Positions 1 through 64,000 of a DNA stretch of 64,000 nucleotides are shown here, one piece after another; position 1 is the first letter of the stretch; the number at the start of each line of letters is the position of its first letter. Origin of the DNA: Ignavibacteriota bacterium (GTDB lineage: Bacteria; Bacteroidota; Ignavibacteria; Tepidaquicellales; Tepidaquicellaceae); contig JAPLFJ010000037.1 in assembly GCA_026390735.1 (NCBI GenBank), positions 124,001 through 188,000 on the forward strand, given 5' to 3'. The notes beneath the pieces were generated by a model. The model did no database searches. It was given only the letters and a program-made list of their open reading frames with translations, and was not told the DNA's origin. Position numbers and translations under genes: made by a program.

Positions 1-354
1 TCTGTACCTTCCTGCCTGTGGTCTCTCGTGTCTGTACATATTGGATATGTAGTAAAGCTTTGTGACAGGGGATATATTATATAAACTGTTCTCAATGTAT
101 GAACGTATAACGGGCGCTGTCATTTCTGGTTTTAACGTAAATTCAGCGTCATGAAACGAGTACATCTCCTTCGAGACTATATCAGTCTCTTCACCGATGC
201 CTCTTTTGAATAGTTCTGTCTTCTCAAAGGTTGGTGTTCTTATTTCCTTGTAATTAAACAAGGTTGCAATTTCCCGTAGTTTCTTTTCTATGTGCTGACG
301 TTTAAACGCATCATCAGGTAAAAAATCAAGTGTTCCTTTTGGTTTCGATATCAT
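1..354 (-). CDS. hisS: Histidyl-tRNA synthetase, N-terminal part (cut by window edge)
   Basis: This gene charges tRNA-His with histidine in the cytoplasm. Reading the minus strand from the ATG at 354-352 gives MISKPKGTLDFLPDD, then IRTPTFEKTELF, and near the window edge the class II motif-2 signature RHERPQAGRYR. The KGTxDxLP start and the RxERPQxGRxR motif are characteristic of HisRS. The frame is open for 118 codons to base 1, so the catalytic C-terminal part and the anticodon-binding domain lie outside the window. Its upstream region (355-733) contains seven 11-bp tandem units about 200-280 bp before the start codon. Identity is firm; completeness cannot be judged. Confidence 0.93.
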   Translation of the reverse strand, partial: MISKPKGTLDFLPDDAFKRQHIEKKLREIATLFNYKEIRTPTFEKTELFKRGIGEETDIVSKEMYSFHDAEFTLKPEMTAPVIRSYIENSLYNISPVTKLYYISNMYRHERPQAGRYR

Positions 355-555
355 ATTAATTTTATATAAAAGAAAATTTACTCAATTGACTAAATATTTA
401 AAAGGTAAAAGCAATTTGCAGTTTATTCCTATAACCTGAATTATCTGCTCTGATAATACCCACTCACTATATCTACTATTTCCTTTCCCGTTTTTGCCGT
501 CTGATATAAATTATAATACATATAGATGAGCATGTTTTTTTAAATTTCTTATCTT

Positions 556-632
556 GGTCTGTGATTAGTCTATGATTGGTCTGTGATTAGTCTATGATTG
601 GTCTGGAATTAGTCTCTGAGAAGTCTTGAATA
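556..632. repeat. Tandem array of seven 11-bp units (RGTCTNTGATT)
   Basis: Seven consecutive 11-bp units start at 556, 567, 578, 589, 600, 611 and 622. The first four alternate GGTCTGTGATT and AGTCTATGATT exactly. The last three decay (GGTCTGGAATT, AGTCTCTGAGA, AGTCTTGAATA). The period is close to one DNA helical turn, so every unit would face the same side of the helix. The array lies upstream of hisS. Function unknown; a second seven-unit 11-bp array of unrelated sequence lies at 31058-31134. Confidence 0.85.
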
Positions 633-692
633 AGTAGCCAAAAAAATGTGCTTATTTAATTACTTTTTTCTCGTATTCTGATTTGGTTTAAT

Positions 693-718
693 AAAAAAGC
701 CCTTATTCAGGGCTTTTT
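693..718 (-). terminator. Rho-independent terminator after the BNR-repeat protein gene
   Basis: The stem AAAAAGCCC pairs with GGGCTTTTT around the loop TTATTCA. On the minus strand it is followed by a T run, right after the stop codon at 734. It is near-symmetric and may work in both directions. Confidence 0.85.
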
Positions 719-733
719 AAAATCACTCTTAAC

Positions 734-2836
734 TTATTTTATTAGCAGCATTTTTCTGGTCTCAGAAATATCATTTACTGTAATTTTGTAAAAATAAACC
801 CCGCTTGTCAGTTTCGAGCCATCGAATGACTTTTCATACACTCCTGGCTGTAATTTCTCATTCACTACAGTCTGAACTTCGCGTCCGGTAATGTCATATA
901 TTTTTAACGTAGTATTACTGACAACTGACAACTGAAAACGAATAACCGTGTTAGGATTAAAAGGATTCGGATAGTTCTGTGCTAAATTAAAGTCCCTTGG
1001 CGTCTGAGATACAATCTCCCCGTTACCGGTTAATAAATCACTCGTTTTTACTATCATACCGCCCTGTCCCATTACCCATCCTGTCATGGAGTTTATAAAA
1101 CTCATTGTTGTTATACCGTTTTGTGAAACAAATGGAATACTCGTGAAACTGACACCACCGTCAGTCGATTTCTTTAACTCCCCATATACACTTCCCAGTA
1201 ATATTGTAGTTGAATCAATTAATTCCATTGTCTGAACACTTAATCCTGTGTTTCCTGACTGTGTCCAGTTATTGCCTCCGTTTGATGTTGTATACATATA
1301 ACCTGCGGCTACTGCATAACCGGTGCTACTATTACGAAATTTATACGCTACTACATATGCATTTGATAATGATCCGGGAAGCAATGACCAGTTTAAACCA
1401 CCGTTCGTTGTCTTTCTGAAAAAAGTATTTGGTGAATTGTAGTATGAAGTATATCCTGTTAAAGAATTTACAAATTGTAATCCGTTTAATGTGAAATTCA
1501 CTGAATCAATAAACGTCCAGTTAGTTCCTCCGTTTGTTGTTCGGAAAGTACTATAATACGTAAGTAATATTCCTGTATTAGCATTCAGGAAATTTAAACT
1601 GTTAACATAATTATTTATACCCGGAACTGATATAGCCCAGTTAGTCCCTGCATTGGTTGTTTTTAATAACTGGTCATATCCAGATACTGGTACTGCATAT
1701 CCTGTATTTGCATCAACGAATTGTAGTCCCACAATATTATTACCGCTCGTCGGAGTTAAATACTCTGTCCAGTTCGTCCCTCCGTTAGTAGTCTTAAGAA
1801 TGTATCCTGAACTCATCGAAGCAAAACCGGTGTTGGCATTTATAAAATAAGAACTGAATATGTATGTATTAATGCCAGCCAAAAGACTCGTCCAGGTTGT
1901 GCCCGCATCAGTTGATTTCATATTGTTACCATATACACCTGATGCATAAACAGTCCCGGTGTTGAAATACTTCACTATGTTCAAAGCATTATAATTTGAC
2001 TGTGGAGGAAAACTTACAATCCAGTTTGCTCCTCCATTTGTAGTTTTGTAAAACCTGCCGTCATCACAAACAATAGATCCGTTTAATGAATTGTAAAATG
2101 AAATAGATTGAACATTAAATGTGCCAGATACACTTACATTTGTCCAGTTTGCTCCACCATTTGTAGTTTTTATAATTGCCCCGCTGTTGCCACATGCGTA
2201 ACCCGTCAGGGAATCTAAAAATTGCAAATCATACAAATATGTTGAAGCTGTAGCGATTGACTGTGAAGTCCAGTTAATTCCTCCGTTTGTGGTTTTTTGT
2301 AATTCACCGTTGGACGAGGATACATAAGCAAGAGTTGGTGATATATATTCAATCGAATATAATATCTGAGGCGCAATATTTACTAATGTCCAGTTAGTCC
2401 CTCCATTTGTTGTATAGTAAATTGTTTGATATGTGGAAATCGCGATTCCTGTATTAGCATTAATAAATTTTATATCTTTTATTGAAAAGGGAGCACCCAG
2501 GTTTGTGGTTGTCCAGTTTATCCCTCCGTTTGTAGTTTTCATTATTATTTTGTCATTACTCCCAGCACCTATATAGCCAGTCGTTGCATTTACAAAAGTG
2601 ATTGCATTAATATTATAATTGTTCCCTGTGTTTATAATACTTATGTTTGCTCCTCCGTTAGTTGTTTTCATAAGAGTGCCAAACTCACCACCGAAAAATC
2701 CTGTGTTCTGATCAAAGAAATAAGAAGTCCACAGTGAATTCGCATTCGGAGATGGATATTGCCATGTCCAGCTTTGAGCGAATACATTTATTGTCATAAA
2801 TAGTATAGCTGCTAAGAGTGTTGTTTTTGTTTTCAT
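734..2836 (-). CDS. Secreted BNR/Ycf48-like repeat protein with T9SS sorting domain
   Basis: This 700-residue protein is predicted to be exported and surface-attached or released through type IX secretion. Residues 1-20 (MKTKTTLLAAILFMTINVFA) form a Sec signal peptide. The body carries about a dozen repeats with the core KTTNGGxNW, as in Asp-box/BNR and Ycf48-type beta-propellers, each unit also containing a FxNxxTGY-like strand. The last ~80 residues are a type A T9SS sorting domain starting NYPNPFNPNTVIRF and ending GVYFYKITVNDISETRKML. Ligand or activity cannot be told; such proteins are usually annotated as stress-protein or sialidase-like without proof. It is monocistronic, with a terminator just downstream at 693-718. 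Confidence 0.85.
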   Translation of the reverse strand: MKTKTTLLAAILFMTINVFAQSWTWQYPSPNANSLWTSYFFDQNTGFFGGEFGTLMKTTNGGANISIINTGNNYNINAITFVNATTGYIGAGSNDKIIMKTTNGGINWTTTNLGAPFSIKDIKFINANTGIAISTYQTIYYTTNGGTNWTLVNIAPQILYSIEYISPTLAYVSSSNGELQKTTNGGINWTSQSIATASTYLYDLQFLDSLTGYACGNSGAIIKTTNGGANWTNVSVSGTFNVQSISFYNSLNGSIVCDDGRFYKTTNGGANWIVSFPPQSNYNALNIVKYFNTGTVYASGVYGNNMKSTDAGTTWTSLLAGINTYIFSSYFINANTGFASMSSGYILKTTNGGTNWTEYLTPTSGNNIVGLQFVDANTGYAVPVSGYDQLLKTTNAGTNWAISVPGINNYVNSLNFLNANTGILLTYYSTFRTTNGGTNWTFIDSVNFTLNGLQFVNSLTGYTSYYNSPNTFFRKTTNGGLNWSLLPGSLSNAYVVAYKFRNSSTGYAVAAGYMYTTSNGGNNWTQSGNTGLSVQTMELIDSTTILLGSVYGELKKSTDGGVSFTSIPFVSQNGITTMSFINSMTGWVMGQGGMIVKTSDLLTGNGEIVSQTPRDFNLAQNYPNPFNPNTVIRFQLSVVSNTTLKIYDITGREVQTVVNEKLQPGVYEKSFDGSKLTSGVYFYKITVNDISETRKMLLIK

Positions 2837-3165
2837 AGTATTATTGTTTCACTATAAAACATATATGAACTTAATTAGTTCATATTTCATAAGCAGGTAA
2901 ACCTAAAATCTTTAATCTCTAACCCTGAAAAATCTATTTTTAAAAATCTTATTTTTAACCCTAAATAATTTCTCTGTGATCTCTGTGCGTCCGTCGCGGC
3001 GGATGGTAAAATTCTTTTAATCAGTGGATATCAGTCCTTATCATTTCTTATTCCGCCGTGGCGGATGCAATCTTTTATATCTAAGTAGGGGATTAAAATT
3101 CGAATTTATCTTAATTTTTCTTATCAGTATATTACTTGATACAAAATTAATCAAATCTCATTATT
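2837..3165. other. Intergenic region with palindromes and repeated phrases
   Basis: No gene was seen. It contains two copies of the TCCGCC-GT-GGCGGA palindrome family (2990-3003, imperfect; 3052-3065, perfect) and the phrases AACCCTAAATAATTTCTC and CTCTGTGATCTCTGTGCG, which recur in other gaps near 18.5 and 22-23.6 kb. The promoter of gcvP should lie in the last ~100 bp but was not identified. Confidence 0.6.
2990..3065. repeat. Two copies of the TCCGCCGTGGCGGA palindrome
   Basis: The copy at 2990-3003 reads TCCGTCGCGGCGGA (one G-T mismatch in the dyad) and the copy at 3052-3065 is the perfect dyad TCCGCC-GT-GGCGGA. Further copies lie at 6189-6202, 22117-22130 (imperfect), 23268-23281 and 23629-23642. 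All are intergenic. Confidence 0.8.
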
Positions 3166-6042
3166 ATGGATAATTTTTTTGCAACAGATATATTCAGGAA
3201 CCGTCACATAGGACCAAGAGAAAACGATTTGAAAGAAATGCTTAAAATTATTAAAGCAGATTCACTCGATAAACTTATTGACGAAACAGTACCTTCTAAC
3301 ATCAGACTCGAAAAACCTTTAAACCTTGATAAACCTTTATCTGAATTTGAATTACTAAACAGACTTAAATCCATAGCGTCAAAAAATAAATTATTCAAAA
3401 GTTATATAGGACTCGGTTATTATAATACAATCCTCCCGTCAGTTATTCAGAGAAATATATTTGAGAATCCGGGCTGGTACACTCAGTACACTCCTTACCA
3501 GGCAGAAATATCCCAGGGACGTCTTGAAGCACTCCTGAATTTTCAGACTATGATTACTGACCTTACTGGTTTAGCAGTTGCTAATGCATCACTGCTCGAT
3601 GAATCTACTGCTGCTTCTGAAGCAATGCTTATGACTAAGTCACTTCGTAAAGGACCTAAAGCTAACTCAAACACTTTCTTCGTTTCTGAAGAATGTTTCC
3701 CTCAGACAATCGACGTAGTTAAGACACGTGCGACTCCTCTCGGAATAAATGTCGTGGTTGGGGACCACAAAACACTCGAATTAACGGATGACATCTTCGC
3801 AGTACTCGTTCAGTATCCTGCTTCTGATGGACAGATTTACGACTACTCAGATTTCTTCGCAAATGCTAAATCAAAAAATATTTTTTCCATTGTTGCCGCT
3901 GACTTACTCAGCCTTGCTATCTTAAAACAACCATCTGAATTCGGTGCTGATATAGCAGTCGGTTCAACTCAGCGTTTCGGTATCCCTATGGGATTCGGCG
4001 GACCACACGCAGCGTATTTCGCCACACGTGATGAATACAAGAGACAGATACCCGGTAGAATTATTGGCGTAACAATCGATTCACATAACAACATAGCCTA
4101 CCGCATGGCTCTGCAGACTAGAGAGCAGCATATTAAACGTGAAAAGGCAACGAGCAATATCTGTACTTCACAGGTTTTACTGGCTATTATGGCAGGTATG
4201 TATGCTGTCTATCATGGACCTGACGGCATTAAAAAGATTTCAAACAAAGCTCACAAGTCAGCAATACTGTTAAGTGAATTACTTAAATCTGCAGGATATA
4301 AACAAACGAACACTCAATATTTCGATACTTTAAAGATTGAAGTTGATAACGCAAAAATAGATTCTATAAAACATAAAGCTGAAAGCAAATGTATTAACTT
4401 CAGGTATGGAAACGGTTTCATCGGAATATCACTCGATGAAGCTACAAGCCTTGCAGACCTTGCAAACATTATGTCTGTATTCAACGAAGGTATCACTGCT
4501 GCGAAAGTAATGGAGTCGATGAATAAAGATTTAAGCGATTCTATCAGTAAAGATATTTATCGCAAAGGTGATATTCTTACTCATCCGGTATTCAGCAGAT
4601 ACCATTCTGAAACCGAAATGATGAGATACCTGAAATCACTCGAAAACAAAGACCTCTCTTTAACTGGTTCAATGATTCCTCTCGGTTCGTGTACTATGAA
4701 GCTCAATGCCGCAACTGAAATGTTCGGAGTAACGTATCCTGAATTTGCTAACATGCATCCTTTCGTTCCTCTTGAACAGGCAAAGGGCTATACTGAATTG
4801 ATAAATGAACTCGGTAAAGACCTATGTGAGATTACTGGTTTTGCGGGAATATCTTTTCAGCCGAACTCAGGCGCACAGGGCGAATACACAGGATTAATGG
4901 TAATCCGCCAGTATCATGTGAAAAGGGGAGACACTCATAGAAATATTGCTCTCATACCGAGTTCTGCACACGGGACAAACCCTGCAAGCGCTGTCATGGC
5001 TGGTATGAAGGTTGTCGTCGTTGCCTGTGATGATCACGGCAACATAGATATGAATGATTTAAAGAAGAAAGCCGAAGAGAATAAAGATAATCTATCCTGT
5101 ATTATGGTTACTTATCCTTCAACACATGGTGTGTTCGAAGAATCAATCATCGAACTCTGCGAAGTTATTCATAAATACGGCGGTCAGGTTTATATGGACG
5201 GTGCTAATATGAATGCTCAGGTCGGGTTAACAAGTCCCGGAAAAATCGGTGCAGACGTTTGTCACCTAAACCTGCACAAAACATTTACTATCCCTCACGG
5301 CGGTGGCGGACCTGGTGTAGGACCAATCGCAGTCGCAAAACATTTAGTTGAATATTTACCGTCGCATCCTGTCGTTAAAATAGGCGGCGATAATTCTATA
5401 TCAGCTGTCTCTGCGGCTCCATACGGGTCTGCAGGAATTCTAGTAATTCCTTACGCTTACATTAAAATGATGGGCAGCCTTGGTTTAACAGAAGCAACTA
5501 AGTACGCGATACTCGAAGCTAATTACGTGAAAGATAAACTCAGTGGTTACTACAAAGTTCTTTACACAGGTATCAATGGACGTGTTGCTCACGAATTAAT
5601 ATTCGATATGCGTGAATTCAAGCTTACTGCAAAAGTTGAAGTTATCGATATCGCGAAACGCTTAATGGATTATGCCTTCCATGCTCCTACGGTTTCTTTC
5701 CCTGTAGGTGGAACACTAATGTTCGAACCAACTGAAAGTGAATCAAAGGAAGAACTCGACAGATTCTGTGCAGCTATGATTAAAATCAGAGAAGAAATTG
5801 CCGAAATAGAAAATGGAACTATTAGTGACACAGACAATACTCTGCACAATGCACCTCATACATCTGAAGATGTTTGCAGAAACGAATGGACACACGCATA
5901 CTCAAGAGAAAAAGCTGCTTTCCCAGTCGATTCATTGAGGAAGAATAAATACTGGACATCAGTCGGAAGAATAAACGATGCATATGGCGACAGAAACCTC
6001 GTTTGCAGTTGTCCTCCCATTGAAGATTACGCAACAGAATAA
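3166..6042 (+). CDS. gcvP: Glycine dehydrogenase (decarboxylating), P protein of the glycine cleavage system
   Basis: GcvP is the PLP enzyme that decarboxylates glycine and passes the aminomethyl group to the lipoyl arm of the H protein. The 958-residue product has the length of the fused homodimeric type, with N- and C-terminal PLP folds in one chain. The start [17 protein letters not shown] is the usual GcvP N-terminus. The PLP lysine is K705 in [18 protein letters not shown], and [12 protein letters not shown] and the C-terminal [12 protein letters not shown] are also typical. No gcvT, gcvH or lpd lies nearby, so the rest of the complex must be encoded elsewhere. It appears to be a single-gene unit followed by a cluster of palindromes. 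Confidence 0.97.
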
Positions 6043-6056
6043 TTAGTGAAAGTAAT

Positions 6057-6205
6057 ACAAGCTTCCAGCTTGTGAATAAAGAACGAGATTAGCAATAATC
6101 TACACAGTAATAAATAGAAATTATAACCCCGAATGGGTTAAATATGAATAACCCCCGGCATAGCCGGGGGTATAAAAACAACAAGCAATCCGCCGTGGCG
6201 GATTG
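6057..6205. repeat. Cluster of four different palindromes after gcvP
   Basis: Four perfect or near-perfect dyads follow each other in 150 bp: ACAAGCT-TCC-AGCTTGT (6057-6073), TAACCC-CGAAT-GGGTTA (6124-6140), ACCCCCGGC-ATA-GCCGGGGGT (6151-6171) and CAATCCGCC-GT-GGCGGATTG (6186-6205). The third could act as a terminator for gcvP but has no clean T tract. They look like REP-type short palindromic elements that settled next to one another. Confidence 0.8.
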
Positions 6206-6245
6206 AACAATAAAAGCATAAAAGGGACCGAACTAACAAACATTA

Positions 6246-7751
6246 TTGACCAGAACCGATAAAATATCATTAACCCTTATCTTCATCTTCTCAGCAATAA
6301 ACATCTTCTGGGTTTATTCTCTTCCTGTTCTTCCATTCGTCGACCTGCCTTTCCATCTGGCAGAAAGTATCATCATTAAGAACTTCGACAATCCCGCATT
6401 ACTCTTTAACAAGTTCTTCGCAATACCCACACTCATCAAGTCAAACATTTTCTATATGTATTTCTGCTCTCTCAGCATTTTCCCTAATGTGGAATTCGCC
6501 AGCAGAATATTTTATTCAATATACATCTTAATATTCCCATTATCTGTATTCACATTAATCAAAACCCTGAAAGGGAATACACTATTTTCGTTATTGTCCT
6601 TCCTATTCCTTATAAATCATAACGTTCATTGGGGATTCGTAAGTTACACAATGTCCGTACCCGTACTTTTCCTTACTTTTTCGTCGTTTTATCAGTATTT
6701 CATACAAAATAAGCTCAAATATGCTTATTATATATGGATTATGTTCATTATCACATTCACTTTGCACTTTCAGATGGCAATCTTCTCTATTCTCATATTT
6801 TCACTACTGACATTAGTATATCAGTGGCGGGAATTAAAGCAAATAATCATAAATATCGCCTCAGTTTTACCCGTTCTTGCTATTATGGTATATGCTTATC
6901 TGCAAGATAGCCATGGAGATACAACTCCTTTATTACCATATATGTTAAGCTATTATACTTCAAACTATTTCACCACATTGCTGGACAGGTTTATGATTCT
7001 TCTTGTCATAGACAATTCGTTCATCCTCGGCGGACCGAATGGCGCTTATCATTCTCTTATACTGACAATCCCGATTGTTCTGTTCTTTATCTATTTCCTG
7101 ATAAAGTCAAAGACTGCATCACTTATATACACCGTAAACAATAAGTTTTTATTCATCCTCACAGGCATAACCTTTGCCTGTTACATATTTCTTCCTGATA
7201 TCATCCCGGGACAGAATGTAATTTTCGAAAGATACTCTGTCATACTGTTTCTGCTGATTATAACTCTAATCTCGGCAATCAGATCATCAGATAAATCCTT
7301 TAAATACATTCAGATTATTATTCCTCTCCTGATTCTTGCTCAGTCAGTTATCATACTTGACTACATGCTTGACTTCAAAAAATCCACTTCTGATTTCAGT
7401 AAAGACATATTCCCCAATACTTCAAAACGGAAACTTGCTGGCATTATGCTCGATAATGACTTCCGAGGCAGTAAAATATATGCTCATTTCCCGATGTACT
7501 ACACTGTCTGGTACAATGGCATCACAGCAGGACTTATCGACTACCGTTTCGGACTTATCAAACGCAATGTTTCTGTTGACACATTACCCGTGTACAAAGA
7601 ATGGATTGATAACTCCATTAACTTCGACGAATACTATAAACCCGTAGATTTCCTCCTCGTAAAATCAAGAGAAGATTTAAAGCTCCAAAATTTCTCTCCT
7701 GAAAGAGAATCAGGAAAATGGAAACTTTACAAATCTAACAAAGATCTATAA
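6246..7751 (+). CDS. Polytopic membrane protein, GT-C/PMT-like fold suspected
   Basis: This 501-residue protein is almost entirely hydrophobic, with about 11-12 membrane segments and a short C-terminal soluble part (about residues 380-501). The early loop VDLPFHLAESIIIKNF resembles the acidic first-loop motif of lipid-linked-sugar (GT-C) transferases, but nothing decisive is present. The reading frame begins with TTG at 6246; no ATG lies near it, and the ribosome-binding site is weak (AAAAGGGA about 15 bp upstream). It stands alone between the palindrome cluster and the sigma-54-type promoter at 7908. Function not recognised. Confidence 0.65.
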   Translation: MTRTDKISLTLIFIFSAINIFWVYSLPVLPFVDLPFHLAESIIIKNFDNPALLFNKFFAIPTLIKSNIFYMYFCSLSIFPNVEFASRIFYSIYILIFPLSVFTLIKTLKGNTLFSLLSFLFLINHNVHWGFVSYTMSVPVLFLTFSSFYQYFIQNKLKYAYYIWIMFIITFTLHFQMAIFSILIFSLLTLVYQWRELKQIIINIASVLPVLAIMVYAYLQDSHGDTTPLLPYMLSYYTSNYFTTLLDRFMILLVIDNSFILGGPNGAYHSLILTIPIVLFFIYFLIKSKTASLIYTVNNKFLFILTGITFACYIFLPDIIPGQNVIFERYSVILFLLIITLISAIRSSDKSFKYIQIIIPLLILAQSVIILDYMLDFKKSTSDFSKDIFPNTSKRKLAGIMLDNDFRGSKIYAHFPMYYTVWYNGITAGLIDYRFGLIKRNVSVDTLPVYKEWIDNSINFDEYYKPVDFLLVKSREDLKLQNFSPERESGKWKLYKSNKDL

Positions 7752-7829
7752 TACTTGAGCTTTCTCATCTCAACGAAATTTATTGTATTTTTGATAATTC
7801 ATTAAAATCATAGTATCGTGACTTAAAAA

Positions 7830-7845
7830 ATAGTGCCTGCACTAT
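7830..7845. promoter_or_regulatory. Perfect dyad ATAGTGC-CT-GCACTAT, candidate activator site
   Basis: A 7-bp perfect inverted repeat with a 2-bp spacer lies about 65 bp upstream of the -24 element at 7908. Its position fits a bacterial enhancer-binding protein site, but its sequence differs from the TCTCA-N3-TGAGA dyads at 12.9 and 23.9 kb, so a different activator would be expected. Confidence 0.5.
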
Positions 7846-7907
7846 ATAAACTTTGGATGAAAATACTAAATAATTGCTAAATGTGCTGTTAAACGCTATA
7901 TTTATTA

Positions 7908-7923
7908 TGGCACGATAATTGCT
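7908..7923 (+). promoter_or_regulatory. Sigma-54 (RpoN) -24/-12 promoter
   Basis: TGGCACGATAATTGCT matches the sigma-54 consensus TGGCACG-N4-TTGCW at every defined base, with the required GG-N10-GC spacing. Transcription would start near 7935, leaving a ~200-bp leader before the glycosyltransferase gene at 8136. Confidence 0.75.
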
Positions 7924-8135
7924 ATTATTATATTTTTAATCACGTAGGGAAAATTTCTCTTGGCTTACGTCCAAAGGAAATTTATAAACCTGATCAAAAA
8001 GTTCCGTTGCTTGAGGCGGAGGGAATAATTTTTTAGCGGCACCAAAGTTATACAGTTTCATAAGAAATTTATTGACTATAATCAGTTATATTTTGTAACT
8101 GATATTTTGTTTTAAATAAAAAGGGTAAATAATAT

Positions 8136-9431
8136 TTGATATTTGAAATGATCCATGTTATCATATGGATAACTACGATAATGCTTACAATCAGCGGACT
8201 CGATGATTTATACATTGACCTTATGTACTGGGTCCTTAAACGCAGACATAAAGCTAAACTACCTGATTTTTCAGAAATGTATGATAAACCTGAAAAACCT
8301 ATCGCAATTACTTTTGGTGCCTGGAATGAATCCGGCGTAATTGGTCGTACTCTCAGTTTTACAGTTAATAATTTAAAGTATAAAAATTATAGAATATTCG
8401 TCGGAGTTTATCCTAACGATCAGAAAACAATCGATGTCGTTAGTAAAATATCTGCTCAGGACAGCCGAATCAAAATGGTAATCAACCCTCAGGATGGTCC
8501 AACTACAAAAGCAGATAATCTCAATGTCCTTTATGCTGCAATCACAGATTTCGAAAAGCAATTCGGTGAATTCGAAATTCTTCTGGTTCACGATGCTGAA
8601 GATTTTATTCATCCGCGTTCATTGAAATTATACAATTTCCTTATCGGATATAAAGGATACCATGGTATTCAGATTCCAGTTGTCCCTATCAAGAGTCAAC
8701 TTGGAAATACAATTCACAGAACTTATTGTGATGCATTCGCAGAGACACATACAAAGGATATGATTATCAGACAGGAAATGGGAACATTCATGCCTTTCTC
8801 TGGTACCGGTATGGGTTTCCACAGAAAATCTATGTACTGTATTGAAATGATTAACGACAAATTGCTCAATCAAAAAGAGAATAATTCGGAATCAAGCAAT
8901 AAAGAATTCAGCGACCCGTTTGGCAGAATCGTACAGGTGAACCCAGAATATTTCAATAACGACGAGGGTGTTGCAATCTCTCCTGAATATTATAATAACA
9001 CAAAGTATAAAGACAACCCGTTTGAAAGTCTTGAGCATAAACCTTCTGCACTTGCCGCGTCTACCAGAAAGGCAATCAACCGATATACTGCAAGTTTTGC
9101 AGCAATAGTTCTTTTATGCTTATCAGTTATAATCTATCAAGGTACTTCTGCAGGTTCTCAGCCTTCTCCATCTGGCAACACGCTTATTTTAGCAGATAAT
9201 ATCGTCAAGCCGGCTGAACTTTCAAAAATTGATGTATCGAATGTAACTCCTTCAAAAAATGTTGCCGTGAAAAAGGACAATAAGCCCACAAAGAAAGTTG
9301 TCTCAGACAATAAGAAAAGTATTGGTAAAGATAAATCAACATCCAGTACAAAAGTTAAACAGGTAACAGGCAATAAGACTATAAGCAGTAATAATAACTT
9401 TACAGGAAAGAATCCGAATACAAAAAATTAA
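8136..9431 (+). CDS. Glycosyltransferase family 2, N-terminal half, with added membrane anchor and tail
   Basis: This 431-residue protein holds the nucleotide-sugar-binding half of an NfrB/cellulose-synthase-like GT2 enzyme. It has an N-terminal membrane segment (about 5-22), an ITFGAWNESGVIGRTL start of the GT-A fold, GPTTKADNLN, the DxD-type HDAED at 152-156 and GTGMGFHR. The acceptor motifs (TED, QxxRW) are missing and are instead in the next gene. After the GT part comes a new membrane segment (about 318-337, preceded by RKAINRY) and a ~90-residue Lys/Ser/Asn-rich tail, absent from typical GT2 enzymes. The start is TTG at 8136 (AAGGG 10 bp upstream) or ATG at 8148. The next gene is in the same frame, six bases after the TAA stop. 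Confidence 0.75.
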   Translation: MIFEMIHVIIWITTIMLTISGLDDLYIDLMYWVLKRRHKAKLPDFSEMYDKPEKPIAITFGAWNESGVIGRTLSFTVNNLKYKNYRIFVGVYPNDQKTIDVVSKISAQDSRIKMVINPQDGPTTKADNLNVLYAAITDFEKQFGEFEILLVHDAEDFIHPRSLKLYNFLIGYKGYHGIQIPVVPIKSQLGNTIHRTYCDAFAETHTKDMIIRQEMGTFMPFSGTGMGFHRKSMYCIEMINDKLLNQKENNSESSNKEFSDPFGRIVQVNPEYFNNDEGVAISPEYYNNTKYKDNPFESLEHKPSALAASTRKAINRYTASFAAIVLLCLSVIIYQGTSAGSQPSPSGNTLILADNIVKPAELSKIDVSNVTPSKNVAVKKDNKPTKKVVSDNKKSIGKDKSTSSTKVKQVTGNKTISSNNNFTGKNPNTKN

Positions 9432-9437
9432 TCACAG

Positions 9438-10400
9438 ATGAAGAGAGCAGAGAAACAGTCAAAAATAAGATACGGTATAAAAGATAAAAGCGCGGAGGAT
9501 TATTCAGGTGCACTGAACAGAAGTAATACATACAAAAAGATATTCGATGTATTCGATAAAGGTCTTGATCTGGATTCAGGTATAAAAGAACATTATTCTC
9601 TGCCTTCAACCGAAGAGATTGAACTTAAGGTTAAACTGAATAATGCTAACCTTATTATAAACGATTTAAAGAATAAACTTAATAATAATAAGCCCGCTGA
9701 GAACAAAGATTTAACCGGTAAGAAAATACTCACAACCGATACTCTGAATGTTGAGCCGCTTGTCCTCAGACCTGCAACAAAGACGGAAGGTATATTTAAC
9801 GATGCAAACTTAACTGAAGATTATGAACTTGGTATGAGATTCTATCAGCTCGGACTTAAAACAGGATTCTTTAACGTTAAACTGGACGGCGATAAGAGTT
9901 CAACACGTATTGCTACTGCTGAATTCTTTCCTAATAAATTCTGGCCCGCTGTAAAGCAACGGTCACGCTGGATTGCAGGTATCTGCCTTCAGAACTGGAA
10001 AGCACATAAATGGGATGGTAACCTTACTACAAAGTATTTTCTTTTCAGGGACAGGAAACCTCTTTTAAGTTTCTGGTCAACGTTTCTGTCTAATATGCTG
10101 CTTATATATTTTGTGTACCTCGCAATTGGCACTGCTTTTAATTTTGATAATTCACTCATATCAGGCAGGATTACCCCGGTTCTCGCTTATCTTATGATAT
10201 TCAATCTTGTATTTATGGTATCTAAAGCTGTACACAGGTTTATATTTACATCAGGTTGGTATGGCCCCGCTTATGGTTTTGCAAGCATATTCAGACTGGC
10301 AATAGATTCCTTCATTAACTTCTTCGCTATAATAAGGTCTGTAAGTGTATATCACAAGACCAAGAAGAAAGTTGTATGGGATGCTACAACCCACTATTGA
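9438..10400 (+). CDS. Glycosyltransferase family 2, C-terminal half (TED and QxxRW motifs, membrane segments)
   Basis: This 320-residue protein carries what the preceding gene lacks: LTEDYELGMR (E127, D128), QRSRW at 174-178, and at least three membrane segments from about residue 210 on. Its first ~115 residues are a charged linker (IELKVKLNNANLIINDLKNK, probably coiled coil) without similarity to the GT2 core. It starts with ATG at 9438 in the same frame as the upstream gene, separated only by TAA TCA CAG. The two proteins probably assemble into one processive or adsorption-type GT2 enzyme at the inner membrane. Alternatives are a nonsense mutation in one gene or occasional readthrough. Confidence 0.75.
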   Translation: MKRAEKQSKIRYGIKDKSAEDYSGALNRSNTYKKIFDVFDKGLDLDSGIKEHYSLPSTEEIELKVKLNNANLIINDLKNKLNNNKPAENKDLTGKKILTTDTLNVEPLVLRPATKTEGIFNDANLTEDYELGMRFYQLGLKTGFFNVKLDGDKSSTRIATAEFFPNKFWPAVKQRSRWIAGICLQNWKAHKWDGNLTTKYFLFRDRKPLLSFWSTFLSNMLLIYFVYLAIGTAFNFDNSLISGRITPVLAYLMIFNLVFMVSKAVHRFIFTSGWYGPAYGFASIFRLAIDSFINFFAIIRSVSVYHKTKKKVVWDATTHY

Positions 10401-10411
10401 TGCTTCTCTTT

Positions 10412-12751
10412 TTATTTCAGTAAAATCATTTTATTGCTTGCACTGAAATTACCTGTTTTTAGTGTTACAATGTATATTCCGCTTGAGATATTACTGCCGT
10501 CAAATATAGTCTCATAATATCCCGCTTGGTTTTCTCCGTTTATTAATTCTTTTACTTTACTTCCTTTTAAATCATACACAGAAAGATTTACTTTGTCATT
10601 CTCAGGTAATTCAAAACATATCTTCGTTATCGGATTAAATGGATTCGGATAATTCTGCTTTAAACTAAACTTCTTCGGTACTCCAACTTCAACAGCCTGA
10701 TTCAGATTATGGTATTCAAAATTACCATTGTAATCTGTTTGCCTCAGTCTGTAATTATATTTTCCTGATTCCTTAACTCTGTCTGTAAAACTATAATTTG
10801 TCGGAGTGCTGATTGTTCCTTTACCTGGTACGTATCCAATCTTTTCCCAGTTCCCGGTTGTCTGTTTCCTGTTGACTGCTCTCTCTAATTCAAACCCTGC
10901 ATTGTTCCACTCCGATGCTGTGCTCCATTTTAGCGATACATCATTTCCAGTTATAATGAAATTGAAATTCATCATTTCTACAGGCATCGGTGTCTGATTT
11001 GTATTCGGATTAAGTGTTGCAGACTGTACAAAGTATTCTTCACTGCTGGCATTTCCGAAGTATTCGCAAACCATAACAATGTATTCAGTGTTTTGGGCTA
11101 AACCTGTTACGTTAATGTTTCCTGCACTCTGTGAAGCAGCTCCATTATATATACAGTACCATCCTGTACTTCCTATCTGAGTACCGCTTCCATATTCAGT
11201 ATTCGATGTATAAGTTGTATTATCGGCTGGTGGCGCAGTTCCTGTTGAACCGAGCTTTATAAAAACACATCTTCTGGGTGCTGATCCGTTCTGCCAGTTA
11301 ATCGTAAGGCTTGTAGTCTGTAAATCTGAGAAAATTACATTAGTCGCCTGATTAGCTGGATTAGTTATAAAATTATCTATATTGTTTGTGATAGTAGTAT
11401 TGTAAGCAGGGGAGGTTAATGACCCGACTTCCACTACCATTGCCCTGTATGTTATATTACACGTTAAATTTCTTACGTTTACAGATGTACCGGTTCCGCT
11501 GTAAACACAATACCAGCCTGTAGTCCCAATCTGTGCTCCTGTCCCGAATATTACATTTGCATTGTAATCAGTACCGTTTGCAGGTGATGGAGTCCCTGTG
11601 CTTCCTGCAAGAACAAACACTTTGCAGAAAGTACCGTTGCCTCTCGTCCAGTTTATTGTCGTAGATTTGTGAGTCGTTCCTGTAAAAGAAATATTCGATG
11701 CCTGAGCTGATGGTGCAATCCCAACTGTTATAACATTTGAGTGTACACTTTGTCCGTAGTTATTCTCAGATCTTAACCTGTAATAATATGTGCCCATGCT
11801 CAGTCCTGTAACATCTGTATATGAAACAAAACCTACATCTCTGTTATTGTAATCCGTTATAAAAGTTGAGAAGTTCAGTGCGCCCGAAACGTCAAGTCTG
11901 TATTTTGTTGCATTGGTAACACTGCTCCAGTTTGCTCTGAATCCTGTGCTTATTATGTTCGTCGCAGCCGTAGCAACAGGTGCTCCAAGTGGATTTAATC
12001 CACAGACTGCAAGTATAGCAGTTCTGCTTCCTGAAACTGCTTTTGTGAAGGTTATTGATGTTAAAGTTTTAAACATGTCGCCGCTCGTCAGCGTTATCGG
12101 ACAATCGTATAGTCTTGGATTATTACCGCCCGTTGTTCCTGTCCCATCTATGTCATCAAACCTTTCGCCTGCATTGGTCGAATATTGTCTCGCATTGACT
12201 CTCCCGATATTGCGTATTGCATATGGTGTGCCGTTAAACCAGTCAGGAACCGTAAATGAATAGTCTGTGTATGAATTATCGTTGAAGTTAAGTCGCACTG
12301 TATAACTTGATATTCCTTCAGCGCTTGTTGCCAGAATAGATAGTAACTGGTATGATTGTGGAGTTGTAAGCGTCAGTGTTCCAACACTGTTAGCAGTGTT
12401 CAGTAAAAGTACATTGCTTCCATCGTATGGTTGCAATTGATATATAATTGAAGTGTTGTTAACACTCGTAATGCTCCTGCTTACAGGTAATCCTCCTGCA
12501 GGTGCAGTATTCTGATTGTAATTGCCCCTGAAATCTGTACAATACATAACGTGACCTGCATAAGCATTATCACCGTCAAATATCGTTGTCGTGTAATTCA
12601 AAGCCCTGTTTTGTGTGTAACCTCCCTCTGCAATCAAATCCTGATTGAATCCGGTGACCGCAATCGAAGTGTAATTCTGGGCAAATGAAATCCCGCTTAC
12701 CAGAAGAAAAATTGTAATCAATAAGATTACAAAAATTTTTGCCATACTCAT
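10412..12751 (-). CDS. Large secreted protein with fibronectin-III-like repeats and T9SS sorting domain
   Basis: The 779-residue product has a signal peptide (about 1-24, ending SGISFAQ), an N-terminal ~240-residue beta-rich domain, then Fn3-like modules. Two are clear repeats of each other, sharing GSTGTxxPADNTxYxxN and GTGAQIGTTGWYCVY (about 350-560). The end is a T9SS type A sorting domain from NYPNPFNPITKICFEL to GIYIVTLKTGNFSASNKMI. It is predicted to be carried across the outer membrane and anchored or released. The start at 12751 has GGAGG (12759-12763) seven bases upstream; a second ATG lies two codons later. Upstream are a sigma-54-like promoter (12819-12833) and two TCTCA-N3-TGAGA dyads, indicating activator-dependent expression. 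Substrate or role unknown. Confidence 0.85.
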   Translation of the reverse strand: MSMAKIFVILLITIFLLVSGISFAQNYTSIAVTGFNQDLIAEGGYTQNRALNYTTTIFDGDNAYAGHVMYCTDFRGNYNQNTAPAGGLPVSRSITSVNNTSIIYQLQPYDGSNVLLLNTANSVGTLTLTTPQSYQLLSILATSAEGISSYTVRLNFNDNSYTDYSFTVPDWFNGTPYAIRNIGRVNARQYSTNAGERFDDIDGTGTTGGNNPRLYDCPITLTSGDMFKTLTSITFTKAVSGSRTAILAVCGLNPLGAPVATAATNIISTGFRANWSSVTNATKYRLDVSGALNFSTFITDYNNRDVGFVSYTDVTGLSMGTYYYRLRSENNYGQSVHSNVITVGIAPSAQASNISFTGTTHKSTTINWTRGNGTFCKVFVLAGSTGTPSPANGTDYNANVIFGTGAQIGTTGWYCVYSGTGTSVNVRNLTCNITYRAMVVEVGSLTSPAYNTTITNNIDNFITNPANQATNVIFSDLQTTSLTINWQNGSAPRRCVFIKLGSTGTAPPADNTTYTSNTEYGSGTQIGSTGWYCIYNGAASQSAGNINVTGLAQNTEYIVMVCEYFGNASSEEYFVQSATLNPNTNQTPMPVEMMNFNFIITGNDVSLKWSTASEWNNAGFELERAVNRKQTTGNWEKIGYVPGKGTISTPTNYSFTDRVKESGKYNYRLRQTDYNGNFEYHNLNQAVEVGVPKKFSLKQNYPNPFNPITKICFELPENDKVNLSVYDLKGSKVKELINGENQAGYYETIFDGSNISSGIYIVTLKTGNFSASNKMILLK

Positions 12752-12766
12752 AATAGTACCTCCATT

Positions 12767-12799
12767 AAAAACCCGGATTTACCCATTTCAAAAATCCGG
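12767..12799 (-). promoter_or_regulatory. Terminator-like hairpin in the surface-protein leader
   Basis: On the minus strand CCGGATTT pairs with AAATCCGG around an 11-nt loop and is followed by GTTTTT, then the ribosome-binding site GGAGG. It lies between the predicted transcription start (near 12807) and the start codon, so it could attenuate transcription or stabilise the mRNA 5' end. Confidence 0.5.
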
Positions 12800-12818
12800 A
12801 CCTGTCAGTTCATATACA

Positions 12819-12833
12819 GCAAATAGTGTACCT
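12819..12833 (-). promoter_or_regulatory. Sigma-54-like -24/-12 promoter of the surface-protein gene
   Basis: On the minus strand the sequence reads AGGTACACTATTTGC. It keeps the invariant GG and GC ten bases apart and the TTTGC box, with deviations at the first and fourth -24 positions. The two phased dyads lie about 50-85 bp upstream, the usual place for enhancer-binding proteins. Confidence 0.6.
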
Positions 12834-12883
12834 CATATTTGTTTCGGTTTTGATCAGATTTAACCACTGTCTTAAAAATATTT

Positions 12884-12916
12884 TCTCATTATGAGACAGT
12901 ATTTCTCATTATGAGA
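12884..12916. promoter_or_regulatory. Two phased TCTCA-N3-TGAGA dyads (candidate enhancer sites)
   Basis: TCTCATTATGAGACAG occurs twice, starting at 12884 and 12904, exactly 20 bp apart. Each is a perfect 13-bp dyad. The same half-sites with the same 20-bp period occur three times at 23886-23938, again upstream of a sigma-54-type promoter. Confidence 0.75.
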
Positions 12917-13043
12917 CAGATATTCGATTTTGTATCTCAAAAATAGTTATAAAAAAACAAGGAATCTTTGTTTTTTTCTGTTTAAAGAACTGCAGGATTG
13001 TTCATTATGGGGTAGTATGAAATGCTGTTTTTGCTCTATATTT

Positions 13044-13074
13044 AAAAACCCGGAAACTTATAATTCCCGGGTTT
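13044..13074 (-). terminator. Terminator after methylmalonyl-CoA mutase gene
   Basis: On the minus strand AAACCCGG pairs with CCGGGTTT around a 13-nt loop, followed by a T run. It lies about 60 bp past the stop codon at 13133. Confidence 0.8.
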
Positions 13075-13132
13075 ACAATTTATTTGTCTCTTATTTCAAT
13101 TTACAATTTGAAATTTCAAATTTAAAATGTTC

Positions 13133-14785
13133 TTAAAAGACTGCCGTCTCCTGATAAACTCCAAACACTTCCTTCATCTCTTCAATCATCTCGCCAAGTG
13201 TAACATATTTTCTCGCACAGTCAAGTATCACAGGCATTAAGTTTCTTCCGTCCTGAGAAGCTTTGTTCAGTTCTGCGAGTGCATTCTTCACTTCTTCTTG
13301 ATTCCTCGATTGTTTCAGTTCTTTAAGTCTCTTCACCTGCATTTCTTCAACATCCTTCGAAATCCGTAATATAGGAATATCTATTTTCTCATTTTCTTCT
13401 ATAAAGTCATTAACACCAACTACAATCTTTTCCTTGTTGTCAAGTTCTCTCTGGTATCTGTATGCTGCATTCGCAATTTCTTTCTGGAAGAATCCGTTTT
13501 CAATGCACGCTACCACACCGCCCTGTGCATCAATCATGTCAAAGTATTTTTCTGCTTCTGCTTCAATATCATCAGTAAGTTTTTCAACGTAGTAACTTCC
13601 GCCAAGCGGGTCAGCTACATTTATAACTCCGTGTTCGTAAGCAATAATCTGCTGTGTCCTTAAAGCAATCTTTACAGCTTTGTCTGATGGTAAAGCAAGT
13701 GTCTCATCCATTGAGTTTGTGTGCAGACTCTGCGTACCGCCGAGAACACCTGCCAGTGCCTCAATGGCAGTCCTTACAATATTGTTCTCTGGCTGCTGTG
13801 CAGTCAGCGAACATCCTGCTGTCTGTGTATGGAATCTCAGTATCCAGCTCTTCGGATTCTTTGCGCCGTACTTGTCCTTCATTCTTCTCGCATAAATTCT
13901 TCTTGCTGCTCTGAACTTCGCAATCTCTTCAAAAAAGTCAAGGTGTGCGTTAAAGAAGTGTGAAATCCTCGGAGCAAATGCATCAACATCCATTCCTCTT
14001 TCCATACAGGCTTCAACGTATGCAAAACCATCTGCGAGTGTAAACGCAAGCTCCTGTGCTGCCGTTGAACCGGCTTCACGTATGTGATAACCGCTTACGC
14101 TCACTGGATTAAACTGAGGAACTTCGTTCGTGCAGTATTCAATCATATCGGTAATAATTCTCATCGACTCTTTCGGTGGATATATAAATTCTTTCTGTGC
14201 TATGTATTCTTTTAAAATATCATTCTGTAGTGTGCCGCGAAGTTTTGAAAATGGAACTCCTTGTTTTTCACCAACTGCCAGATAAAAAGCAAACACCATC
14301 GCAGCAGGGGAGTTAATCGTCATCGAAGTAGAAACTTTGTCGAGCGGAATACCCTCAAATAAAATTTCCATATCCTGTAATGAAGAAATTGAAACTCCGC
14401 AGATTCCAACTTCACCTTCTGAAACAGGTGCATCTGCATCATAACCCATAAGTGTAGGCATATCGAACGCAGTTGATAAACCTGTCTGTCCGTGCTCAAG
14501 TAAATATTTAAATCTCTGATTGGTATCTTCTGGTGTACCGAAACCTGCGAACTGCCTCATAGTCCATAACTTACCGCGGTACATGTTGTTGTGAATGCCG
14601 CGTGTAAAAGGATATTCGCCGGGGTAACCGAGCTTTGTCTGATAATCATTTTGTGAAACATCTTCAGGAGTGTAGGCTATATCAAGTTCTTTACCGCTTA
14701 ACGATGTGAACTTCATACCTGTGGTCTTTGACTTTTCGGCTGCTTCGAGCCACTCTTTCTTGTCTTTACTCTTTTTAACTTCCAT
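13133..14785 (-). CDS. mcmA: Methylmalonyl-CoA mutase, large (catalytic) subunit
   Basis: This subunit forms the TIM barrel that binds acyl-CoA and interconverts (R)-methylmalonyl-CoA and succinyl-CoA with adenosylcobalamin. The 550 residues match the separate large-subunit type: there is no C-terminal B12-binding domain with DxHxxG, and the chain ends at [11 protein letters not shown]. Diagnostic stretches are [65 protein letters not shown] and [16 protein letters not shown]. The Tyr of MYR and the Arg of SMRII, which contact the substrate carboxylate in methylmalonyl-CoA mutases, are both kept; isobutyryl-CoA-type mutases differ there. The small B12-binding subunit and the epimerase are not nearby. 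A structured element lies just upstream (14814-14859). Confidence 0.9.
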
Positions 14786-14813
14786 CTTCTTAATATAAAA
14801 TTCTGAAAATTTA

Positions 14814-14859
14814 AAAGAGGTGAAGGGTAAACCGAAGTCTATGGTCCCGACACCTCTTT
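14814..14859 (-). promoter_or_regulatory. Structured RNA leader candidate upstream of mcmA
   Basis: A perfect 9-bp outer stem (AAAGAGGTG/CACCTCTTT) encloses an inner arm with GGG/CCC-type pairing and, on the minus strand, an apical AGAC-TTCG-GTTT hairpin with a stable UUCG loop. It lies 29 bp before the mutase start codon, so it would be in the 5' leader. It could be a terminator/attenuator or a ligand-binding leader; no known class was matched. Confidence 0.5.
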
Positions 14860-15006
14860 GCTTAGGAGGAATAAAACTTTAGTAAATATAACATTTCATT
14901 ATTAAAAAAGTTCATACAAAACGAAAATAATTTAAAAATATCTTCATACCCAAAATTTGTAGAAACTTTTCCCATTCTCAAATCGAAATCAATCTTTAAT
15001 CTCCAA

Positions 15007-15066
15007 GTTCCGTAGGAACGATATATCAATAGTAAATGAGTTTTATTCTCTTAGTTCCGTAGGAAC
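15007..15066. repeat. Two copies of the GTTCCGTAGGAACGAYATAT palindrome
   Basis: The dyad GTTCC-GTA-GGAAC with the 3' extension GAYATATCAATA lies at 15007-15019 and 15054-15066. A third copy lies at 18290-18302. The three copies flank the recQ-dprA pair on both sides. Confidence 0.8.
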
Positions 15067-15086
15067 GACATATCAATATCATGAAC

Positions 15087-16202
15087 CTAAAATAACCCAA
15101 CCTGCTCCGTACCGTCAACAGGTTTCAGTTTATACTTTGTCGCATTTTTTATTTTTACTTCTTCCACCCATGTCATAGTTTTCAGGTACTCTGCCATTTT
15201 ACGTGAAGTCCAGCCTGTGTTTAATCGCGATGCAATTTCTTTAGCACTTAAAATATCTCCTGCAATTATTTTCCTCAGACTATCGTCAAACGATTCACGG
15301 TTTTCCTTTAATGTGGCAGACTCTTCAAGAACTTTACCGTCAAAATCCACAGCCATAGCTCCCAACTCAATCAGTTTCCCGTTTGCATTTCTCTCTTCCG
15401 CATCTGCCATCCTCACGTATATCTTCCTTCCTTTCCTCAATCCATCCTTTACTCCCGACCATGTTCCTCCTTTTTCATCCGACTCGGCAACATATATCTC
15501 ACTCGCAAGTCCGTATATAATCGGATTCCTTGCCATCGCAAGTTCTACCATCCACGGAGCATTCGGATGAAATGTACTCAGTACCACTACTTCTCCGTTT
15601 ACAATCTGTTTGTAATATTCCTGATATCCCTTACCAAACGTTAAAATTCCCTGCGGTAATACAATTATACTTCTTCCAATATGCTTTATAGACGAATCAA
15701 GTGCCTGCTTGTCAACTCCTTTTGCAAACCCGCTTACTATCACTTTAAATTCTTTGCTCGCAAGTTTAGCAATGTTATCCGTAAACTGCAAAGATTTTGC
15801 CGAAGCACTTCTCGAACCTACAACCGCAATCGATTTCTCTGTGAATATTTGCTTGTCTCCCTTAATGTATAACAGGGGAGGACTATAATTAACTTTTAAA
15901 TTGTCCTTTAATGTCTGTGAGTAATCATCTGATGTAATCGGAATTAACTCGAACCCCTGATTCTCCAGAGTTTCAGCGAGAAATGAATTATTCGGAATAT
16001 CTGACTTTGCATTAGTTAAATCCCCAATCTCCTTTTCATTTAAACCGTATTCTTTTTCCCACACTCCTGTATCCAGTGAGAAAAATTCCTCAATCGATAT
16101 CTTATCCGTATGATGAAATTTAATTATCACTTCATTCGTTCTTGCCGTTCTCCACCTCGGCAAATGCGCCAGCGATATCCAGTATGCCGCATCTTTTAAC
16201 AT
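15087..16202 (-). CDS. DprA/Smf-family protein, likely partner of the RecQ-PRTase (PsyrA/RqlI-like)
   Basis: The 371-residue protein has a DprA-type Rossmann domain with SIAVVGSRSASAKSL, VIVSGFAKGVDKQALDSSIK and SIIVLPQGILTFGKGYQ (about residues 125-190). A C-terminal winged-helix segment follows (LSAKEIASRLNTGWTSRKMAEYL, about 318-340). DprA proteins bind single-stranded DNA and load RecA. Here the gene overlaps the stop of the RecQ-phosphoribosyltransferase gene by 7 bp (16196-16202), the arrangement of the PsyrTA/RqlHI pairs, in which the DprA-like protein restrains a toxic RecQ-like helicase and the pair can act in phage defence. A role in natural transformation remains possible. The toxin-antitoxin role is inferred from the pairing. 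Confidence 0.8.
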   Translation of the reverse strand: MLKDAAYWISLAHLPRWRTARTNEVIIKFHHTDKISIEEFFSLDTGVWEKEYGLNEKEIGDLTNAKSDIPNNSFLAETLENQGFELIPITSDDYSQTLKDNLKVNYSPPLLYIKGDKQIFTEKSIAVVGSRSASAKSLQFTDNIAKLASKEFKVIVSGFAKGVDKQALDSSIKHIGRSIIVLPQGILTFGKGYQEYYKQIVNGEVVVLSTFHPNAPWMVELAMARNPIIYGLASEIYVAESDEKGGTWSGVKDGLRKGRKIYVRMADAEERNANGKLIELGAMAVDFDGKVLEESATLKENRESFDDSLRKIIAGDILSAKEIASRLNTGWTSRKMAEYLKTMTWVEEVKIKNATKYKLKPVDGTEQVGLF

Positions 16203-18226
16203 GCTATATCCCCTCCGACAGTTTTGGCTATCACTAAAGGGGCAACTTCTAATGCTCCTTCTTTAGTTAAATATCTTCCGATTTCTTTTATTGTTGCTCC
16301 GCTGTCATATATATCATCTATTAGCAATATTTTTTTCCCTTTAATCTCTTTCAAAATTCTGTACTCAAAAGAATCCTTCACATTCTCCGATTTCAAATAC
16401 CCGTTCTCATACATCTTCTGCTCTTTTGTTTTCTTGTGTTTAATTAAATTATGTGAAATTTTAAACCCTAATCTCTTCGCAATAGTTACAGCAAAATTCC
16501 TTACTAAATCACCTGACACAGTAGGTGGAATATACAATACTAAATCAAATTTCTTATCTGCAAACTTATGTCTGTATGCCTTTATAGTTTTATTAATAAG
16601 GAATTCAGGATAGTCTCCGCCATGCGCATATTTACAACGGTGTATTGTTCTGCCGACATTCGAAGCCCCGTAAAATGAACCGGCAACTCCGTTTTTCAGA
16701 TTTGAACGGCTGTTCTCAACCTCTAGAGTCGGAAAATAATTATCTCTGAATTCTTTTAGTTTATCTGTCCATTCAGGTGTAACTGTCACTTTAAGCTTCT
16801 TCTCTCCGGTATTGTCACAATTGCTTTTTGTATGCTCATAATTATCGCCAAGATAATCGCATAAGAATTTCATCCTTGAATCCTTCGTTTCCATATATTC
16901 AATCATATTCTCTAAATCCTCCATTCTCAGTTTCTTGCATTCCTCAAACAGACTGTAATCCAGTTCAGGTGCATTTGCAATATACTCAAATTTTTTGCTT
17001 CTGCCAATAGAAACTTCTCTGATTATTTTCTGCTCCAGAAGGTCTGCTTTTATTACTCTTAACTGAGTTTGCTTTATATTCACAATTTTCATCAGTTCCT
17101 TTTCACCGTGCATCTCATTCTTTACAGCATCAATCACTTTGAAATACTTTATTATTGAAGGTCTTCCGCTTTCTATAAAAGCTTCAGGCAAATCCCTGTC
17201 AGCAGGATTATAAAACAAAATTATGTATGTCGTTTTACCGTCACGTCCTGCTCTGCCAATCTCCTGATAGTAATGAATAGGGGATTGTGGAAACTGAGTG
17301 TGAATGATAAACCTTATATCAGGTTTATCTATTCCCATTCCCAACGCATTAGTAGATACTACACACTTCCATCTGTTATTCATCAATCCGTTTTCTATCT
17401 CAACTCTCGTTGCAGCATCAAGTCCGCCGTTATACCCAACCGCAGATATCTTCAGGTGCTCAAACCATTTGGAATATATTTCTGTGTTTACTCTGGTTCC
17501 TGTATAAATAATCCCTGTTCCTGGAAATTTATCTATATTTTTTCCAAGCCAGATTAACTTCTCATCTTCAGATTCAACCCTTATAACAAATAGCTTAAAG
17601 TTGTCTCTGATTAAATTCCCCCTTATTACTTTTATCCCTTCGCCAATCTGTTTTGCAACATCCTCTTCCACACGTTTTGTAGCAGTTGCTGTTGTTGCAA
17701 GAATCGGAAAGTCTTTCGGAAGAAGCTTGACTAAGTTTATTATTCTCTTGAACGCAGGTCTGAAATCGTGCCCCCATATCGAAATGCAGTGGGCTTCATC
17801 CACTACTACCATAGAAAGATTCATATCCTTTACTGCCGCAATCCACTCATCATTCTCCATTCTCTCGGGTGCTATGTATAAAATCTTATACTTCCCCTCC
17901 TTCGCATCCTTTATTATCTGTGTATTCTCTTCTTCCGCCTGTTCACTAATTATGCATCCGGCTCGTATCCCAAGAGAATTAAGTTTCTTTACCTGGTCTC
18001 TCATCAATGCTATCAACGGCGAAAATATTATTGTTACTCCGTCATAGACAATCGCAGGAAACTGAAAACAGAGCGACTTTCCAAAACCCGTCTTCTCAAT
18101 CAATAAAACTCTTTTCCCCTTAAGTAACTCCTCAATAGTCTGCCATTGCTCATCATAAAACTTCTCTAACTTAAAAACTTCCCTTAATCTGATTTCTGCT
18201 TCTTCGCGGTTCATATAATTACTCAT
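16196..18226 (-). CDS. RecQ-family helicase fused to a C-terminal phosphoribosyltransferase domain (PsyrT/RqlH-like)
   Basis: This 676-residue protein combines a superfamily 2 DNA helicase with a ComF-like PRTase. The helicase shows Walker A KTGFGKS (K50), DEAH in VVVDEAHCISIWGHDFRPAF and the RecQ motif VI QEIGRAGRDGKT. A shortened zinc-binding/RQC part follows (FLCDYLGDNYEHTKSNCD). From about residue 515 the chain is PRTase-like, with LYIPPTVSGDLVRNFA and the PRPP loop KILLIDDIYDSGATIKE. Ordinary RecQ lacks this domain; the fusion is the hallmark of RqlH/PsyrT. It is the first gene of a two-gene operon with the DprA-like partner, flanked by repeat-rich intergenic DNA, consistent with an accessory module. 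Confidence 0.85.
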   Translation of the reverse strand: MSNYMNREEAEIRLREVFKLEKFYDEQWQTIEELLKGKRVLLIEKTGFGKSLCFQFPAIVYDGVTIIFSPLIALMRDQVKKLNSLGIRAGCIISEQAEEENTQIIKDAKEGKYKILYIAPERMENDEWIAAVKDMNLSMVVVDEAHCISIWGHDFRPAFKRIINLVKLLPKDFPILATTATATKRVEEDVAKQIGEGIKVIRGNLIRDNFKLFVIRVESEDEKLIWLGKNIDKFPGTGIIYTGTRVNTEIYSKWFEHLKISAVGYNGGLDAATRVEIENGLMNNRWKCVVSTNALGMGIDKPDIRFIIHTQFPQSPIHYYQEIGRAGRDGKTTYIILFYNPADRDLPEAFIESGRPSIIKYFKVIDAVKNEMHGEKELMKIVNIKQTQLRVIKADLLEQKIIREVSIGRSKKFEYIANAPELDYSLFEECKKLRMEDLENMIEYMETKDSRMKFLCDYLGDNYEHTKSNCDNTGEKKLKVTVTPEWTDKLKEFRDNYFPTLEVENSRSNLKNGVAGSFYGASNVGRTIHRCKYAHGGDYPEFLINKTIKAYRHKFADKKFDLVLYIPPTVSGDLVRNFAVTIAKRLGFKISHNLIKHKKTKEQKMYENGYLKSENVKDSFEYRILKEIKGKKILLIDDIYDSGATIKEIGRYLTKEGALEVAPLVIAKTVGGDIAC

Positions 18227-18289
18227 TTTAATTTAATAAAATTAAATAAATACTGTTTACCCCTTAACCCGACCCGTTATTATCTTTAA

Positions 18290-18302
18290 GTTCCGTAGGA
18301 AC
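18290..18302. repeat. GTTCC-GTA-GGAAC palindrome, third copy
   Basis: Same family as 15007 and 15054, again followed by GACATAT. It lies about 65 bp upstream of the recQ-like start codon. Confidence 0.75.
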
Positions 18303-18746
18303 GACATATTATTAAATCTATTTCTTTCCTTTTAAATTATGCATTCTACATTAATGTTCATTATCATTCCATGATAATTTTTTCAGAGATTAATATTCCT
18401 GTTGAAATGCAAGTTTTATCGATTATATCTTTATATTTCGTGTCTTTAGTAAAGTATGCGACAGTCGGCCTTTTCTCATCTTTAACCCTAAAAAAAAGCA
18501 CTTAATCTTTTTCTAATTCGCTTAATTAGTCTAATTCGCGTAATTAGCGGACATCTCTTTCTTAATCCCATCTTTAACCCTAAAAAATCTCTGCTCTGTG
18601 CTCTCTGTGAACTCTGTGGTAAAAATCTTTTAATCTGTGTAAATCAGTTCTATCCATGTAAATCCGTGTTCTATCTTTTTCTAATTCGTTTAATTAGTGC
18701 AATTCGTGTCTGCTCTATCAACTATATTCTAACTCCTAAATTATAC

Positions 18747-18760
18747 TCTGGTAAACCAGA
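18747..18760. repeat. TCTGGT-AA-ACCAGA palindrome
   Basis: Perfect 6-bp dyad followed by ATTATTTTTTCTT. A second copy (CTGGT-AA-ACCAG followed by AATTATCTTTTCTT) lies at 22200-22211. Both are followed by TCTTTAACCCTAAAAAA, so the palindrome and the phrase travel together. Confidence 0.7.
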
Positions 18761-18907
18761 ATTATTTTTTCTTGTCTTTAACCCTAAAAAACAATCAGTG
18801 AAAATCAGCTCTAATCGTCTTTTATCAGTGTGCAATTCCTATCTCTTCTTTATTTTTCCTTTTTCTCTCTTAATTCATCATTCATAATTCTGAATTCATA
18901 ATTGCTC

Positions 18908-20236
18908 TTAAATCCCGCTGAAATCTATTTTATCAAACAGAAAACTCGGTGTCTGGTTCGACGAATATACATAAGGGTCATTCCCGACTTCAATCAGCTT
19001 TGCCCATAAGTCTTTTGCATTACCCGATATGTTCATTTCATTAACAGGATATTTAATCTCGCCGTTCTCTATGTAAAACCCTGCTATTCCGTTCGAGAAG
19101 TCGCCTGTAGTTGAATTGAAGTTACCCCCGAGGAATTCTGTCACAAGTATTCCTTTGTCTATCGTCTTCACAAGTTCTTCAATCGTTCTGTCACCGCATT
19201 TGTATATCAGATTCGATGAACTTCCTGTAAACGGTGTCATACTCATCTTCTTGCCGTAATAGTCATTTATGTAATAAGCGTTAAGTATTCCGTTGGTTAT
19301 TATTTCTCTCTGTTGTGCGGCAAGTCCTTCAGAATCGAAATGTCTCGACCCGAGTCCCTTTTTCACAAACGGATTATCTGTCACTGTTAATTTCTCTGAT
19401 GCAATATTCTTTCCAAGCATTCCCTCAAGGTATGAATTCTTCTGCTGAAGTGTCCTTCCACCTAAAGCCCTTAATAATGTTCCCATCGGACTCCATCCCG
19501 AACGGTTCTCAACCAGCATTTTGTAAACACCCGATTCTATTTTCTTCTGTCCGATTCTTCCCAGAGTTCTTTCAAGTGCCTTCTTTGCTATTTCGGAAGG
19601 ATTCATCATATCTTTCAGATGTCTCACTGAACACCCTTCTCCTGACGAAGGTTTCCCGCCGTTCGGGTCGTTAGCAGATACAATCGCATATAATGAATAA
19701 CCCGTACTCTCTGTTTCGCCGCTGAATCCTTTGCTGTGAACAAGGACCCCCTTTGCCAGTGAATCGGAGTAATAGGATGTTACGTTAATTACTTTATCAG
19801 ACTTTCCTTTAATTGTGTCGTAAACATTTTGCAGAAGTCCGAGTTTGCTCTTAAAGTCAAGCGAAGAAAACGATGAATCGTTTAATTCCAGATTCCTGTT
19901 CAGTATATCCTTATCAGGATATAATTTCTTTTCAGGTAAAGACCTTGCCTCATCTTTTGCAAGATAGTTTGTCATCTTCACTGCCTCTTCTATAAATCTC
20001 TTCAGTGAATCTTCTCTCATATCGTTAGTGCTGTGGGAAGAATACCTGTTGTTGCAGTACAGTTCAATGCCAAGCGATTTCTGGTTTGATTCCTGCAACT
20101 TCTCAATCCCGTCGTTTACAAGTATTATCTCCAGGCTTTTCACTTCGTTAACATTTGCAGTTGCTTCAGATGCACCCGATTTCAGTGCATATTCAACTGC
20201 CCACTCTGCTTTATCTTTTATACTTATATTCTTCAT
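18908..20236 (-). CDS. pmbA: TldD/PmbA-family protein, PmbA (TldE) type
   Basis: The 442-residue product belongs to the U62 TldD/PmbA family. In known systems TldD and PmbA form a heterodimeric metalloprotease that trims modified peptides such as microcin B17 and the CcdA antitoxin. This member lacks the HExxxH zinc motif, as PmbA proteins do, and shows the usual TSYYSDSLAKGVLVHSKGF, RHFDSEGLAAQQREII, GDFSNGIAGFYIENG and FPVNEMNISGN-like (YPVNEMNISGN) stretches. No signal peptide is visible (MKNISIKDKAEWAVEYALKSG), so it should stay in the cytoplasm, whereas its partner has a Tat signal. It follows tldD by 27 bp and is clearly cotranscribed. Confidence 0.9.
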   Translation of the reverse strand: MKNISIKDKAEWAVEYALKSGASEATANVNEVKSLEIILVNDGIEKLQESNQKSLGIELYCNNRYSSHSTNDMREDSLKRFIEEAVKMTNYLAKDEARSLPEKKLYPDKDILNRNLELNDSSFSSLDFKSKLGLLQNVYDTIKGKSDKVINVTSYYSDSLAKGVLVHSKGFSGETESTGYSLYAIVSANDPNGGKPSSGEGCSVRHLKDMMNPSEIAKKALERTLGRIGQKKIESGVYKMLVENRSGWSPMGTLLRALGGRTLQQKNSYLEGMLGKNIASEKLTVTDNPFVKKGLGSRHFDSEGLAAQQREIITNGILNAYYINDYYGKKMSMTPFTGSSSNLIYKCGDRTIEELVKTIDKGILVTEFLGGNFNSTTGDFSNGIAGFYIENGEIKYPVNEMNISGNAKDLWAKLIEVGNDPYVYSSNQTPSFLFDKIDFSGI

Positions 20237-20263
20237 ACACTTTTTATAATTTTATGTTTTAAA

Positions 20264-21811
20264 TTATTTGCTCTCTCCGCCCACAGTCAGTCGTGAAACC
20301 TTGACAGTAGGTAATCCCATCGAAACCGGAACTCCCTGGCCGCCTTTACCGCAGGTCCATCCGCCGCGTGTCATCGCAAAATCATCCGCAACCATCGTTA
20401 TGTCCTTCAGCATCTGAGGCCCGTTTCCTATTATGTTTATGTCCTTTATAGGTTTTGTAAGCTTTCCGTTTTCTATCAGATAACCGTTCTTCACATAAAA
20501 CGTAAAATCACCGGGACCTATATTTACCTGCCCGTTCGTAAAGCTCTCGCAGTATATTCCGTGCTTTACACTCTGTATGATTTCATCTTTCTTGTGCGGA
20601 CCGTTTGTCATGTATGTGTTTCTCATTCTCGGAATAGGTATATGCCTGAAAGATTGTCTTCTGCCGTTACCCGTCGGACTCAGGTTATAATACTTCGCAC
20701 TTATTTTGTCATGCATATATCCAGTAAGTACGCCGTTTTCCACGAGGTATGTTTTCTGTGCATCGTTGCATTCATCGTCAACGTTTATTGAACCCTGTAG
20801 TTCAGGATACAATGCATCGTCAACAATATTCACAAAGTCCATCGCAACAGGTTTGTTTATCATATCAGAATAAATGGATTCTTTCTTCCTGTTAAAATCG
20901 GCTTCCATTCCGTGTCCGACTGCCTCATGCAGTAATATTCCTGAATCTCCCGCTGAAAGCACAACTTCCATCTCGCCGGCTTCAGGTTTTACTGCATCAA
21001 AAAGAATCATCGTCTTCCTCACTGCTTCCGAAGAAAGAAAATCTATATTTTCCCTTGAAAATAATTCAAACCCCTTTCTTCCTGCTATATCAGCATAGTT
21101 CGTTTCTTTCTTTCCTCCTGATTCTGCAGTGCAGTTCGCAGTAATCCTTCCTGTCGGCTGAAAATCACATACAGCATTGCCTTCTGAATTTACTGCAAGA
21201 ATGTAATTTGAATCATCCGAACAACTAATCACAACTTTTATAACCCTGCTGTCCTTCGAAAATATCTTCTCATTAATTTCGGTCATCAGAGGCATCTTAT
21301 CAGTTATCGAAATCTTTTCCCACGGCATTTCTATCGGATAGATGTTCTTAATCTTCTTCTCAGTAATGCTCACAGGCACTATTATCTTCCCGCCGTTCGC
21401 AACATTTGCAGCCGTCTTTGCGGCTTCAACCATATTCGCAAGAGTAATCTCCTCTGCAAAAGAATAACCCGTCTGGTCACCCTTCAGCACTCTGATACCA
21501 ACTCCAAAATCAACATTTGAATATGCTCTGTTTACTTTATTATCCTCCAGTATCACATAGTTGCTTATTTTGTGCTGGAAGAATAAATCGCAGTAGTCGC
21601 CCCCTTTGGAAAGAGCCTCGCTCATTACCTTCGAAAGCATTTCTTCTGTTACATTGAACCTGTCGTAATAATCTTTGATTGATTTCATATTATTTAATGT
21701 TGAGTACGCGTTTGTGGAATGTATTTTCAGGAATGATGGCAAAACCAAAACTCCTGCCAGACCTATCGAAGACTTCTTCAAAAAATCTCTTCGGTTTAAA
21801 AATGTAGTCAT
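20264..21811 (-). CDS. tldD: TldD metalloprotease with Tat signal peptide
   Basis: The 515-residue protein is the catalytic TldD partner. The zinc motif HEAVGH is present (H295, E296, H300) in GDSGILLHEAVGHGMEADFN. The C-terminal GGWTCGKGGQGVPVSMGLP supplies the cysteine that acts as third ligand in studied TldD proteins. The N-terminus MTTFLNRRDFLKKSSIGLAG is a textbook twin-arginine signal (NRRDFLKK followed by a hydrophobic stretch to residue ~29), making the protein about 35 residues longer than the cytoplasmic form. If functional, it places TldD in the periplasm, away from PmbA, which lacks a signal. It is the first gene of a two-gene operon with pmbA. Confidence 0.9.
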   Translation of the reverse strand: MTTFLNRRDFLKKSSIGLAGVLVLPSFLKIHSTNAYSTLNNMKSIKDYYDRFNVTEEMLSKVMSEALSKGGDYCDLFFQHKISNYVILEDNKVNRAYSNVDFGVGIRVLKGDQTGYSFAEEITLANMVEAAKTAANVANGGKIIVPVSITEKKIKNIYPIEMPWEKISITDKMPLMTEINEKIFSKDSRVIKVVISCSDDSNYILAVNSEGNAVCDFQPTGRITANCTAESGGKKETNYADIAGRKGFELFSRENIDFLSSEAVRKTMILFDAVKPEAGEMEVVLSAGDSGILLHEAVGHGMEADFNRKKESIYSDMINKPVAMDFVNIVDDALYPELQGSINVDDECNDAQKTYLVENGVLTGYMHDKISAKYYNLSPTGNGRRQSFRHIPIPRMRNTYMTNGPHKKDEIIQSVKHGIYCESFTNGQVNIGPGDFTFYVKNGYLIENGKLTKPIKDINIIGNGPQMLKDITMVADDFAMTRGGWTCGKGGQGVPVSMGLPTVKVSRLTVGGESK

Positions 21812-22462
21812 TATATATATAAATTGATTTATTATTTATTCAAATACTTAAATATGAATCTGTATCTTTAATAAAACTAATTATGAATACTTTTTACTGA
21901 CTGATTTTCAAAAACTTCTAAAATGTATCTGACGCAATTTGTCTTGTAAATACAAAAATAAATATTATTCCCTCAATTGTCAAAGAAGGATTTTCTCAAT
22001 ATAACCCTGTATTTTGCATAAAAATATGCATAAATATTGTTATAACAATTATATGTAGCAATATTCTGTACCCATAAATAATAATAAAATATTATTGAAA
22101 ATCTTTTAGGCGAAGTTTCGTCGTGGCGGAAGATTTCATATCTGTATATAAATTATTGTCGAATATCTTTCTTTCTATTCCTACTTGCTACTCCATACGC
22201 TGGTAAACCAGAATTATCTTTTCTTATCTTTAACCCTAAAAAATCTCTATCTGCGAATTAGCTTGCTAATCGCTCTTTAAAATCCGCTCTTTCAGCGTCA
22301 TCCGCGTTCCATTCCTTCTTCTATCTTTTCTTGCCATTTTGCGCACATTTTCACTCGTAACTGTTTACTTCCTACTCTTTACTTCCTACTCTTTACTCCC
22401 TTCTCCTTACTTCCTACTTCTTTCTCCCTACTTCTTTCTCCTTACTTCTTTCTCCTTACTTC
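21812..22462. other. Gene-free region with repeated blocks and polypyrimidine tract
   Basis: The left part (21812-22110) is AT-rich and should contain the tldD promoter, not located. Then follow an imperfect TTCGTC-GT-GGCGGA palindrome (22117-22130), CTGGT-AA-ACCAG (22200-22211), the TTTAACCCTAAAAAA phrase and a block (about 22299-22385) that recurs at 23664-23748. It ends in the polypyrimidine tract 22365-22490. The plus-strand frame 22339-22560 is repeat sequence, not a gene. Confidence 0.6.
22299..22385. repeat. Direct repeat block A, copy 1
   Basis: About 85 bp starting CATCCGCGTTCCATTCC and containing CTTTTCTTGCCATTTTGC and TTTTCACTCGTAACTG match 23664-23748 with only a few differences. 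The two copies flank the region 22.4-23.7 kb, including the small TPR gene. Confidence 0.75.
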
Positions 22463-22490
22463 CTACTCCTTACTCCCTAAACCCCTCGCC
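22365..22490. repeat. Polypyrimidine tract of TACTCCCT/TACTTCCT units
   Basis: The plus strand is almost free of G for over 100 bp, with loosely repeated TACTTCCTACTCTTTACT and ACTTCTTTCTCC phrases. It runs into the 3' end of the TPR gene at 22463. A second such tract lies at 23728-23860. Long homopurine-homopyrimidine stretches can form triplex or slipped structures. Confidence 0.7.
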
Positions 22491-22912
22491 TCTATTATAT
22501 TCGCCGACAACTCATACTCATATTCCGGAAACAATATTATCGCCGTCTCCCAGTCATTAATCGCTTCCTGATATTTCTTCAAAGCAAAATGACTTATTCC
22601 CCTGTAATAATAAAATTCACTGAACCTGTTTTCCAGAATACATCCCGTTAACTTTACTATTGTCTCCTCAAATTTCCCTTCCTCATAATGTGTCATCGCT
22701 TCTGCATATTTCAGATTCAGACTATCTTCCAGATTATTCACAGGCCGTGCAAAATGGTCTTTTCCAGATAACTTAGATAACCTGAACGGATATTCTTCTT
22801 CATCACCATCTTCATCTTCATCCTCAGTATTTCGCTTCTTAAAAAATAAATACACGAAGTATCCCGCCACGAATACCGCTATCCCGATTATTATTCTGTC
22901 TATGTCAGTCAT
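22463..22912 (-). CDS. Small membrane-anchored TPR protein
   Basis: The 149-residue protein has one N-terminal membrane helix (about 7-24, IIIGIAVFVAGYFVYLFF) followed by KKR and an acidic run (EDEDEDGDEEE), then two tetratricopeptide-like units. These contain LKYAEAMTHYEEGKFEETI and FYYYRGISHFALKKYQEAIN, the second followed by DWETAIILFP. It is probably anchored in the inner membrane with a cytoplasmic TPR scaffold. Partner unknown. It is the only gene in a 2.3 kb repeat-rich stretch; its start at 22912 is consistent with the hydrophobic N-terminus. Confidence 0.75.
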   Translation of the reverse strand: MTDIDRIIIGIAVFVAGYFVYLFFKKRNTEDEDEDGDEEEYPFRLSKLSGKDHFARPVNNLEDSLNLKYAEAMTHYEEGKFEETIVKLTGCILENRFSEFYYYRGISHFALKKYQEAINDWETAIILFPEYEYELSANIIEARGLGSKE

Positions 22913-23084
22913 TACCTTTTGCTAAATTGTAAATATCAATTTATTAAATCACTCGTTTGTAAACTGTAAATTATCTTTAATCCAAAAATCGCTCTTCCTT
23001 AAACTTTAATAAAGTCAATCTATATACATAATTAATATCAGTGAAAATCCGTTCTTCCCGCGTCAATCCGCGTTCCATTCCTTC

Positions 23085-23465
23085 TTTTTAATATTTCCGT
23101 ATCTTTCATTTATTTAGCAGGAGAAGTTCTCTTCATACTTCTTACTCCATACTCCCTACTTCTTAACTTCTCTAACCCTAAAAAAATCTCTATCCGCTCT
23201 TATCCGCTCTTTCCGCGTCATCCGCGTTCCATTCCTTCTCTTAATTCATCATTCCGCGTTCTTTGCGTCCGCCGTGGCGGAATCATTCATAATTGAAGAA
23301 GTCATCAGCGTTCCATTCCTTCTCTTAATATTCATAATTGAAGAAGTCATCCGCGTTCCATTCCTTCCTTTTAATATTTCCGTATCTTTCATTTATTTAG
23401 CGGGAGAAGTTCTCTTCATACTTCTTACTCCATACTCCCTACTTCTTCACTTCTCTAACCCTGAA
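23085..23465. repeat. Direct repeat block B, two copies 284 bp apart
   Basis: The sequence beginning TTTTAATATTTCCGTATC, with GAGAAGTTCTCTTCATAC and TACTCCATACTCCCTAC, appears at about 23085-23180 and again at 23369-23465 with few changes. Confidence 0.75.
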
Positions 23466-23667
23466 AAATCTCTTTCTCTAATCTTATTTCGTGCCTTTCG
23501 TGAATTTCGCGGGAGAATCTCTTTCTTTAATCTTTATCCCTGAAAAATCTCTATCCGCTCTTATCCGTTCTTTCGGCGTCATCCGCGTTCCATTCCTTCT
23601 CTTAATTCATCATTCCGCGTTCTTTGCGTCCGCCGTGGCGGAATCATTCATAATTGAAGAAGTCATC
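23188..23667. repeat. Direct repeat block C, two copies 361 bp apart, each with the TCCGCCGTGGCGGA palindrome
   Basis: A ~118-bp unit starting CTCTATCCGCTCTTATCC and ending AATTGAAGAAGTCATC occurs at 23188-23306 and 23549-23667. Each copy contains TTCTTTGCG followed by the perfect palindrome (23268-23281 and 23629-23642). Confidence 0.75.
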
Positions 23668-23748
23668 CGCGTTCCATTCCTTCTTCTATCTTTTCTTGCC
23701 ATTTTGCACACGTTTTCACTCGTAACTGTTTACTTCCTACTCTTTACT
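23664..23748. repeat. Direct repeat block A, copy 2
   Basis: Matches 22299-22385; one visible difference is GCACACG in place of GCGCACA before the shared TTTTCACTCGTAACTG. Confidence 0.75.
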
Positions 23749-23860
23749 CCCTACTCTTTACTCCCTTCTCCATACTCCCTTCTCTTTACTCCCTACTCTT
23801 TACTCCCTACTCTTTACTCCCTTCTCCATACTCCCTACTTCTTTCTCCCTACTTCCCAAA
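23728..23860. repeat. Second polypyrimidine tract
   Basis: Tandem-like CTACTCTTTACTCC and CTTCTCCATACTCC phrases with almost no G on the plus strand, similar to 22365-22490. It ends about 25 bp before the first dyad at 23886. Confidence 0.7.
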
Positions 23861-23885
23861 CCACATTCCTGTCACTAAATTCTTA

Positions 23886-23938
23886 TCTCAAAATGAGACT
23901 TTTCGTCTCAAAATGAGACTTTTCGTCTCAAAATGAGA
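23886..23938. promoter_or_regulatory. Three phased TCTCA-N3-TGAGA dyads (candidate enhancer sites)
   Basis: GTCTCAAAATGAGACTTTTC is repeated with an exact 20-bp period; the TCTCA half-sites start at 23886, 23906 and 23926. Each unit is a perfect inverted repeat with AAA in the centre. The half-sites and period are identical to the pair at 12884 and 12904. The array lies about 85-135 bp upstream of the -24 element at 24021. Confidence 0.8.
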
Positions 23939-24020
23939 CAGTTTTCTCCATTAATTTCCTATCGTTCACAAATAATCCCCTAAAACACTCTTTAAACAAC
24001 GTTTTATCATTCTCATTATC

Positions 24021-24036
24021 TGGCACAACAATTGCA
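24021..24036 (+). promoter_or_regulatory. Sigma-54 (RpoN) -24/-12 promoter
   Basis: TGGCACAACAATTGCA fits the sigma-54 consensus, with GG and GC ten bases apart and a perfect TTGCA box. It would give a transcript starting near 24048 that reads through the truncated surface gene and the CRISPR repeat to the hairpin at 24594-24620. Confidence 0.75.
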
Positions 24037-24047
24037 ATATATATATA

Positions 24048-24079
24048 CCGTAGATGGCAATAGAGCAGGTTACGGCTCT
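24048..24079 (+). promoter_or_regulatory. Leader hairpin with two alternative pairings
   Basis: In the leader of the truncated surface gene CCGTA (24048-24052) can pair with TACGG (24071-24075), or AGAGC (24062-24066) with GCTCT (24075-24079). The two stems compete at one base and by stacking. A structured leader is likely; whether it is a switch is unknown. Confidence 0.35.
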
Positions 24080-24145
24080 GGAAAATCCCCCTGTTTATGT
24101 CACTAAAAAACTAAACATAAAATTTATCTAAGGAGTAAATTTACA

Positions 24146-24505
24146 ATGAACTCAAAAGAAATTAACATAATCATACTGGCAGTATTATTCTGCTTTTTCA
24201 CACTGAACTCCGCACTGCCTCAGGTAGCAATTAACACAGACGGCGCTCAGCCAAACACCAAGTCCATTCTTGACGTTGCTTCAACATCTCTCGGAGTACT
24301 TCTCCCGCGAATGACTGAGGCACAAAGAACAGCCATCACAAGTCCTCCGCAGGGATTACTCGTTTTCCAGATAGACGGCGGTGCAAATGCAGGTCTCTAT
24401 TATGCAACAGGCACTGGAAATAACTGGACATTAATATTTCACTCAAACACTACCGCAATCACTGGCAACGGCTCCGTTGTGGTTTGCTTTCAAAAGTTTG
24501 TTTGA
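24146..24505 (+). CDS. Truncated surface protein whose 3' end is a CRISPR repeat
   Basis: The frame encodes 119 residues: a signal peptide (about 1-25), then PQVAINTDGAQPNTKSILDVAS, GVLLPRMTEAQRTAI and GLYYATGTGNNW, an N-terminal module common on long Bacteroidota surface or tail-fibre-like proteins. Relatives with this module normally continue for several hundred residues. Here the frame reaches the CRISPR repeat at 24476 exactly at a codon boundary, and the last nine residues (VVVCFQKFV) and the TGA stop are encoded by the repeat. The start is well supported by AAGGAG eight to ten bases upstream. It is probably the remnant of a gene whose 3' part was lost by deletion or recombination with the array; the remnant is probably non-functional as a surface protein, though still under a sigma-54-type promoter. 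Confidence 0.7.
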   Translation: MNSKEINIIILAVLFCFFTLNSALPQVAINTDGAQPNTKSILDVASTSLGVLLPRMTEAQRTAITSPPQGLLVFQIDGGANAGLYYATGTGNNWTLIFHSNTTAITGNGSVVVCFQKFV

Positions 24506-24522
24506 CGAATTTTGCATAGAAT
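24476..24522 (+). CRISPR. Solitary type II-C CRISPR repeat
   Basis: The segment starts GTTGTGGTTTGCTTTCA, the usual opening of long (~46-47 nt) repeats in Bacteroidota type II-C loci. Its first ~16 bases pair with the anti-repeat of the tracrRNA at 30406-30420, allowing one bulged base. No second copy was found within the window, so no spacer can be delimited; the 3' boundary is set by typical length. The repeat is on the plus strand, facing the 3' end of cas2. It may be the last survivor of a deleted array, a guide-like RNA gene, or an assembly collapse. Confidence 0.7.
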
Positions 24523-24593
24523 ACATATTCGTTAACTTACTTAAACACAAAGTAGTTATGAGTTTTTCGATTTGTGAAAAAACGTCAAAAAGG

Positions 24594-24620
24594 AATGGGT
24601 TATACTCAGTATAACCCATT
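24594..24620. terminator. Strong hairpin terminator between CRISPR repeat and cas2
   Basis: A perfect 12-bp stem (AATGGGTTATAC/GTATAACCCATT) with a 3-nt loop is followed on the plus strand by TTTTTATT and on the minus strand by CCTTTTTG. It can end the plus-strand surface-gene/CRISPR transcript and also the cas operon from the other side. Confidence 0.85.
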
Positions 24621-24628
24621 TTTTATTC

Positions 24629-24958
<330 letters not shown>

Positions 24959-25867
24959 TTAATCTAAATAAGGATAAACAATTTCTTTTGTTTCTCCCAT
25001 AAAACATTTCGCAAGAGATGCCGTTGTTCTTTGCAGTCCGACCATCAAAGGACTTTTCTCTAAAGCAAAGAAAATATCAATAGTCGGAATTGATAAAAGC
25101 ATTCTTTTTAATTCGGTTGTTATTTCTGAATAATCTATTCCTTGTTTTACTATATTTAAAACTACTTCATCAACGAATGGTCTGTACGGTTCCATAATGT
25201 CATCGGCAAGACAGTAAGCATTGTATTTATTCTTATGGTGTATTCCGAGTGTTGGAAGTAGCCCCGATGCAACAAGTCCACGAGCAACTATTGCTCTTAA
25301 TATTGCATATCCATAATTTAAAAGATTATTAGGTGGAAGACCAAACCTGTCCCTTGTGAATTTTAATTCATTAGGGAATAGGTTTTTCCAGTAGTATGCA
25401 GAAGCTCTTGCTTCAAGATTCTTGCTGTCATTTGATTTCACTTCATTAACCCACACAAACATATTTGCAGAATTCAAATTATTCTTTTTCAGCAAAGCAG
25501 CCTGATTATAAATTTTAGCAGAAACAGTTTGCTGCCAGAGGTTTTTAATCAATGGTTTTTTGGCAGTGATTTGTTCTTTAAACCTTTCCGACTGTACAGA
25601 ATTCCCATCAAGGTTCAAAAGCATTGAAGTCGGCATATGTTTTTCATTGCACATTATTACAGCAACATTATTTTCAATCAGTTTAGCAATAAGGTATTGA
25701 GAAATCGTAACTCCGTGATGGTCAATAATAACAACTCCAATATCTTCAATCGGTTGTGAAATAGTTTCTTCAATACCTTTCTCAGGTTTCTGTCTTTTAA
25801 TCTTCATTTGTTCATCTTGCGAAAACAGATAACAGGGATTACCAAAGTAAAGAGTTTTCTTAATCAT
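24959..25867 (-). CDS. cas1: CRISPR-associated integrase Cas1 (type II)
   Basis: Cas1 catalyses spacer integration at the leader end of the array. The 302-residue protein has the expected metal-binding residues: E152 in NLEARAS, H210 in TLGIHHKNKYNAY and the acidic LADDIMEPYRPFVDE stretch (D222/D223, E226). The N-terminal YFGNPCYL and DIGVVIIDHHGVTIS form the usual beta-strand domain. The gene abuts cas9 upstream and cas2 downstream with zero-base spacing. No csn2 or cas4 is present, which sets the locus as type II-C. Adaptation should be possible from the protein side. Confidence 0.95.
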   Translation of the reverse strand: MIKKTLYFGNPCYLFSQDEQMKIKRQKPEKGIEETISQPIEDIGVVIIDHHGVTISQYLIAKLIENNVAVIMCNEKHMPTSMLLNLDGNSVQSERFKEQITAKKPLIKNLWQQTVSAKIYNQAALLKKNNLNSANMFVWVNEVKSNDSKNLEARASAYYWKNLFPNELKFTRDRFGLPPNNLLNYGYAILRAIVARGLVASGLLPTLGIHHKNKYNAYCLADDIMEPYRPFVDEVVLNIVKQGIDYSEITTELKRMLLSIPTIDIFFALEKSPLMVGLQRTTASLAKCFMGETKEIVYPYLD

Positions 25868-28800
25868 TTATTCGATATAAGGTTTAATATTTCCAATTCT
25901 ATCCATAGATAATATTATGCAATGATTCTTAATCATTGTTCCTGAATCTTCTCTTTTTTCACTATTCCCAACTAATTCAACTTTCCCATCCCAAGCACGT
26001 TGATTTTTATTGCCAGAACCTAGTTCGATTTTTTCTAGTAATGATTTTGCAATATTGTGTGGAACAAACTCACATTTACCACCCGTACTACTCACCATTT
26101 TGTAAGTTCTTTTAAAAATATTAGATTTATTCTGCCAATCAATTACTTTCGTTTCAAGTTCATCCTCTGTTGGTAAATAAACTAAATCATTTGGCGAAAG
26201 AACAATTTTCTTGTAACCTTCTTTTTCTTCTGCAATTTCTTTTCCTTGAATAATTTTCTCAATTGCCTGATGAACAGATATAGAGAGCATTTCTTCTCTG
26301 ATTCCTTCAGCATTTTCGTACATTACAAAATAAACTATACCGCCTTTATCCGTTTCTACATATTTCCCTTTAAATTTGTCATCTTCCTTCTTTTTCTCAT
26401 ATCTTGTAACCTTTTTTATTGGTCTTCCTGCTTTTTTGAAAAGGTTCTCTAGACCTTCCCCTTCAAAAGCCTCTTTTGAATTCCCATCATATTCATCCAA
26501 ATGCATTTTCAGTAAATAGGGAAGCGGTAAATTACTTTTATCTTTTGATGAATTCAAATTTTCTAATATCTCATATTTCTTAATTATTTTCTCGGCATAT
26601 GGTATGTTATTAATTTTGTCGTATGTAAAAGATGAATCTACCGTCACTTTCTTTGAAGCATATTCATTGAAGACTGCTATTTTAACTTTATCTATCTTTT
26701 CACCATTTATATCCAATAAAGGATTTTTAGAAAGATGTTTTTTAATTGCATCAATATCATTGTTAAGATTACTTAATAACATCTTAACTTGCTCTCTTAC
26801 TACTTTATCATATATATATGATCTTGGTTTACCTGTTTCGTCATTTACACTTTTCTGCCTCTCAACATGAATCTTAACTGCATCTATTGTTTTCTTTTCC
26901 TCGATTTCTTTTAAATAAATAATCCCTTGAGGCTCTTTGAACATCGATTTTCTGACAGATAACCATTTTTTATTAGATTTTTGAGACCTTGATTCCTTAA
27001 TCCATTTACCGTCTTTATTTACCCATGTTAAATATTTATTCTTTGGTTTGGAAATTACTTTGTTATTTGTTTTAAAAGAAACAATTATTTCATTTAATTT
27101 ATCTTTCGCCTCTTTATTAAAACCTTCCCAAGGTAATTTAAACTCTCTGATTTTTCCTTTCACTAATTTACGCTTAATGTCTTTTAATTCGCTTTCGCTA
27201 TCAACAGAACTTAGTGAATTCAAATATCTTATATGTTCTCGAGTAGTTGCGGCAATTATTAAAGCATCTAATGCATGATGCCTATGGTCAATCCTTTTTA
27301 TGTCGGTTTCAGGTTCTGGTGTCTCTAAATGGTAATTGTTGCGATCATTCACATCTTTGATTATTAATTGCTTGCCTATTATCTTTTCTAATCTTTCAAA
27401 TCGAGGTTTCATTAAATCCTTCCATACTTTTGTTAAACCCCATTCTCTTTTAAGTTCTGCTGTTATACTTCCTCCTGTATATATTATTCCCGCTTTATCT
27501 TTTACGATAGGATAAAGCAATTCAGCAACTTTTCTTGTTATATATCTCGTGTCGTTTAATTGTCTGGAAATAAAATCCTTTGGCACTTCATCACATAATA
27601 AATTTTTTAGTTTCTTGCCTCTAAAATTAGATTTACACAATGCTACGTATTCATCGTAATTTAGAATAGTGAACTCTTTTCCGTTCCTATTTATTGTTTT
27701 TGGTGATTCACTTATGAAATTGGCAGCCAATTTGTTGCCTTTTTCTTTATTAATATCACTCTCACAAATTACTAAATTATCCATAGAGTCATACTTAAGT
27801 TTGGCACGAGGTATTATATGCTCTAACTCATATTCATTCGTAAATAATTTGGTTATAGAAATTGCTTTTCCTGTGTAAGGTGAACAGCATTTTTGCTCTA
27901 ACCATAAAGCATATTTCTTTATTTCAGAATTTGTTGGTTTCCAATTCTTATCTTCAGATTTCATTTTCTTTTCATATTCGAAATAATTTGAGCCTGAAGA
28001 ACTTTCATATATCCTAAATTTATCTACATCAATAGGGGAGTTTGGGTTTGGTTTAGTTTCAAAAGGAAATCCGTCATTTATTAATTCAATTAACAAATTC
28101 TTTATTCTCTCTTTGTCACGGAAATTCTTTGAACCGGATTCAGATAATTTCTTTCTTTCTTCTTCATTTTTCTTTAATTCTCTTCCAAGTTCTATATGTA
28201 TTTCTTCAGGCTGTCCATATTTTTCCCATAAATCTTTAACAACAAACAAAGTCTCTCTAATAATTTGTTCAACTATTGGATTTCTCAAACTATTATTTGG
28301 TATTAATTTCATTACATCAATATCTTTGTAATCAGCATATTTATCATTGTTTTCTCTTTCAGAATGAACACCATAGACTAAATAACAAGCTAAGAAAGTT
28401 TCCAGTCCTTGAAAATCATTTTCTGATTTGAGATTTCTTATTTCAATTATATCTCTTGTTCTATCGTCAATGTTTTCATCATATTCACCTGTAATAATTT
28501 TCGATATACGGTTCTTGGTCTCATCGTTTATTAATTCATTCTTCCAGTATATTCCGCACCTCATAACTTGCAGCAATTTCTTAATAGCTTTAGAAGAATA
28601 AGCCGCATATTGCTTTTCCTTAAATTCTGGTTGATTTGTTAATTCTTCTATTATTTCTTCTGATAGGTTAAAACCATTAGTTGCATTTCTTAATGCTGTT
28701 CCTATTCCTTTCTTCGATATTTCAATATTAGAAGAACTAATGGAGTACATAATGTGCCAAAGTTTGTAAAATCTCTTTTCATCATTTAATAATCCATCTC

Positions 28801-30367
28801 CTTCGAAATTATGTTTGTTAAATACTTTTCTGAAGTATGCTTTTGTTTCATTCCCTTTTAGTTTATCTCTGGCTGCAAATAAATTTATCTTATGTGTCTT
28901 TGTAGATAAGTATTTCTTGTCTATAACTTTTAAAATAGCAGTTTCTGATACCTCTGTACTTTTATCGAATAAAGCGAACACCTTTTCTTTAATGTCATTA
29001 TTTACGAAATCCTTTGTTACGTCATAATCAATATGTAGTTTCCCATTAATTATTTTATCTTTTTCAAGTATTCTAATATTATGAATATCTTGCCAGATAC
29101 GAAACTCCTGAAATTCAGGGGATGATTTTGGTGCAACTTTATATCCTTTTTTGATAACATCATTATCTTTCTTAAATTTGCCCTTTTCATATTTGCATAA
29201 ACTGATGGAATGTTTTTGGGACTTCAATTCACGTTGATAGTAAATAATATCTTTTGTAAGTAAATAATAAATGTCGTGTGTCTGAAGTTCCTTCTGTTTT
29301 GATACATTATGTTTATACAATTCTAATGAAATATCTTTTAATTTGGATGTATCCTTTAATTCCGGATAAAATTCGCACTGTTTATTCCATATCTCTTCAA
29401 ATTCTTTTTGATATAAACTTCTGTCTATTATTTGTTGTCTAATTCTGTAGTTTTTGTCTTTAACAAGATGATTGAAGAAGTATTCACCTACATTAAGTTT
29501 AGAATTTTTAATGTCCTGTTCAAGGGCAACTTTCGACATTTCCCAATCTTCTGGTTTTGGTTGTTCGAATTTTACTTTCTCATCACCATTTTTCAGTGTT
29601 TCCTTTGTAATTAGAAAATTCAACTCTTTACCCAACCAATCTGGTTTGTTGATTCGCTTTTCTTCCCAAGTATAATTTCCGGCTTTAATAATAAATACTT
29701 TACTAAATTGTTTCTTAAAGTTTTTTTCGGAAACCTCCTGTCGCTTTTCCTCTATTGAATCGACTTTTAAAATTTCAACCCATTTTTCAATTTTCTTTTC
29801 TTCGTCTCCTTTTTTATCTTTTCTACTGCTTCTAAAACCGCGTCTTTGGTTCATCATATATATTATTCTGACTAACTCATTCAAAGATATCTTTTCTTTT
29901 AAAGCTTTCTTCCTTAAATAATACACAACCCAGTCTATGGATACCGATAATTTACCATCCTTGTTTTTAACTCCTAGAACTTCAGTAGCTTCTTCTATTG
30001 TCTTTTGTTCTATTGCGATAAAGTCATTAATATTAAATTTAAAATCCTGATTTTCTTTCAGTGCGGCTTTAAAGTTTTCCGGGTATTCATTATTTAGCCA
30101 ACCTAATATCTTTAATACTTTTATTAATCTTGTTCTTCTTAATACATATCTCTGCTTTAATCTTCTGCTGCCTCTCTTTTGTCTTCTAAAAGCTGCTTTT
30201 GTTTCTACAGTACTGCCACTATTGAATTTATTTAGCATCTCCCCATCTAAAGGTATTATTCTGCTTCCCATCCACTCAATGTTGCCTTTCTCTCCAAATT
30301 CTTCTAAGTTAACAAGGCATCCACCTATTGAATTTGTTCCGATATCAAGACCAAGAATTTTTGTCAT
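25868..30367 (-). CDS. cas9: Type II-C Cas9 RNA-guided DNA endonuclease
   Basis: Cas9 cuts DNA matched by a crRNA:tracrRNA duplex. The 1499-residue protein is intact: RuvC-I ILGLDIGTNSIGG with catalytic D8; arginine-rich bridge helix FRRQKRGSRRLKQRYVLRR (about 60-80); RuvC-II EIHIELGRELKK with E726; HNH YELEHIIPRAKL with H850, followed by DNLVICESDINKEKGN; RuvC-III DHRHHALDALIIAATT with D1034. It lies in the upper part of the length range for Bacteroidota II-C enzymes. Residues from about 1050 to the end form the wedge/PAM-interacting part, where specificity cannot be read. It is the first gene of cas9-cas1-cas2, divergent from the tracrRNA at 30406. Confidence 0.97.
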   Translation of the reverse strand: MTKILGLDIGTNSIGGCLVNLEEFGEKGNIEWMGSRIIPLDGEMLNKFNSGSTVETKAAFRRQKRGSRRLKQRYVLRRTRLIKVLKILGWLNNEYPENFKAALKENQDFKFNINDFIAIEQKTIEEATEVLGVKNKDGKLSVSIDWVVYYLRKKALKEKISLNELVRIIYMMNQRRGFRSSRKDKKGDEEKKIEKWVEILKVDSIEEKRQEVSEKNFKKQFSKVFIIKAGNYTWEEKRINKPDWLGKELNFLITKETLKNGDEKVKFEQPKPEDWEMSKVALEQDIKNSKLNVGEYFFNHLVKDKNYRIRQQIIDRSLYQKEFEEIWNKQCEFYPELKDTSKLKDISLELYKHNVSKQKELQTHDIYYLLTKDIIYYQRELKSQKHSISLCKYEKGKFKKDNDVIKKGYKVAPKSSPEFQEFRIWQDIHNIRILEKDKIINGKLHIDYDVTKDFVNNDIKEKVFALFDKSTEVSETAILKVIDKKYLSTKTHKINLFAARDKLKGNETKAYFRKVFNKHNFEGDGLLNDEKRFYKLWHIMYSISSSNIEISKKGIGTALRNATNGFNLSEEIIEELTNQPEFKEKQYAAYSSKAIKKLLQVMRCGIYWKNELINDETKNRISKIITGEYDENIDDRTRDIIEIRNLKSENDFQGLETFLACYLVYGVHSERENNDKYADYKDIDVMKLIPNNSLRNPIVEQIIRETLFVVKDLWEKYGQPEEIHIELGRELKKNEEERKKLSESGSKNFRDKERIKNLLIELINDGFPFETKPNPNSPIDVDKFRIYESSSGSNYFEYEKKMKSEDKNWKPTNSEIKKYALWLEQKCCSPYTGKAISITKLFTNEYELEHIIPRAKLKYDSMDNLVICESDINKEKGNKLAANFISESPKTINRNGKEFTILNYDEYVALCKSNFRGKKLKNLLCDEVPKDFISRQLNDTRYITRKVAELLYPIVKDKAGIIYTGGSITAELKREWGLTKVWKDLMKPRFERLEKIIGKQLIIKDVNDRNNYHLETPEPETDIKRIDHRHHALDALIIAATTREHIRYLNSLSSVDSESELKDIKRKLVKGKIREFKLPWEGFNKEAKDKLNEIIVSFKTNNKVISKPKNKYLTWVNKDGKWIKESRSQKSNKKWLSVRKSMFKEPQGIIYLKEIEEKKTIDAVKIHVERQKSVNDETGKPRSYIYDKVVREQVKMLLSNLNNDIDAIKKHLSKNPLLDINGEKIDKVKIAVFNEYASKKVTVDSSFTYDKINNIPYAEKIIKKYEILENLNSSKDKSNLPLPYLLKMHLDEYDGNSKEAFEGEGLENLFKKAGRPIKKVTRYEKKKEDDKFKGKYVETDKGGIVYFVMYENAEGIREEMLSISVHQAIEKIIQGKEIAEEKEGYKKIVLSPNDLVYLPTEDELETKVIDWQNKSNIFKRTYKMVSSTGGKCEFVPHNIAKSLLEKIELGSGNKNQRAWDGKVELVGNSEKREDSGTMIKNHCIILSMDRIGNIKPYIE

Positions 30368-30394
30368 AGTGTTTTATTTTAAATTAAATTTTAT

Positions 30395-30402
30395 TATATT
30401 TG
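30395..30402 (+). promoter_or_regulatory. Bacteroidota-type -7 element for the tracrRNA
   Basis: TATATTTG matches the TAnnTTTG -7 consensus of Bacteroidota and lies just before the anti-repeat, so transcription would begin at about 30408. No clear -33 TTG box is visible at the expected spacing. Confidence 0.5.
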
Positions 30403-30405
30403 TAA

Positions 30406-30487
30406 TGAAGCAAACCACAATAAGGATTATTCCGTAGTGAGGTTTACCTCTAGGTTTTGCCCTCGTCCTTAACGGGGGCTTTTTTTA
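30406..30487 (+). ncRNA. tracrRNA of the type II-C CRISPR-Cas9 locus
   Basis: The segment opens with the anti-repeat TGAAGCAAACCACAA, complementary to the start of the CRISPR repeat at 24476 with one bulge. It continues with AAGGATTATTCCG (the Bacteroidota II-C nexus-like hairpin), a second small hairpin GAGG-TTTA-CCTC and a terminator stem GCCCTCGT/ACGGGGGC followed by seven Ts. It is read on the plus strand, divergent from cas9, with only a short AT-rich gap between. Sequence and order of hairpins make the call strong; exact ends need RNA data. Confidence 0.88.
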
Positions 30488-30945
30488 TTACCTTTATTAA
30501 TTTATTCTTTCAAAGAAAATCTATATTATCATCTGATGATAATATTTTAGGCAGCTTATTATAGGCATAGATATCCTTAAACTAATCATCGTTGTATCAG
30601 TGATTTCCCAATCTCACTTATACCTTGTCAACCCTCCGTAATTAGATTAAGGATTTGTGGAATGTATTATTGTTGAGGTTTTACAGTCGCTAAATCCGTA
30701 ATGAAAATTAAGCATAATATACATTACTTGCAATTTATTTTTCCGTTCTGCTAATATGCAATCTCGAACGGATTGTAAATCTTCTAATGCTCAATTCTAC
30801 CGTTATTCAATCCCGCTGTAATTTATAAATTTAAAGAATATATCTTTTTTCATATTAAACATTTTCCGAGTGAATCCGCTAAATCCGTGCAAATCCGTGT
30901 TCAATTTCTTAAGTGATGGAATTTTATACTTAAATATTATTTGCC

Positions 30946-30971
30946 CAATATGTCAATTATTTGACATATTG
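30946..30971. promoter_or_regulatory. Perfect inverted repeat, possible operator
   Basis: CAATATGTCAA and TTGACATATTG are exact reverse complements separated by TTAT. With no T tract and low GC it looks more like a protein-binding site than a terminator. It lies about 320 bp upstream of the gene at 31290. Confidence 0.5.
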
Positions 30972-31057
30972 TTCAATGCATAATGCAAATATATACATTT
31001 CTACATGTTGATTGATACGTATATAATACGAACCTAATAGGTAGATGATACATATAG

Positions 31058-31134
31058 TGCGGTAATAGTGCGGTGAGTTTGCGGTCGAAGTGCGGTCGGT
31101 TTGCGGTTGAAGTGCGGTTGAAATGCGGTTGCCT
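31058..31134. repeat. Tandem array of seven 11-bp units (TGCGGTNNNNN)
   Basis: TGCGGT occurs at 31058, 31069, 31080, 31091, 31102, 31113 and 31124, always 11 bp apart. The five bases between vary, often as YGAAG or GAGTT/CGGTT. The conserved hexamer with a one-turn period suggests side-by-side protein binding on one helix face. The copy number and period equal those of the array at 556-632, but the sequence differs. Confidence 0.88.
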
Positions 31135-31289
31135 GATTTATTCTTTTGTTTCAGCCTGAAAACACAACCCCTGATAATAAATTCTGTATTGCTTCTTATT
31201 TTACCTTTTTATAACTTGAAACGTTATGTTATAACTGACTTTATTATAAACACTTATTCTATTAAATAAGTTCCCAAAATAATGAAATT

Positions 31290-32024
31290 ATGCCAAAATT
31301 AATTAATACTATTCTTGGAAAAATAAAAGGTACTCTCGGTGATATTACTTTCTATTATAAAGATAATGAACAGCGTATCAAATCCCGTAAACTGCCCCAC
31401 GTGAAATCGCAGGATAATTCTATAAAAGCAAAAAATAACAGGTCAAAATTCGCACAGTCGCACTTCTTTTCGCATGAATTGAAACTACAGCCCGAAATAG
31501 CTGAACTCTGGAAATCTATCGATATTAAAGGCTCTTCACCTTATTTCAAAATTCATGGTTTTAACCGTATGAAATGCACTGTTAATTCTCTTACCGAAGA
31601 AAACGGTATTACTCCCGATAGCATAACTCTGTCAGTTGAAAATCTTGTTTTTCAAAGGAATTCTCTTTCTTTTGATTATAAACTCTACAGAAAATCAGAG
31701 CCCTACCTTCAGCCGCCATACAAACTTTACGTTGCTGCTTATTTAACTATAGGGGCATTGTCCCGCAAAGTACGCGAAAACAGTCTGCACTTCCGATTAA
31801 CTGATATCAATCAAGAAGGAACTGACTTCACAAGCGTAAGTATTGACTTCCTGGAGGCTCTTGCTGAAGATGATATTCCGAAATTAAAGAATCTGTATTT
31901 CTTTATCGCCGCAGTTAAGAAGATTCCGGGTGAGGAAAAATACGAATGGTCCTCTTCTTTCGGGAAAATATTCGATGTTGCAAAATTTGAAAAAGGATGG
32001 TACAACAGCATCGAATTAAATTAA
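31290..32024 (+). CDS. Conserved-looking hypothetical protein
   Basis: I do not recognise this 244-residue protein. It has no signal peptide or membrane segment. The N-terminus LGKIKGTLGDITFYYKDNEQRIKSRKLP resembles the start of some uncharacterised Bacteroidota proteins that begin with a GKxxGxxGxxxxY-type strand; later parts are mixed alpha/beta with SLSFDYKLYRK and LKNLYFFIAAVKKIPGEEKYEW. It stands alone between the 11-bp array and purN, so the array and the inverted repeat at 30946 are candidate control elements. Codon use looks like that of neighbours. Phage structural or nucleoid-associated roles are possible but unsupported. Confidence 0.6.
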   Translation: MPKLINTILGKIKGTLGDITFYYKDNEQRIKSRKLPHVKSQDNSIKAKNNRSKFAQSHFFSHELKLQPEIAELWKSIDIKGSSPYFKIHGFNRMKCTVNSLTEENGITPDSITLSVENLVFQRNSLSFDYKLYRKSEPYLQPPYKLYVAAYLTIGALSRKVRENSLHFRLTDINQEGTDFTSVSIDFLEALAEDDIPKLKNLYFFIAAVKKIPGEEKYEWSSSFGKIFDVAKFEKGWYNSIELN

Positions 32025-32115
32025 TTAACTTTTTTCTCATTTACTTTCTCACTTTCTTCATTCTGCCATTTAATTTCATCATGGAATTTCGTATTTTGCC
32101 ATAAATTGGAACGAT

Positions 32116-32715
32116 TTGAACATTTGCGTTTTTGCATCTGGAGGAGGCTCGAACTTCAATGCTCTTCTGCAGGCTAAAAAGGATGGCTTTTTAAATTCGG
32201 ATTTTAAACTTTTAATTACTAATAATTCTCATTGCGGTGCTGTTGATATTGCTCTCGCTAATGATATCGATTATTATCACATTAGTAAAAAAGTTTTTCC
32301 TGATTTATCTGAAAGCGATTTTCATAAACTCTATGTTGATATTCTTGATGAGTATGAAATTGATTTAATTCTGCTCGCTGGGTATATGAAGATGGTTGAT
32401 ACTATCGTTATTCGAAAGTTTAAGAATCGCATCATCAATATTCATCCTGCTCTTCTGCCTTCGTTCGGCGGAAAAGGTATGTACGGTATGAATGTCCATA
32501 AGGCTGTTATTGAATCGGGTGCTAAAGAATCAGGAATTACTATCCATCTGGTCGATGAGTTTTATGATAAAGGAAAGATTTTACTGCAGAAGAAACTTGC
32601 TGTGAATGAAGATGATAATGAACATACTCTGCAGAAAAGAGTTCTGGAACTTGAACATAAATATTATCCGCAGGTTGTTAAACAGATTGAAACAGGGGAA
32701 TTAATTTTAGAATAA
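32116..32715 (+). CDS. purN: Phosphoribosylglycinamide formyltransferase
   Basis: PurN transfers a formyl group from 10-formyl-tetrahydrofolate to GAR in purine synthesis. The 199-residue protein shows VFASGGGSNFNALLQA at the N-terminus and the catalytic set N108, H110 (INIHPALLPSFGGKGMYG) and D147 (HLVDEFYDKGKI). The frame starts with TTG at 32116; no ATG is available before the essential SGGGSN loop, so a TTG start is required. Its stop overlaps the purH start by one base, showing coupled expression of two steps of one pathway. Confidence 0.95.
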   Translation: MNICVFASGGGSNFNALLQAKKDGFLNSDFKLLITNNSHCGAVDIALANDIDYYHISKKVFPDLSESDFHKLYVDILDEYEIDLILLAGYMKMVDTIVIRKFKNRIINIHPALLPSFGGKGMYGMNVHKAVIESGAKESGITIHLVDEFYDKGKILLQKKLAVNEDDNEHTLQKRVLELEHKYYPQVVKQIETGELILE

Positions 32716-34208
32716 TGAAAAAGACAGCACTCATCAGTGTTTATTATAAGGACGGTTTGCTTCGCTTCGCTAAAGAACTTATCGACAGAAACTTTGAGAT
32801 AATTTCTACTGGCGGTACGAGTAAGTTTTTAACTGAGAATAAGATTCCGGTTACTACTGTCGAATCTATCACAAACTTTCCTGAAGTTCTTGATGGCAGA
32901 GTGAAAACTCTCCATCCTGCAGTGTTCTCGGGCATTCTTGCTCAGAAAGATAATCCGAAACACATTGACCAGGTTAATGAACATAACCTTAAGTTGATTG
33001 ATTTAGTTGTTGTTACGCTCTATCCTTTTAAGGAAACTGTATCTAAGCCCGATGTGAAACTCGAAGATGCTATCGAACAGATTGATATCGGCGGTGTTTC
33101 CCTTATTCGCGCTGCTGCAAAGAACTATTCTTCTGTGAGTGTTCTTGTTGCAACTAACCAGTACGATGAATATCTCAATGAATTTGATAAGAATAACGGT
33201 AACATCACTAATGAGTTTTCTCTTAAACTTGCAGGGGATGCTTTCAACTTAATATCACAGTACGATTATGATATTAAAGAGTATTTCAGAACTCTGACTG
33301 AAAGTGATTCAGGTCTTCGCTACGGCGAGAACCCTCATCAGAAAGCAACTTTCGAGAAGACTAACTTTGATGATGTGTTTGAGATTCTTCACGGTAAGGA
33401 ATTGTCGTACAATAATCTGCTCGATGTTGATGCCGCACACTCTTTAATCAATGAGTTTAAGGATAACGGTCCTACTTCTGCAATAATTAAGCACGGTAAC
33501 CCCTGCGGTGTAGCGACGGGTAACGTTTTAAAGGAATCGTACCTTAAAGCGTTTGAGTCGGATACTGTTTCTCCGTTCGGTGGTATTGTTATTTTCAACA
33601 AAACACTCGACCTTGAAACTGCACTCGAAGCTGATAAGATTTTTACTGAAATAATTCTTGCACCTGCCTTTGGCGATGGTGTGCTCGACTTACTTATGAA
33701 GAAGAAGAACAGAAGACTCCTTAGTTTTAACTTCTTTACCGAAGATAAGGAATCGCGAACTGTTGCAGGCGGAATACTCCATCAGCAAAGGGATAACATA
33801 GTGTTCGATAAAAGTGCTTTGAAATGTGTTACAAAGATTCAGCCAAAGGATAATCAGTTGGCAGATATGGAATTTGCTTATAAGATTGTTAAACATACTA
33901 AGTCCAACGCAGTCGTGTTCGTGAAAGACCTGCAGACAATCGGTGTCGGCGGGGGACAGCCTTCGCGTATCGATTCTACAAAGATTGCAGTCACAAAAGC
34001 AAAACAGTTTAACCTTGATTTAAAAGGTACTGTCGTTGCTTCCGACGCTTTCTTCCCGTTTGCAGACGGTCTTCTTGAAACTGCAGGTGCAGGAGCAGTT
34101 TGCGTTATTCAGCCTGGTGGTTCCGTAAGAGACGATGAAGTGATAAAAGCTGCCGATCAAAATGGATTATGTATGGTATTTACCGGTTTTAGACATTTCA
34201 GACATTAA
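32715..34208 (+). CDS. purH: Bifunctional AICAR formyltransferase / IMP cyclohydrolase
   Basis: PurH performs the last two steps of IMP synthesis. The 497-residue product has the N-terminal MGS-like cyclohydrolase domain (ALISVYYKDGLLRFAKEL, STGGTSKFL, GRVKTLHPAVFSGILA) and the C-terminal transformylase with the catalytic KHGNPCG loop and GVGGGQPSRIDS. The length is normal for the family. It starts one base inside the purN stop. A 90-bp AT-rich gap separates it from mreB; no obvious terminator was found. Confidence 0.96.
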   Translation: MKKTALISVYYKDGLLRFAKELIDRNFEIISTGGTSKFLTENKIPVTTVESITNFPEVLDGRVKTLHPAVFSGILAQKDNPKHIDQVNEHNLKLIDLVVVTLYPFKETVSKPDVKLEDAIEQIDIGGVSLIRAAAKNYSSVSVLVATNQYDEYLNEFDKNNGNITNEFSLKLAGDAFNLISQYDYDIKEYFRTLTESDSGLRYGENPHQKATFEKTNFDDVFEILHGKELSYNNLLDVDAAHSLINEFKDNGPTSAIIKHGNPCGVATGNVLKESYLKAFESDTVSPFGGIVIFNKTLDLETALEADKIFTEIILAPAFGDGVLDLLMKKKNRRLLSFNFFTEDKESRTVAGGILHQQRDNIVFDKSALKCVTKIQPKDNQLADMEFAYKIVKHTKSNAVVFVKDLQTIGVGGGQPSRIDSTKIAVTKAKQFNLDLKGTVVASDAFFPFADGLLETAGAGAVCVIQPGGSVRDDEVIKAADQNGLCMVFTGFRHFRH

Positions 34209-34298
34209 TTAAGTTATTAATTAATGTTTATTTTTGTTATATTTATTGTTAATTCAAATACATTTATAAATAATTTAAATTATAAGAGGTTTTAAAAT

Positions 34299-35315
34299 AT
34301 GCCATTTTTTGGAATGTTCTCGAATGATATAGCAATCGATTTAGGGACTGCTAATACTTTGATTTATATGAAGGGAAAAGGAATCGTTCTCAATGAACCA
34401 TCCATAGTTACTTTCGACGTTACAACACGCAAGATTGTTGCAATCGGTGAAGAAGCTAAAAAGATGATGGGAAGGGTTCATAAAGAATTGAATACTATCA
34501 GGCCGATGAGAGACGGTGTTATTGCTGATTTCGAGATTGCTGAAGGAATGTTAAAAGAGTTTATTAAAAGAATTACTTCGGGTTTTATGCCTGCTAAGAG
34601 AATCGTTATTTGTGTTCCGAGCGGTATCACTGAAGTTGAAAAACGTGCCGTGAGAGACACTGCAGAAAAAGCAGGTGCAAAAGAAGTATTCCTTATTTCT
34701 GAACCTATGGCTGCTGCAATCGGTATCGGTCTTGACGTTTCTGCTCCTTTTGGAAATATGATTGTTGATATCGGCGGCGGTACGACTGAAATCGCAGTTA
34801 TTGCATTGTCGGGTATTACAAACGGTGTATCAGTCAGAGTTGCCGGCGACGAACTTACTGAAGCAATCATCAGATTCTTCAGGGCAAATCAGAATATGCT
34901 TATCGGTGAAACTACAGCTGAAAACATTAAATGTCAGGTCGGTTCCGTTATGCCGCTTGAAGAAGAAATTATTATTGAAGTGAAAGGTCGCGACCTTGTT
35001 GCGGGTGTTCCGAAACTTACTGAAGTAAGTTCTATCGAAATACGCGAAGCACTTAACGCTCCTGTTCAGCAGATGGTTGAAGCAGTGAAAGTTGCCCTCG
35101 AGAAAACTGCTCCTGAATTATCTTCTGATATTCTGGACCGTGGTATCTTCTTAACTGGTGGCGGTGCATTGCTCCAGGGACTCGATGAAAGAATCAGAGT
35201 CGAAACAGGCGTTCCTGTTTACGTTGCGGAAGAACCATTGACTGCAGTCGCAAGAGGTACAGGTAAAGTTATTGAAGATTTAAATAAATACAAAAAAGTT
35301 TTACTAAGCAGATAG
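34299..35315 (+). CDS. mreB: Rod-shape-determining actin MreB
   Basis: MreB polymers at the inner membrane guide lateral cell-wall synthesis. The 338-residue protein has the actin-fold phosphate loops IAIDLGTANTLIYMKGKG and MIVDIGGGTTEIAVIALSG, plus GGGALLQGLDERI near the C-terminus. The start MPFFGMFSND gives a hydrophobic, amphipathic N-terminus suited to membrane binding. It is the first gene of mreB-mreC-mreD-mrdA-rodA, with AAGAGG as ribosome-binding site. The order and tight spacing indicate one operon for the elongation machine. Confidence 0.97.
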   Translation: MPFFGMFSNDIAIDLGTANTLIYMKGKGIVLNEPSIVTFDVTTRKIVAIGEEAKKMMGRVHKELNTIRPMRDGVIADFEIAEGMLKEFIKRITSGFMPAKRIVICVPSGITEVEKRAVRDTAEKAGAKEVFLISEPMAAAIGIGLDVSAPFGNMIVDIGGGTTEIAVIALSGITNGVSVRVAGDELTEAIIRFFRANQNMLIGETTAENIKCQVGSVMPLEEEIIIEVKGRDLVAGVPKLTEVSSIEIREALNAPVQQMVEAVKVALEKTAPELSSDILDRGIFLTGGGALLQGLDERIRVETGVPVYVAEEPLTAVARGTGKVIEDLNKYKKVLLSR

Positions 35316-35330
35316 AGTTAAAACTGTTTC

Positions 35331-36164
35331 TTGAAGAAATTAGGACAACTAATATTAAACATTAAGGAGTATCTTATACTCTCCGTGCTGATTGTATTCT
35401 CTTTGGCATTCTTATTTTCAAACGATAACACGCAGGTAAGGTTTCTGCGTGCTGTTGCTGTCGGTATGTTCGGAACTGTTCAAAGTGGTATTTCTTCCAT
35501 CCCGAACGTATTCGAACTTCAGCAGGAAAATAAAATGCTCAGGGAAAATAATATCAGATTGTCTAATGAAGTTTCAGGCCTTAAAGAATCTAAACTTGAA
35601 AACATCAGATTAACAAGATCACTTTCTTTTAAGGAATCAACAGGACTCGGACTCGTTAGTGCTAACGTGGTTAATAAATCTTTAATTCAAACCAGGAATA
35701 CTATCACTCTTAACGTCGGGGAAAATGACAGCGTATATATCAATATGCCTGTTATTACCGATGCAGGACTTGTCGGCAGGATTGTCTCTACCAGCAAAAA
35801 CTATTCGATTGCTCAGATACTTCTGAATAAGGATTTGCGCGTAACTGTTAAAGTCCAGCGTTCGCGTGTAGACGGTATTCTAAGTTATGACGGTGTCTCG
35901 TCTCTCACTGCAACCAATATCCCAAAAAATGCTGATGTTGTTGTCGGTGATGTGATTATAACTTCGGAGTATAGCAACCTTTTTCCATCTGGATTACCTA
36001 TAGGAACGGTTACTGAAACAGGGAATCTCGATAATCTGTTCAAGAAGATTGAAATCACTCCGCTCGTTAATTTTCTCAGTCTTGAAAATGTCTTTGTTCT
36101 GAAATATCTGGTAAATAAAGAAAGATACTTCCTCGAAAAATCTTATCAGTCACCAAAGAAATGA
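35331..36164 (+). CDS. mreC: Rod-shape-determining protein MreC
   Basis: MreC is a bitopic periplasmic scaffold of the elongasome. The 277-residue product has an N-terminal membrane helix (about 12-29, EYLILSVLIVFSLAFLFS), a coiled coil (VFELQQENKMLRENNIRLSNEVSGLKES) and the periplasmic beta-domain with TRNTITLNVGENDSVYINMPVITDAG-type strands and LVGRIVSTSKNYS. It starts with TTG at 35331, 15 bp after mreB, and its stop overlaps mreD by four bases. Confidence 0.94.
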   Translation: MKKLGQLILNIKEYLILSVLIVFSLAFLFSNDNTQVRFLRAVAVGMFGTVQSGISSIPNVFELQQENKMLRENNIRLSNEVSGLKESKLENIRLTRSLSFKESTGLGLVSANVVNKSLIQTRNTITLNVGENDSVYINMPVITDAGLVGRIVSTSKNYSIAQILLNKDLRVTVKVQRSRVDGILSYDGVSSLTATNIPKNADVVVGDVIITSEYSNLFPSGLPIGTVTETGNLDNLFKKIEITPLVNFLSLENVFVLKYLVNKERYFLEKSYQSPKK

Positions 36165-36679
36165 ACATAGACTATAAATCAATAATCCGTAATGCTATAC
36201 TTCTTTTTGTGCTGATTCTTGTGCAAAAATCACTCGTCTGGTTTATCTCTTTATCACAACTGAACCTTTCTCCTGATTTAGTAATTATCGCATTGATTTA
36301 TATCGGTGTCAGGGAAGGAAAAATCTCAGGTGCAGTATATGGTTTCGTAGCAGGTCTTCTGCTCGATGTCTTAAGCGGCTCGTTCCTCGGGCTTCTGGCA
36401 TTGTCATACACCGTCTCAGCTTTTATTGCAGGTTTCTTTCAGACTGAAAATGACAGATTTCTCGTCAGGTTTAATTTCATAATTGCAGTATTCGCAATCT
36501 CAATATTAAGCAATTTTATTTACTTCGGGCTGTTCTTTCAGGGAACACCGATTCTTTTCGCTAAGGTTATGCTTTTGTACATATTCCCGTCGTCTACTTA
36601 TACAACTATCATAAGTCTGGTCTATACTATTTTGCCAAAAAAGAAAGGTTATGACAGGAGTTATCTAAGTGAATCGTGA
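36161..36679 (+). CDS. mreD: Rod-shape-determining protein MreD
   Basis: The 172-residue protein is an integral membrane member of the elongasome, with about five hydrophobic segments and the MreD-like stretch LSPDLVIIALIYIGVREG followed by GFVAGLLLDVLSGSFLG. It overlaps mreC by ATGA and the following mrdA start by 11 bp. Confidence 0.9.
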   Translation: MNIDYKSIIRNAILLFVLILVQKSLVWFISLSQLNLSPDLVIIALIYIGVREGKISGAVYGFVAGLLLDVLSGSFLGLLALSYTVSAFIAGFFQTENDRFLVRFNFIIAVFAISILSNFIYFGLFFQGTPILFAKVMLLYIFPSSTYTTIISLVYTILPKKKGYDRSYLSES

Positions 36680-38456
36680 TTATAAGTTATACATAATCTT
36701 TGCAGTAATATTTCTTGCAGCAATTTCAATCGGAGGAAGACTAGTCCAGTTACAGATTGTTGAACAGAAAGAATACGGAAGCGCTTCTGATAAAAACTCT
36801 ATTAAGAAAATTACGGAATCACCTGCACGCGGATTAATGCTCGATAGAATGGGTAAAGTCGTTGTTGATAACAGACCTTCTTACACGCTTACTATAACTC
36901 CTTTTCAGTTTAATAAAAACCTTACTGAAGAAATTGCGGCTTTGGTTGGTATTGAAGCCGATGATCTGAGATCAGAACTATCAAAAGCAAAAGGTACTAA
37001 CAGATTCAATCCTGTTAAGATAAAACGTGATCTGGATTTTAAGACTGTTGCCTTTATCGAGGAAAATCGCGACAGACTCAGAGGTGTCAGTTATCAGGTC
37101 GAATCTTTGCGTTCTTATCCGGTTAAATACAGGGCTTCACATATTTTTGGTTATAACAGTGAAATAAGTGAAAAGCAGCTGTCGGAATCAACAGAGAATT
37201 TCTACCGCCAGGGTGACCTCGTTGGTACTACAGGTCTTGAAAAGTATTATGAGAAACAACTCAGAGGTGAAAAGGGAAGTAAACTTATTTCCGTTGATGT
37301 TAACGGAAAAGAAGTTGGTGCATACAATGAAGGAAAGAACGATATTAAATCCGTAAACGGTTCCGACCTGCACACATCACTGGATTCTGATTTGCAGGAA
37401 TATGCGGAAAAACTTCTCGGTAAACGCCGCGGTGCAATCATTGCCGTTGATCCCCGCACAGGTGAAATATTATGTATGGTCTCAAAACCCGATTTTGATT
37501 TGAATGTCTTCTCAGGTACGCCCGATACAAAAGAGATTGCTAAACTTTTCAACGATGTTGATAAACCTGTCTTTAACCGCGTTACTCAGACAAGATATCC
37601 TCCGGGTTCTACATGGAAAATGATGATGGCCCTTGCTGGCCTTGGTTCAGGAAAGATTACTACAACCAGCACTATTTCCTGCGGAGGTTCATATACTTTC
37701 GGAAACAGGACTTATGAAGACCACGGTTCCTACGGAAGTATCGGCATTTCCCGTGCTCTTGAAGTTTCTTCAAACGTATTCTTTTACAAGATGGGTGTAA
37801 TGCTCGGTATCAAAGACTATCACGACTATTCGGAAATGTTTGGCTTTGGAAACCGTACAGGTATTGACCTTCCGAGTGAGACAAGAGGTCTTCTGCCCTC
37901 TGAAGATTATTTCAATAAAGTTTATGGTGTGAATAAATGGGGACAGGGTTTGATGGTTAGTCTTGGTATCGGTCAGGGTGAACTTGGTGTTTCTCCTGTG
38001 CAGATGGTTGGCTACGTTTCCGCAATCTGTATGAACGGGCAGTACAATGTTCCGCACATTGTAAGAGAAACTTATAATTCAACAACAGATCTGAAAACAC
38101 TTGTAGAACTTAAGAATCATAAAATAGATTTCCCTCAGAAATATTTTGACGTTGTTAAAAAAGGTATGTACCTTGTCGTTAACGGCTCGGGTACTGCAAA
38201 AAATGTGAAGAATTCGGAATACGTGCTTTCAGGTAAAACAGGTACTGCACAGACTACTAAAGGAAACAATCACTCCTGGTTCGTTGGTTTTGCTCCTTAC
38301 GATGAACCGAAGATTGCTATTTGTGTACTCGGTGAAAATGCAGGATGGGGTGCTCAGTTTGCTGCTCCTATAGCGGCTGCAATTATGGTGAGGTTCCTTA
38401 GCGGGAATACTGTCGATGCTTACAATGAAAATGCAGGGACGGAGGCAAGAGACTGA
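36669..38456 (+). CDS. mrdA: Penicillin-binding protein 2 (elongasome transpeptidase)
   Basis: PBP2 crosslinks new peptidoglycan with RodA during elongation. The 595-residue protein has one N-terminal membrane helix (about 7-25), the PBP dimerisation domain (ESPARGLMLDRMGKVVVDNRPSY) and the transpeptidase domain with S314xxK317 in PPGSTWKMMMA, SSN in LEVSSNVFFYKMG and KTG in LSGKTGTAQTT. It starts with GTG at 36669 inside the end of mreD and its stop overlaps rodA by one base. Confidence 0.95.
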   Translation: MNRDYKLYIIFAVIFLAAISIGGRLVQLQIVEQKEYGSASDKNSIKKITESPARGLMLDRMGKVVVDNRPSYTLTITPFQFNKNLTEEIAALVGIEADDLRSELSKAKGTNRFNPVKIKRDLDFKTVAFIEENRDRLRGVSYQVESLRSYPVKYRASHIFGYNSEISEKQLSESTENFYRQGDLVGTTGLEKYYEKQLRGEKGSKLISVDVNGKEVGAYNEGKNDIKSVNGSDLHTSLDSDLQEYAEKLLGKRRGAIIAVDPRTGEILCMVSKPDFDLNVFSGTPDTKEIAKLFNDVDKPVFNRVTQTRYPPGSTWKMMMALAGLGSGKITTTSTISCGGSYTFGNRTYEDHGSYGSIGISRALEVSSNVFFYKMGVMLGIKDYHDYSEMFGFGNRTGIDLPSETRGLLPSEDYFNKVYGVNKWGQGLMVSLGIGQGELGVSPVQMVGYVSAICMNGQYNVPHIVRETYNSTTDLKTLVELKNHKIDFPQKYFDVVKKGMYLVVNGSGTAKNVKNSEYVLSGKTGTAQTTKGNNHSWFVGFAPYDEPKIAICVLGENAGWGAQFAAPIAAAIMVRFLSGNTVDAYNENAGTEARD

Positions 38457-39685
38457 TGAATAAAAAATTCTTCGAAAGATTTGATATCACGTTGTTCCTG
38501 TCGGTAATTGCTTTAATCACAATCGGAATATTTGCAATCTTCAGCGCTACTCAAAGCAGTCCTGCAAATATGGACTATTATTTAAAACAGATGTCGTTTG
38601 CTTTAATCGGTTTGGTTATGGTTGTAGTCGTTTCATACATCCCGCCGCGTTACATTTCAAGTCTCACTTACTACGCATACGGGCTCGCACTCGTTATGCT
38701 TGTGCTCGTTCTTTTATTCGGTAAAACAATTAACGGAAATAAAAGCTGGTTCTATGTGGGCGGATTTGGTATTCAGCCTTCTGAATTTGCAAAGGTTGCA
38801 ACGGTTCTTGCAATCGCAAATTTCTTCTACAAAGGCGAAGAAGATAACCCGAAGATTAAATTCCTCGATATACTGAAATCTTTATCCTTTGTTCTCGTTC
38901 CTGCTGTATTGATTAAACTCGAGAACGATACAGGTACTACACTCGTAATACTTTCGTTTATTATCCCTATGTTTTTCTGGGCAGGTGTTTCGCCGTTTCT
39001 TTTGTATGCAGTCGTTACTCCTGTCTTCGCAGTCGTTCTTGCATTCATAGATATTAATTATTTTATAGTTTACGTTATCGTCGTTGCTGTTTCACTCTTT
39101 TTCTTTAAGCGGCATTGGATACCATCTGTATCCATACTTCTTCTGAATATTGTTGCTGGCTTGTCTGAAAAAATATTGTTTTCGAAACTTCAGGGTTATC
39201 AGCAGAATAGAATTAAAGCAGTGTTCGATCCTACGTCCGATCCGCTTGGTAGTGGCTACAACGTCATTCAGTCGAAAGTTGCTATAGGCTCGGGAGGTCT
39301 GTGGGGGAAAGGATTTATGCAGGGCTCTCAGACTCAGTTGCGTTTTATTCCTGAACAATGGACTGATTTTATATTCTGCGTTATAGGTGAGGAATTCGGT
39401 TTGTTCGGTGCATTCGTTGTAATTTTCCTTTTTCTGATAATCATTTACCGGTTACTGAATAACGCATACTATTCAAGGAACAGATTTTTAAGTATTGCCT
39501 GCGTTGGTTTTGCTTCTTTGTTTTTCTTCCATATGTTTATTAATATGGGAATGACGATAGGAATAGCACCTGTCATCGGTATTCCTTTACCTTTCGTCAG
39601 TCACGGAGTATCTTCTTTACTCTCATTCCTGCTTATGATTGGAATAGCAATGAATACATACAGACATAAAGACATATTCTTATGA
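38456..39685 (+). CDS. rodA: Peptidoglycan glycosyltransferase RodA
   Basis: RodA is the SEDS-family polymerase partner of PBP2. The 409-residue polytopic protein shows the family motifs SATQSSPANMDYYLKQ near the N-terminus, NGNKSWFYVGGFGIQPSEFAK, QSKVAIGSGGLWGKGFMQGS with FIPEQWTDFIFCVIGEEFG, and PLPFVSHGVSSLLSF at the C-terminus. It has about ten membrane segments. It overlaps mrdA by one base and pyrF by four. Confidence 0.96.
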   Translation: MNKKFFERFDITLFLSVIALITIGIFAIFSATQSSPANMDYYLKQMSFALIGLVMVVVVSYIPPRYISSLTYYAYGLALVMLVLVLLFGKTINGNKSWFYVGGFGIQPSEFAKVATVLAIANFFYKGEEDNPKIKFLDILKSLSFVLVPAVLIKLENDTGTTLVILSFIIPMFFWAGVSPFLLYAVVTPVFAVVLAFIDINYFIVYVIVVAVSLFFFKRHWIPSVSILLLNIVAGLSEKILFSKLQGYQQNRIKAVFDPTSDPLGSGYNVIQSKVAIGSGGLWGKGFMQGSQTQLRFIPEQWTDFIFCVIGEEFGLFGAFVVIFLFLIIIYRLLNNAYYSRNRFLSIACVGFASLFFFHMFINMGMTIGIAPVIGIPLPFVSHGVSSLLSFLLMIGIAMNTYRHKDIFL

Positions 39686-40491
39686 TATACAAACGAAAAC
39701 TTGCGAAAGTAATCAGGTCGTCAAAGTCTAATCTCGTTATAGGACTCGATACTGATTACGATAAAGTCCCTGCAACATATTTGCGTTATAAAAACCCTAT
39801 GCTTGCGTTTAACCTTAAGATAATCGAATCTACTTACGATTACTGTGCAGGTTATAAAATAAACCTCGCGTTCTACGAAGCAGCTGGCACAAAAGGGATT
39901 GAAGCACTTGAGGAAACTGTGAAAGCAATTCCGAGAAACAGAATAAAGATATGTGACGCTAAAAGAGGGGATATAGGTAATACTTCCGAACGGTATGCAA
40001 AAGCATACCTGGATAATCTTCATTTCGATTCTATAACACTCTCTCCTTATATGGGTTATGATTCTGTTTCTCCTTTTCTGGAAAGAAAAGATAAACTTGT
40101 GTACTTATTAATAAGAACCTCAAACAAGGGGGCAGAAGATTTCCAGACTTTAAGAGTTGGTAAGAAAGAATTGCACGAAGTTATTGCTAAGAAAAGTCTT
40201 CAATGGTCTGAATCTCAGACTGGTTTTGTTATAGGGGCTAATCATTTAAAGGAAATAAAGAAATATTCTTCTGCAAAGGAAAACATCCCTCTGCTGATTC
40301 CGGGAATAGGTGCTCAGGGAAATGACTTAAAGAATCTTATGAAGAACCTTCATAATAAACTATTCCTTATCAATGCGAGCCGTTCGATTATCTATGCAGG
40401 CGGAGTTAATGAAACTATGACTACTTATCTGCCGAAGGTTATAAGTGCAGCAAATGAACTTAACCAGCTTATTAAATCGTTCAGGAAATAG
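39682..40491 (+). CDS. pyrF: Orotidine-5'-phosphate decarboxylase
   Basis: PyrF converts OMP to UMP. The 269-residue length and the motif CDAKRGDIGNTSERYA (D92, K94, D97) place it in the longer type 2 OMP decarboxylase group; VIGLDTD near the start, SPYMGYDSVSPFL and IPGIGAQGND further on support this. It is translationally coupled to rodA (ATGA overlap) although unrelated in function, so it is the last gene of the elongasome operon. A strong terminator follows at 40583-40609. Confidence 0.95.
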   Translation: MIYKRKLAKVIRSSKSNLVIGLDTDYDKVPATYLRYKNPMLAFNLKIIESTYDYCAGYKINLAFYEAAGTKGIEALEETVKAIPRNRIKICDAKRGDIGNTSERYAKAYLDNLHFDSITLSPYMGYDSVSPFLERKDKLVYLLIRTSNKGAEDFQTLRVGKKELHEVIAKKSLQWSESQTGFVIGANHLKEIKKYSSAKENIPLLIPGIGAQGNDLKNLMKNLHNKLFLINASRSIIYAGGVNETMTTYLPKVISAANELNQLIKSFRK

Positions 40492-40582
40492 GATTGTGAT
40501 TGAATTTTAATGTTGCGAATTAATAATTTATTCTATAATTTTCATCAGGATATTTTGTAGTGAATATCCTATTATAAATTTA

Positions 40583-40609
40583 AAAGCCGGTCTTGTAGAG
40601 ACCGGCTTT
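40583..40609. terminator. Bidirectional terminator after pyrF
   Basis: AAAGCCGGTCT pairs perfectly with AGACCGGCTTT around TGTAG. It lies between the convergent genes pyrF and the peroxiredoxin and can serve both. Confidence 0.85.
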
Positions 40610-40633
40610 CTTGTTATACTGTGTTATTCTTCT

Positions 40634-41173
40634 TTAGTTTAATGTCTTTTCGCCTTTTTTCCAGCCACAAGGTGTTAGTTTTCCTGATTGCAGTGCATCG
40701 AGTACACGAACTACTTCGTCAACGTTTCTGCCGATTGATAAATCGTTTGCACATACCCATCTTACTATTCCGTTCGGGTCTGTGATTGTTGTTACTCTGT
40801 ACGCAATCTTCTCATCGCCTTCGAGTATTCCGAGTTCTTCTGCGAGTGACTTTGAAGTGTCAGCAAGAAGAGGGAATTTAAGATTGTTTAAATCAGGGTG
40901 TGCTACCATCCAGCCAAGGTGTGAAAACTCTGTGTCTGTAGATGCTCCGATAAGGTCGCAGTTTCTCGATTCGAATTCATTGAACTTTACGTCGAAGTCA
41001 ACTATCTCTGTCGGGCATACGAATGTGAAATCTTTCGGATACCAGAACATTACCATCCAGCGCTTTTTTGATATGTGGTCGTTGTTTGTTATTTCTGTAA
41101 ATTCTTTTCCCGGCGCAACTGAGACTGTTGCTTTCTTTTTGAACTCAGGGAATTTCTGTCCTAAATTAACCAT
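40634..41173 (-). CDS. AhpC/Prx1-type peroxiredoxin
   Basis: This thiol peroxidase reduces hydrogen peroxide and organic hydroperoxides. The 179-residue protein carries the peroxidatic Cys in FTFVCPTEIVDFD (C53) and a second Cys near the C-terminus in LTPCGWKKGEK (C169), a typical 2-Cys layout close to AhpC. SLAEELGILEGDEKIAYRVTTITDPNG is the usual middle part. No ahpF or ahpD gene is near. It appears monocistronic and faces pyrF. Confidence 0.92.
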   Translation of the reverse strand: MVNLGQKFPEFKKKATVSVAPGKEFTEITNNDHISKKRWMVMFWYPKDFTFVCPTEIVDFDVKFNEFESRNCDLIGASTDTEFSHLGWMVAHPDLNNLKFPLLADTSKSLAEELGILEGDEKIAYRVTTITDPNGIVRWVCANDLSIGRNVDEVVRVLDALQSGKLTPCGWKKGEKTLN

Positions 41174-41240
41174 TTTTTATTCCTTTTGATTTTTAAATTA
41201 TGAAGTATAAAATGGTAACTTATTTAAGGGGAAAAAAATT

Positions 41241-41270
41241 CAAACCCGCAGTAAATAAATTGCGGGTTTG
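41241..41270 (-). terminator. Terminator after the GNAT gene
   Basis: A perfect 10-bp stem (CAAACCCGCA/TGCGGGTTTG) with a 10-nt loop is followed on the minus strand by GAATTTTTTT, 11 bp past the stop at 41281. Confidence 0.85.
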
Positions 41271-41280
41271 ATTGGAATTA

Positions 41281-42414
41281 TTAGATTTGTTTGTCGTAAA
41301 CCCTGTAGGTTTTGTATTTCTCTGCACCAAGATTTATGGCCGTTTGTACCATCGGTACGTTGTCTTCCAGTATCCATGAAATCTCTGCATATTTGTACCC
41401 TTTGGAATTGCCGATTTTAATCGTATTATTAATAAACACTGCTTCAATTCCTTTCCGCTGATATTCAGGTATAATTCCCATTATCATTACACGTATTCCG
41501 TCAATCTTCTTCCTGCCTGTAAGAATCTTAAAAATACCAAATGGGAATAGTTTCCCGTTTAGGTTCTTGAATATCTTATTCCAGTCGGGCATAGAAAGAG
41601 AGAATCCAACAGGCGCTCCGTTTACTTCTGCAAAGTAAACAATGTCTGAATCTACAAGTGGCTTTAAAGAAGCTGCTACAAATTTAAACTCTTCTTCAGT
41701 CATTTGCACTGATCCCCAGTTGTCAATCCATGCACTGTTATACACTTTCATAACTTTCAGCAGTTCGTTTTCGAGGTCTTTCAAAACAATCTTCCTGATT
41801 TTAATGTTATCCCTTTTAACTACAATCTCGGCGACTCTTTCAAGTTTTTGAATCGATTTCGGATTAACTTTAATCTGGTCTTCACCAAAAATATATGCAT
41901 ACATTTCCTTTGCCTGAATAAACCCATAGTCGAGTATTAACTTTTCGTAATACCGTGGGTTATACATCATCAGAAGAACGGCGGGTTTATCGTATCCGTC
42001 AACCAGCAATCCAACTTCATCATTCACTGAAAGATTTATAGGTCCGCGGATGGTATCCATTCCGTTTTCCTTGAGCCAGTTACCTGCGGCTTCGAAAAGT
42101 GCAACCGATACTTCTTTTGAATTTATGCATTCGAAATAACCGAAGAAGCCAACTTTATCATTATACTTCTTATTATGATTGTCATTAACGACTGCTGCAA
42201 TTCTTCCCACAATAGTCTTGCCGTCAAGTGCAAGAAAGAGTTTAATCCTTGCGTGTGTATAAAACGGATTCTTAACAGTATCAAGATTTTTCCTTACATC
42301 GTAAATAATAGGCGGGACCCAGTTATCATCACCTTTGTAAATTTCCCATGGAAATTTAATGAAACGCATTTTGTCAACGTCATTGTCAACGGCCTTAATG
42401 ATTAAATCACTCAT
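41281..42414 (-). CDS. GNAT-family N-acetyltransferase-like protein
   Basis: The 377-residue protein has two GNAT-like halves. The first (about 1-190) includes FIKFPWEIYKGDDNWVPP, GRIAAVVNDNHNKKY and FFGYFECINSKEVSVALFEAA. The second ends in RVMIMGIIPEYQRKGIEAVFI, which looks like the acetyl-CoA pyrophosphate loop (RKGI in place of QRGxG/A). It resembles the YghO-like group of unknown substrate. It is the last gene of a minus-strand run ftsX-bcp-GNAT with 9-12 bp gaps. Substrate cannot be predicted. Confidence 0.75.
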   Translation of the reverse strand: MSDLIIKAVDNDVDKMRFIKFPWEIYKGDDNWVPPIIYDVRKNLDTVKNPFYTHARIKLFLALDGKTIVGRIAAVVNDNHNKKYNDKVGFFGYFECINSKEVSVALFEAAGNWLKENGMDTIRGPINLSVNDEVGLLVDGYDKPAVLLMMYNPRYYEKLILDYGFIQAKEMYAYIFGEDQIKVNPKSIQKLERVAEIVVKRDNIKIRKIVLKDLENELLKVMKVYNSAWIDNWGSVQMTEEEFKFVAASLKPLVDSDIVYFAEVNGAPVGFSLSMPDWNKIFKNLNGKLFPFGIFKILTGRKKIDGIRVMIMGIIPEYQRKGIEAVFINNTIKIGNSKGYKYAEISWILEDNVPMVQTAINLGAEKYKTYRVYDKQI

Positions 42415-42423
42415 GTCTCATAA

Positions 42424-42876
42424 TTAAAGTTTAGTTAAAATAGCTTCAATGTGTCCCGGAACTTTAACCTTATTCCAGATTTCCTTTATCTTGCCTTTTT
42501 CATCTATCAGTAAAGTGGTTCTTTCAATTCCCATATACTTTCTTCCGTACATACTCTTTTCTTTCCAGACTCCGTATTCCTCCAGCATCGTGGTCGATTC
42601 GTCTGAAAGTAAAGTAAATGGCAGTTCATACTTGATCTTAAACTTCTTGTGTGACTCGACACTGTCCCTGCTCACACCTATTACGACAGTTTCCTTTTTC
42701 TCAAAAACTTTAATGCTGTCTTTGAAATCGCAGGCCTCCTGAGTGCATCCCGAAGTGTCGTCTTTCGGGTAGAAATACAATACTACCTTATGCCCTTTAA
42801 GTTTCTTCAGTGTAACTTCTTTCCCGTGTTCGGAAAGTAATTTAAAATCCGGTGCTTTATCTCCGACTTTTAACAT
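42424..42876 (-). CDS. bcp: Thioredoxin-dependent thiol peroxidase (Bcp/PrxQ)
   Basis: This monomeric peroxiredoxin reduces hydroperoxides using thioredoxin. The 150-residue protein has the atypical 2-Cys motif SGCTQEACDF with peroxidatic C44 and resolving C49 five residues apart, plus GDKAPDFKLLSEHGKEVTL and VIGVSRDSVESHKKF, all standard for Bcp. It sits between ftsX and the GNAT gene in one run. A second, AhpC-type peroxiredoxin lies 1.3 kb away. Confidence 0.94.
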   Translation of the reverse strand: MLKVGDKAPDFKLLSEHGKEVTLKKLKGHKVVLYFYPKDDTSGCTQEACDFKDSIKVFEKKETVVIGVSRDSVESHKKFKIKYELPFTLLSDESTTMLEEYGVWKEKSMYGRKYMGIERTTLLIDEKGKIKEIWNKVKVPGHIEAILTKL

Positions 42877-42888
42877 AATGTATATACT

Positions 42889-43761
42889 TTAATTTTGAAC
42901 TTTTAAATATTTTAATACCGAAAAATAACTTCCGGCAATTCCCAGTGTCACCCCGATTAAAACTACATATAAAACTATATCCGTTCCGAGCAATTCAAAG
43001 TGCAGGTCAGTACTCTCAAACTTGGAAACAAACACTGTAAAGAAAAGATACAGTGCTGATATGGCAAGTATACTTCCTGCCAGACCCTGAATAAATCCTT
43101 CTATTAAAAAAGGAATCATTATGAATGAACGCTTTGCGCCGAGAAGCTTAAACGTCTCTATGATTTTACTTCTCGAACTTATTATTAAACGTATTGTGTT
43201 CGATACCAGAAATATTGATGATATTGTTATGACTACCATTATAATAAGGTTTATAAACAAAAACCCTGTAGTCTTCGATTCTATGAGCTCGAGATTCTTT
43301 TCAGGAAACTGTACATCGCTTATCTGAGGTAGGTTTGTAATCTGTGCTTTAATCCTGTTTATCCTGTCAATCGTTTTGTATTCATCATAAAGATTAATCT
43401 TGTATGAAGCGGGCAGGGGATTGTAGTCGTATATGTCAAGCATGTCAGAGCCGAACTCTTCGGAAAAGATTTTTGCTGCATCATCTTTTGAAACATATAC
43501 AATGTTCTTTACACCTCCAACGGCCTTTAATTTTTCCTTAAGCGTGTTAAGCTCATCTGTCTTTATATCATCAATAAGAAATACTTCGATTTCTACTTTG
43601 TCTTTTATGTTTTTAATAATCCGGTTTGAATTTACCGTAAACAGAAAGTAAATCGCAATCAGTATTAATGAAAGTGTGATTGTGATTACAGATGCGAATG
43701 CAGAAAGTTTTGCGTTAGCGAATCCTCTTATTGCTTCCTTATATAAATATCCAAATTTCAA
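42889..43761 (-). CDS. ftsX: Cell division protein FtsX (permease-like)
   Basis: FtsX with the ATPase FtsE forms an ABC-type mechanotransmission complex that activates peptidoglycan hydrolases at the septum. The 290-residue protein has the expected four membrane helices (about 20-42, 170-195, 215-240, 262-285), a periplasmic loop after the first helix (VEIEVFLIDDIKTDELNTLK, KNIVYVSKDDAAKIF) and LLGAKRSFIMIPFLIEGFIQG before the third. ftsE is not adjacent. It begins the run ftsX-bcp-GNAT. Confidence 0.9.
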   Translation of the reverse strand: MKFGYLYKEAIRGFANAKLSAFASVITITLSLILIAIYFLFTVNSNRIIKNIKDKVEIEVFLIDDIKTDELNTLKEKLKAVGGVKNIVYVSKDDAAKIFSEEFGSDMLDIYDYNPLPASYKINLYDEYKTIDRINRIKAQITNLPQISDVQFPEKNLELIESKTTGFLFINLIIMVVITISSIFLVSNTIRLIISSRSKIIETFKLLGAKRSFIMIPFLIEGFIQGLAGSILAISALYLFFTVFVSKFESTDLHFELLGTDIVLYVVLIGVTLGIAGSYFSVLKYLKVQN

Positions 43762-44263
43762 ATTCCGGTAATGAGTCCTGTTTGTTTTAAAAATTTAAAA
43801 TATAAGAACCTTGCCTCATACATACTTATCAAAATAAAGTATCCTGTGATAAATAAAAACATATAAACCAGTATAGTACAAGTTCCTCTCACCGGCTTAT
43901 ATTATACAAAAGTAATTAAAATATCTTTAAGAATATATTTTAAAAAATAGTATTCCAATAAGCAGGATAAATGAAATTACAGGGATTATAGATAAGCGAT
44001 AGTATAAGAGGATGAAATATATTCCCTCAATTGATATGAAAATTAAATGTCACTTTAATGGTCATACTATCATCCTATACCATGACTATTTTCAATTATT
44101 AATAATTTGCAATAATCGAGTCATAAACATGATATATTATGCTTATGTAAATTCGCACAATAATCTGCCTAAAACATCAAAATGGAATAGAATATTAAGT
44201 TTAATTAACGTAAATTGTCACAATTATAAATTTATAATCATAGAAAATATTACTTTTTTGAAT
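43762..44263. other. AT-rich divergent intergenic region
   Basis: About 500 bp separate ftsX (minus) from the envelope cluster (plus). An open frame runs upstream of 44264 from an ATG at 44012, but its 84 codons (many Ile, Asn, His, Cys) do not resemble protein and would bury the signal peptide. No palindrome, sigma-54-type promoter or tandem array was seen. Confidence 0.55.
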
Positions 44264-46306
44264 ATGCGAATTAAAAGCATAAGAAGGATTGTTATCTCCT
44301 TTTTATTTGTAACTATTGTAGGGTCTTTGACCTTACTTAGTTTGAACACTCTCCAAACAAAGCCTAATGATGATATCAACAACAAATATACTAACGTTGG
44401 TAACATACAGTTGACAGTAACAAATTACGGTACGATAGGTAAAGGGTATTGCGGTTCACAGCCCTCCTGTATGTATCCGGCAGGTTCGGGAATTGAAAAT
44501 CTCTGGCTTGGCGGCCTTTGGGTTGGCGGTGCAAAAGATGGACAGACATACGTTACTACAGGTGCCGTTGACGTGGCAAATCCGAATAAAGTTGAAGGTT
44601 TTGAGTTTACAAACAATCCAGGTTCTGTTATCACAGAAAGATCATCTTTAATTACTTCTCCGTTTTATGACCCAAAAGCAGTTTCTCATCAGGATTTTGT
44701 GTGTGAATTCGTTGACACCAGTCTGACAGGTATGGTTAACCATACTCCGATGGGTATCAAAGTAATACTGGAATCTTACACTTACAATTTAAACTTTGCT
44801 AACTCTTTCGTAATTCTTAATTACAAGATTGTAAATATTGGATACAACGGTAGTACTTCTCCGATTGACAGTATTTATGTCGGATTATGGAAAGATTGTG
44901 TCGTAAGAAACCTGAACATTACAAACGGTTGTAATCCCGGTACATCTTTTTTCTCAAAAGGTGCAACTGGTTATATTGATTCATTAAGAATGGAATATAC
45001 TTATGATAATAACGGCGACCCCGGATTTACGGACAACTATGTTGGCGTGAAATTGCTTGGTGCTTCACCAAGGTCTGCCAGCGAACCTATTAAATCACAT
45101 TTTACAATCTGGAACTATAAAGGGGTTGATCCGATTTATTTTATGCCTGTAGATGATATAGCAAAATATAGTAAACTAAAAGGCTTCCTGGCTCCTGGTG
45201 TTATCATTGATACTAATCGAATTAATTATTTACGGTTAAATCCATCAAACAGAGTATCTCTTATTTCTTATGGTCCTTACAAAAACACTAACGGAAGTCC
45301 GTTCACTTTAAGATACCAGCAGGATACACTTAATACGGTATATACAGTTGTGTGTGCCAAGAAAAACGGTACAGACCCAGCAAAATTCGATACAGATTTC
45401 CAGAGACAATTATTATATAAAAATGCCGGATGGGCACAAAGGTCTTATGATAACGGATATAAACTTCCTTCACCTCCTGATATTCCTGTCACAAGGACTC
45501 AGATTGAAGATAATAAGGTAACTATCTGGTGGTCTAATAACGGCGAAAACTCTGTTGACCCGATATCCGGTAAGACTGATTTTGAAGGATATAGATTATA
45601 CAGAACTAACACAGGTGCAGATCTGACTTCTAATTTCAACCTTGAAACATCGTTAAAATTAATAGGTGACTTTGATTCATGCTGTAATGCTTATTCGAAC
45701 AATACAGGTTTTAAATTTATTAAATATAGCGATACTGAACCAAAAATGTTTGCAGGCGATACTAACAAATACTGGTACAGATATGAATTCCCGAGCCAGC
45801 TTAACGGCTTCCAGTATATTTATGCTTTAACTGCTTATGACAAAGGTGACCCGTCACAGGGCCTTGAATCACTGGAAAGCAGTCAGCTAGCTAATGTTAA
45901 AAGAGTAATTGTAGGTACAACTGCAAAAGATAATTCCAGTTCTGAAATTGGTGTATACCCGAATCCTTATTATGGAAGTGCCATATGGGATGGGACAGGA
46001 ATTCAGAAAGAAGTATTAAGAAAGATATATTTCTACAATCTTCCTTCTAAATGTGACATCTCAATCTGGTCTTTATCAGGAGACTTGGTGAGGAAATTAA
46101 ACCATGATGCATCTACATACAATGGTAACGATATAAAATGGTTTAAAACTTTCTCTGATGGTACTCAGAAGTTTGCGGGTGGTGAGCACGCCTGGGATTT
46201 AATCACTAAAGATAATCAGGCAATCGCGACAGGTCTTTATCTTTTCACAGTAAAAGATGCCTCAACAGGTGATGTTAAAAAAGGAAAATTTTTAATCGTA
46301 AAATAA
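44264..46306 (+). CDS. Secreted protein with FlgD-like/T9SS-type C-terminal domain
   Basis: The start is set at the ATG at 44264 because MRIKSIRRIVISFLFVTIVG is a clear signal peptide; the product is then 680 residues. The body has GIENLWLGGLWVGGAKDGQTYV and SLITSPFYDPKAVSHQDFVCEF, stretches typical of large uncharacterised secreted proteins of this bacterial group. A C-terminal FlgD-Ig-like domain follows (GVYPNPYYGSAIWDG, ISIWSLSGDLVRKL, EHAWDLITKDNQAIATGLYLF). The NPY signature and the last strand KKGKFLIVK fit a T9SS sorting domain variant. It opens an envelope gene cluster that runs to 59.4 kb. Function unknown. Confidence 0.75.
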   Translation: MRIKSIRRIVISFLFVTIVGSLTLLSLNTLQTKPNDDINNKYTNVGNIQLTVTNYGTIGKGYCGSQPSCMYPAGSGIENLWLGGLWVGGAKDGQTYVTTGAVDVANPNKVEGFEFTNNPGSVITERSSLITSPFYDPKAVSHQDFVCEFVDTSLTGMVNHTPMGIKVILESYTYNLNFANSFVILNYKIVNIGYNGSTSPIDSIYVGLWKDCVVRNLNITNGCNPGTSFFSKGATGYIDSLRMEYTYDNNGDPGFTDNYVGVKLLGASPRSASEPIKSHFTIWNYKGVDPIYFMPVDDIAKYSKLKGFLAPGVIIDTNRINYLRLNPSNRVSLISYGPYKNTNGSPFTLRYQQDTLNTVYTVVCAKKNGTDPAKFDTDFQRQLLYKNAGWAQRSYDNGYKLPSPPDIPVTRTQIEDNKVTIWWSNNGENSVDPISGKTDFEGYRLYRTNTGADLTSNFNLETSLKLIGDFDSCCNAYSNNTGFKFIKYSDTEPKMFAGDTNKYWYRYEFPSQLNGFQYIYALTAYDKGDPSQGLESLESSQLANVKRVIVGTTAKDNSSSEIGVYPNPYYGSAIWDGTGIQKEVLRKIYFYNLPSKCDISIWSLSGDLVRKLNHDASTYNGNDIKWFKTFSDGTQKFAGGEHAWDLITKDNQAIATGLYLFTVKDASTGDVKKGKFLIVK

Positions 46307-46337
46307 TTAACAAACTATAATTAAATAATAATCTATT

Positions 46338-48623
46338 ATGAAGAAATTAAAATACTTAACATTAATAGTAATATTTGCAGCGTTCTCTTATGTGGTAGTT
46401 GCAAACATTATGACATGGCATAATGTCAGCTTAATGCAGATTGAAACAGTACCAAACGATTCGCTCGTTGTGGGAAAAGACTGGTCCCCTATGATTGGAG
46501 ATTCGGTCCAGTTTACGTGCAGAGTCGTTGCGCCTCCTCAGGTTATGGTAAATGGTGTATACAAAACATTATTAAGAGCAACGAACAGCTGGACCTGTTA
46601 TGCTCAGGATACTTCAAACAGCTTTTATGGTGGTATAGTTATAAGACAGGGTTCAAGGTTTACGAACACATTCCTGCAGAATGTTGATACAGGTAATATT
46701 ATAACCGTAAAGGGTATAGTTCAGGAATTCTGGTCAACTTCGGTTCTTAATCTTGACAGAACAAAATCAGGTTATTTAACTCAGATTGCACTCGATGAAT
46801 CTGCAGCAATAACGATTAATTCTGTCGGTGGAAACAGACCTACTCCAAAATTAGTAAACATAACAGACTTTGCAGTTGGCGATTATCCGAATACGGGCGG
46901 TTCAATTAATTATGTAGGCGGTGAAAAATATGAAGGTATGTATGTTGAATTAAGAAACCTTACTGTCGGACCTGGTCTGGTAAACAGACAGCCTTTTAGT
47001 CTGGTCGATGCGAACGGTAACAGATTATACGTTAGAGATTATTCAAATTTCTTCTCAACATCTCCATCACCTGCGAGTGATACATTAAGACCATGGACAA
47101 TACCTGCACAGGGTACAATCGTTAATTACATAAAGGGTGTAATTATTAACTGTAACAATGAAGGTGTACTTGGTAATCAGTTACCGTATGTATTAATTCC
47201 GATTTATCCTAACGACTTAAGTTTAGGCGGAGTTCCTCCTCAGCTTTCAAGTCCCAATAAAACACCTGGTGTACCAACACCAACGGATAGTGTAAGCGTG
47301 ACTGTCACAGTCTCGAGCACAACTACTATTACAGGTGTTAACGTATTTTACAGAATTAATGGTGGTGCGTTCACAAGCAAGTTAATGCCTAATGTTGCAG
47401 GAAATATCTTTGCGGCAAAGTTACCACCAAGACCATTAAATGATCTTGTTGAATATTATTACAGTGCAAGCAATACCTCAGGATTAACAAGGTTATTACC
47501 TGCCGACACTTCGATTTCAAAATTATTCTACGTAGTAAAAGCAAACGATTCTTTATCAGTTCAGGATGTACAGTATTGTGTTAACAATGGCGGACATTCA
47601 GGTTATGAAAACGCATTGGTAAGAGGTATTGAAGGTATCGTCACGGCAGATACATCTGATTTTAAAAACTATTCCTGTACTTCCTGCCCAGGTGGACCCG
47701 TTACTGCTTCACCTAGGGTTATTATACAGAACGGAACAGGTGCATTTAGTGGTATCTGGATTAGTGGTCCTCCAACAGATAATTTAGTAAAAGGTCAAAG
47801 AGTAAGAGTGAAAGGTACGGTAACGTACACGTTCGGTGTCAACGCGATAATGACTTCCTCACCATCAGATGTTCAGGTGATATCTTCAGGTAATGCGCTG
47901 CCTCCTGCGGAAAATTTAACTGCTTCAGTTTTGGCGAACAGTAAATCAGGCGGTGACTTAACCATTAAGAGATGGGAAAGTGTACTAGTTAGAATTAATA
48001 CACCAATCAGAATAACCTGTGTTAATGCGAGCAGAGGTACTGCTTGTACTACAATACAGCCTTTAATAGATACAACATTCAGAAGAAACTTTGGTGAGTT
48101 TTTATTCATTGATAATTCTAATGTGGAATCAAGAGTAATGCTTCCTGGTGCAAACCATACTTACACAAATAAGTGGGATGGTGTAACATCTGGTAAAACT
48201 TTGCTCCATACAGGTGATTCTCTTTCATTTATGCAGGGTATCTTATATTATGCATACACAAATTATAAAGTATGTCCGAGAACTAACGCTGATTTTGGTG
48301 TTCATAAACCTGTTGGAATAAGTCCGATTAACAGTGGGGTTCCAACTTCATTTAAACTAAATCAGAATTTCCCGAATCCGTTTAATCCGACAACAAGAAT
48401 CAGTTTCTCTTTGCCGATGTTTGCAAAGGTTACTGTTAAGATCTATGATATTATGGGAAGGGAAGTTAGACAATTGGTAAATGAAAATATGAATGCAGGC
48501 AGCTTTATGATTGATTTTAACGGCTCTGACCTTGCAAGTGGTGTGTATTTTGTGCGTTTAACTGCCGATGGCACTAAGGGCATGAGATTTGCAGATACTA
48601 AAAAAATGTTGTTAATAAAATAA
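46338..48623 (+). CDS. Secreted protein with OB-fold-like domains and T9SS sorting domain
   Basis: The 761-residue product has a signal peptide (about 1-22), two OB-fold-like segments (about 50-150 with VKGIVQEFWSTSVLNL; about 420-520 with ALVRGIEGIVTADTSDF and VKGQRVRVKGTVTYTFG), an intervening Fn3-like part (about 310-400) and a type A T9SS domain from NFPNPFNPTTRISFSLP to MRFADTKKMLL. The OB-like segments resemble those at the start of the phospholipase-D-like protein at 57062. It follows the preceding gene by 31 bp and ends at a strong hairpin. Binding of nucleic acid or sugars is possible but unproven. Confidence 0.8.
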   Translation: MKKLKYLTLIVIFAAFSYVVVANIMTWHNVSLMQIETVPNDSLVVGKDWSPMIGDSVQFTCRVVAPPQVMVNGVYKTLLRATNSWTCYAQDTSNSFYGGIVIRQGSRFTNTFLQNVDTGNIITVKGIVQEFWSTSVLNLDRTKSGYLTQIALDESAAITINSVGGNRPTPKLVNITDFAVGDYPNTGGSINYVGGEKYEGMYVELRNLTVGPGLVNRQPFSLVDANGNRLYVRDYSNFFSTSPSPASDTLRPWTIPAQGTIVNYIKGVIINCNNEGVLGNQLPYVLIPIYPNDLSLGGVPPQLSSPNKTPGVPTPTDSVSVTVTVSSTTTITGVNVFYRINGGAFTSKLMPNVAGNIFAAKLPPRPLNDLVEYYYSASNTSGLTRLLPADTSISKLFYVVKANDSLSVQDVQYCVNNGGHSGYENALVRGIEGIVTADTSDFKNYSCTSCPGGPVTASPRVIIQNGTGAFSGIWISGPPTDNLVKGQRVRVKGTVTYTFGVNAIMTSSPSDVQVISSGNALPPAENLTASVLANSKSGGDLTIKRWESVLVRINTPIRITCVNASRGTACTTIQPLIDTTFRRNFGEFLFIDNSNVESRVMLPGANHTYTNKWDGVTSGKTLLHTGDSLSFMQGILYYAYTNYKVCPRTNADFGVHKPVGISPINSGVPTSFKLNQNFPNPFNPTTRISFSLPMFAKVTVKIYDIMGREVRQLVNENMNAGSFMIDFNGSDLASGVYFVRLTADGTKGMRFADTKKMLLIK

Positions 48624-48633
48624 TTATAATACA

Positions 48634-48664
48634 CCCCGTTACGGAATTATGTTTCGTAACGGGG
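48634..48664 (+). terminator. Hairpin after the first two envelope genes
   Basis: CCCCGTTACG pairs perfectly with CGTAACGGGG around an 11-nt loop, followed by CGTTTATG. The T tract is weak, so termination may be partial and allow read-through to 48791. Confidence 0.7.
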
Positions 48665-48790
48665 CGTTTATGTGTATTAGGGTAGTCGTGAAACCGGGTC
48701 TCTTTAATGTTTTTGATTATAGCTCACTTTTTTGCGATAAATTAAGTAATACGTAAATTTGATTTTAAGAAGAAATTATATCATAATAAA

Positions 48791-50176
48791 ATGATTAAAT
48801 ATTTTAGTGCGTTAATATTATTCGTTATGGGGTTTGTTTATCTCGCATCTTGCAGCGACCCTATCACTGTTCCTAAGAGTATTATAACGCCAAATACTTT
48901 TCTGTCGGTTTTCTCAATGCCGGGGGATACTGTTGCACCGGGTAAAACAGTTAAAAAGATTTCCTGGTGGGGAGACAGCCCTGCTGGTATAGTTGTAGGA
49001 TTCAGAATTTCTTTTGATTCTTTAAACTGGGCTTATACTACAAAAAATGACAGTACGTTTATATTCTCTATAGCGGGTCAGGATAGTTTATTCAAGATGT
49101 GGGTCGCCTCTGTCGATGATAAAGGAAATATTGATCCGACACCGGCTTCAAACCTGTATCCTGTTGTTAACAGTGCCCCGTCAATGATTTTTGACCCATC
49201 GGTTAGTTTACCCGATACTATTTTTCCTGTTGCTACTTTAAAATGGATTGGTACAGACCCAGACGGCGATATAACGATTTCTAAATACTGGTATTCTATA
49301 AATGATACTCTGCACTTTAAACCTCTTCCGGGGATGATTAATATAATGACTCTGACTAAAGATAGTGGTCTTGTAGCGGGTAATACCTGTGTTTATATGA
49401 AAGCGGAAGATAATGCACGTGCTTTCAGTAACATTGTCAGAATGCCTCAGGATAGTACTAAGTATTTTAAAGTTAAGAATGTAACGTCAAAGATACTTCT
49501 TATTAAAGATATGCCTGTAAGTGAGTTCAGTGCGGCCGAGTCTTACTTTGGTTCTGTAATGGATACAATTCATTATGATGTACTCGATATTAAATCCAAC
49601 AACGGAAGTTTAATCCCGAAGATTATTAACCCGATGTTTGTTGAAACACTGAAGTTGTTTAAGATTGTAATGTGGATTGGCAACAGAAACGGTGGTGGTT
49701 TTCCTGAAAACGATCCGAACCTGAATCTCGCTCAGAACTCGTTGCCTTACTTTATTAATTCGGGCGGTAAAGTTCTCTGGTCATCTGGTTTCCCGAACGT
49801 TTCAGTCGTTCAGGGTTCTTTGTTTAATTTTGCGCCTATCGATAGTATTAAAACAACGTGTACAGTTCAGATTCTCCTGCCTGGAGATTCAACGTATTGT
49901 GTATCCGATAATACTATCCCGAAACTTAACACAAATTTCTTTATTGCAGGGACAAAAGGATTCTATCCTTCACCTGGTGTAAAAACAATCTATCAGTTAT
50001 TGCCAAGAACAAACTGTTCGAACGATACAATAACTATCGGAATAAAGAATACTGTCAGTAATCCGAATATTGTGTTTATGCTAATGCCGATTTATTATCT
50101 GAATGGTAATGTGAATGCATCAAAAGCATTTATCAGGCAGACTTTGATAACAGATTTTGGGTATGGCTCATTCTGA
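48791..50176 (+). CDS. Lipoprotein with Fn3-like domains
   Basis: The 461-residue protein starts MIKYFSALILFVMGFVYLAS followed by C21, a signal peptidase II lipobox. The mature part includes Ig/Fn3-like segments (KKISWWGDSPAGIVVGFRIS; LKWIGTDPDGDITISKYWYS) and a C-terminal domain (about 235-460) starting SKILLIKDMPVSEFSAAESYF, which could be a ThuA/glutamine-amidotransferase-like fold, though no catalytic motif is clear. It lies 53 bp before the TonB-dependent receptor gene, so it may be its surface partner, as SusD-type lipoproteins are, but it is not a SusD homologue. Confidence 0.7.
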   Translation: MIKYFSALILFVMGFVYLASCSDPITVPKSIITPNTFLSVFSMPGDTVAPGKTVKKISWWGDSPAGIVVGFRISFDSLNWAYTTKNDSTFIFSIAGQDSLFKMWVASVDDKGNIDPTPASNLYPVVNSAPSMIFDPSVSLPDTIFPVATLKWIGTDPDGDITISKYWYSINDTLHFKPLPGMINIMTLTKDSGLVAGNTCVYMKAEDNARAFSNIVRMPQDSTKYFKVKNVTSKILLIKDMPVSEFSAAESYFGSVMDTIHYDVLDIKSNNGSLIPKIINPMFVETLKLFKIVMWIGNRNGGGFPENDPNLNLAQNSLPYFINSGGKVLWSSGFPNVSVVQGSLFNFAPIDSIKTTCTVQILLPGDSTYCVSDNTIPKLNTNFFIAGTKGFYPSPGVKTIYQLLPRTNCSNDTITIGIKNTVSNPNIVFMLMPIYYLNGNVNASKAFIRQTLITDFGYGSF

Positions 50177-50229
50177 TAAGTATAATAGCTTTTGAAAACA
50201 AGAAAATTAAAAGATTATAATATAGTTAT

Positions 50230-53067
50230 ATGAGAAAAATTTTACTGGTGTTGCTGATGTTTATTTCAGCAGGCGTTACATTTGCTCAGGCCCCAACCGG
50301 TTCCTTGTATGGAGTAGTTAAGGATTCGTCCGGAGGACCTATTGAGGGTGTTACGCTTAAATTAAAAGGTTCTTATTTCGGTGCTGTAACTGATTTAGAC
50401 GGAAAGTACAATATTGAAAATCTACCTGCTGGTTCTTATACTTTGCAGGTCGCTTACATTGGTTTTAAAACTGTTGAATATACTAACGTTAAGGTGGCGG
50501 AAGAAGAAAAGAAAGAAATGAATATACTGTTGAAGATTACTTCTTTTACTGTTGATCAGGAAATTGTTGTTGTTGGAGACAGACCTTTGCTGGATATTGA
50601 ACAGACATCGAGTTCTCATATACTTTCCAGTGATGATATGTCTAAATCTATTGTAACTGATATTAAGGATATTGTTACTCAGCAGGCAGGTATTGTGAAA
50701 GAGAATGATGAAATTTATATCAGAGGTGGCAGAAGTTATGAAAACTCGTTCTTACTGGATGGTGTATCTGTTCAGGATCCTTTATCAGGAACAGGTTTTG
50801 GAATGCAGTTATCTGCTAATTCACTTGAAGAAGTTGAAGTTATTACTGGTGGTTATAATGCTGAATATGGTCAGGCAACTAGTGGTGTTATTAATGCAAG
50901 AACAAAAGAGGGAAGATGGAGTGAATATAATTTCTTCCTTTCATATGCACGCGACAATTTAGGTATGAATAAGAATGACGGTACGAGTTTTAATACTGAT
51001 ATTCTTGAGTTCAACCTTGGTGGCCCTGAACCAATAACGAAATATCTGTTTAAAGTACTTAAAATAAAATCACCGGGTGAAATTACTTTCTTTGGTAATT
51101 TCTTTATGGGACTTTCGGATGGATTTTATGTAAACAGACTGAAATCAGAGGGAAATTATACTGGTATCGAAGGAAAAGCTAATCAACTGTATTCCTCAAC
51201 TTTTGGAGGAACAAGATTTGCACCCAGACAGGATAATAACTGGTACTGGTTGGGAAAATTAACATGGAAGTTTACTCCCCAGACAAAACTATCGTATTCT
51301 TTTAACCAATCTGTGGCCATTAATCAGAGTTCTACTTCATTACAGAATAATCTTGAGTACGTTGAACCGTCACCGGGATATCAGTACAACTTTCAGGATA
51401 TCTTAGATAATGCAAATACATATACGTCACAGTCAATGATTCATACTCTGACATGGACTCAGACAACCAGCCCGAAGTCATACTATGAGATTAAATTAAG
51501 CAGATTCTTTACAAATCTCAGAGTTGATGCAAACGGTACAAACTGGGATAATTATAAAGAGCCACTTGATATCGTCAAACCTCCGTTCCAGTATTATTAT
51601 ATTGATTCAACACATACAGGTATTATTCCGGGTAACGGATTCTACGATGTTGGTAACCCTTATACTTGGCACGATCACTACGTGGTTGAATATTCTGTTA
51701 AAGCAAACTTTACAAATAATTTTACTCCAAAGAGCAAACTCAAGGCAGGTATTGAAACAAGTTTTCAGGAAATGCAATTGATTGATATTTATCAGCCTTG
51801 GATTAAACCTATGGGTTTGAATAATGACGTATACAATGTTAATCCTGCATTCGGAGCAGCCTACGCTCAGCATTCACTTCAGTACAAAGGTATGATTTTA
51901 AATTATGGATTAAGGTTTGATTACTGGTTCCCGGGTAAGCTTGTTGATGATGCTGTAACTAATCCTGCAATTGTAACTATACCTGATGAGATAAGAAAGA
52001 AGTATGCCGACGATACTTATACAATGTTCGGAAGACACTGGAAAGGTAGACTTTCACCCCGTGTTGGTATTTCGCATCCTATAACAGCTAATCAGACTTT
52101 GTTTTTCTCATATGGACAATTTTCAAAGAGACCAAACCCACAGTTTGTTTATGCTAAACTTAACCCTCAGTCTGCACAATCAACTTATCAGAAATTCGGT
52201 AATCCTGATTTGAACCCGGAGACAACAGTTTCGTATGAATTAGGTGTGCGTAATCAGTTCACCAGTGATGATGTACTCACAATAACGGCGTATTATAAAA
52301 ATATTTATGACTATGTTGCTACAAGGAATATTATCATAAACAGCGGAAGGTATATCGGGAAATCTTATATTAGTTATTTCAACCAGGACTATGCCAGAAC
52401 AAGAGGCGTGGAGTTTGAATATAAGAAGAGGATAGGCAGATGGTTTAACGGAACATTTAACTTCACTTATTCAGTTGCAACAGGTAAGAGTTCTTCTTCT
52501 GATCAGGGTTATTTAGTTGCAACTACAGGCGCAAGTGAAACAATATCTGAAAATTTCCTTGCCTGGGACAGACCATTTACCGGAAGTGCTAATTTGTTTT
52601 TCTCTCTCGAAAAGGGAAGAGGAATATTTGGATTTGGAAAGAACATACTTGATGATATGAATTTAAAAACAAGAATATTCTTCCAGTCGGGTAAAAGATA
52701 CACTCCTCAGATTTTAACGGGATATCTTGAAAACGGCAGACCGGAATATACTCCGAATTATGATAATGTTTATGGTAATGTTGGTGCGAGTTGGTTTTAT
52801 GTAGATATGGACATTGATAAGTACATTAAGATTTATAACATTGATCTGGTAATAAATATTTCTATAAAGAATTTATTTAATAATTTGAATTCAGCAATTA
52901 TTAATCCTATTACAGGAAGAGCTTATGAATATGGAGACCCAACCCCTAATGGCTGGAATGACCCAAAGTATCCGGATTTGCAGTATCCGATTTCTCCATA
53001 CCCGGACAATCCTGCCAGGTATTTGAATCCAAGGCAGATCAAGTTCGGTATAACGCTTAAATTATAA
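50230..53067 (+). CDS. TonB-dependent outer-membrane receptor with CarboxypepD-like N-terminal domain
   Basis: The 945-residue protein imports an unknown large ligand across the outer membrane or signals. It has a signal peptide (about 1-20), a carboxypeptidase-D-regulatory-like domain (GSLYGVVKDSSGGPIEGVTL, GKYNIENLPAGSYTLQVAYI), a plug domain with VKENDEIYIRGGRSYENSFL, EEVEVITGGYNAEYGQATSG and INARTKEG, then a 22-strand-type barrel ending IKFGITLKL with an aromatic-poor last strand. It is between a lipoprotein and a PorV-like gene, 8 bp before the latter. The ligand cannot be told. Confidence 0.9.
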   Translation: MRKILLVLLMFISAGVTFAQAPTGSLYGVVKDSSGGPIEGVTLKLKGSYFGAVTDLDGKYNIENLPAGSYTLQVAYIGFKTVEYTNVKVAEEEKKEMNILLKITSFTVDQEIVVVGDRPLLDIEQTSSSHILSSDDMSKSIVTDIKDIVTQQAGIVKENDEIYIRGGRSYENSFLLDGVSVQDPLSGTGFGMQLSANSLEEVEVITGGYNAEYGQATSGVINARTKEGRWSEYNFFLSYARDNLGMNKNDGTSFNTDILEFNLGGPEPITKYLFKVLKIKSPGEITFFGNFFMGLSDGFYVNRLKSEGNYTGIEGKANQLYSSTFGGTRFAPRQDNNWYWLGKLTWKFTPQTKLSYSFNQSVAINQSSTSLQNNLEYVEPSPGYQYNFQDILDNANTYTSQSMIHTLTWTQTTSPKSYYEIKLSRFFTNLRVDANGTNWDNYKEPLDIVKPPFQYYYIDSTHTGIIPGNGFYDVGNPYTWHDHYVVEYSVKANFTNNFTPKSKLKAGIETSFQEMQLIDIYQPWIKPMGLNNDVYNVNPAFGAAYAQHSLQYKGMILNYGLRFDYWFPGKLVDDAVTNPAIVTIPDEIRKKYADDTYTMFGRHWKGRLSPRVGISHPITANQTLFFSYGQFSKRPNPQFVYAKLNPQSAQSTYQKFGNPDLNPETTVSYELGVRNQFTSDDVLTITAYYKNIYDYVATRNIIINSGRYIGKSYISYFNQDYARTRGVEFEYKKRIGRWFNGTFNFTYSVATGKSSSSDQGYLVATTGASETISENFLAWDRPFTGSANLFFSLEKGRGIFGFGKNILDDMNLKTRIFFQSGKRYTPQILTGYLENGRPEYTPNYDNVYGNVGASWFYVDMDIDKYIKIYNIDLVINISIKNLFNNLNSAIINPITGRAYEYGDPTPNGWNDPKYPDLQYPISPYPDNPARYLNPRQIKFGITLKL

Positions 53068-53075
53068 AATTAAAA

Positions 53076-54107
53076 GTGAAAAAGTTTATAATGGTATATA
53101 AATTGAATAAATATAATATAGTAAAAGTGCTTGTTGTAGGAACTTTGTTCTTTCTTGCAAACACTATGTATGCTCAGCTGATACCTAATCTTGGTGGACA
53201 AAGAACGGGTACCTCATCTTTTCAGTTCTTAAAAATTGGAACAGATGCAAGAGGCACTGGTATGGGTGAAACATTCGTTGCGGTTTCTGATGATATTTCT
53301 TCATTGAATTATAACCCTGCAGGTTTAGTGCTCTCCAATGAAAACGGTGTAACTTTTACACATACACAATGGTTCGTTGATACGAGAATTGAGAATGTTG
53401 GAGGTGTTTACCATTTTGGAAGTAATGCACTTGGCTTAAATGTTACTTCTCTGAGGACTGAAGATATGAAAGTAACTACAGAATTTCAGCAGCAGGGAAC
53501 AGGTGATTATTTCCGGTTTTCAGATTTAGCCGTCGGTCTGACTTTTGCAAGGAAAATGACAGATCAGTTTTCATTCGGTGCAACAGTAAGGTACGTGGAA
53601 GAAGTCCTTGGCGCACTTAAAATGAGGACGGTGGTCGGTGACCTTGCTACTTATTATAAAACTGGTTTGGGGACATCACGTTTTGCAGTTATGATTTGTA
53701 ATTTCGGTGGGCAGGCATCTCCGTCAGGAAGTGTTGATTTAATCGGCGGCAGGACTGCTAATAATTTCCAGAGTTTTCCGCCTCCTACAGTGTTCAGGGT
53801 TGGATTTGCTTTTGAACCGTGGATGAATGAAAAAAACAGACTGACTACAAGTATTCAGCTTAACAGCCCGAATGATAATGCGGAAAACTTCAGCCTTGGT
53901 GCTGAGTATGCTTACAAGGATTTTCTTTATGTTCGCGGCGGCTATAAATTTAATGTCGATGCCGAAACATTCTCTGCTGGTGCAGGTGTAAAATTCCCGA
54001 TTTCATTCTCAAAAGCAATTCTGGATTATTCAATTGCTAATTATAAAGAACTCGGTTTTGCTCACAGAATTTCATTAAGTTTGTTATTACCCAATAAAAG
54101 TAAATAA
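53076..54107 (+). CDS. PorV/PorQ-family outer-membrane protein
   Basis: The 343-residue protein belongs to the UPF0164/PorV-PorQ group of outer-membrane beta barrels. PorV is the T9SS shuttle that carries cargo from the translocon to the attachment complex. Signature stretches are FLKIGTDARGTGMGETFVAVSDDISSLNYNPAGL after the signal peptide (written here as two adjoining segments, FLKIGTDARGTGMGETF and VAVSDDISSLNYNPAGL) and GAEYAYKDFLYVRGGYKF. The GTG at 53076 or the ATG at 53091 may be the start; the latter gives a more usual signal peptide (MVYKLNKYNIVKVLVVGTLF). Whether it is PorV itself or a paralogue serving this cluster is open. Confidence 0.82.
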   Translation: MKKFIMVYKLNKYNIVKVLVVGTLFFLANTMYAQLIPNLGGQRTGTSSFQFLKIGTDARGTGMGETFVAVSDDISSLNYNPAGLVLSNENGVTFTHTQWFVDTRIENVGGVYHFGSNALGLNVTSLRTEDMKVTTEFQQQGTGDYFRFSDLAVGLTFARKMTDQFSFGATVRYVEEVLGALKMRTVVGDLATYYKTGLGTSRFAVMICNFGGQASPSGSVDLIGGRTANNFQSFPPPTVFRVGFAFEPWMNEKNRLTTSIQLNSPNDNAENFSLGAEYAYKDFLYVRGGYKFNVDAETFSAGAGVKFPISFSKAILDYSIANYKELGFAHRISLSLLLPNKSK

Positions 54108-54131
54108 GTTTATTAATATAAAATATTAATT

Positions 54132-55217
54132 ATGCAAAAAGTTTTATTCAAATATCTGTTTCTGGTTTCTCTTCTTGCTTTAATAAGCGGATGCGGAAAA
54201 GAATTAGACCTTGCACAGTTTCCTATAACTAATAACGGAAACGTAAATGTAAGTGATACAGTATATATCCTGCAATCACCAGTCTGGACAGGCTTTTCCT
54301 CACCTAAAGATATTATCGTTGGAAATGATCAGTTAATCTATGTCTGTGATTCGAAGAATAACAGAATAGTACAGATGGATTTGTCTGGTAACGTTGTCAG
54401 CACAAGGTCTTTAGGCGACAATATGTATCCTAATAAAATTGTTCAGGATTATAATTTTGACATTCTTGTTTTAAGTGATTCAACTACTGCTGTTGATACT
54501 ATCACTGTATTGCACAGGTTTAAAGTAGTTAGTGGCGGTGGCCTTATTGGCAATGCAAGACAGATAACTTTGTTCTCAAGCCTGTATCCGACGCCTAATT
54601 CCAATAAGTACAGGAAGTTTACAGGGATTTCCGTATATCCGGATAATTCATATATTGTTACAAGGGTTGGCCCTACTGACCCTATCGGAATCGACCCTGG
54701 TAACGCAATAATTAAACTTAAGGGAATTGAATCGATTACTAATATAGATAAACTTTCGGGTTTCCAGACATCGGGAAATAGCTTTTATTCCATTGAGAAT
54801 ACTTCTGCTATTGCTGCAACTAAAAACAGTTCAACTGATTTTGTTATCTCAAGAAATACTCCTGATACTGTTTCATTGAATAAAGTAATCGTTTATAACT
54901 ACAATTCTTCAAGTGGTGCGTACGATCCTAAATATACATCTCCGACACAGGATATAGTTATTACTAAATTCGGTGCACCGGGTGCGGTTACTCAGGATTC
55001 ATATTCAAATATTTATGTGATTGATGCTTTAAGGAATCACTTGTATAAATTTAATACTGCAGGTAGATTGCTTGTAGAGTCTTTTGGAAAATATGGAAGC
55101 GGTGACAGTCAGTTTGATACGCCAATGGGAGTTGCACATTTTAATAAAGTGTTATACATATCCGATACTAAAAATAACCGGATTGTAAGGTTTAAACTTT
55201 CAACAGATTTAAATTAG
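54132..55217 (+). CDS. NHL-repeat lipoprotein
   Basis: The 361-residue protein has a lipobox (LISG followed by C21) and NHL-type beta-propeller repeats. The first are FSSPKDIIVGNDQLIYVCDS with NNRIVQMDLSGNVV; the last are GDSQFDTPMGVAHFNKVLYI with SDTKNNRIVRFKL, closing the propeller. It is probably an outer-membrane- or periplasm-anchored binding protein. It lies 24 bp after the PorV-like gene and 6 bp before the next membrane-protein gene. Confidence 0.8.
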   Translation: MQKVLFKYLFLVSLLALISGCGKELDLAQFPITNNGNVNVSDTVYILQSPVWTGFSSPKDIIVGNDQLIYVCDSKNNRIVQMDLSGNVVSTRSLGDNMYPNKIVQDYNFDILVLSDSTTAVDTITVLHRFKVVSGGGLIGNARQITLFSSLYPTPNSNKYRKFTGISVYPDNSYIVTRVGPTDPIGIDPGNAIIKLKGIESITNIDKLSGFQTSGNSFYSIENTSAIAATKNSSTDFVISRNTPDTVSLNKVIVYNYNSSSGAYDPKYTSPTQDIVITKFGAPGAVTQDSYSNIYVIDALRNHLYKFNTAGRLLVESFGKYGSGDSQFDTPMGVAHFNKVLYISDTKNNRIVRFKLSTDLN

Positions 55218-55223
55218 TATACG

Positions 55224-57008
55224 TTGTCTAAAGTAAATAAGAAAATATCTAAGCAGGTTGTAGTAAATTATCAGGAAAATTCATATTTTAACTATGGGTT
55301 ACTGGCAGTCTTTTTCGTTTTCCTGGTTTTCTTTACTACATTTAAAATCACAGGCGATGACGACGTCTTCTGGCACCTGGCAACAGGCAGGTATATTCTT
55401 CAGACAGCACACGTACCTTCTGTTGATATTTTCGGTTTTATGACACAGGGACAGGTCTGGATGCCGTTTGAATGGGGCTGGGATGTTCTTACTTATTCAA
55501 TCTATACCTTCTCAGGTTACGCTGGTATATCTGTTCTTAGAACTATTCTTATAATTGCAGTATTCTATATCTTCTATTATATCCTGATAAAGTTTAAAGT
55601 GAGTAATACTTTCTCTGTGTTTTCATTGCTTGTTCTTGCATTCGGAATCATTGACAGACTTACTCCTCGTCCGCATTTAATGTCTTATCTGTTTTTCGGA
55701 ATATTATTGTTAATCATTTGTCAGTATAAGTATTTTAACCGTGGGAATAAAAAGGTTCTGTACTTTATACCACTTATATTCTTGTTATGGGCTAATATGC
55801 ATATGGGAATCATTGCAGGCGGTTTTATGATGCTTCTTTTCTTTGTTTCTGAAGCCATTAGTACTTTTTATCCTTCTAATAATCCTGCTCTCAAAGCTCT
55901 GACTAAGAATGAACTTATACATTTGTTTGTGGTCCTCGCAGTATCGGCTTTGATGATGCTTGCTAATCCTAATTTTCTTCAGACTTATGTTTATGCTTTT
56001 GAACATACAAAGATGAAAATGCTTGAAACTGTGAACGAGTGGATGTCACCGTTTAGTTCAAGATATCAGGATAGTTTTGTTTCTTATATTTACAAAATTC
56101 TTTTATTCGTTGGAATTCTGAACGTTTTCTACGCAATAAAGAAAAAGGACTGGTTCCCGGCTCTCTTGTACATTGGCTTTGCAGTATATTCTGTAAGAGC
56201 AATGCGTTTTACAGTTGATTATGTGCTGATTACTTTTGTTTTCACTATAGTCTCGGTTTATTGTTACCTGAACCTGCTTAAGAGTATTAAGGTAAAAGAA
56301 TTTCTTTTCCGGAAGCCTGCTCTTAAAATCGGATTAGGATTATTTATAGTATTCCTTACGTTGAATATTCCAAGCAATAAACTTTATCTGCAGTATCTGT
56401 CTTATTACCGTGTTACAGGTGTCGGTATTAATTCTGATTTTATTCCTACTGCTATGTTCGATTTTATTAAAGCGAATGATATTCAGAATAAAGGGGATAG
56501 GGTTTTTAATCATTTTGGAACAGGTGGATTTTTTGTGTGGAATTTTGAAGGAAAACAGAATTTCATTGATAGTAGGAATCTGAATGATGATATTTTCAAT
56601 AAGTATCAACAGATTTTGGGGAAACGTCAGGGCTTTGAGCAAAAGCTTGAAGAATATGGAATTGATTATGTTATGTATCTTGCACCTGACTTGGTGAGAG
56701 ACCCTAAGGAAATGGAAAATACCTGTATCTCGTATTTCTGTAAGAGTCCAAACTGGAAACTTGTTTTCTGGGATGATAAATCTTTTCTGTGGGTTAAAAA
56801 TGTTCAGAAGTTTAAAGAGTTAATCGATAAGTATGAGTTTAAGTATTTGACCCCTTATAACTATGCATACAATAAACCTTTATTGGAAAAAGGTATAAGC
56901 GAGGAAATGCCGGTTCTTAAGAAGGAAATTGATAGAAAACTTGCAGACGATGCAAATGGAGTCGTTATCAGTTCGGTTTTGAAGATTTACGGAAATAAGT
57001 TAAAGTAA
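55224..57008 (+). CDS. Polytopic membrane protein, GT-C-like, with soluble C-terminus
   Basis: The 594-residue protein has about 11 membrane segments in residues 25-390 and a soluble C-terminal ~200 residues. The first loop reads TGDDDVFWHLATGRYILQT, an acidic/aromatic motif found in oligosaccharyltransferase-like (GT-C) integral membrane proteins. It begins with TTG at 55224, six bases after the NHL lipoprotein stop, so cotranslation is likely. It could modify exported glycoproteins or lipoproteins of the cluster with a sugar, but this is inference. Confidence 0.65.
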   Translation: MSKVNKKISKQVVVNYQENSYFNYGLLAVFFVFLVFFTTFKITGDDDVFWHLATGRYILQTAHVPSVDIFGFMTQGQVWMPFEWGWDVLTYSIYTFSGYAGISVLRTILIIAVFYIFYYILIKFKVSNTFSVFSLLVLAFGIIDRLTPRPHLMSYLFFGILLLIICQYKYFNRGNKKVLYFIPLIFLLWANMHMGIIAGGFMMLLFFVSEAISTFYPSNNPALKALTKNELIHLFVVLAVSALMMLANPNFLQTYVYAFEHTKMKMLETVNEWMSPFSSRYQDSFVSYIYKILLFVGILNVFYAIKKKDWFPALLYIGFAVYSVRAMRFTVDYVLITFVFTIVSVYCYLNLLKSIKVKEFLFRKPALKIGLGLFIVFLTLNIPSNKLYLQYLSYYRVTGVGINSDFIPTAMFDFIKANDIQNKGDRVFNHFGTGGFFVWNFEGKQNFIDSRNLNDDIFNKYQQILGKRQGFEQKLEEYGIDYVMYLAPDLVRDPKEMENTCISYFCKSPNWKLVFWDDKSFLWVKNVQKFKELIDKYEFKYLTPYNYAYNKPLLEKGISEEMPVLKKEIDRKLADDANGVVISSVLKIYGNKLK

Positions 57009-57061
57009 TAGATTTAGTTATATATAAAATAAATAAGTTTGATAATTAAAAAACTAATATT

Positions 57062-59431
57062 ATGTTGAAGAAATCCATCTTTTTAGTAGTGTTGCTGGTT
57101 TTAGTAAGCAATGTGTTCGGTCAGGTGATTACGCTTGATTCATTAAGAAAACAAGACGCTAATGGCGTTCCTTTATTATTAGGCCAGACAGTTACTGTAC
57201 AGGGTACTGTTACTACTCAGGGTGAACTTGGACCTCCATTAGTCTATTTACAGAGCCCTACAGCAGGTACAGCTGCCTATGATGCAACATTTGGTGCCGG
57301 AGTTGTCAGAGGAGACAGTGTTCAGGTAACAGGTATTGTAACTCATTATAATGGTTTAACAGAACTTCAACCGGTTAGCGCATTCAACGTAATTTCAACA
57401 GGGAAGACTGCTAATGTTGTGAATGTTACACCTACTCAGGCCAGGGAAAATGGTGAACTTTATGAAGGAAGATTGATTAAAATATCGGGCATCACAGCTG
57501 TCAAAACAATTTCGGGAGTTATTGCAACTAACTGGACAACATCTGCCTCTGGTACAAATTACAGAATCTTCGTGGGAACTGATTCCGTGGATATCAGAAT
57601 ATATACTTCCACTAATATTGCAAATACAATTATTCCTCCGTATCCGTTTACGGTTACTGCGCTTGAAAGTCAGTTTGACAGTAGTACACCGTATTTAAGC
57701 GGATATCAGATAATCCCTAGAAGTTTAACGGATATAGTTACTCAGGCAGTAGGCCCTACTATTTCAACAGTTCCTTTAGAATCATCAATAAATCCAACAA
57801 GTATAACTTTAACATATAATACGATTTCAGCGGGCGATACAAAGATAAAGTATTTTGTCTCTGATTCAATAGGGAAGCCTGTGGTATACACGGATTCATT
57901 GTACAATGCTGCATTAGTTACAGTTCATACTGCAACTTTAACAAACCTTGTCCCGGGAAAAATTTATTACGCACAGGTTTCTTCTACTGACGGAACAGGT
58001 ACTAGTACATATGGTCCTAAATATTTTTCTACTCAATCGCACAGTGCTTCAACAGGAAAGATGGAAGCATACTTCAATTATCCGACTGAGCCGTCTGTCG
58101 CTTTGCCGAACAATCTTGCAAATGGCAGTGCTAATCTGCAAACCCGTTTAATACAAAGAATCGACTCTGCTCAGTATTCAATCGATCTTGCAATCTATTC
58201 ATTCGATGATTTAACTCAGATAAAAAATGCTATGCTGAATGCTTTCATACGTGGTGTAAAAATCAGGATTGTTTATGATTCCAGAACTATCCAGCCTTTA
58301 ATGCAGGAATTAATAAATTCAGGTATCAGAGTTCAGCAGCGTCCAACAGGTGGTGCATTGATGCATAATAAGTTTTTTGTATTTGATGGAAGAGACATTT
58401 CAGCGGCAGCATACGCAAGGAAATGGGTATGGACAGGTTCTGCAAATATTACAAGCGCTCAGTTTAATCAGGATATAGAGAACGTATTGTTTATTCAGGA
58501 TGAATCTTTAAGTCATACATACACAAGAGAATTTGAAGAAATGTGGGGCTCGCATAATGATGTAAACAATCCGATAAATGCAAAGTTTGGAACTGCGAAA
58601 CTCGATAATACACCGCATTTGTTTAATATCAATGGAAAGAGATTAGATTGTTATTTCTCACCATCAGATGATATTGCCACAAAAGTAGAAAACCTTATAA
58701 CAAACGAAACTAATAAATCTATTAACTTCTGTATATTTGCTTTTACAAAATTCTCTATTGAAAATAAAATGCACTTAAAGTACAGCCCTCCTACAGTTAT
58801 GGTCAGAGGCGTATTCGACAGAAGTACAAACGGAAATATTACAAACGGACCGGTATACTATGAAATGGCAGGTTTAGGCGGAACAGTATGGAATCCAACT
58901 GCAAAAGTTTATTTGGATAATTATAATACCTCTTATCTGTTTCATGATAAATATATACTGATAGATGCAGATATGCCATCGAGCAATCCGGTTGTAGAAA
59001 CTGGTTCTTATAATTTCTCGAATGCAGCTTCATATGATAATGATGAGAATGTTGTGATGGTGTACGATTCATTAATAGCAAATCAGTACTATCAGGATTT
59101 TGTTAAGAGATTAACTGATGCTGGCGGTTCTATAGGGATTAATACTATTTCCGAAGTTGTACCAATGAATTTTAATCTGACTCAGAATTATCCGAATCCG
59201 TTTAATCCGTCTACAAAGATTACTTTTGATGTTGCAAAATCATCGAACGTAAAAATATCTGTGTTTGATGTTTTAGGCAGGGAAGTATCTGTGCTCGTTG
59301 ACAGGCAAATTAATGCTGGGCAGTATTCAACTGAATGGAATGCTGCAGGTTATCCGTCAGGTATGTATTTTTACGTGTTAAATGTTAACGGAGAAAACGT
59401 TAATACAAAGAAAATGGTATTGAAAAAGTAA
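57062..59431 (+). CDS. Secreted phospholipase D-like protein with T9SS sorting domain
   Basis: The 789-residue protein has a signal peptide (about 1-20), OB-fold-like N-terminal part (GQTVTVQGTVTTQGELGPP, GDSVQVTGIVTHYNG), an Fn3-like segment (about 235-325), then two PLD half-domains each with an HKD motif: MHNKFFVFDGRD with H435/K437 and FHDKYILIDAD with H628/K630, followed by GSANIT and GSYNFSN. The last ~80 residues are a T9SS domain (NYPNPFNPSTKITFDV to NTKKMVLKK). Both catalytic His/Lys pairs are present, so phosphodiesterase activity (phospholipase or nuclease) outside the cell is expected. The last gene of the envelope cluster. Confidence 0.88.
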   Translation: MLKKSIFLVVLLVLVSNVFGQVITLDSLRKQDANGVPLLLGQTVTVQGTVTTQGELGPPLVYLQSPTAGTAAYDATFGAGVVRGDSVQVTGIVTHYNGLTELQPVSAFNVISTGKTANVVNVTPTQARENGELYEGRLIKISGITAVKTISGVIATNWTTSASGTNYRIFVGTDSVDIRIYTSTNIANTIIPPYPFTVTALESQFDSSTPYLSGYQIIPRSLTDIVTQAVGPTISTVPLESSINPTSITLTYNTISAGDTKIKYFVSDSIGKPVVYTDSLYNAALVTVHTATLTNLVPGKIYYAQVSSTDGTGTSTYGPKYFSTQSHSASTGKMEAYFNYPTEPSVALPNNLANGSANLQTRLIQRIDSAQYSIDLAIYSFDDLTQIKNAMLNAFIRGVKIRIVYDSRTIQPLMQELINSGIRVQQRPTGGALMHNKFFVFDGRDISAAAYARKWVWTGSANITSAQFNQDIENVLFIQDESLSHTYTREFEEMWGSHNDVNNPINAKFGTAKLDNTPHLFNINGKRLDCYFSPSDDIATKVENLITNETNKSINFCIFAFTKFSIENKMHLKYSPPTVMVRGVFDRSTNGNITNGPVYYEMAGLGGTVWNPTAKVYLDNYNTSYLFHDKYILIDADMPSSNPVVETGSYNFSNAASYDNDENVVMVYDSLIANQYYQDFVKRLTDAGGSIGINTISEVVPMNFNLTQNYPNPFNPSTKITFDVAKSSNVKISVFDVLGREVSVLVDRQINAGQYSTEWNAAGYPSGMYFYVLNVNGENVNTKKMVLKK

Positions 59432-59471
59432 TAAGAATAAATGATTTTCGTTCTAACTAAAAAGGGGAAAC

Positions 59472-60857
59472 ATGGCAAGAATATTAGTAGTTGATGACGA
59501 AGTAACTTCTATAGCTATTCTCAGGAAGGTTCTTGAAGATGCAGGTCATAAAGTAACTACTGTAGTTGATGGTGAAAAGGCAATTGAAAAGATAAAAGAA
59601 TTCAAGTTTGATATTCTTTTAACAGATTTTAATATGCCCGGAATGAATGGCATTGAATTGACTGAACAGGCATTAAGAATTGAACCTGACTTTATCGTTA
59701 TACTAATAACTGCTTTTGCAACGATACGGTCTGCTGTTGACGCGATAAGACTTGGAGCATTTGATTACCTTACAAAACCTATAAATAAGGAAGAACTTTT
59801 ACTTTCAATCCAGAGGGGTTTGGAAAGAATTCAATTACTGCATGAAAATATTCTTTTAAAACAGAAATTGGATCTGGTTGAAAAAGAAAGTGAAGAGGAG
59901 TTCAACTATGAAACTTCAAGCAGAGAAATTAAAGATATGCTCGCTGAAGCCAGAAAAGTTGCTAAAACAGATTCCACTGTCCTGATAACCGGCTCTAATG
60001 GAACTGGTAAAGAGGTATTGTCAAAATTTATTCATAAAAACAGTAACAGACGCCATCAGCAGTTCGTCGTGCTGAATTGCGCTGCATTACCGGCTCAATT
60101 GCTTGAGTCGGAGTTGTTCGGGCATGTAAAAGGTTCTTTCACAGGTGCAGTTAAAGATCATAAAGGATACTTTGAGATAGCTGATAATGGTACTATATTC
60201 CTCGATGAAATAGGTGAAATTGATACTGTTATTCAGGTGAAGCTTCTGAGGGTTCTGCAGGAAAGAGAATTTTCGAAAGTAGGTGATACCAGAATCCAGT
60301 CAACTAATGTCAGAATAATTGCCGCAACAAATCAGGAACTTAAAAAACTAATTCTCGAAGGAAGATTTAGGGAAGACTTGTATTACAGGCTAAATGTGTT
60401 TGAATTTCATCTCCCTAGCCTGAAAGACAGAAAAGAAGATATTGAGTTTTATTTTAATAAATTTATACTGGAATTTAGTATCTTCAATAAAAAACCTCTT
60501 CCTGAAATTGAGAAAAATGTAAAAGATGTACTGTTTAATTATAACTGGCCCGGAAATATAAGAGAGCTTAAAAATGTTGCTGAGAGGGTTTCTATCCTCA
60601 GCGATAAGAATAAAATTACTGTTGACCTTTTACCGACAAATGTTCTGGGTAAAGCAACAGAAAGGACTCTGTCTGCAGATTATAACGATAATAAGGAATC
60701 TGTCATAAAGGAATTTGAACTTGATTTTCTTAAGAAGTATCTGAAACTGTATAAAGGAAATGTAGCTGCAACAGCTAAAGCTATTAATTTTCACCCTGTA
60801 AGTTTAAGACAGAAATTATCTAAATTAGGAATAGATCCCAGAGAATATAAATACTGA
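59472..60857 (+). CDS. NtrC-family sigma-54-dependent response regulator
   Basis: The 461-residue protein has a receiver domain (phosphorylation site D52 in LLTDFNMPGMNG), an AAA+ domain with Walker A at 174-181 (GSNGTGKE), the sigma-54 contact loop GSFTGA at 221-226 in place of the usual GAFTGA, Walker B TIFLDEIGE, and a C-terminal Fis-type helix-turn-helix (KGNVAATAKAINFHPVSLRQKLSKLG). It should activate sigma-54 promoters when phosphorylated, perhaps by the downstream kinase through the Hpt protein. It is a candidate activator for the dyad arrays at 12.9 and 23.9 kb, but nothing in the sequence proves this. Confidence 0.93.
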   Translation: MARILVVDDEVTSIAILRKVLEDAGHKVTTVVDGEKAIEKIKEFKFDILLTDFNMPGMNGIELTEQALRIEPDFIVILITAFATIRSAVDAIRLGAFDYLTKPINKEELLLSIQRGLERIQLLHENILLKQKLDLVEKESEEEFNYETSSREIKDMLAEARKVAKTDSTVLITGSNGTGKEVLSKFIHKNSNRRHQQFVVLNCAALPAQLLESELFGHVKGSFTGAVKDHKGYFEIADNGTIFLDEIGEIDTVIQVKLLRVLQEREFSKVGDTRIQSTNVRIIAATNQELKKLILEGRFREDLYYRLNVFEFHLPSLKDRKEDIEFYFNKFILEFSIFNKKPLPEIEKNVKDVLFNYNWPGNIRELKNVAERVSILSDKNKITVDLLPTNVLGKATERTLSADYNDNKESVIKEFELDFLKKYLKLYKGNVAATAKAINFHPVSLRQKLSKLGIDPREYKY

Positions 60858-60923
60858 TTAGGGGAATTTAATTATGCATATCTCTTGTTTAATATTCTTT
60901 GGAACTAAAGTAAATAAATAGAC

Positions 60924-62021
60924 ATGGAAGACTTTCTCCCTTTAAAAAGAATAGATTATATCGAATTTTTTTGCGGTAATGCGAAACAATCTGCAATTTA
61001 TTATCAGTATGCCTTCGGCTTCAAACTTACGGGTTATTCCGGTCTGGAAACCGGTAATAAGGCATTTGCTTCTTATATATTAGAGCAAGGTAAAATCAGG
61101 TTTATTCTTACTTCTCCATATTCAGACGATTCCTTTATAGCCGAACATATTAAAAAACACGGAGACGGAGTAAGGGATGTTGCTTTTGAAGTCGATGATG
61201 CCGTCAAGGCATTTGATGAAACTGTAAAACGTGGTGCCGTTCCTGTTCTTGAACCAACAATTATAGAAAATGAAGATGGAAGATTTATAAAATCGTCCAT
61301 AAAAACTTTCGGAGATACTATACACTCATTCATTGAGAGAAAGAATTATTCGGGTAAATTATTCCCGGGATTTGTAAATGCTTCTGCAAAATGTTTAAAA
61401 GATATCACGGATACTGGTTTAAAAGCAGTCGATCATATGGTTGGAAATGTTGAACTCGGTGAAATGATAAACTGGGTTGAGTTTTATTCACATACATTGG
61501 GCTTTAATCAACTTTTGTCTTTTGATGATAAAGATATCTCAACTGAGTATACGGCTCTTATGAGTAAAGTAATGCAGAATAATACGGGTAAGATAAAAAT
61601 CCCAATAAATGAACCCGCCGCAGGTAAGAAGAAATCACAGATTGAAGAATACCTTGATTTCTATAAATCACCTGGCATTCAGCATGTCGCAATGTCTACT
61701 CCGGATATTCTGGATACAGTAAAGAGATTAAGCAGCAGGGGAGTTGAATTCTTGACTGTTCCAACTACTTACTACACTGAACTTGTAAAGAGAATTGGAA
61801 AGATAGACGAAAATATTCGTGAACTGGAAAAACTTGGAATACTCGTTGACAGGGATGAAGATGGCTATTTGTTGCAGATATTTACTAAACCTGTTGAAGA
61901 CAGGCCAACTCTTTTCTTTGAAATTATTCAAAGAAAAGGTGCAAGAAGTTTCGGAAAAGGTAATTTTAAGGCTCTCTTTGAATCTATAGAAAGAGAACAA
62001 TCCTTAAGAGGTACATTATAA
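60924..62021 (+). CDS. hppD: 4-Hydroxyphenylpyruvate dioxygenase
   Basis: HppD converts 4-hydroxyphenylpyruvate to homogentisate in tyrosine catabolism, with a non-haem iron. The 365-residue protein has two VOC-type domains; the C-terminal one provides the iron ligands H171 (AVDHMVGNV), H254 (GIQHVAMST) and E333 (LFFEIIQRKGARSFGKGNF). The IxxFVNL-like C-terminus ends ALFESIEREQSLRGTL. It lies between the response regulator (67 bp) and the Hpt gene (3 bp), an unusual place for a catabolic gene. Other tyrosine-degradation genes are not in the window. Confidence 0.94.
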   Translation: MEDFLPLKRIDYIEFFCGNAKQSAIYYQYAFGFKLTGYSGLETGNKAFASYILEQGKIRFILTSPYSDDSFIAEHIKKHGDGVRDVAFEVDDAVKAFDETVKRGAVPVLEPTIIENEDGRFIKSSIKTFGDTIHSFIERKNYSGKLFPGFVNASAKCLKDITDTGLKAVDHMVGNVELGEMINWVEFYSHTLGFNQLLSFDDKDISTEYTALMSKVMQNNTGKIKIPINEPAAGKKKSQIEEYLDFYKSPGIQHVAMSTPDILDTVKRLSSRGVEFLTVPTTYYTELVKRIGKIDENIRELEKLGILVDRDEDGYLLQIFTKPVEDRPTLFFEIIQRKGARSFGKGNFKALFESIEREQSLRGTL

Positions 62022-62024
62022 ATT

Positions 62025-62381
62025 ATGTCAATTTCAAAAGAAGATTTAATCGATTTCGATATTGTTCAAGGCCTGAAAGAATTAGGCGGGGACGACGGTG
62101 ATGATTTCCTGAAGGAGATTCTGGACCTGTATGCTGAACAGTATCCGATTCTTTTAAATCAGATTAAAGGTTTTCTTAAGAATTCAGATTATAATAATCT
62201 GTCTAAATCCGCACATGCTTTAAAAGGTGCAAGTTTAAACATTGGAGCAAAAGAAGTAGCATCTATTTGTAAAACTATTGAAATCAATTCAAAATCAGGT
62301 GTGCAGGAAGGCTATCTCGATTTAATCTCAAATCTTGAGTCAATCCATTCATTAACTTTCATAGAACTCGGTAAACTCTAA
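62025..62381 (+). CDS. Histidine phosphotransfer (Hpt) protein
   Basis: The 118-residue protein is a stand-alone Hpt domain, which relays phosphate between a hybrid kinase and a response regulator. The phosphorylated residue is H64 in SKSAHALKGASLNIGA, followed by the conserved Gly/Ala positions. An all-helical fold is expected (FLKEILDLYAEQYPILLNQIKGF). It starts 3 bp after hppD and is followed by the kinase gene at 62530, so these three and the regulator may form one relay. Confidence 0.9.
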   Translation: MSISKEDLIDFDIVQGLKELGGDDGDDFLKEILDLYAEQYPILLNQIKGFLKNSDYNNLSKSAHALKGASLNIGAKEVASICKTIEINSKSGVQEGYLDLISNLESIHSLTFIELGKL

Positions 62382-62529
62382 AATATGGTATAGATATTGC
62401 ATAGTTATCTATGCAATGTCGACTTGTTTTTAGACTTTGTTTGCTTTTTTTAACATTTTAACCATTTATTTACTAGTACACTGTTATTAATAATAGTTTA
62501 TTTTAAATTAACATAGTGTAAATACTATC

Positions 62530-64000
62530 ATGCTTAAGAATATTACGTTTAAAGAACAGATTATTTCTCTATTCAGTCTGAAATCCGACCAGGAATTTGT
62601 CGATTTCATTGACTGGATTTCTAAAATGAATGAAATTATTAGGATTCCTGAATATGCAAAGAATATACCCGAGCGATTTTTAAATCTTTTTGAAGTAATT
62701 GATAATCAATACGAGATTCTTGAATCTGATAACAGTTCAAAAATTTATAATTTACGATTAATTGCAGATGATTTAAAGAAATCAAATGAACTTCTTATTG
62801 CTGAATCAAAAAGACAGAAGTTTATTTACTTAGCCTTAAAAGAGATATTATTGATCCTTTTGCAGTATTTAGGCAAAAAAGTAGATTATGTCGAAGGATT
62901 AAGTCTTGAGCAAATGCTTGATTCCATTTCCACTTTAGTAAAAGAAGTTCAGGACCCAAACGATAATTATCTTATCAGCCGGGGAAATTTTGATACCTTC
63001 ACAAATAACATTAAAGATATTATCTTTCAAACCGACGCAAATGGAAAGTTAATCTATATAAACAAAGCCTGGGTCGATATAACGGGTTTTTCTCTCGATG
63101 AATCAATCAATGCGCCTTTCGGAAGTTTTCTGTATCCTGCTGACTTTTACCTCTATGAAGCCTGCTACAATAAGCTTGCAAAGAAGGAAAAAGATTATTG
63201 CCGGTATCAGATGCGACTTAGGGGGAAGAATGAATCTGCATTATGGACTGATGTATTCTCAAGGTTATTGTATGATGATAACGGAAAAATCATCGGACTT
63301 TATGGAATCATATCTGATATTTCAGAACGTAAAAAAGCTGAAGATGAGTTAATACGGTTGAAAGATGCAGCTGAAGAAGCTGCACGTGCTAAATCAGAAT
63401 TTCTTGCAGTTATGAGTCATGAAATAAGAACGCCTATGAATGGTGTTCTGGGTATGACTGGACTTCTGCTCGAAACAAACCTTACTCCTGAACAAAGAGA
63501 ATATGTCGAAACAATTCGTGTTAGTGGCGATACACTTCTGACATTGATTAATGATATTCTTGATTTCTCGAAAATTGAATCGGGAAAGATGGAACTTGAA
63601 GAGGCACCTCTTGAAGTGAAAGAATGTATTGAAGAAGCGTTTGAATTGCTGGCAGCAGAAGCTGTTAAAAAGAGGCTGGACTTACTTCACTTAATAGATC
63701 CTGATGTACCTGATTTAATCATAGGTGATGTAACAAGGATAAGACAGATTTTGGTGAATCTGGTCAACAATGCTGTTAAATTTACTGAGCATGGAGAAGT
63801 ACTTGTAAGTGTTAAGAAAATGAAGCAGAAAGATGATGAAGTTGAATTGCAGTTTTCTGTACAAGATTCAGGCATCGGAATTCCGGTTGACAAACTTAAT
63901 TTAATCTTCCAGAGTTTTACGCAGGTAGACTCTTCAACTACCCGTAAATATGGCGGAACGGGACTTGGTCTTGCGATTTGTAAAAGGTTGGTAAACCTTA
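62530..64000 (+). CDS. PAS-domain histidine kinase, 5' part (runs off the window)
   Basis: The frame is open from the ATG at 62530 to the window end (490 codons). It has a helical N-terminal region without membrane segments (about 1-165), a PAS domain (NIKDIIFQTDANGKLIYINK, YGIISDISERKKAEDE), the H-box FLAVMSHEIRTPMNGVLG with phosphorylated H297, N-box LVNLVNNAVKFTEHG and G1/F/G2 boxes VQDSGIGIP, FQSFTQVDSSTTRKYGGTG and LGLAICKRL. It is a cytoplasmic sensor kinase of the type that usually carries a receiver domain after the ATPase, which would lie beyond the window; the adjacent Hpt protein supports such a relay. Confidence 0.9.
   Translation, partial: MLKNITFKEQIISLFSLKSDQEFVDFIDWISKMNEIIRIPEYAKNIPERFLNLFEVIDNQYEILESDNSSKIYNLRLIADDLKKSNELLIAESKRQKFIYLALKEILLILLQYLGKKVDYVEGLSLEQMLDSISTLVKEVQDPNDNYLISRGNFDTFTNNIKDIIFQTDANGKLIYINKAWVDITGFSLDESINAPFGSFLYPADFYLYEACYNKLAKKEKDYCRYQMRLRGKNESALWTDVFSRLLYDDNGKIIGLYGIISDISERKKAEDELIRLKDAAEEAARAKSEFLAVMSHEIRTPMNGVLGMTGLLLETNLTPEQREYVETIRVSGDTLLTLINDILDFSKIESGKMELEEAPLEVKECIEEAFELLAAEAVKKRLDLLHLIDPDVPDLIIGDVTRIRQILVNLVNNAVKFTEHGEVLVSVKKMKQKDDEVELQFSVQDSGIGIPVDKLNLIFQSFTQVDSSTTRKYGGTGLGLAICKRLVNL

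Follow-up and report, generated by a model that had tools for sequence, protein, structure and literature searches.

Organization of the cas genes and tracrRNA

The window, meaning the whole 64,000-nucleotide stretch analyzed from the draft genome of an uncultured Ignavibacteriota bacterium, carries a type II-C locus composed of cas9-cas1-cas2 only, without csn2 or cas4. All three genes lie on the minus strand: cas2 (24629 to 24958; 109 aa; Pfam CRISPR_Cas2, E = 1.5e-16), cas1 (24959 to 25867; 302 aa; Pfam Cas_Cas1, E = 1.1e-27), and an uninterrupted cas9 (25868 to 30367; 1,499 aa; Pfam RuvC_III and HNH_4). The Cas9 protein, whose closest solved relative is CbCas9, has both RuvC and HNH domains, with the catalytic residues D8, E726, H850, N873, and D1034 in the expected motifs. 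Upstream of cas9, a tracrRNA on the plus strand (30407 to 30488) was recognized from its complementarity to the CRISPR repeat and its fold, and comprises an anti-repeat, a nexus, a G+C-rich hairpin, and a T-run; the anti-repeat, GAAGCAAACCACAA (30407 to 30420), belongs to a contiguous 15-bp pairing with the first 15 nt of the repeat. An Rfam scan of 22 to 32 kb returned no match near gathering scores. Judged from its sequence, the locus looks intact and functional except for the memory of its array.

Known type II-C loci of Ignavibacteria and Bacteroidota, namely those of a congeneric Ignavibacteria MAG (G002/L023), of a genome from a different genus (G008/L024), and of F. columnare (PMC8092290), share with the window the cas9-cas1-cas2 order, the tracrRNA upstream of cas9, the 46- to 47-nt GTTGTGRTTTGCTTTC repeats, and a leader between the array and cas2, with the array read leader-ward. 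They hold several to 67 repeats, whereas the window has one repeat and no spacers, and a gene abuts the distal end of that repeat without a gap. The window Cas9 is 81 to 90% identical over three blocks to that of G008, from another genus, whereas the Cas9 of the congener G002 (L174, 5315 to 9796) gave no tblastn match to the window Cas9 (25868 to 30367), although cas1 and cas2 of G002 are 82 to 90% identical to those of the window. This combination points to a probable exchange of Cas9. Beyond the tracrRNA, a TGCGGT motif recurs with an 11-bp period at 31054 to 31131, upstream of a 244-aa open reading frame (ORF) at 31290.

A single complete repeat beside its leader

Alignment with the arrays of relatives identified one full-length, leader-proximal type II-C repeat of 47 nt at 24476 to 24522 on the plus strand. 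The identity of this repeat was tested against relatives, which hold GTTGTGGTTTGCTTTCAA... in arrays at the same place beside cas2; the repeat starts 153 nt from the cas2 stop, compared with ∼157 to 159 nt in relatives, where the distance is counted from the end of the cas2 match. Within the window, GTTGTGGTTTGCTTTCAAAAG occurs once, and only 0.01 chance matches would be expected even with 3 mismatches. It is also the only exact copy in the 4.0-Mb, 69-contig draft genome, other matches having 2 mismatches and no array context. A type II-C array comprises at least two repeats separated by spacers. The cas genes, tracrRNA, leader, and repeat agree with the definition of type II-C, but the array as assembled does not, since it has one repeat, and neither a second repeat nor a spacer was found in the window or in the 69 contigs. 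The 44-nt core of the repeat was likewise absent from viral contigs and from 293 other genomes of the class.

The region between the repeat and cas2 is well preserved. It consists of a leader (24523 to 24586, plus strand), conserved in an alignment with 44 relatives and holding segments complementary to the 3' half of the repeat, and of a hairpin terminator (24587 to 24627; inverted repeat I11, no strand assigned) in the interval between array and cas2; the fold of 24476 to 24630 scored z = -3.8. The earlier note had implied that only a remnant of a repeat survives here, which does not hold, the entire 47-nt repeat, the leader, and the terminator all being present. The combination of an intact leader-adjacent repeat with a conserved leader is what a collapsed array would show. 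The possibility that the sequence at 24476 is itself an anti-repeat was ruled out, given that the tracrRNA sits at 30407 and 24476 is in the repeat sense.

Across the type II-C leaders of the 44 related loci, segments that could pair with the 3' half of the locus's own repeat were also observed (window region 24500 to 24600). In the distal leader, the mean complementarity was 7.1 nt with the own repeat and 5.75 nt with the repeats of other loci (maximum of 100 permutations, 6.18; kinship ignored), as if repeat and leader co-vary.

Because the tracrRNA is encoded on the plus strand and pairs with the repeat, the crRNA sense is plus, the leader lies at the 3' end of the array, and the abutting gene forms the upstream flank of the first repeat. 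The type II-C arrays of F. columnare are transcribed toward the leader (PMC8092290), which likewise places the gene upstream.

A truncated surface-protein gene ends at the first base of the repeat

The gene in question is a 5' stump of 110 codons encoding part of a secreted or surface protein (24146 to 24475, plus strand), as indicated by its translation and homologs, and is preceded by an AAGGAG ribosome-binding site (24130 to 24135, plus strand) read from the sequence. Its product combines a signal peptide with the module VAINTDG...ILDV-ST-G-LLPRMT-AQR...GLL-FQ-D...W, shared with longer secreted proteins, and matched no Pfam family. All but one of its non-self homologs are embedded in open frames of at least 238 aa, and the two closest (G018 and G022) continue for ∼150 residues or more past the module. 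The match to these two ends at residue 110, where ITGNGS is aligned with ITGSGT in G018; the limit of homology is known to within about three codons. Homologs therefore extend beyond the junction, and the gene is truncated at the boundary of the repeat, which bears out the earlier suggestion that only the N-terminal module of a normally longer protein is encoded here. The same homology, continuing to residue ∼110, ruled out a true spacer in the last 30 nt 5' of the repeat. The rest of the gene was not found beyond cas9, on the far side of the locus, where 30490 to 31290 contains no ORF or homology.

As read, the ORF at 24146 to 24505 (plus strand) encodes 119 aa, the C-terminal end being ITGNGS-VVVCFQKFV*. 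Translation confirmed that the frame opening at 24146 arrives at the repeat start, 24476, after exactly 110 codons (330 nt), and that VVVCFQKFV and the stop are encoded by the first 30 nt of the repeat, the nine terminal codons and the TGA all falling within GTTGTGGTTTGCTTTCAAAAGTTTGTTTGA, which starts at 24476. The statement that the repeat supplies the last nine codons is thus true as read, but it is incidental: frame 1 of the repeat always ends at its TGA (frame 3 ends at a TAG), and any frame-1 ORF that enters the repeat would terminate there, making the nine codons trivial. They are a passive read-through of the repeat, to which we attach no role.

Among 30 relatives with the distal end of the array within the fetched DNA, no convincing case of a gene running into the array in this manner was found, and the nearest ORF of at least 100 aa usually lay 50 to 1,000 nt away. 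The junction at 24476 is therefore unusual, but it is explainable.

A sigma-54 promoter and tandem palindromes upstream of the truncated gene

A perfect match to the consensus of the sigma-54 (-24/-12) promoter, TGGCACAACAATTGCA, is located at 24021 to 24036 on the plus strand. It is preceded by three tandem 15-bp palindromes, [G/A]TCTCAAAATGAGAC, with a 20-bp spacing (23885 to 23939, plus strand), which are putative sites for an enhancer-binding protein. The palindrome GTCTCAAAATGAGAC has 43 copies in the genome at ≤1 mismatch, compared with 3 for the reversed control, often as pairs 20 bp apart, and several other loci have it ahead of a sigma-54 promoter and a secreted-protein gene. Together, palindromes and promoters define a candidate sigma-54 regulon.

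Inspection of loci L178 to L207 showed that about 8 to 9 of 21 palindrome clusters have a -24/-12 promoter (≤1 mismatch) 64 to 300 bp away, and that clusters with such promoters mostly precede secreted-protein genes. Farther upstream, the intergenic region at 22000 to 23880 is rich in pyrimidines and strongly skewed, and contains 14-bp tandem units (CTCTTTACTCCCTA) as well as duplicated blocks of 120 to 178 bp; text-like intergenic sequence of this kind also occurs upstream of purN in G004.

Arrays of relatives and the search for an empty site

The array position beside cas2 is occupied in most of the related genomes that carry cas2. In the same place, the congener G002 has 67 repeats, each of 46 nt, with a 76-nt spacing. 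G008 has at least five 47-nt repeats before its contig ends, and the majority of the other relatives with cas2 show several to 18 or more repeats within the fetched DNA. A comparison with related genomes, as the earlier note had proposed, gave a divided answer: an array does stand at the same cas2 site (67 repeats in G002), but no orthologue of the truncated gene was found in the four congeners searched. The flanking genes were also searched in 27 genomes, and neither an empty site nor an intermediate was found; in the congeners, this is because gene order has been rearranged or the contigs stop short. G004 has the two flanks on different contigs, with the TPR gene adjoining other genes.

In G011 (L009/L025), cas9, cas1, and cas2 are kept, a degenerate repeat-like sequence lies beside cas2, and the next 7.5 kb contains no array. 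By its sequence, this appears to be a decayed type II-C locus, and the loss of the array beside cas2 is thus not unique to the window genome.

Origin of the single-repeat array

The reading that we favor, while giving it an even chance, is that the array of a type II-C locus collapsed, in two steps, to its leader-proximal repeat, without spacers, beside a gene stump. First, a rearrangement would have set the stump against the old distal end of the array; second, homologous recombination between the first and the last repeat would have deleted all spacers, leaving stump, one repeat, leader, and cas2 in succession. The junction coincides with the first base of the repeat, as repeat-repeat recombination would leave it, and the collapse of a whole array to one repeat is described as expected (PMC8047081). 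Because the predicted recombination product is the sequence seen here and such collapse is expected, the two-step order is favored. The window resembles the array collapse considered in that review in retaining the leader-adjacent intact repeat, the leader, and the adaptation genes, and departs from it in having a truncated gene as its distal flank and in that an in vivo origin is putative here.

A single deletion from the interior of the gene to the leader-proximal repeat, removing the 3' end of the gene and the remaining array together, would cover both the truncation and the missing spacers in one event, and the 3' part of the gene is nowhere nearby. Yet it requires the break to fall exactly where the last 47-nt repeat begins, in a unit of ∼76 nt, about 1 in 76 at random, a figure to be read with the boundary known to ∼3 codons, so that a few residual spacer bases may be present. 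This requirement makes one deletion responsible for both losses the less probable course, and we regard it as unlikely. The earlier proposal that a deletion joined the gene to the array is accordingly retained in part: the gene is a 5' stump and a congener has 67 repeats at this place, but one event for both losses is not favored.

A collapse that happened in the assembly is a tentative alternative of more weight. A real multi-spacer array would abut the stump, and the assembler would have merged its identical 47-nt first and last repeats and lost the spacers, which would give the very same letters (true distal flank, one repeat, true leader). The genome is a draft of 69 contigs, and when arrays are assembled from short reads, reads collapse, contigs become chimeric, and the assembly fragments (PMC6617893). 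On the other hand, arrays of 18 to 67 repeats were resolved in comparable drafts of the congener and the family, and no other contig carries an array fragment with this repeat. Common assemblers also finish with k-mers longer than 47 nt, which counts against such a merger.

If the two-step collapse took place in the cell, the solitary repeat and leader could serve Cas1-Cas2 as the starting point for refilling the array; in experiments cited in PMC8047081, adaptation takes place at a lone repeat next to the leader. Until then, the sole available guide would be an extraneous crRNA (ecrRNA) derived from the last ∼22 nt of the stump, upon transcription of the gene.

A possible extraneous crRNA

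By its position relative to the repeat and the polarity of the tracrRNA, the segment at 24454 to 24475 (plus strand) would occupy the guide (spacer) position of this ecrRNA. No strong terminator was found between gene and repeat, the only plus-strand match of the scan being a 6-pair hairpin across the junction. A role of this hairpin, GCAACGGCTCCGTTGT, in selected sequestration of the guide was rejected, as its 4-nt Watson-Crick core arose in 12.5% of shuffled upstream sequences and was not significant. Considering the sigma-54 promoter, the lack of a strong terminator, and the intact tracrRNA pairing, the locus could make an ecrRNA.

Such RNAs tend to be kept in check in type II-C systems by an upstream terminator and a mutated repeat (PMC12080349), safeguards that the window locus, as far as its sequence tells, would lack. 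Like the arrays described in that work, it has a spacerless repeat that would be transcribed first and a guide drawn from the upstream flank; it differs in that this guide would be its only one, that the flank looks like an expressed coding sequence and has a sigma-54 promoter, and that there is neither a strong upstream terminator nor a mutation in the repeat. In C. jejuni, where noncanonical crRNAs are reported (PMC8224270), a host transcript similarly pairs with tracrRNA and could guide Cas9, whereas the predicted mRNA of the window would contain a genuine CRISPR repeat instead of a fortuitous resemblance to one.

Any function for the stump-derived RNA is speculative. With the repeat inside a sigma-54-regulated mRNA, expression of the stump might yield an uninsulated ecrRNA under the control of an enhancer-binding protein, as the only guide of the locus; its targets could be related surface-protein genes in other strains, or DNA entering the cell. 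We consider this scheme as a whole a slim prospect. Allowing up to 3 mismatches, the guide has no second match in the genome, and it has no exact match in viral contigs; a functional target within these sets was rejected. Very improbable, in our assessment, is that the fusion was kept by selection, with tracrRNA-dependent cutting of the sigma-54 transcript at the repeat arming Cas9 against related surface-protein genes. The consensus promoter with its palindromes, the intact repeat-tracrRNA pairing, the absence of a strong terminator separating gene and repeat, and the use of host transcript-derived guides by the C. jejuni II-C Cas9 (PMC8224270) are compatible with such selection. The same lack of matches in the genome and viral contigs speaks against it, as do the occurrence of the fusion in a single genome, without conservation, and the tendency of type II-C systems to suppress such RNAs (PMC12080349).

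Implications

The type II-C locus of the window is real and well preserved, and its array, a single repeat as assembled, is fused to a gene stump, an unusual arrangement that is predicted in principle. Should the collapse prove to be one of assembly, the locus would caution against taking spacerless arrays in draft genomes as biology. If reads show the collapse to be real, it would be a natural case of what reviews predict, the complete collapse of a type II-C array, here with the adaptation genes, leader, repeat, and tracrRNA all retained. Such a locus would offer a clean system for the refilling of a solitary repeat, as well as a system for following the fate of ecrRNA where the upstream gene is expressed, no strong terminator intervenes, and the repeat is unmutated.
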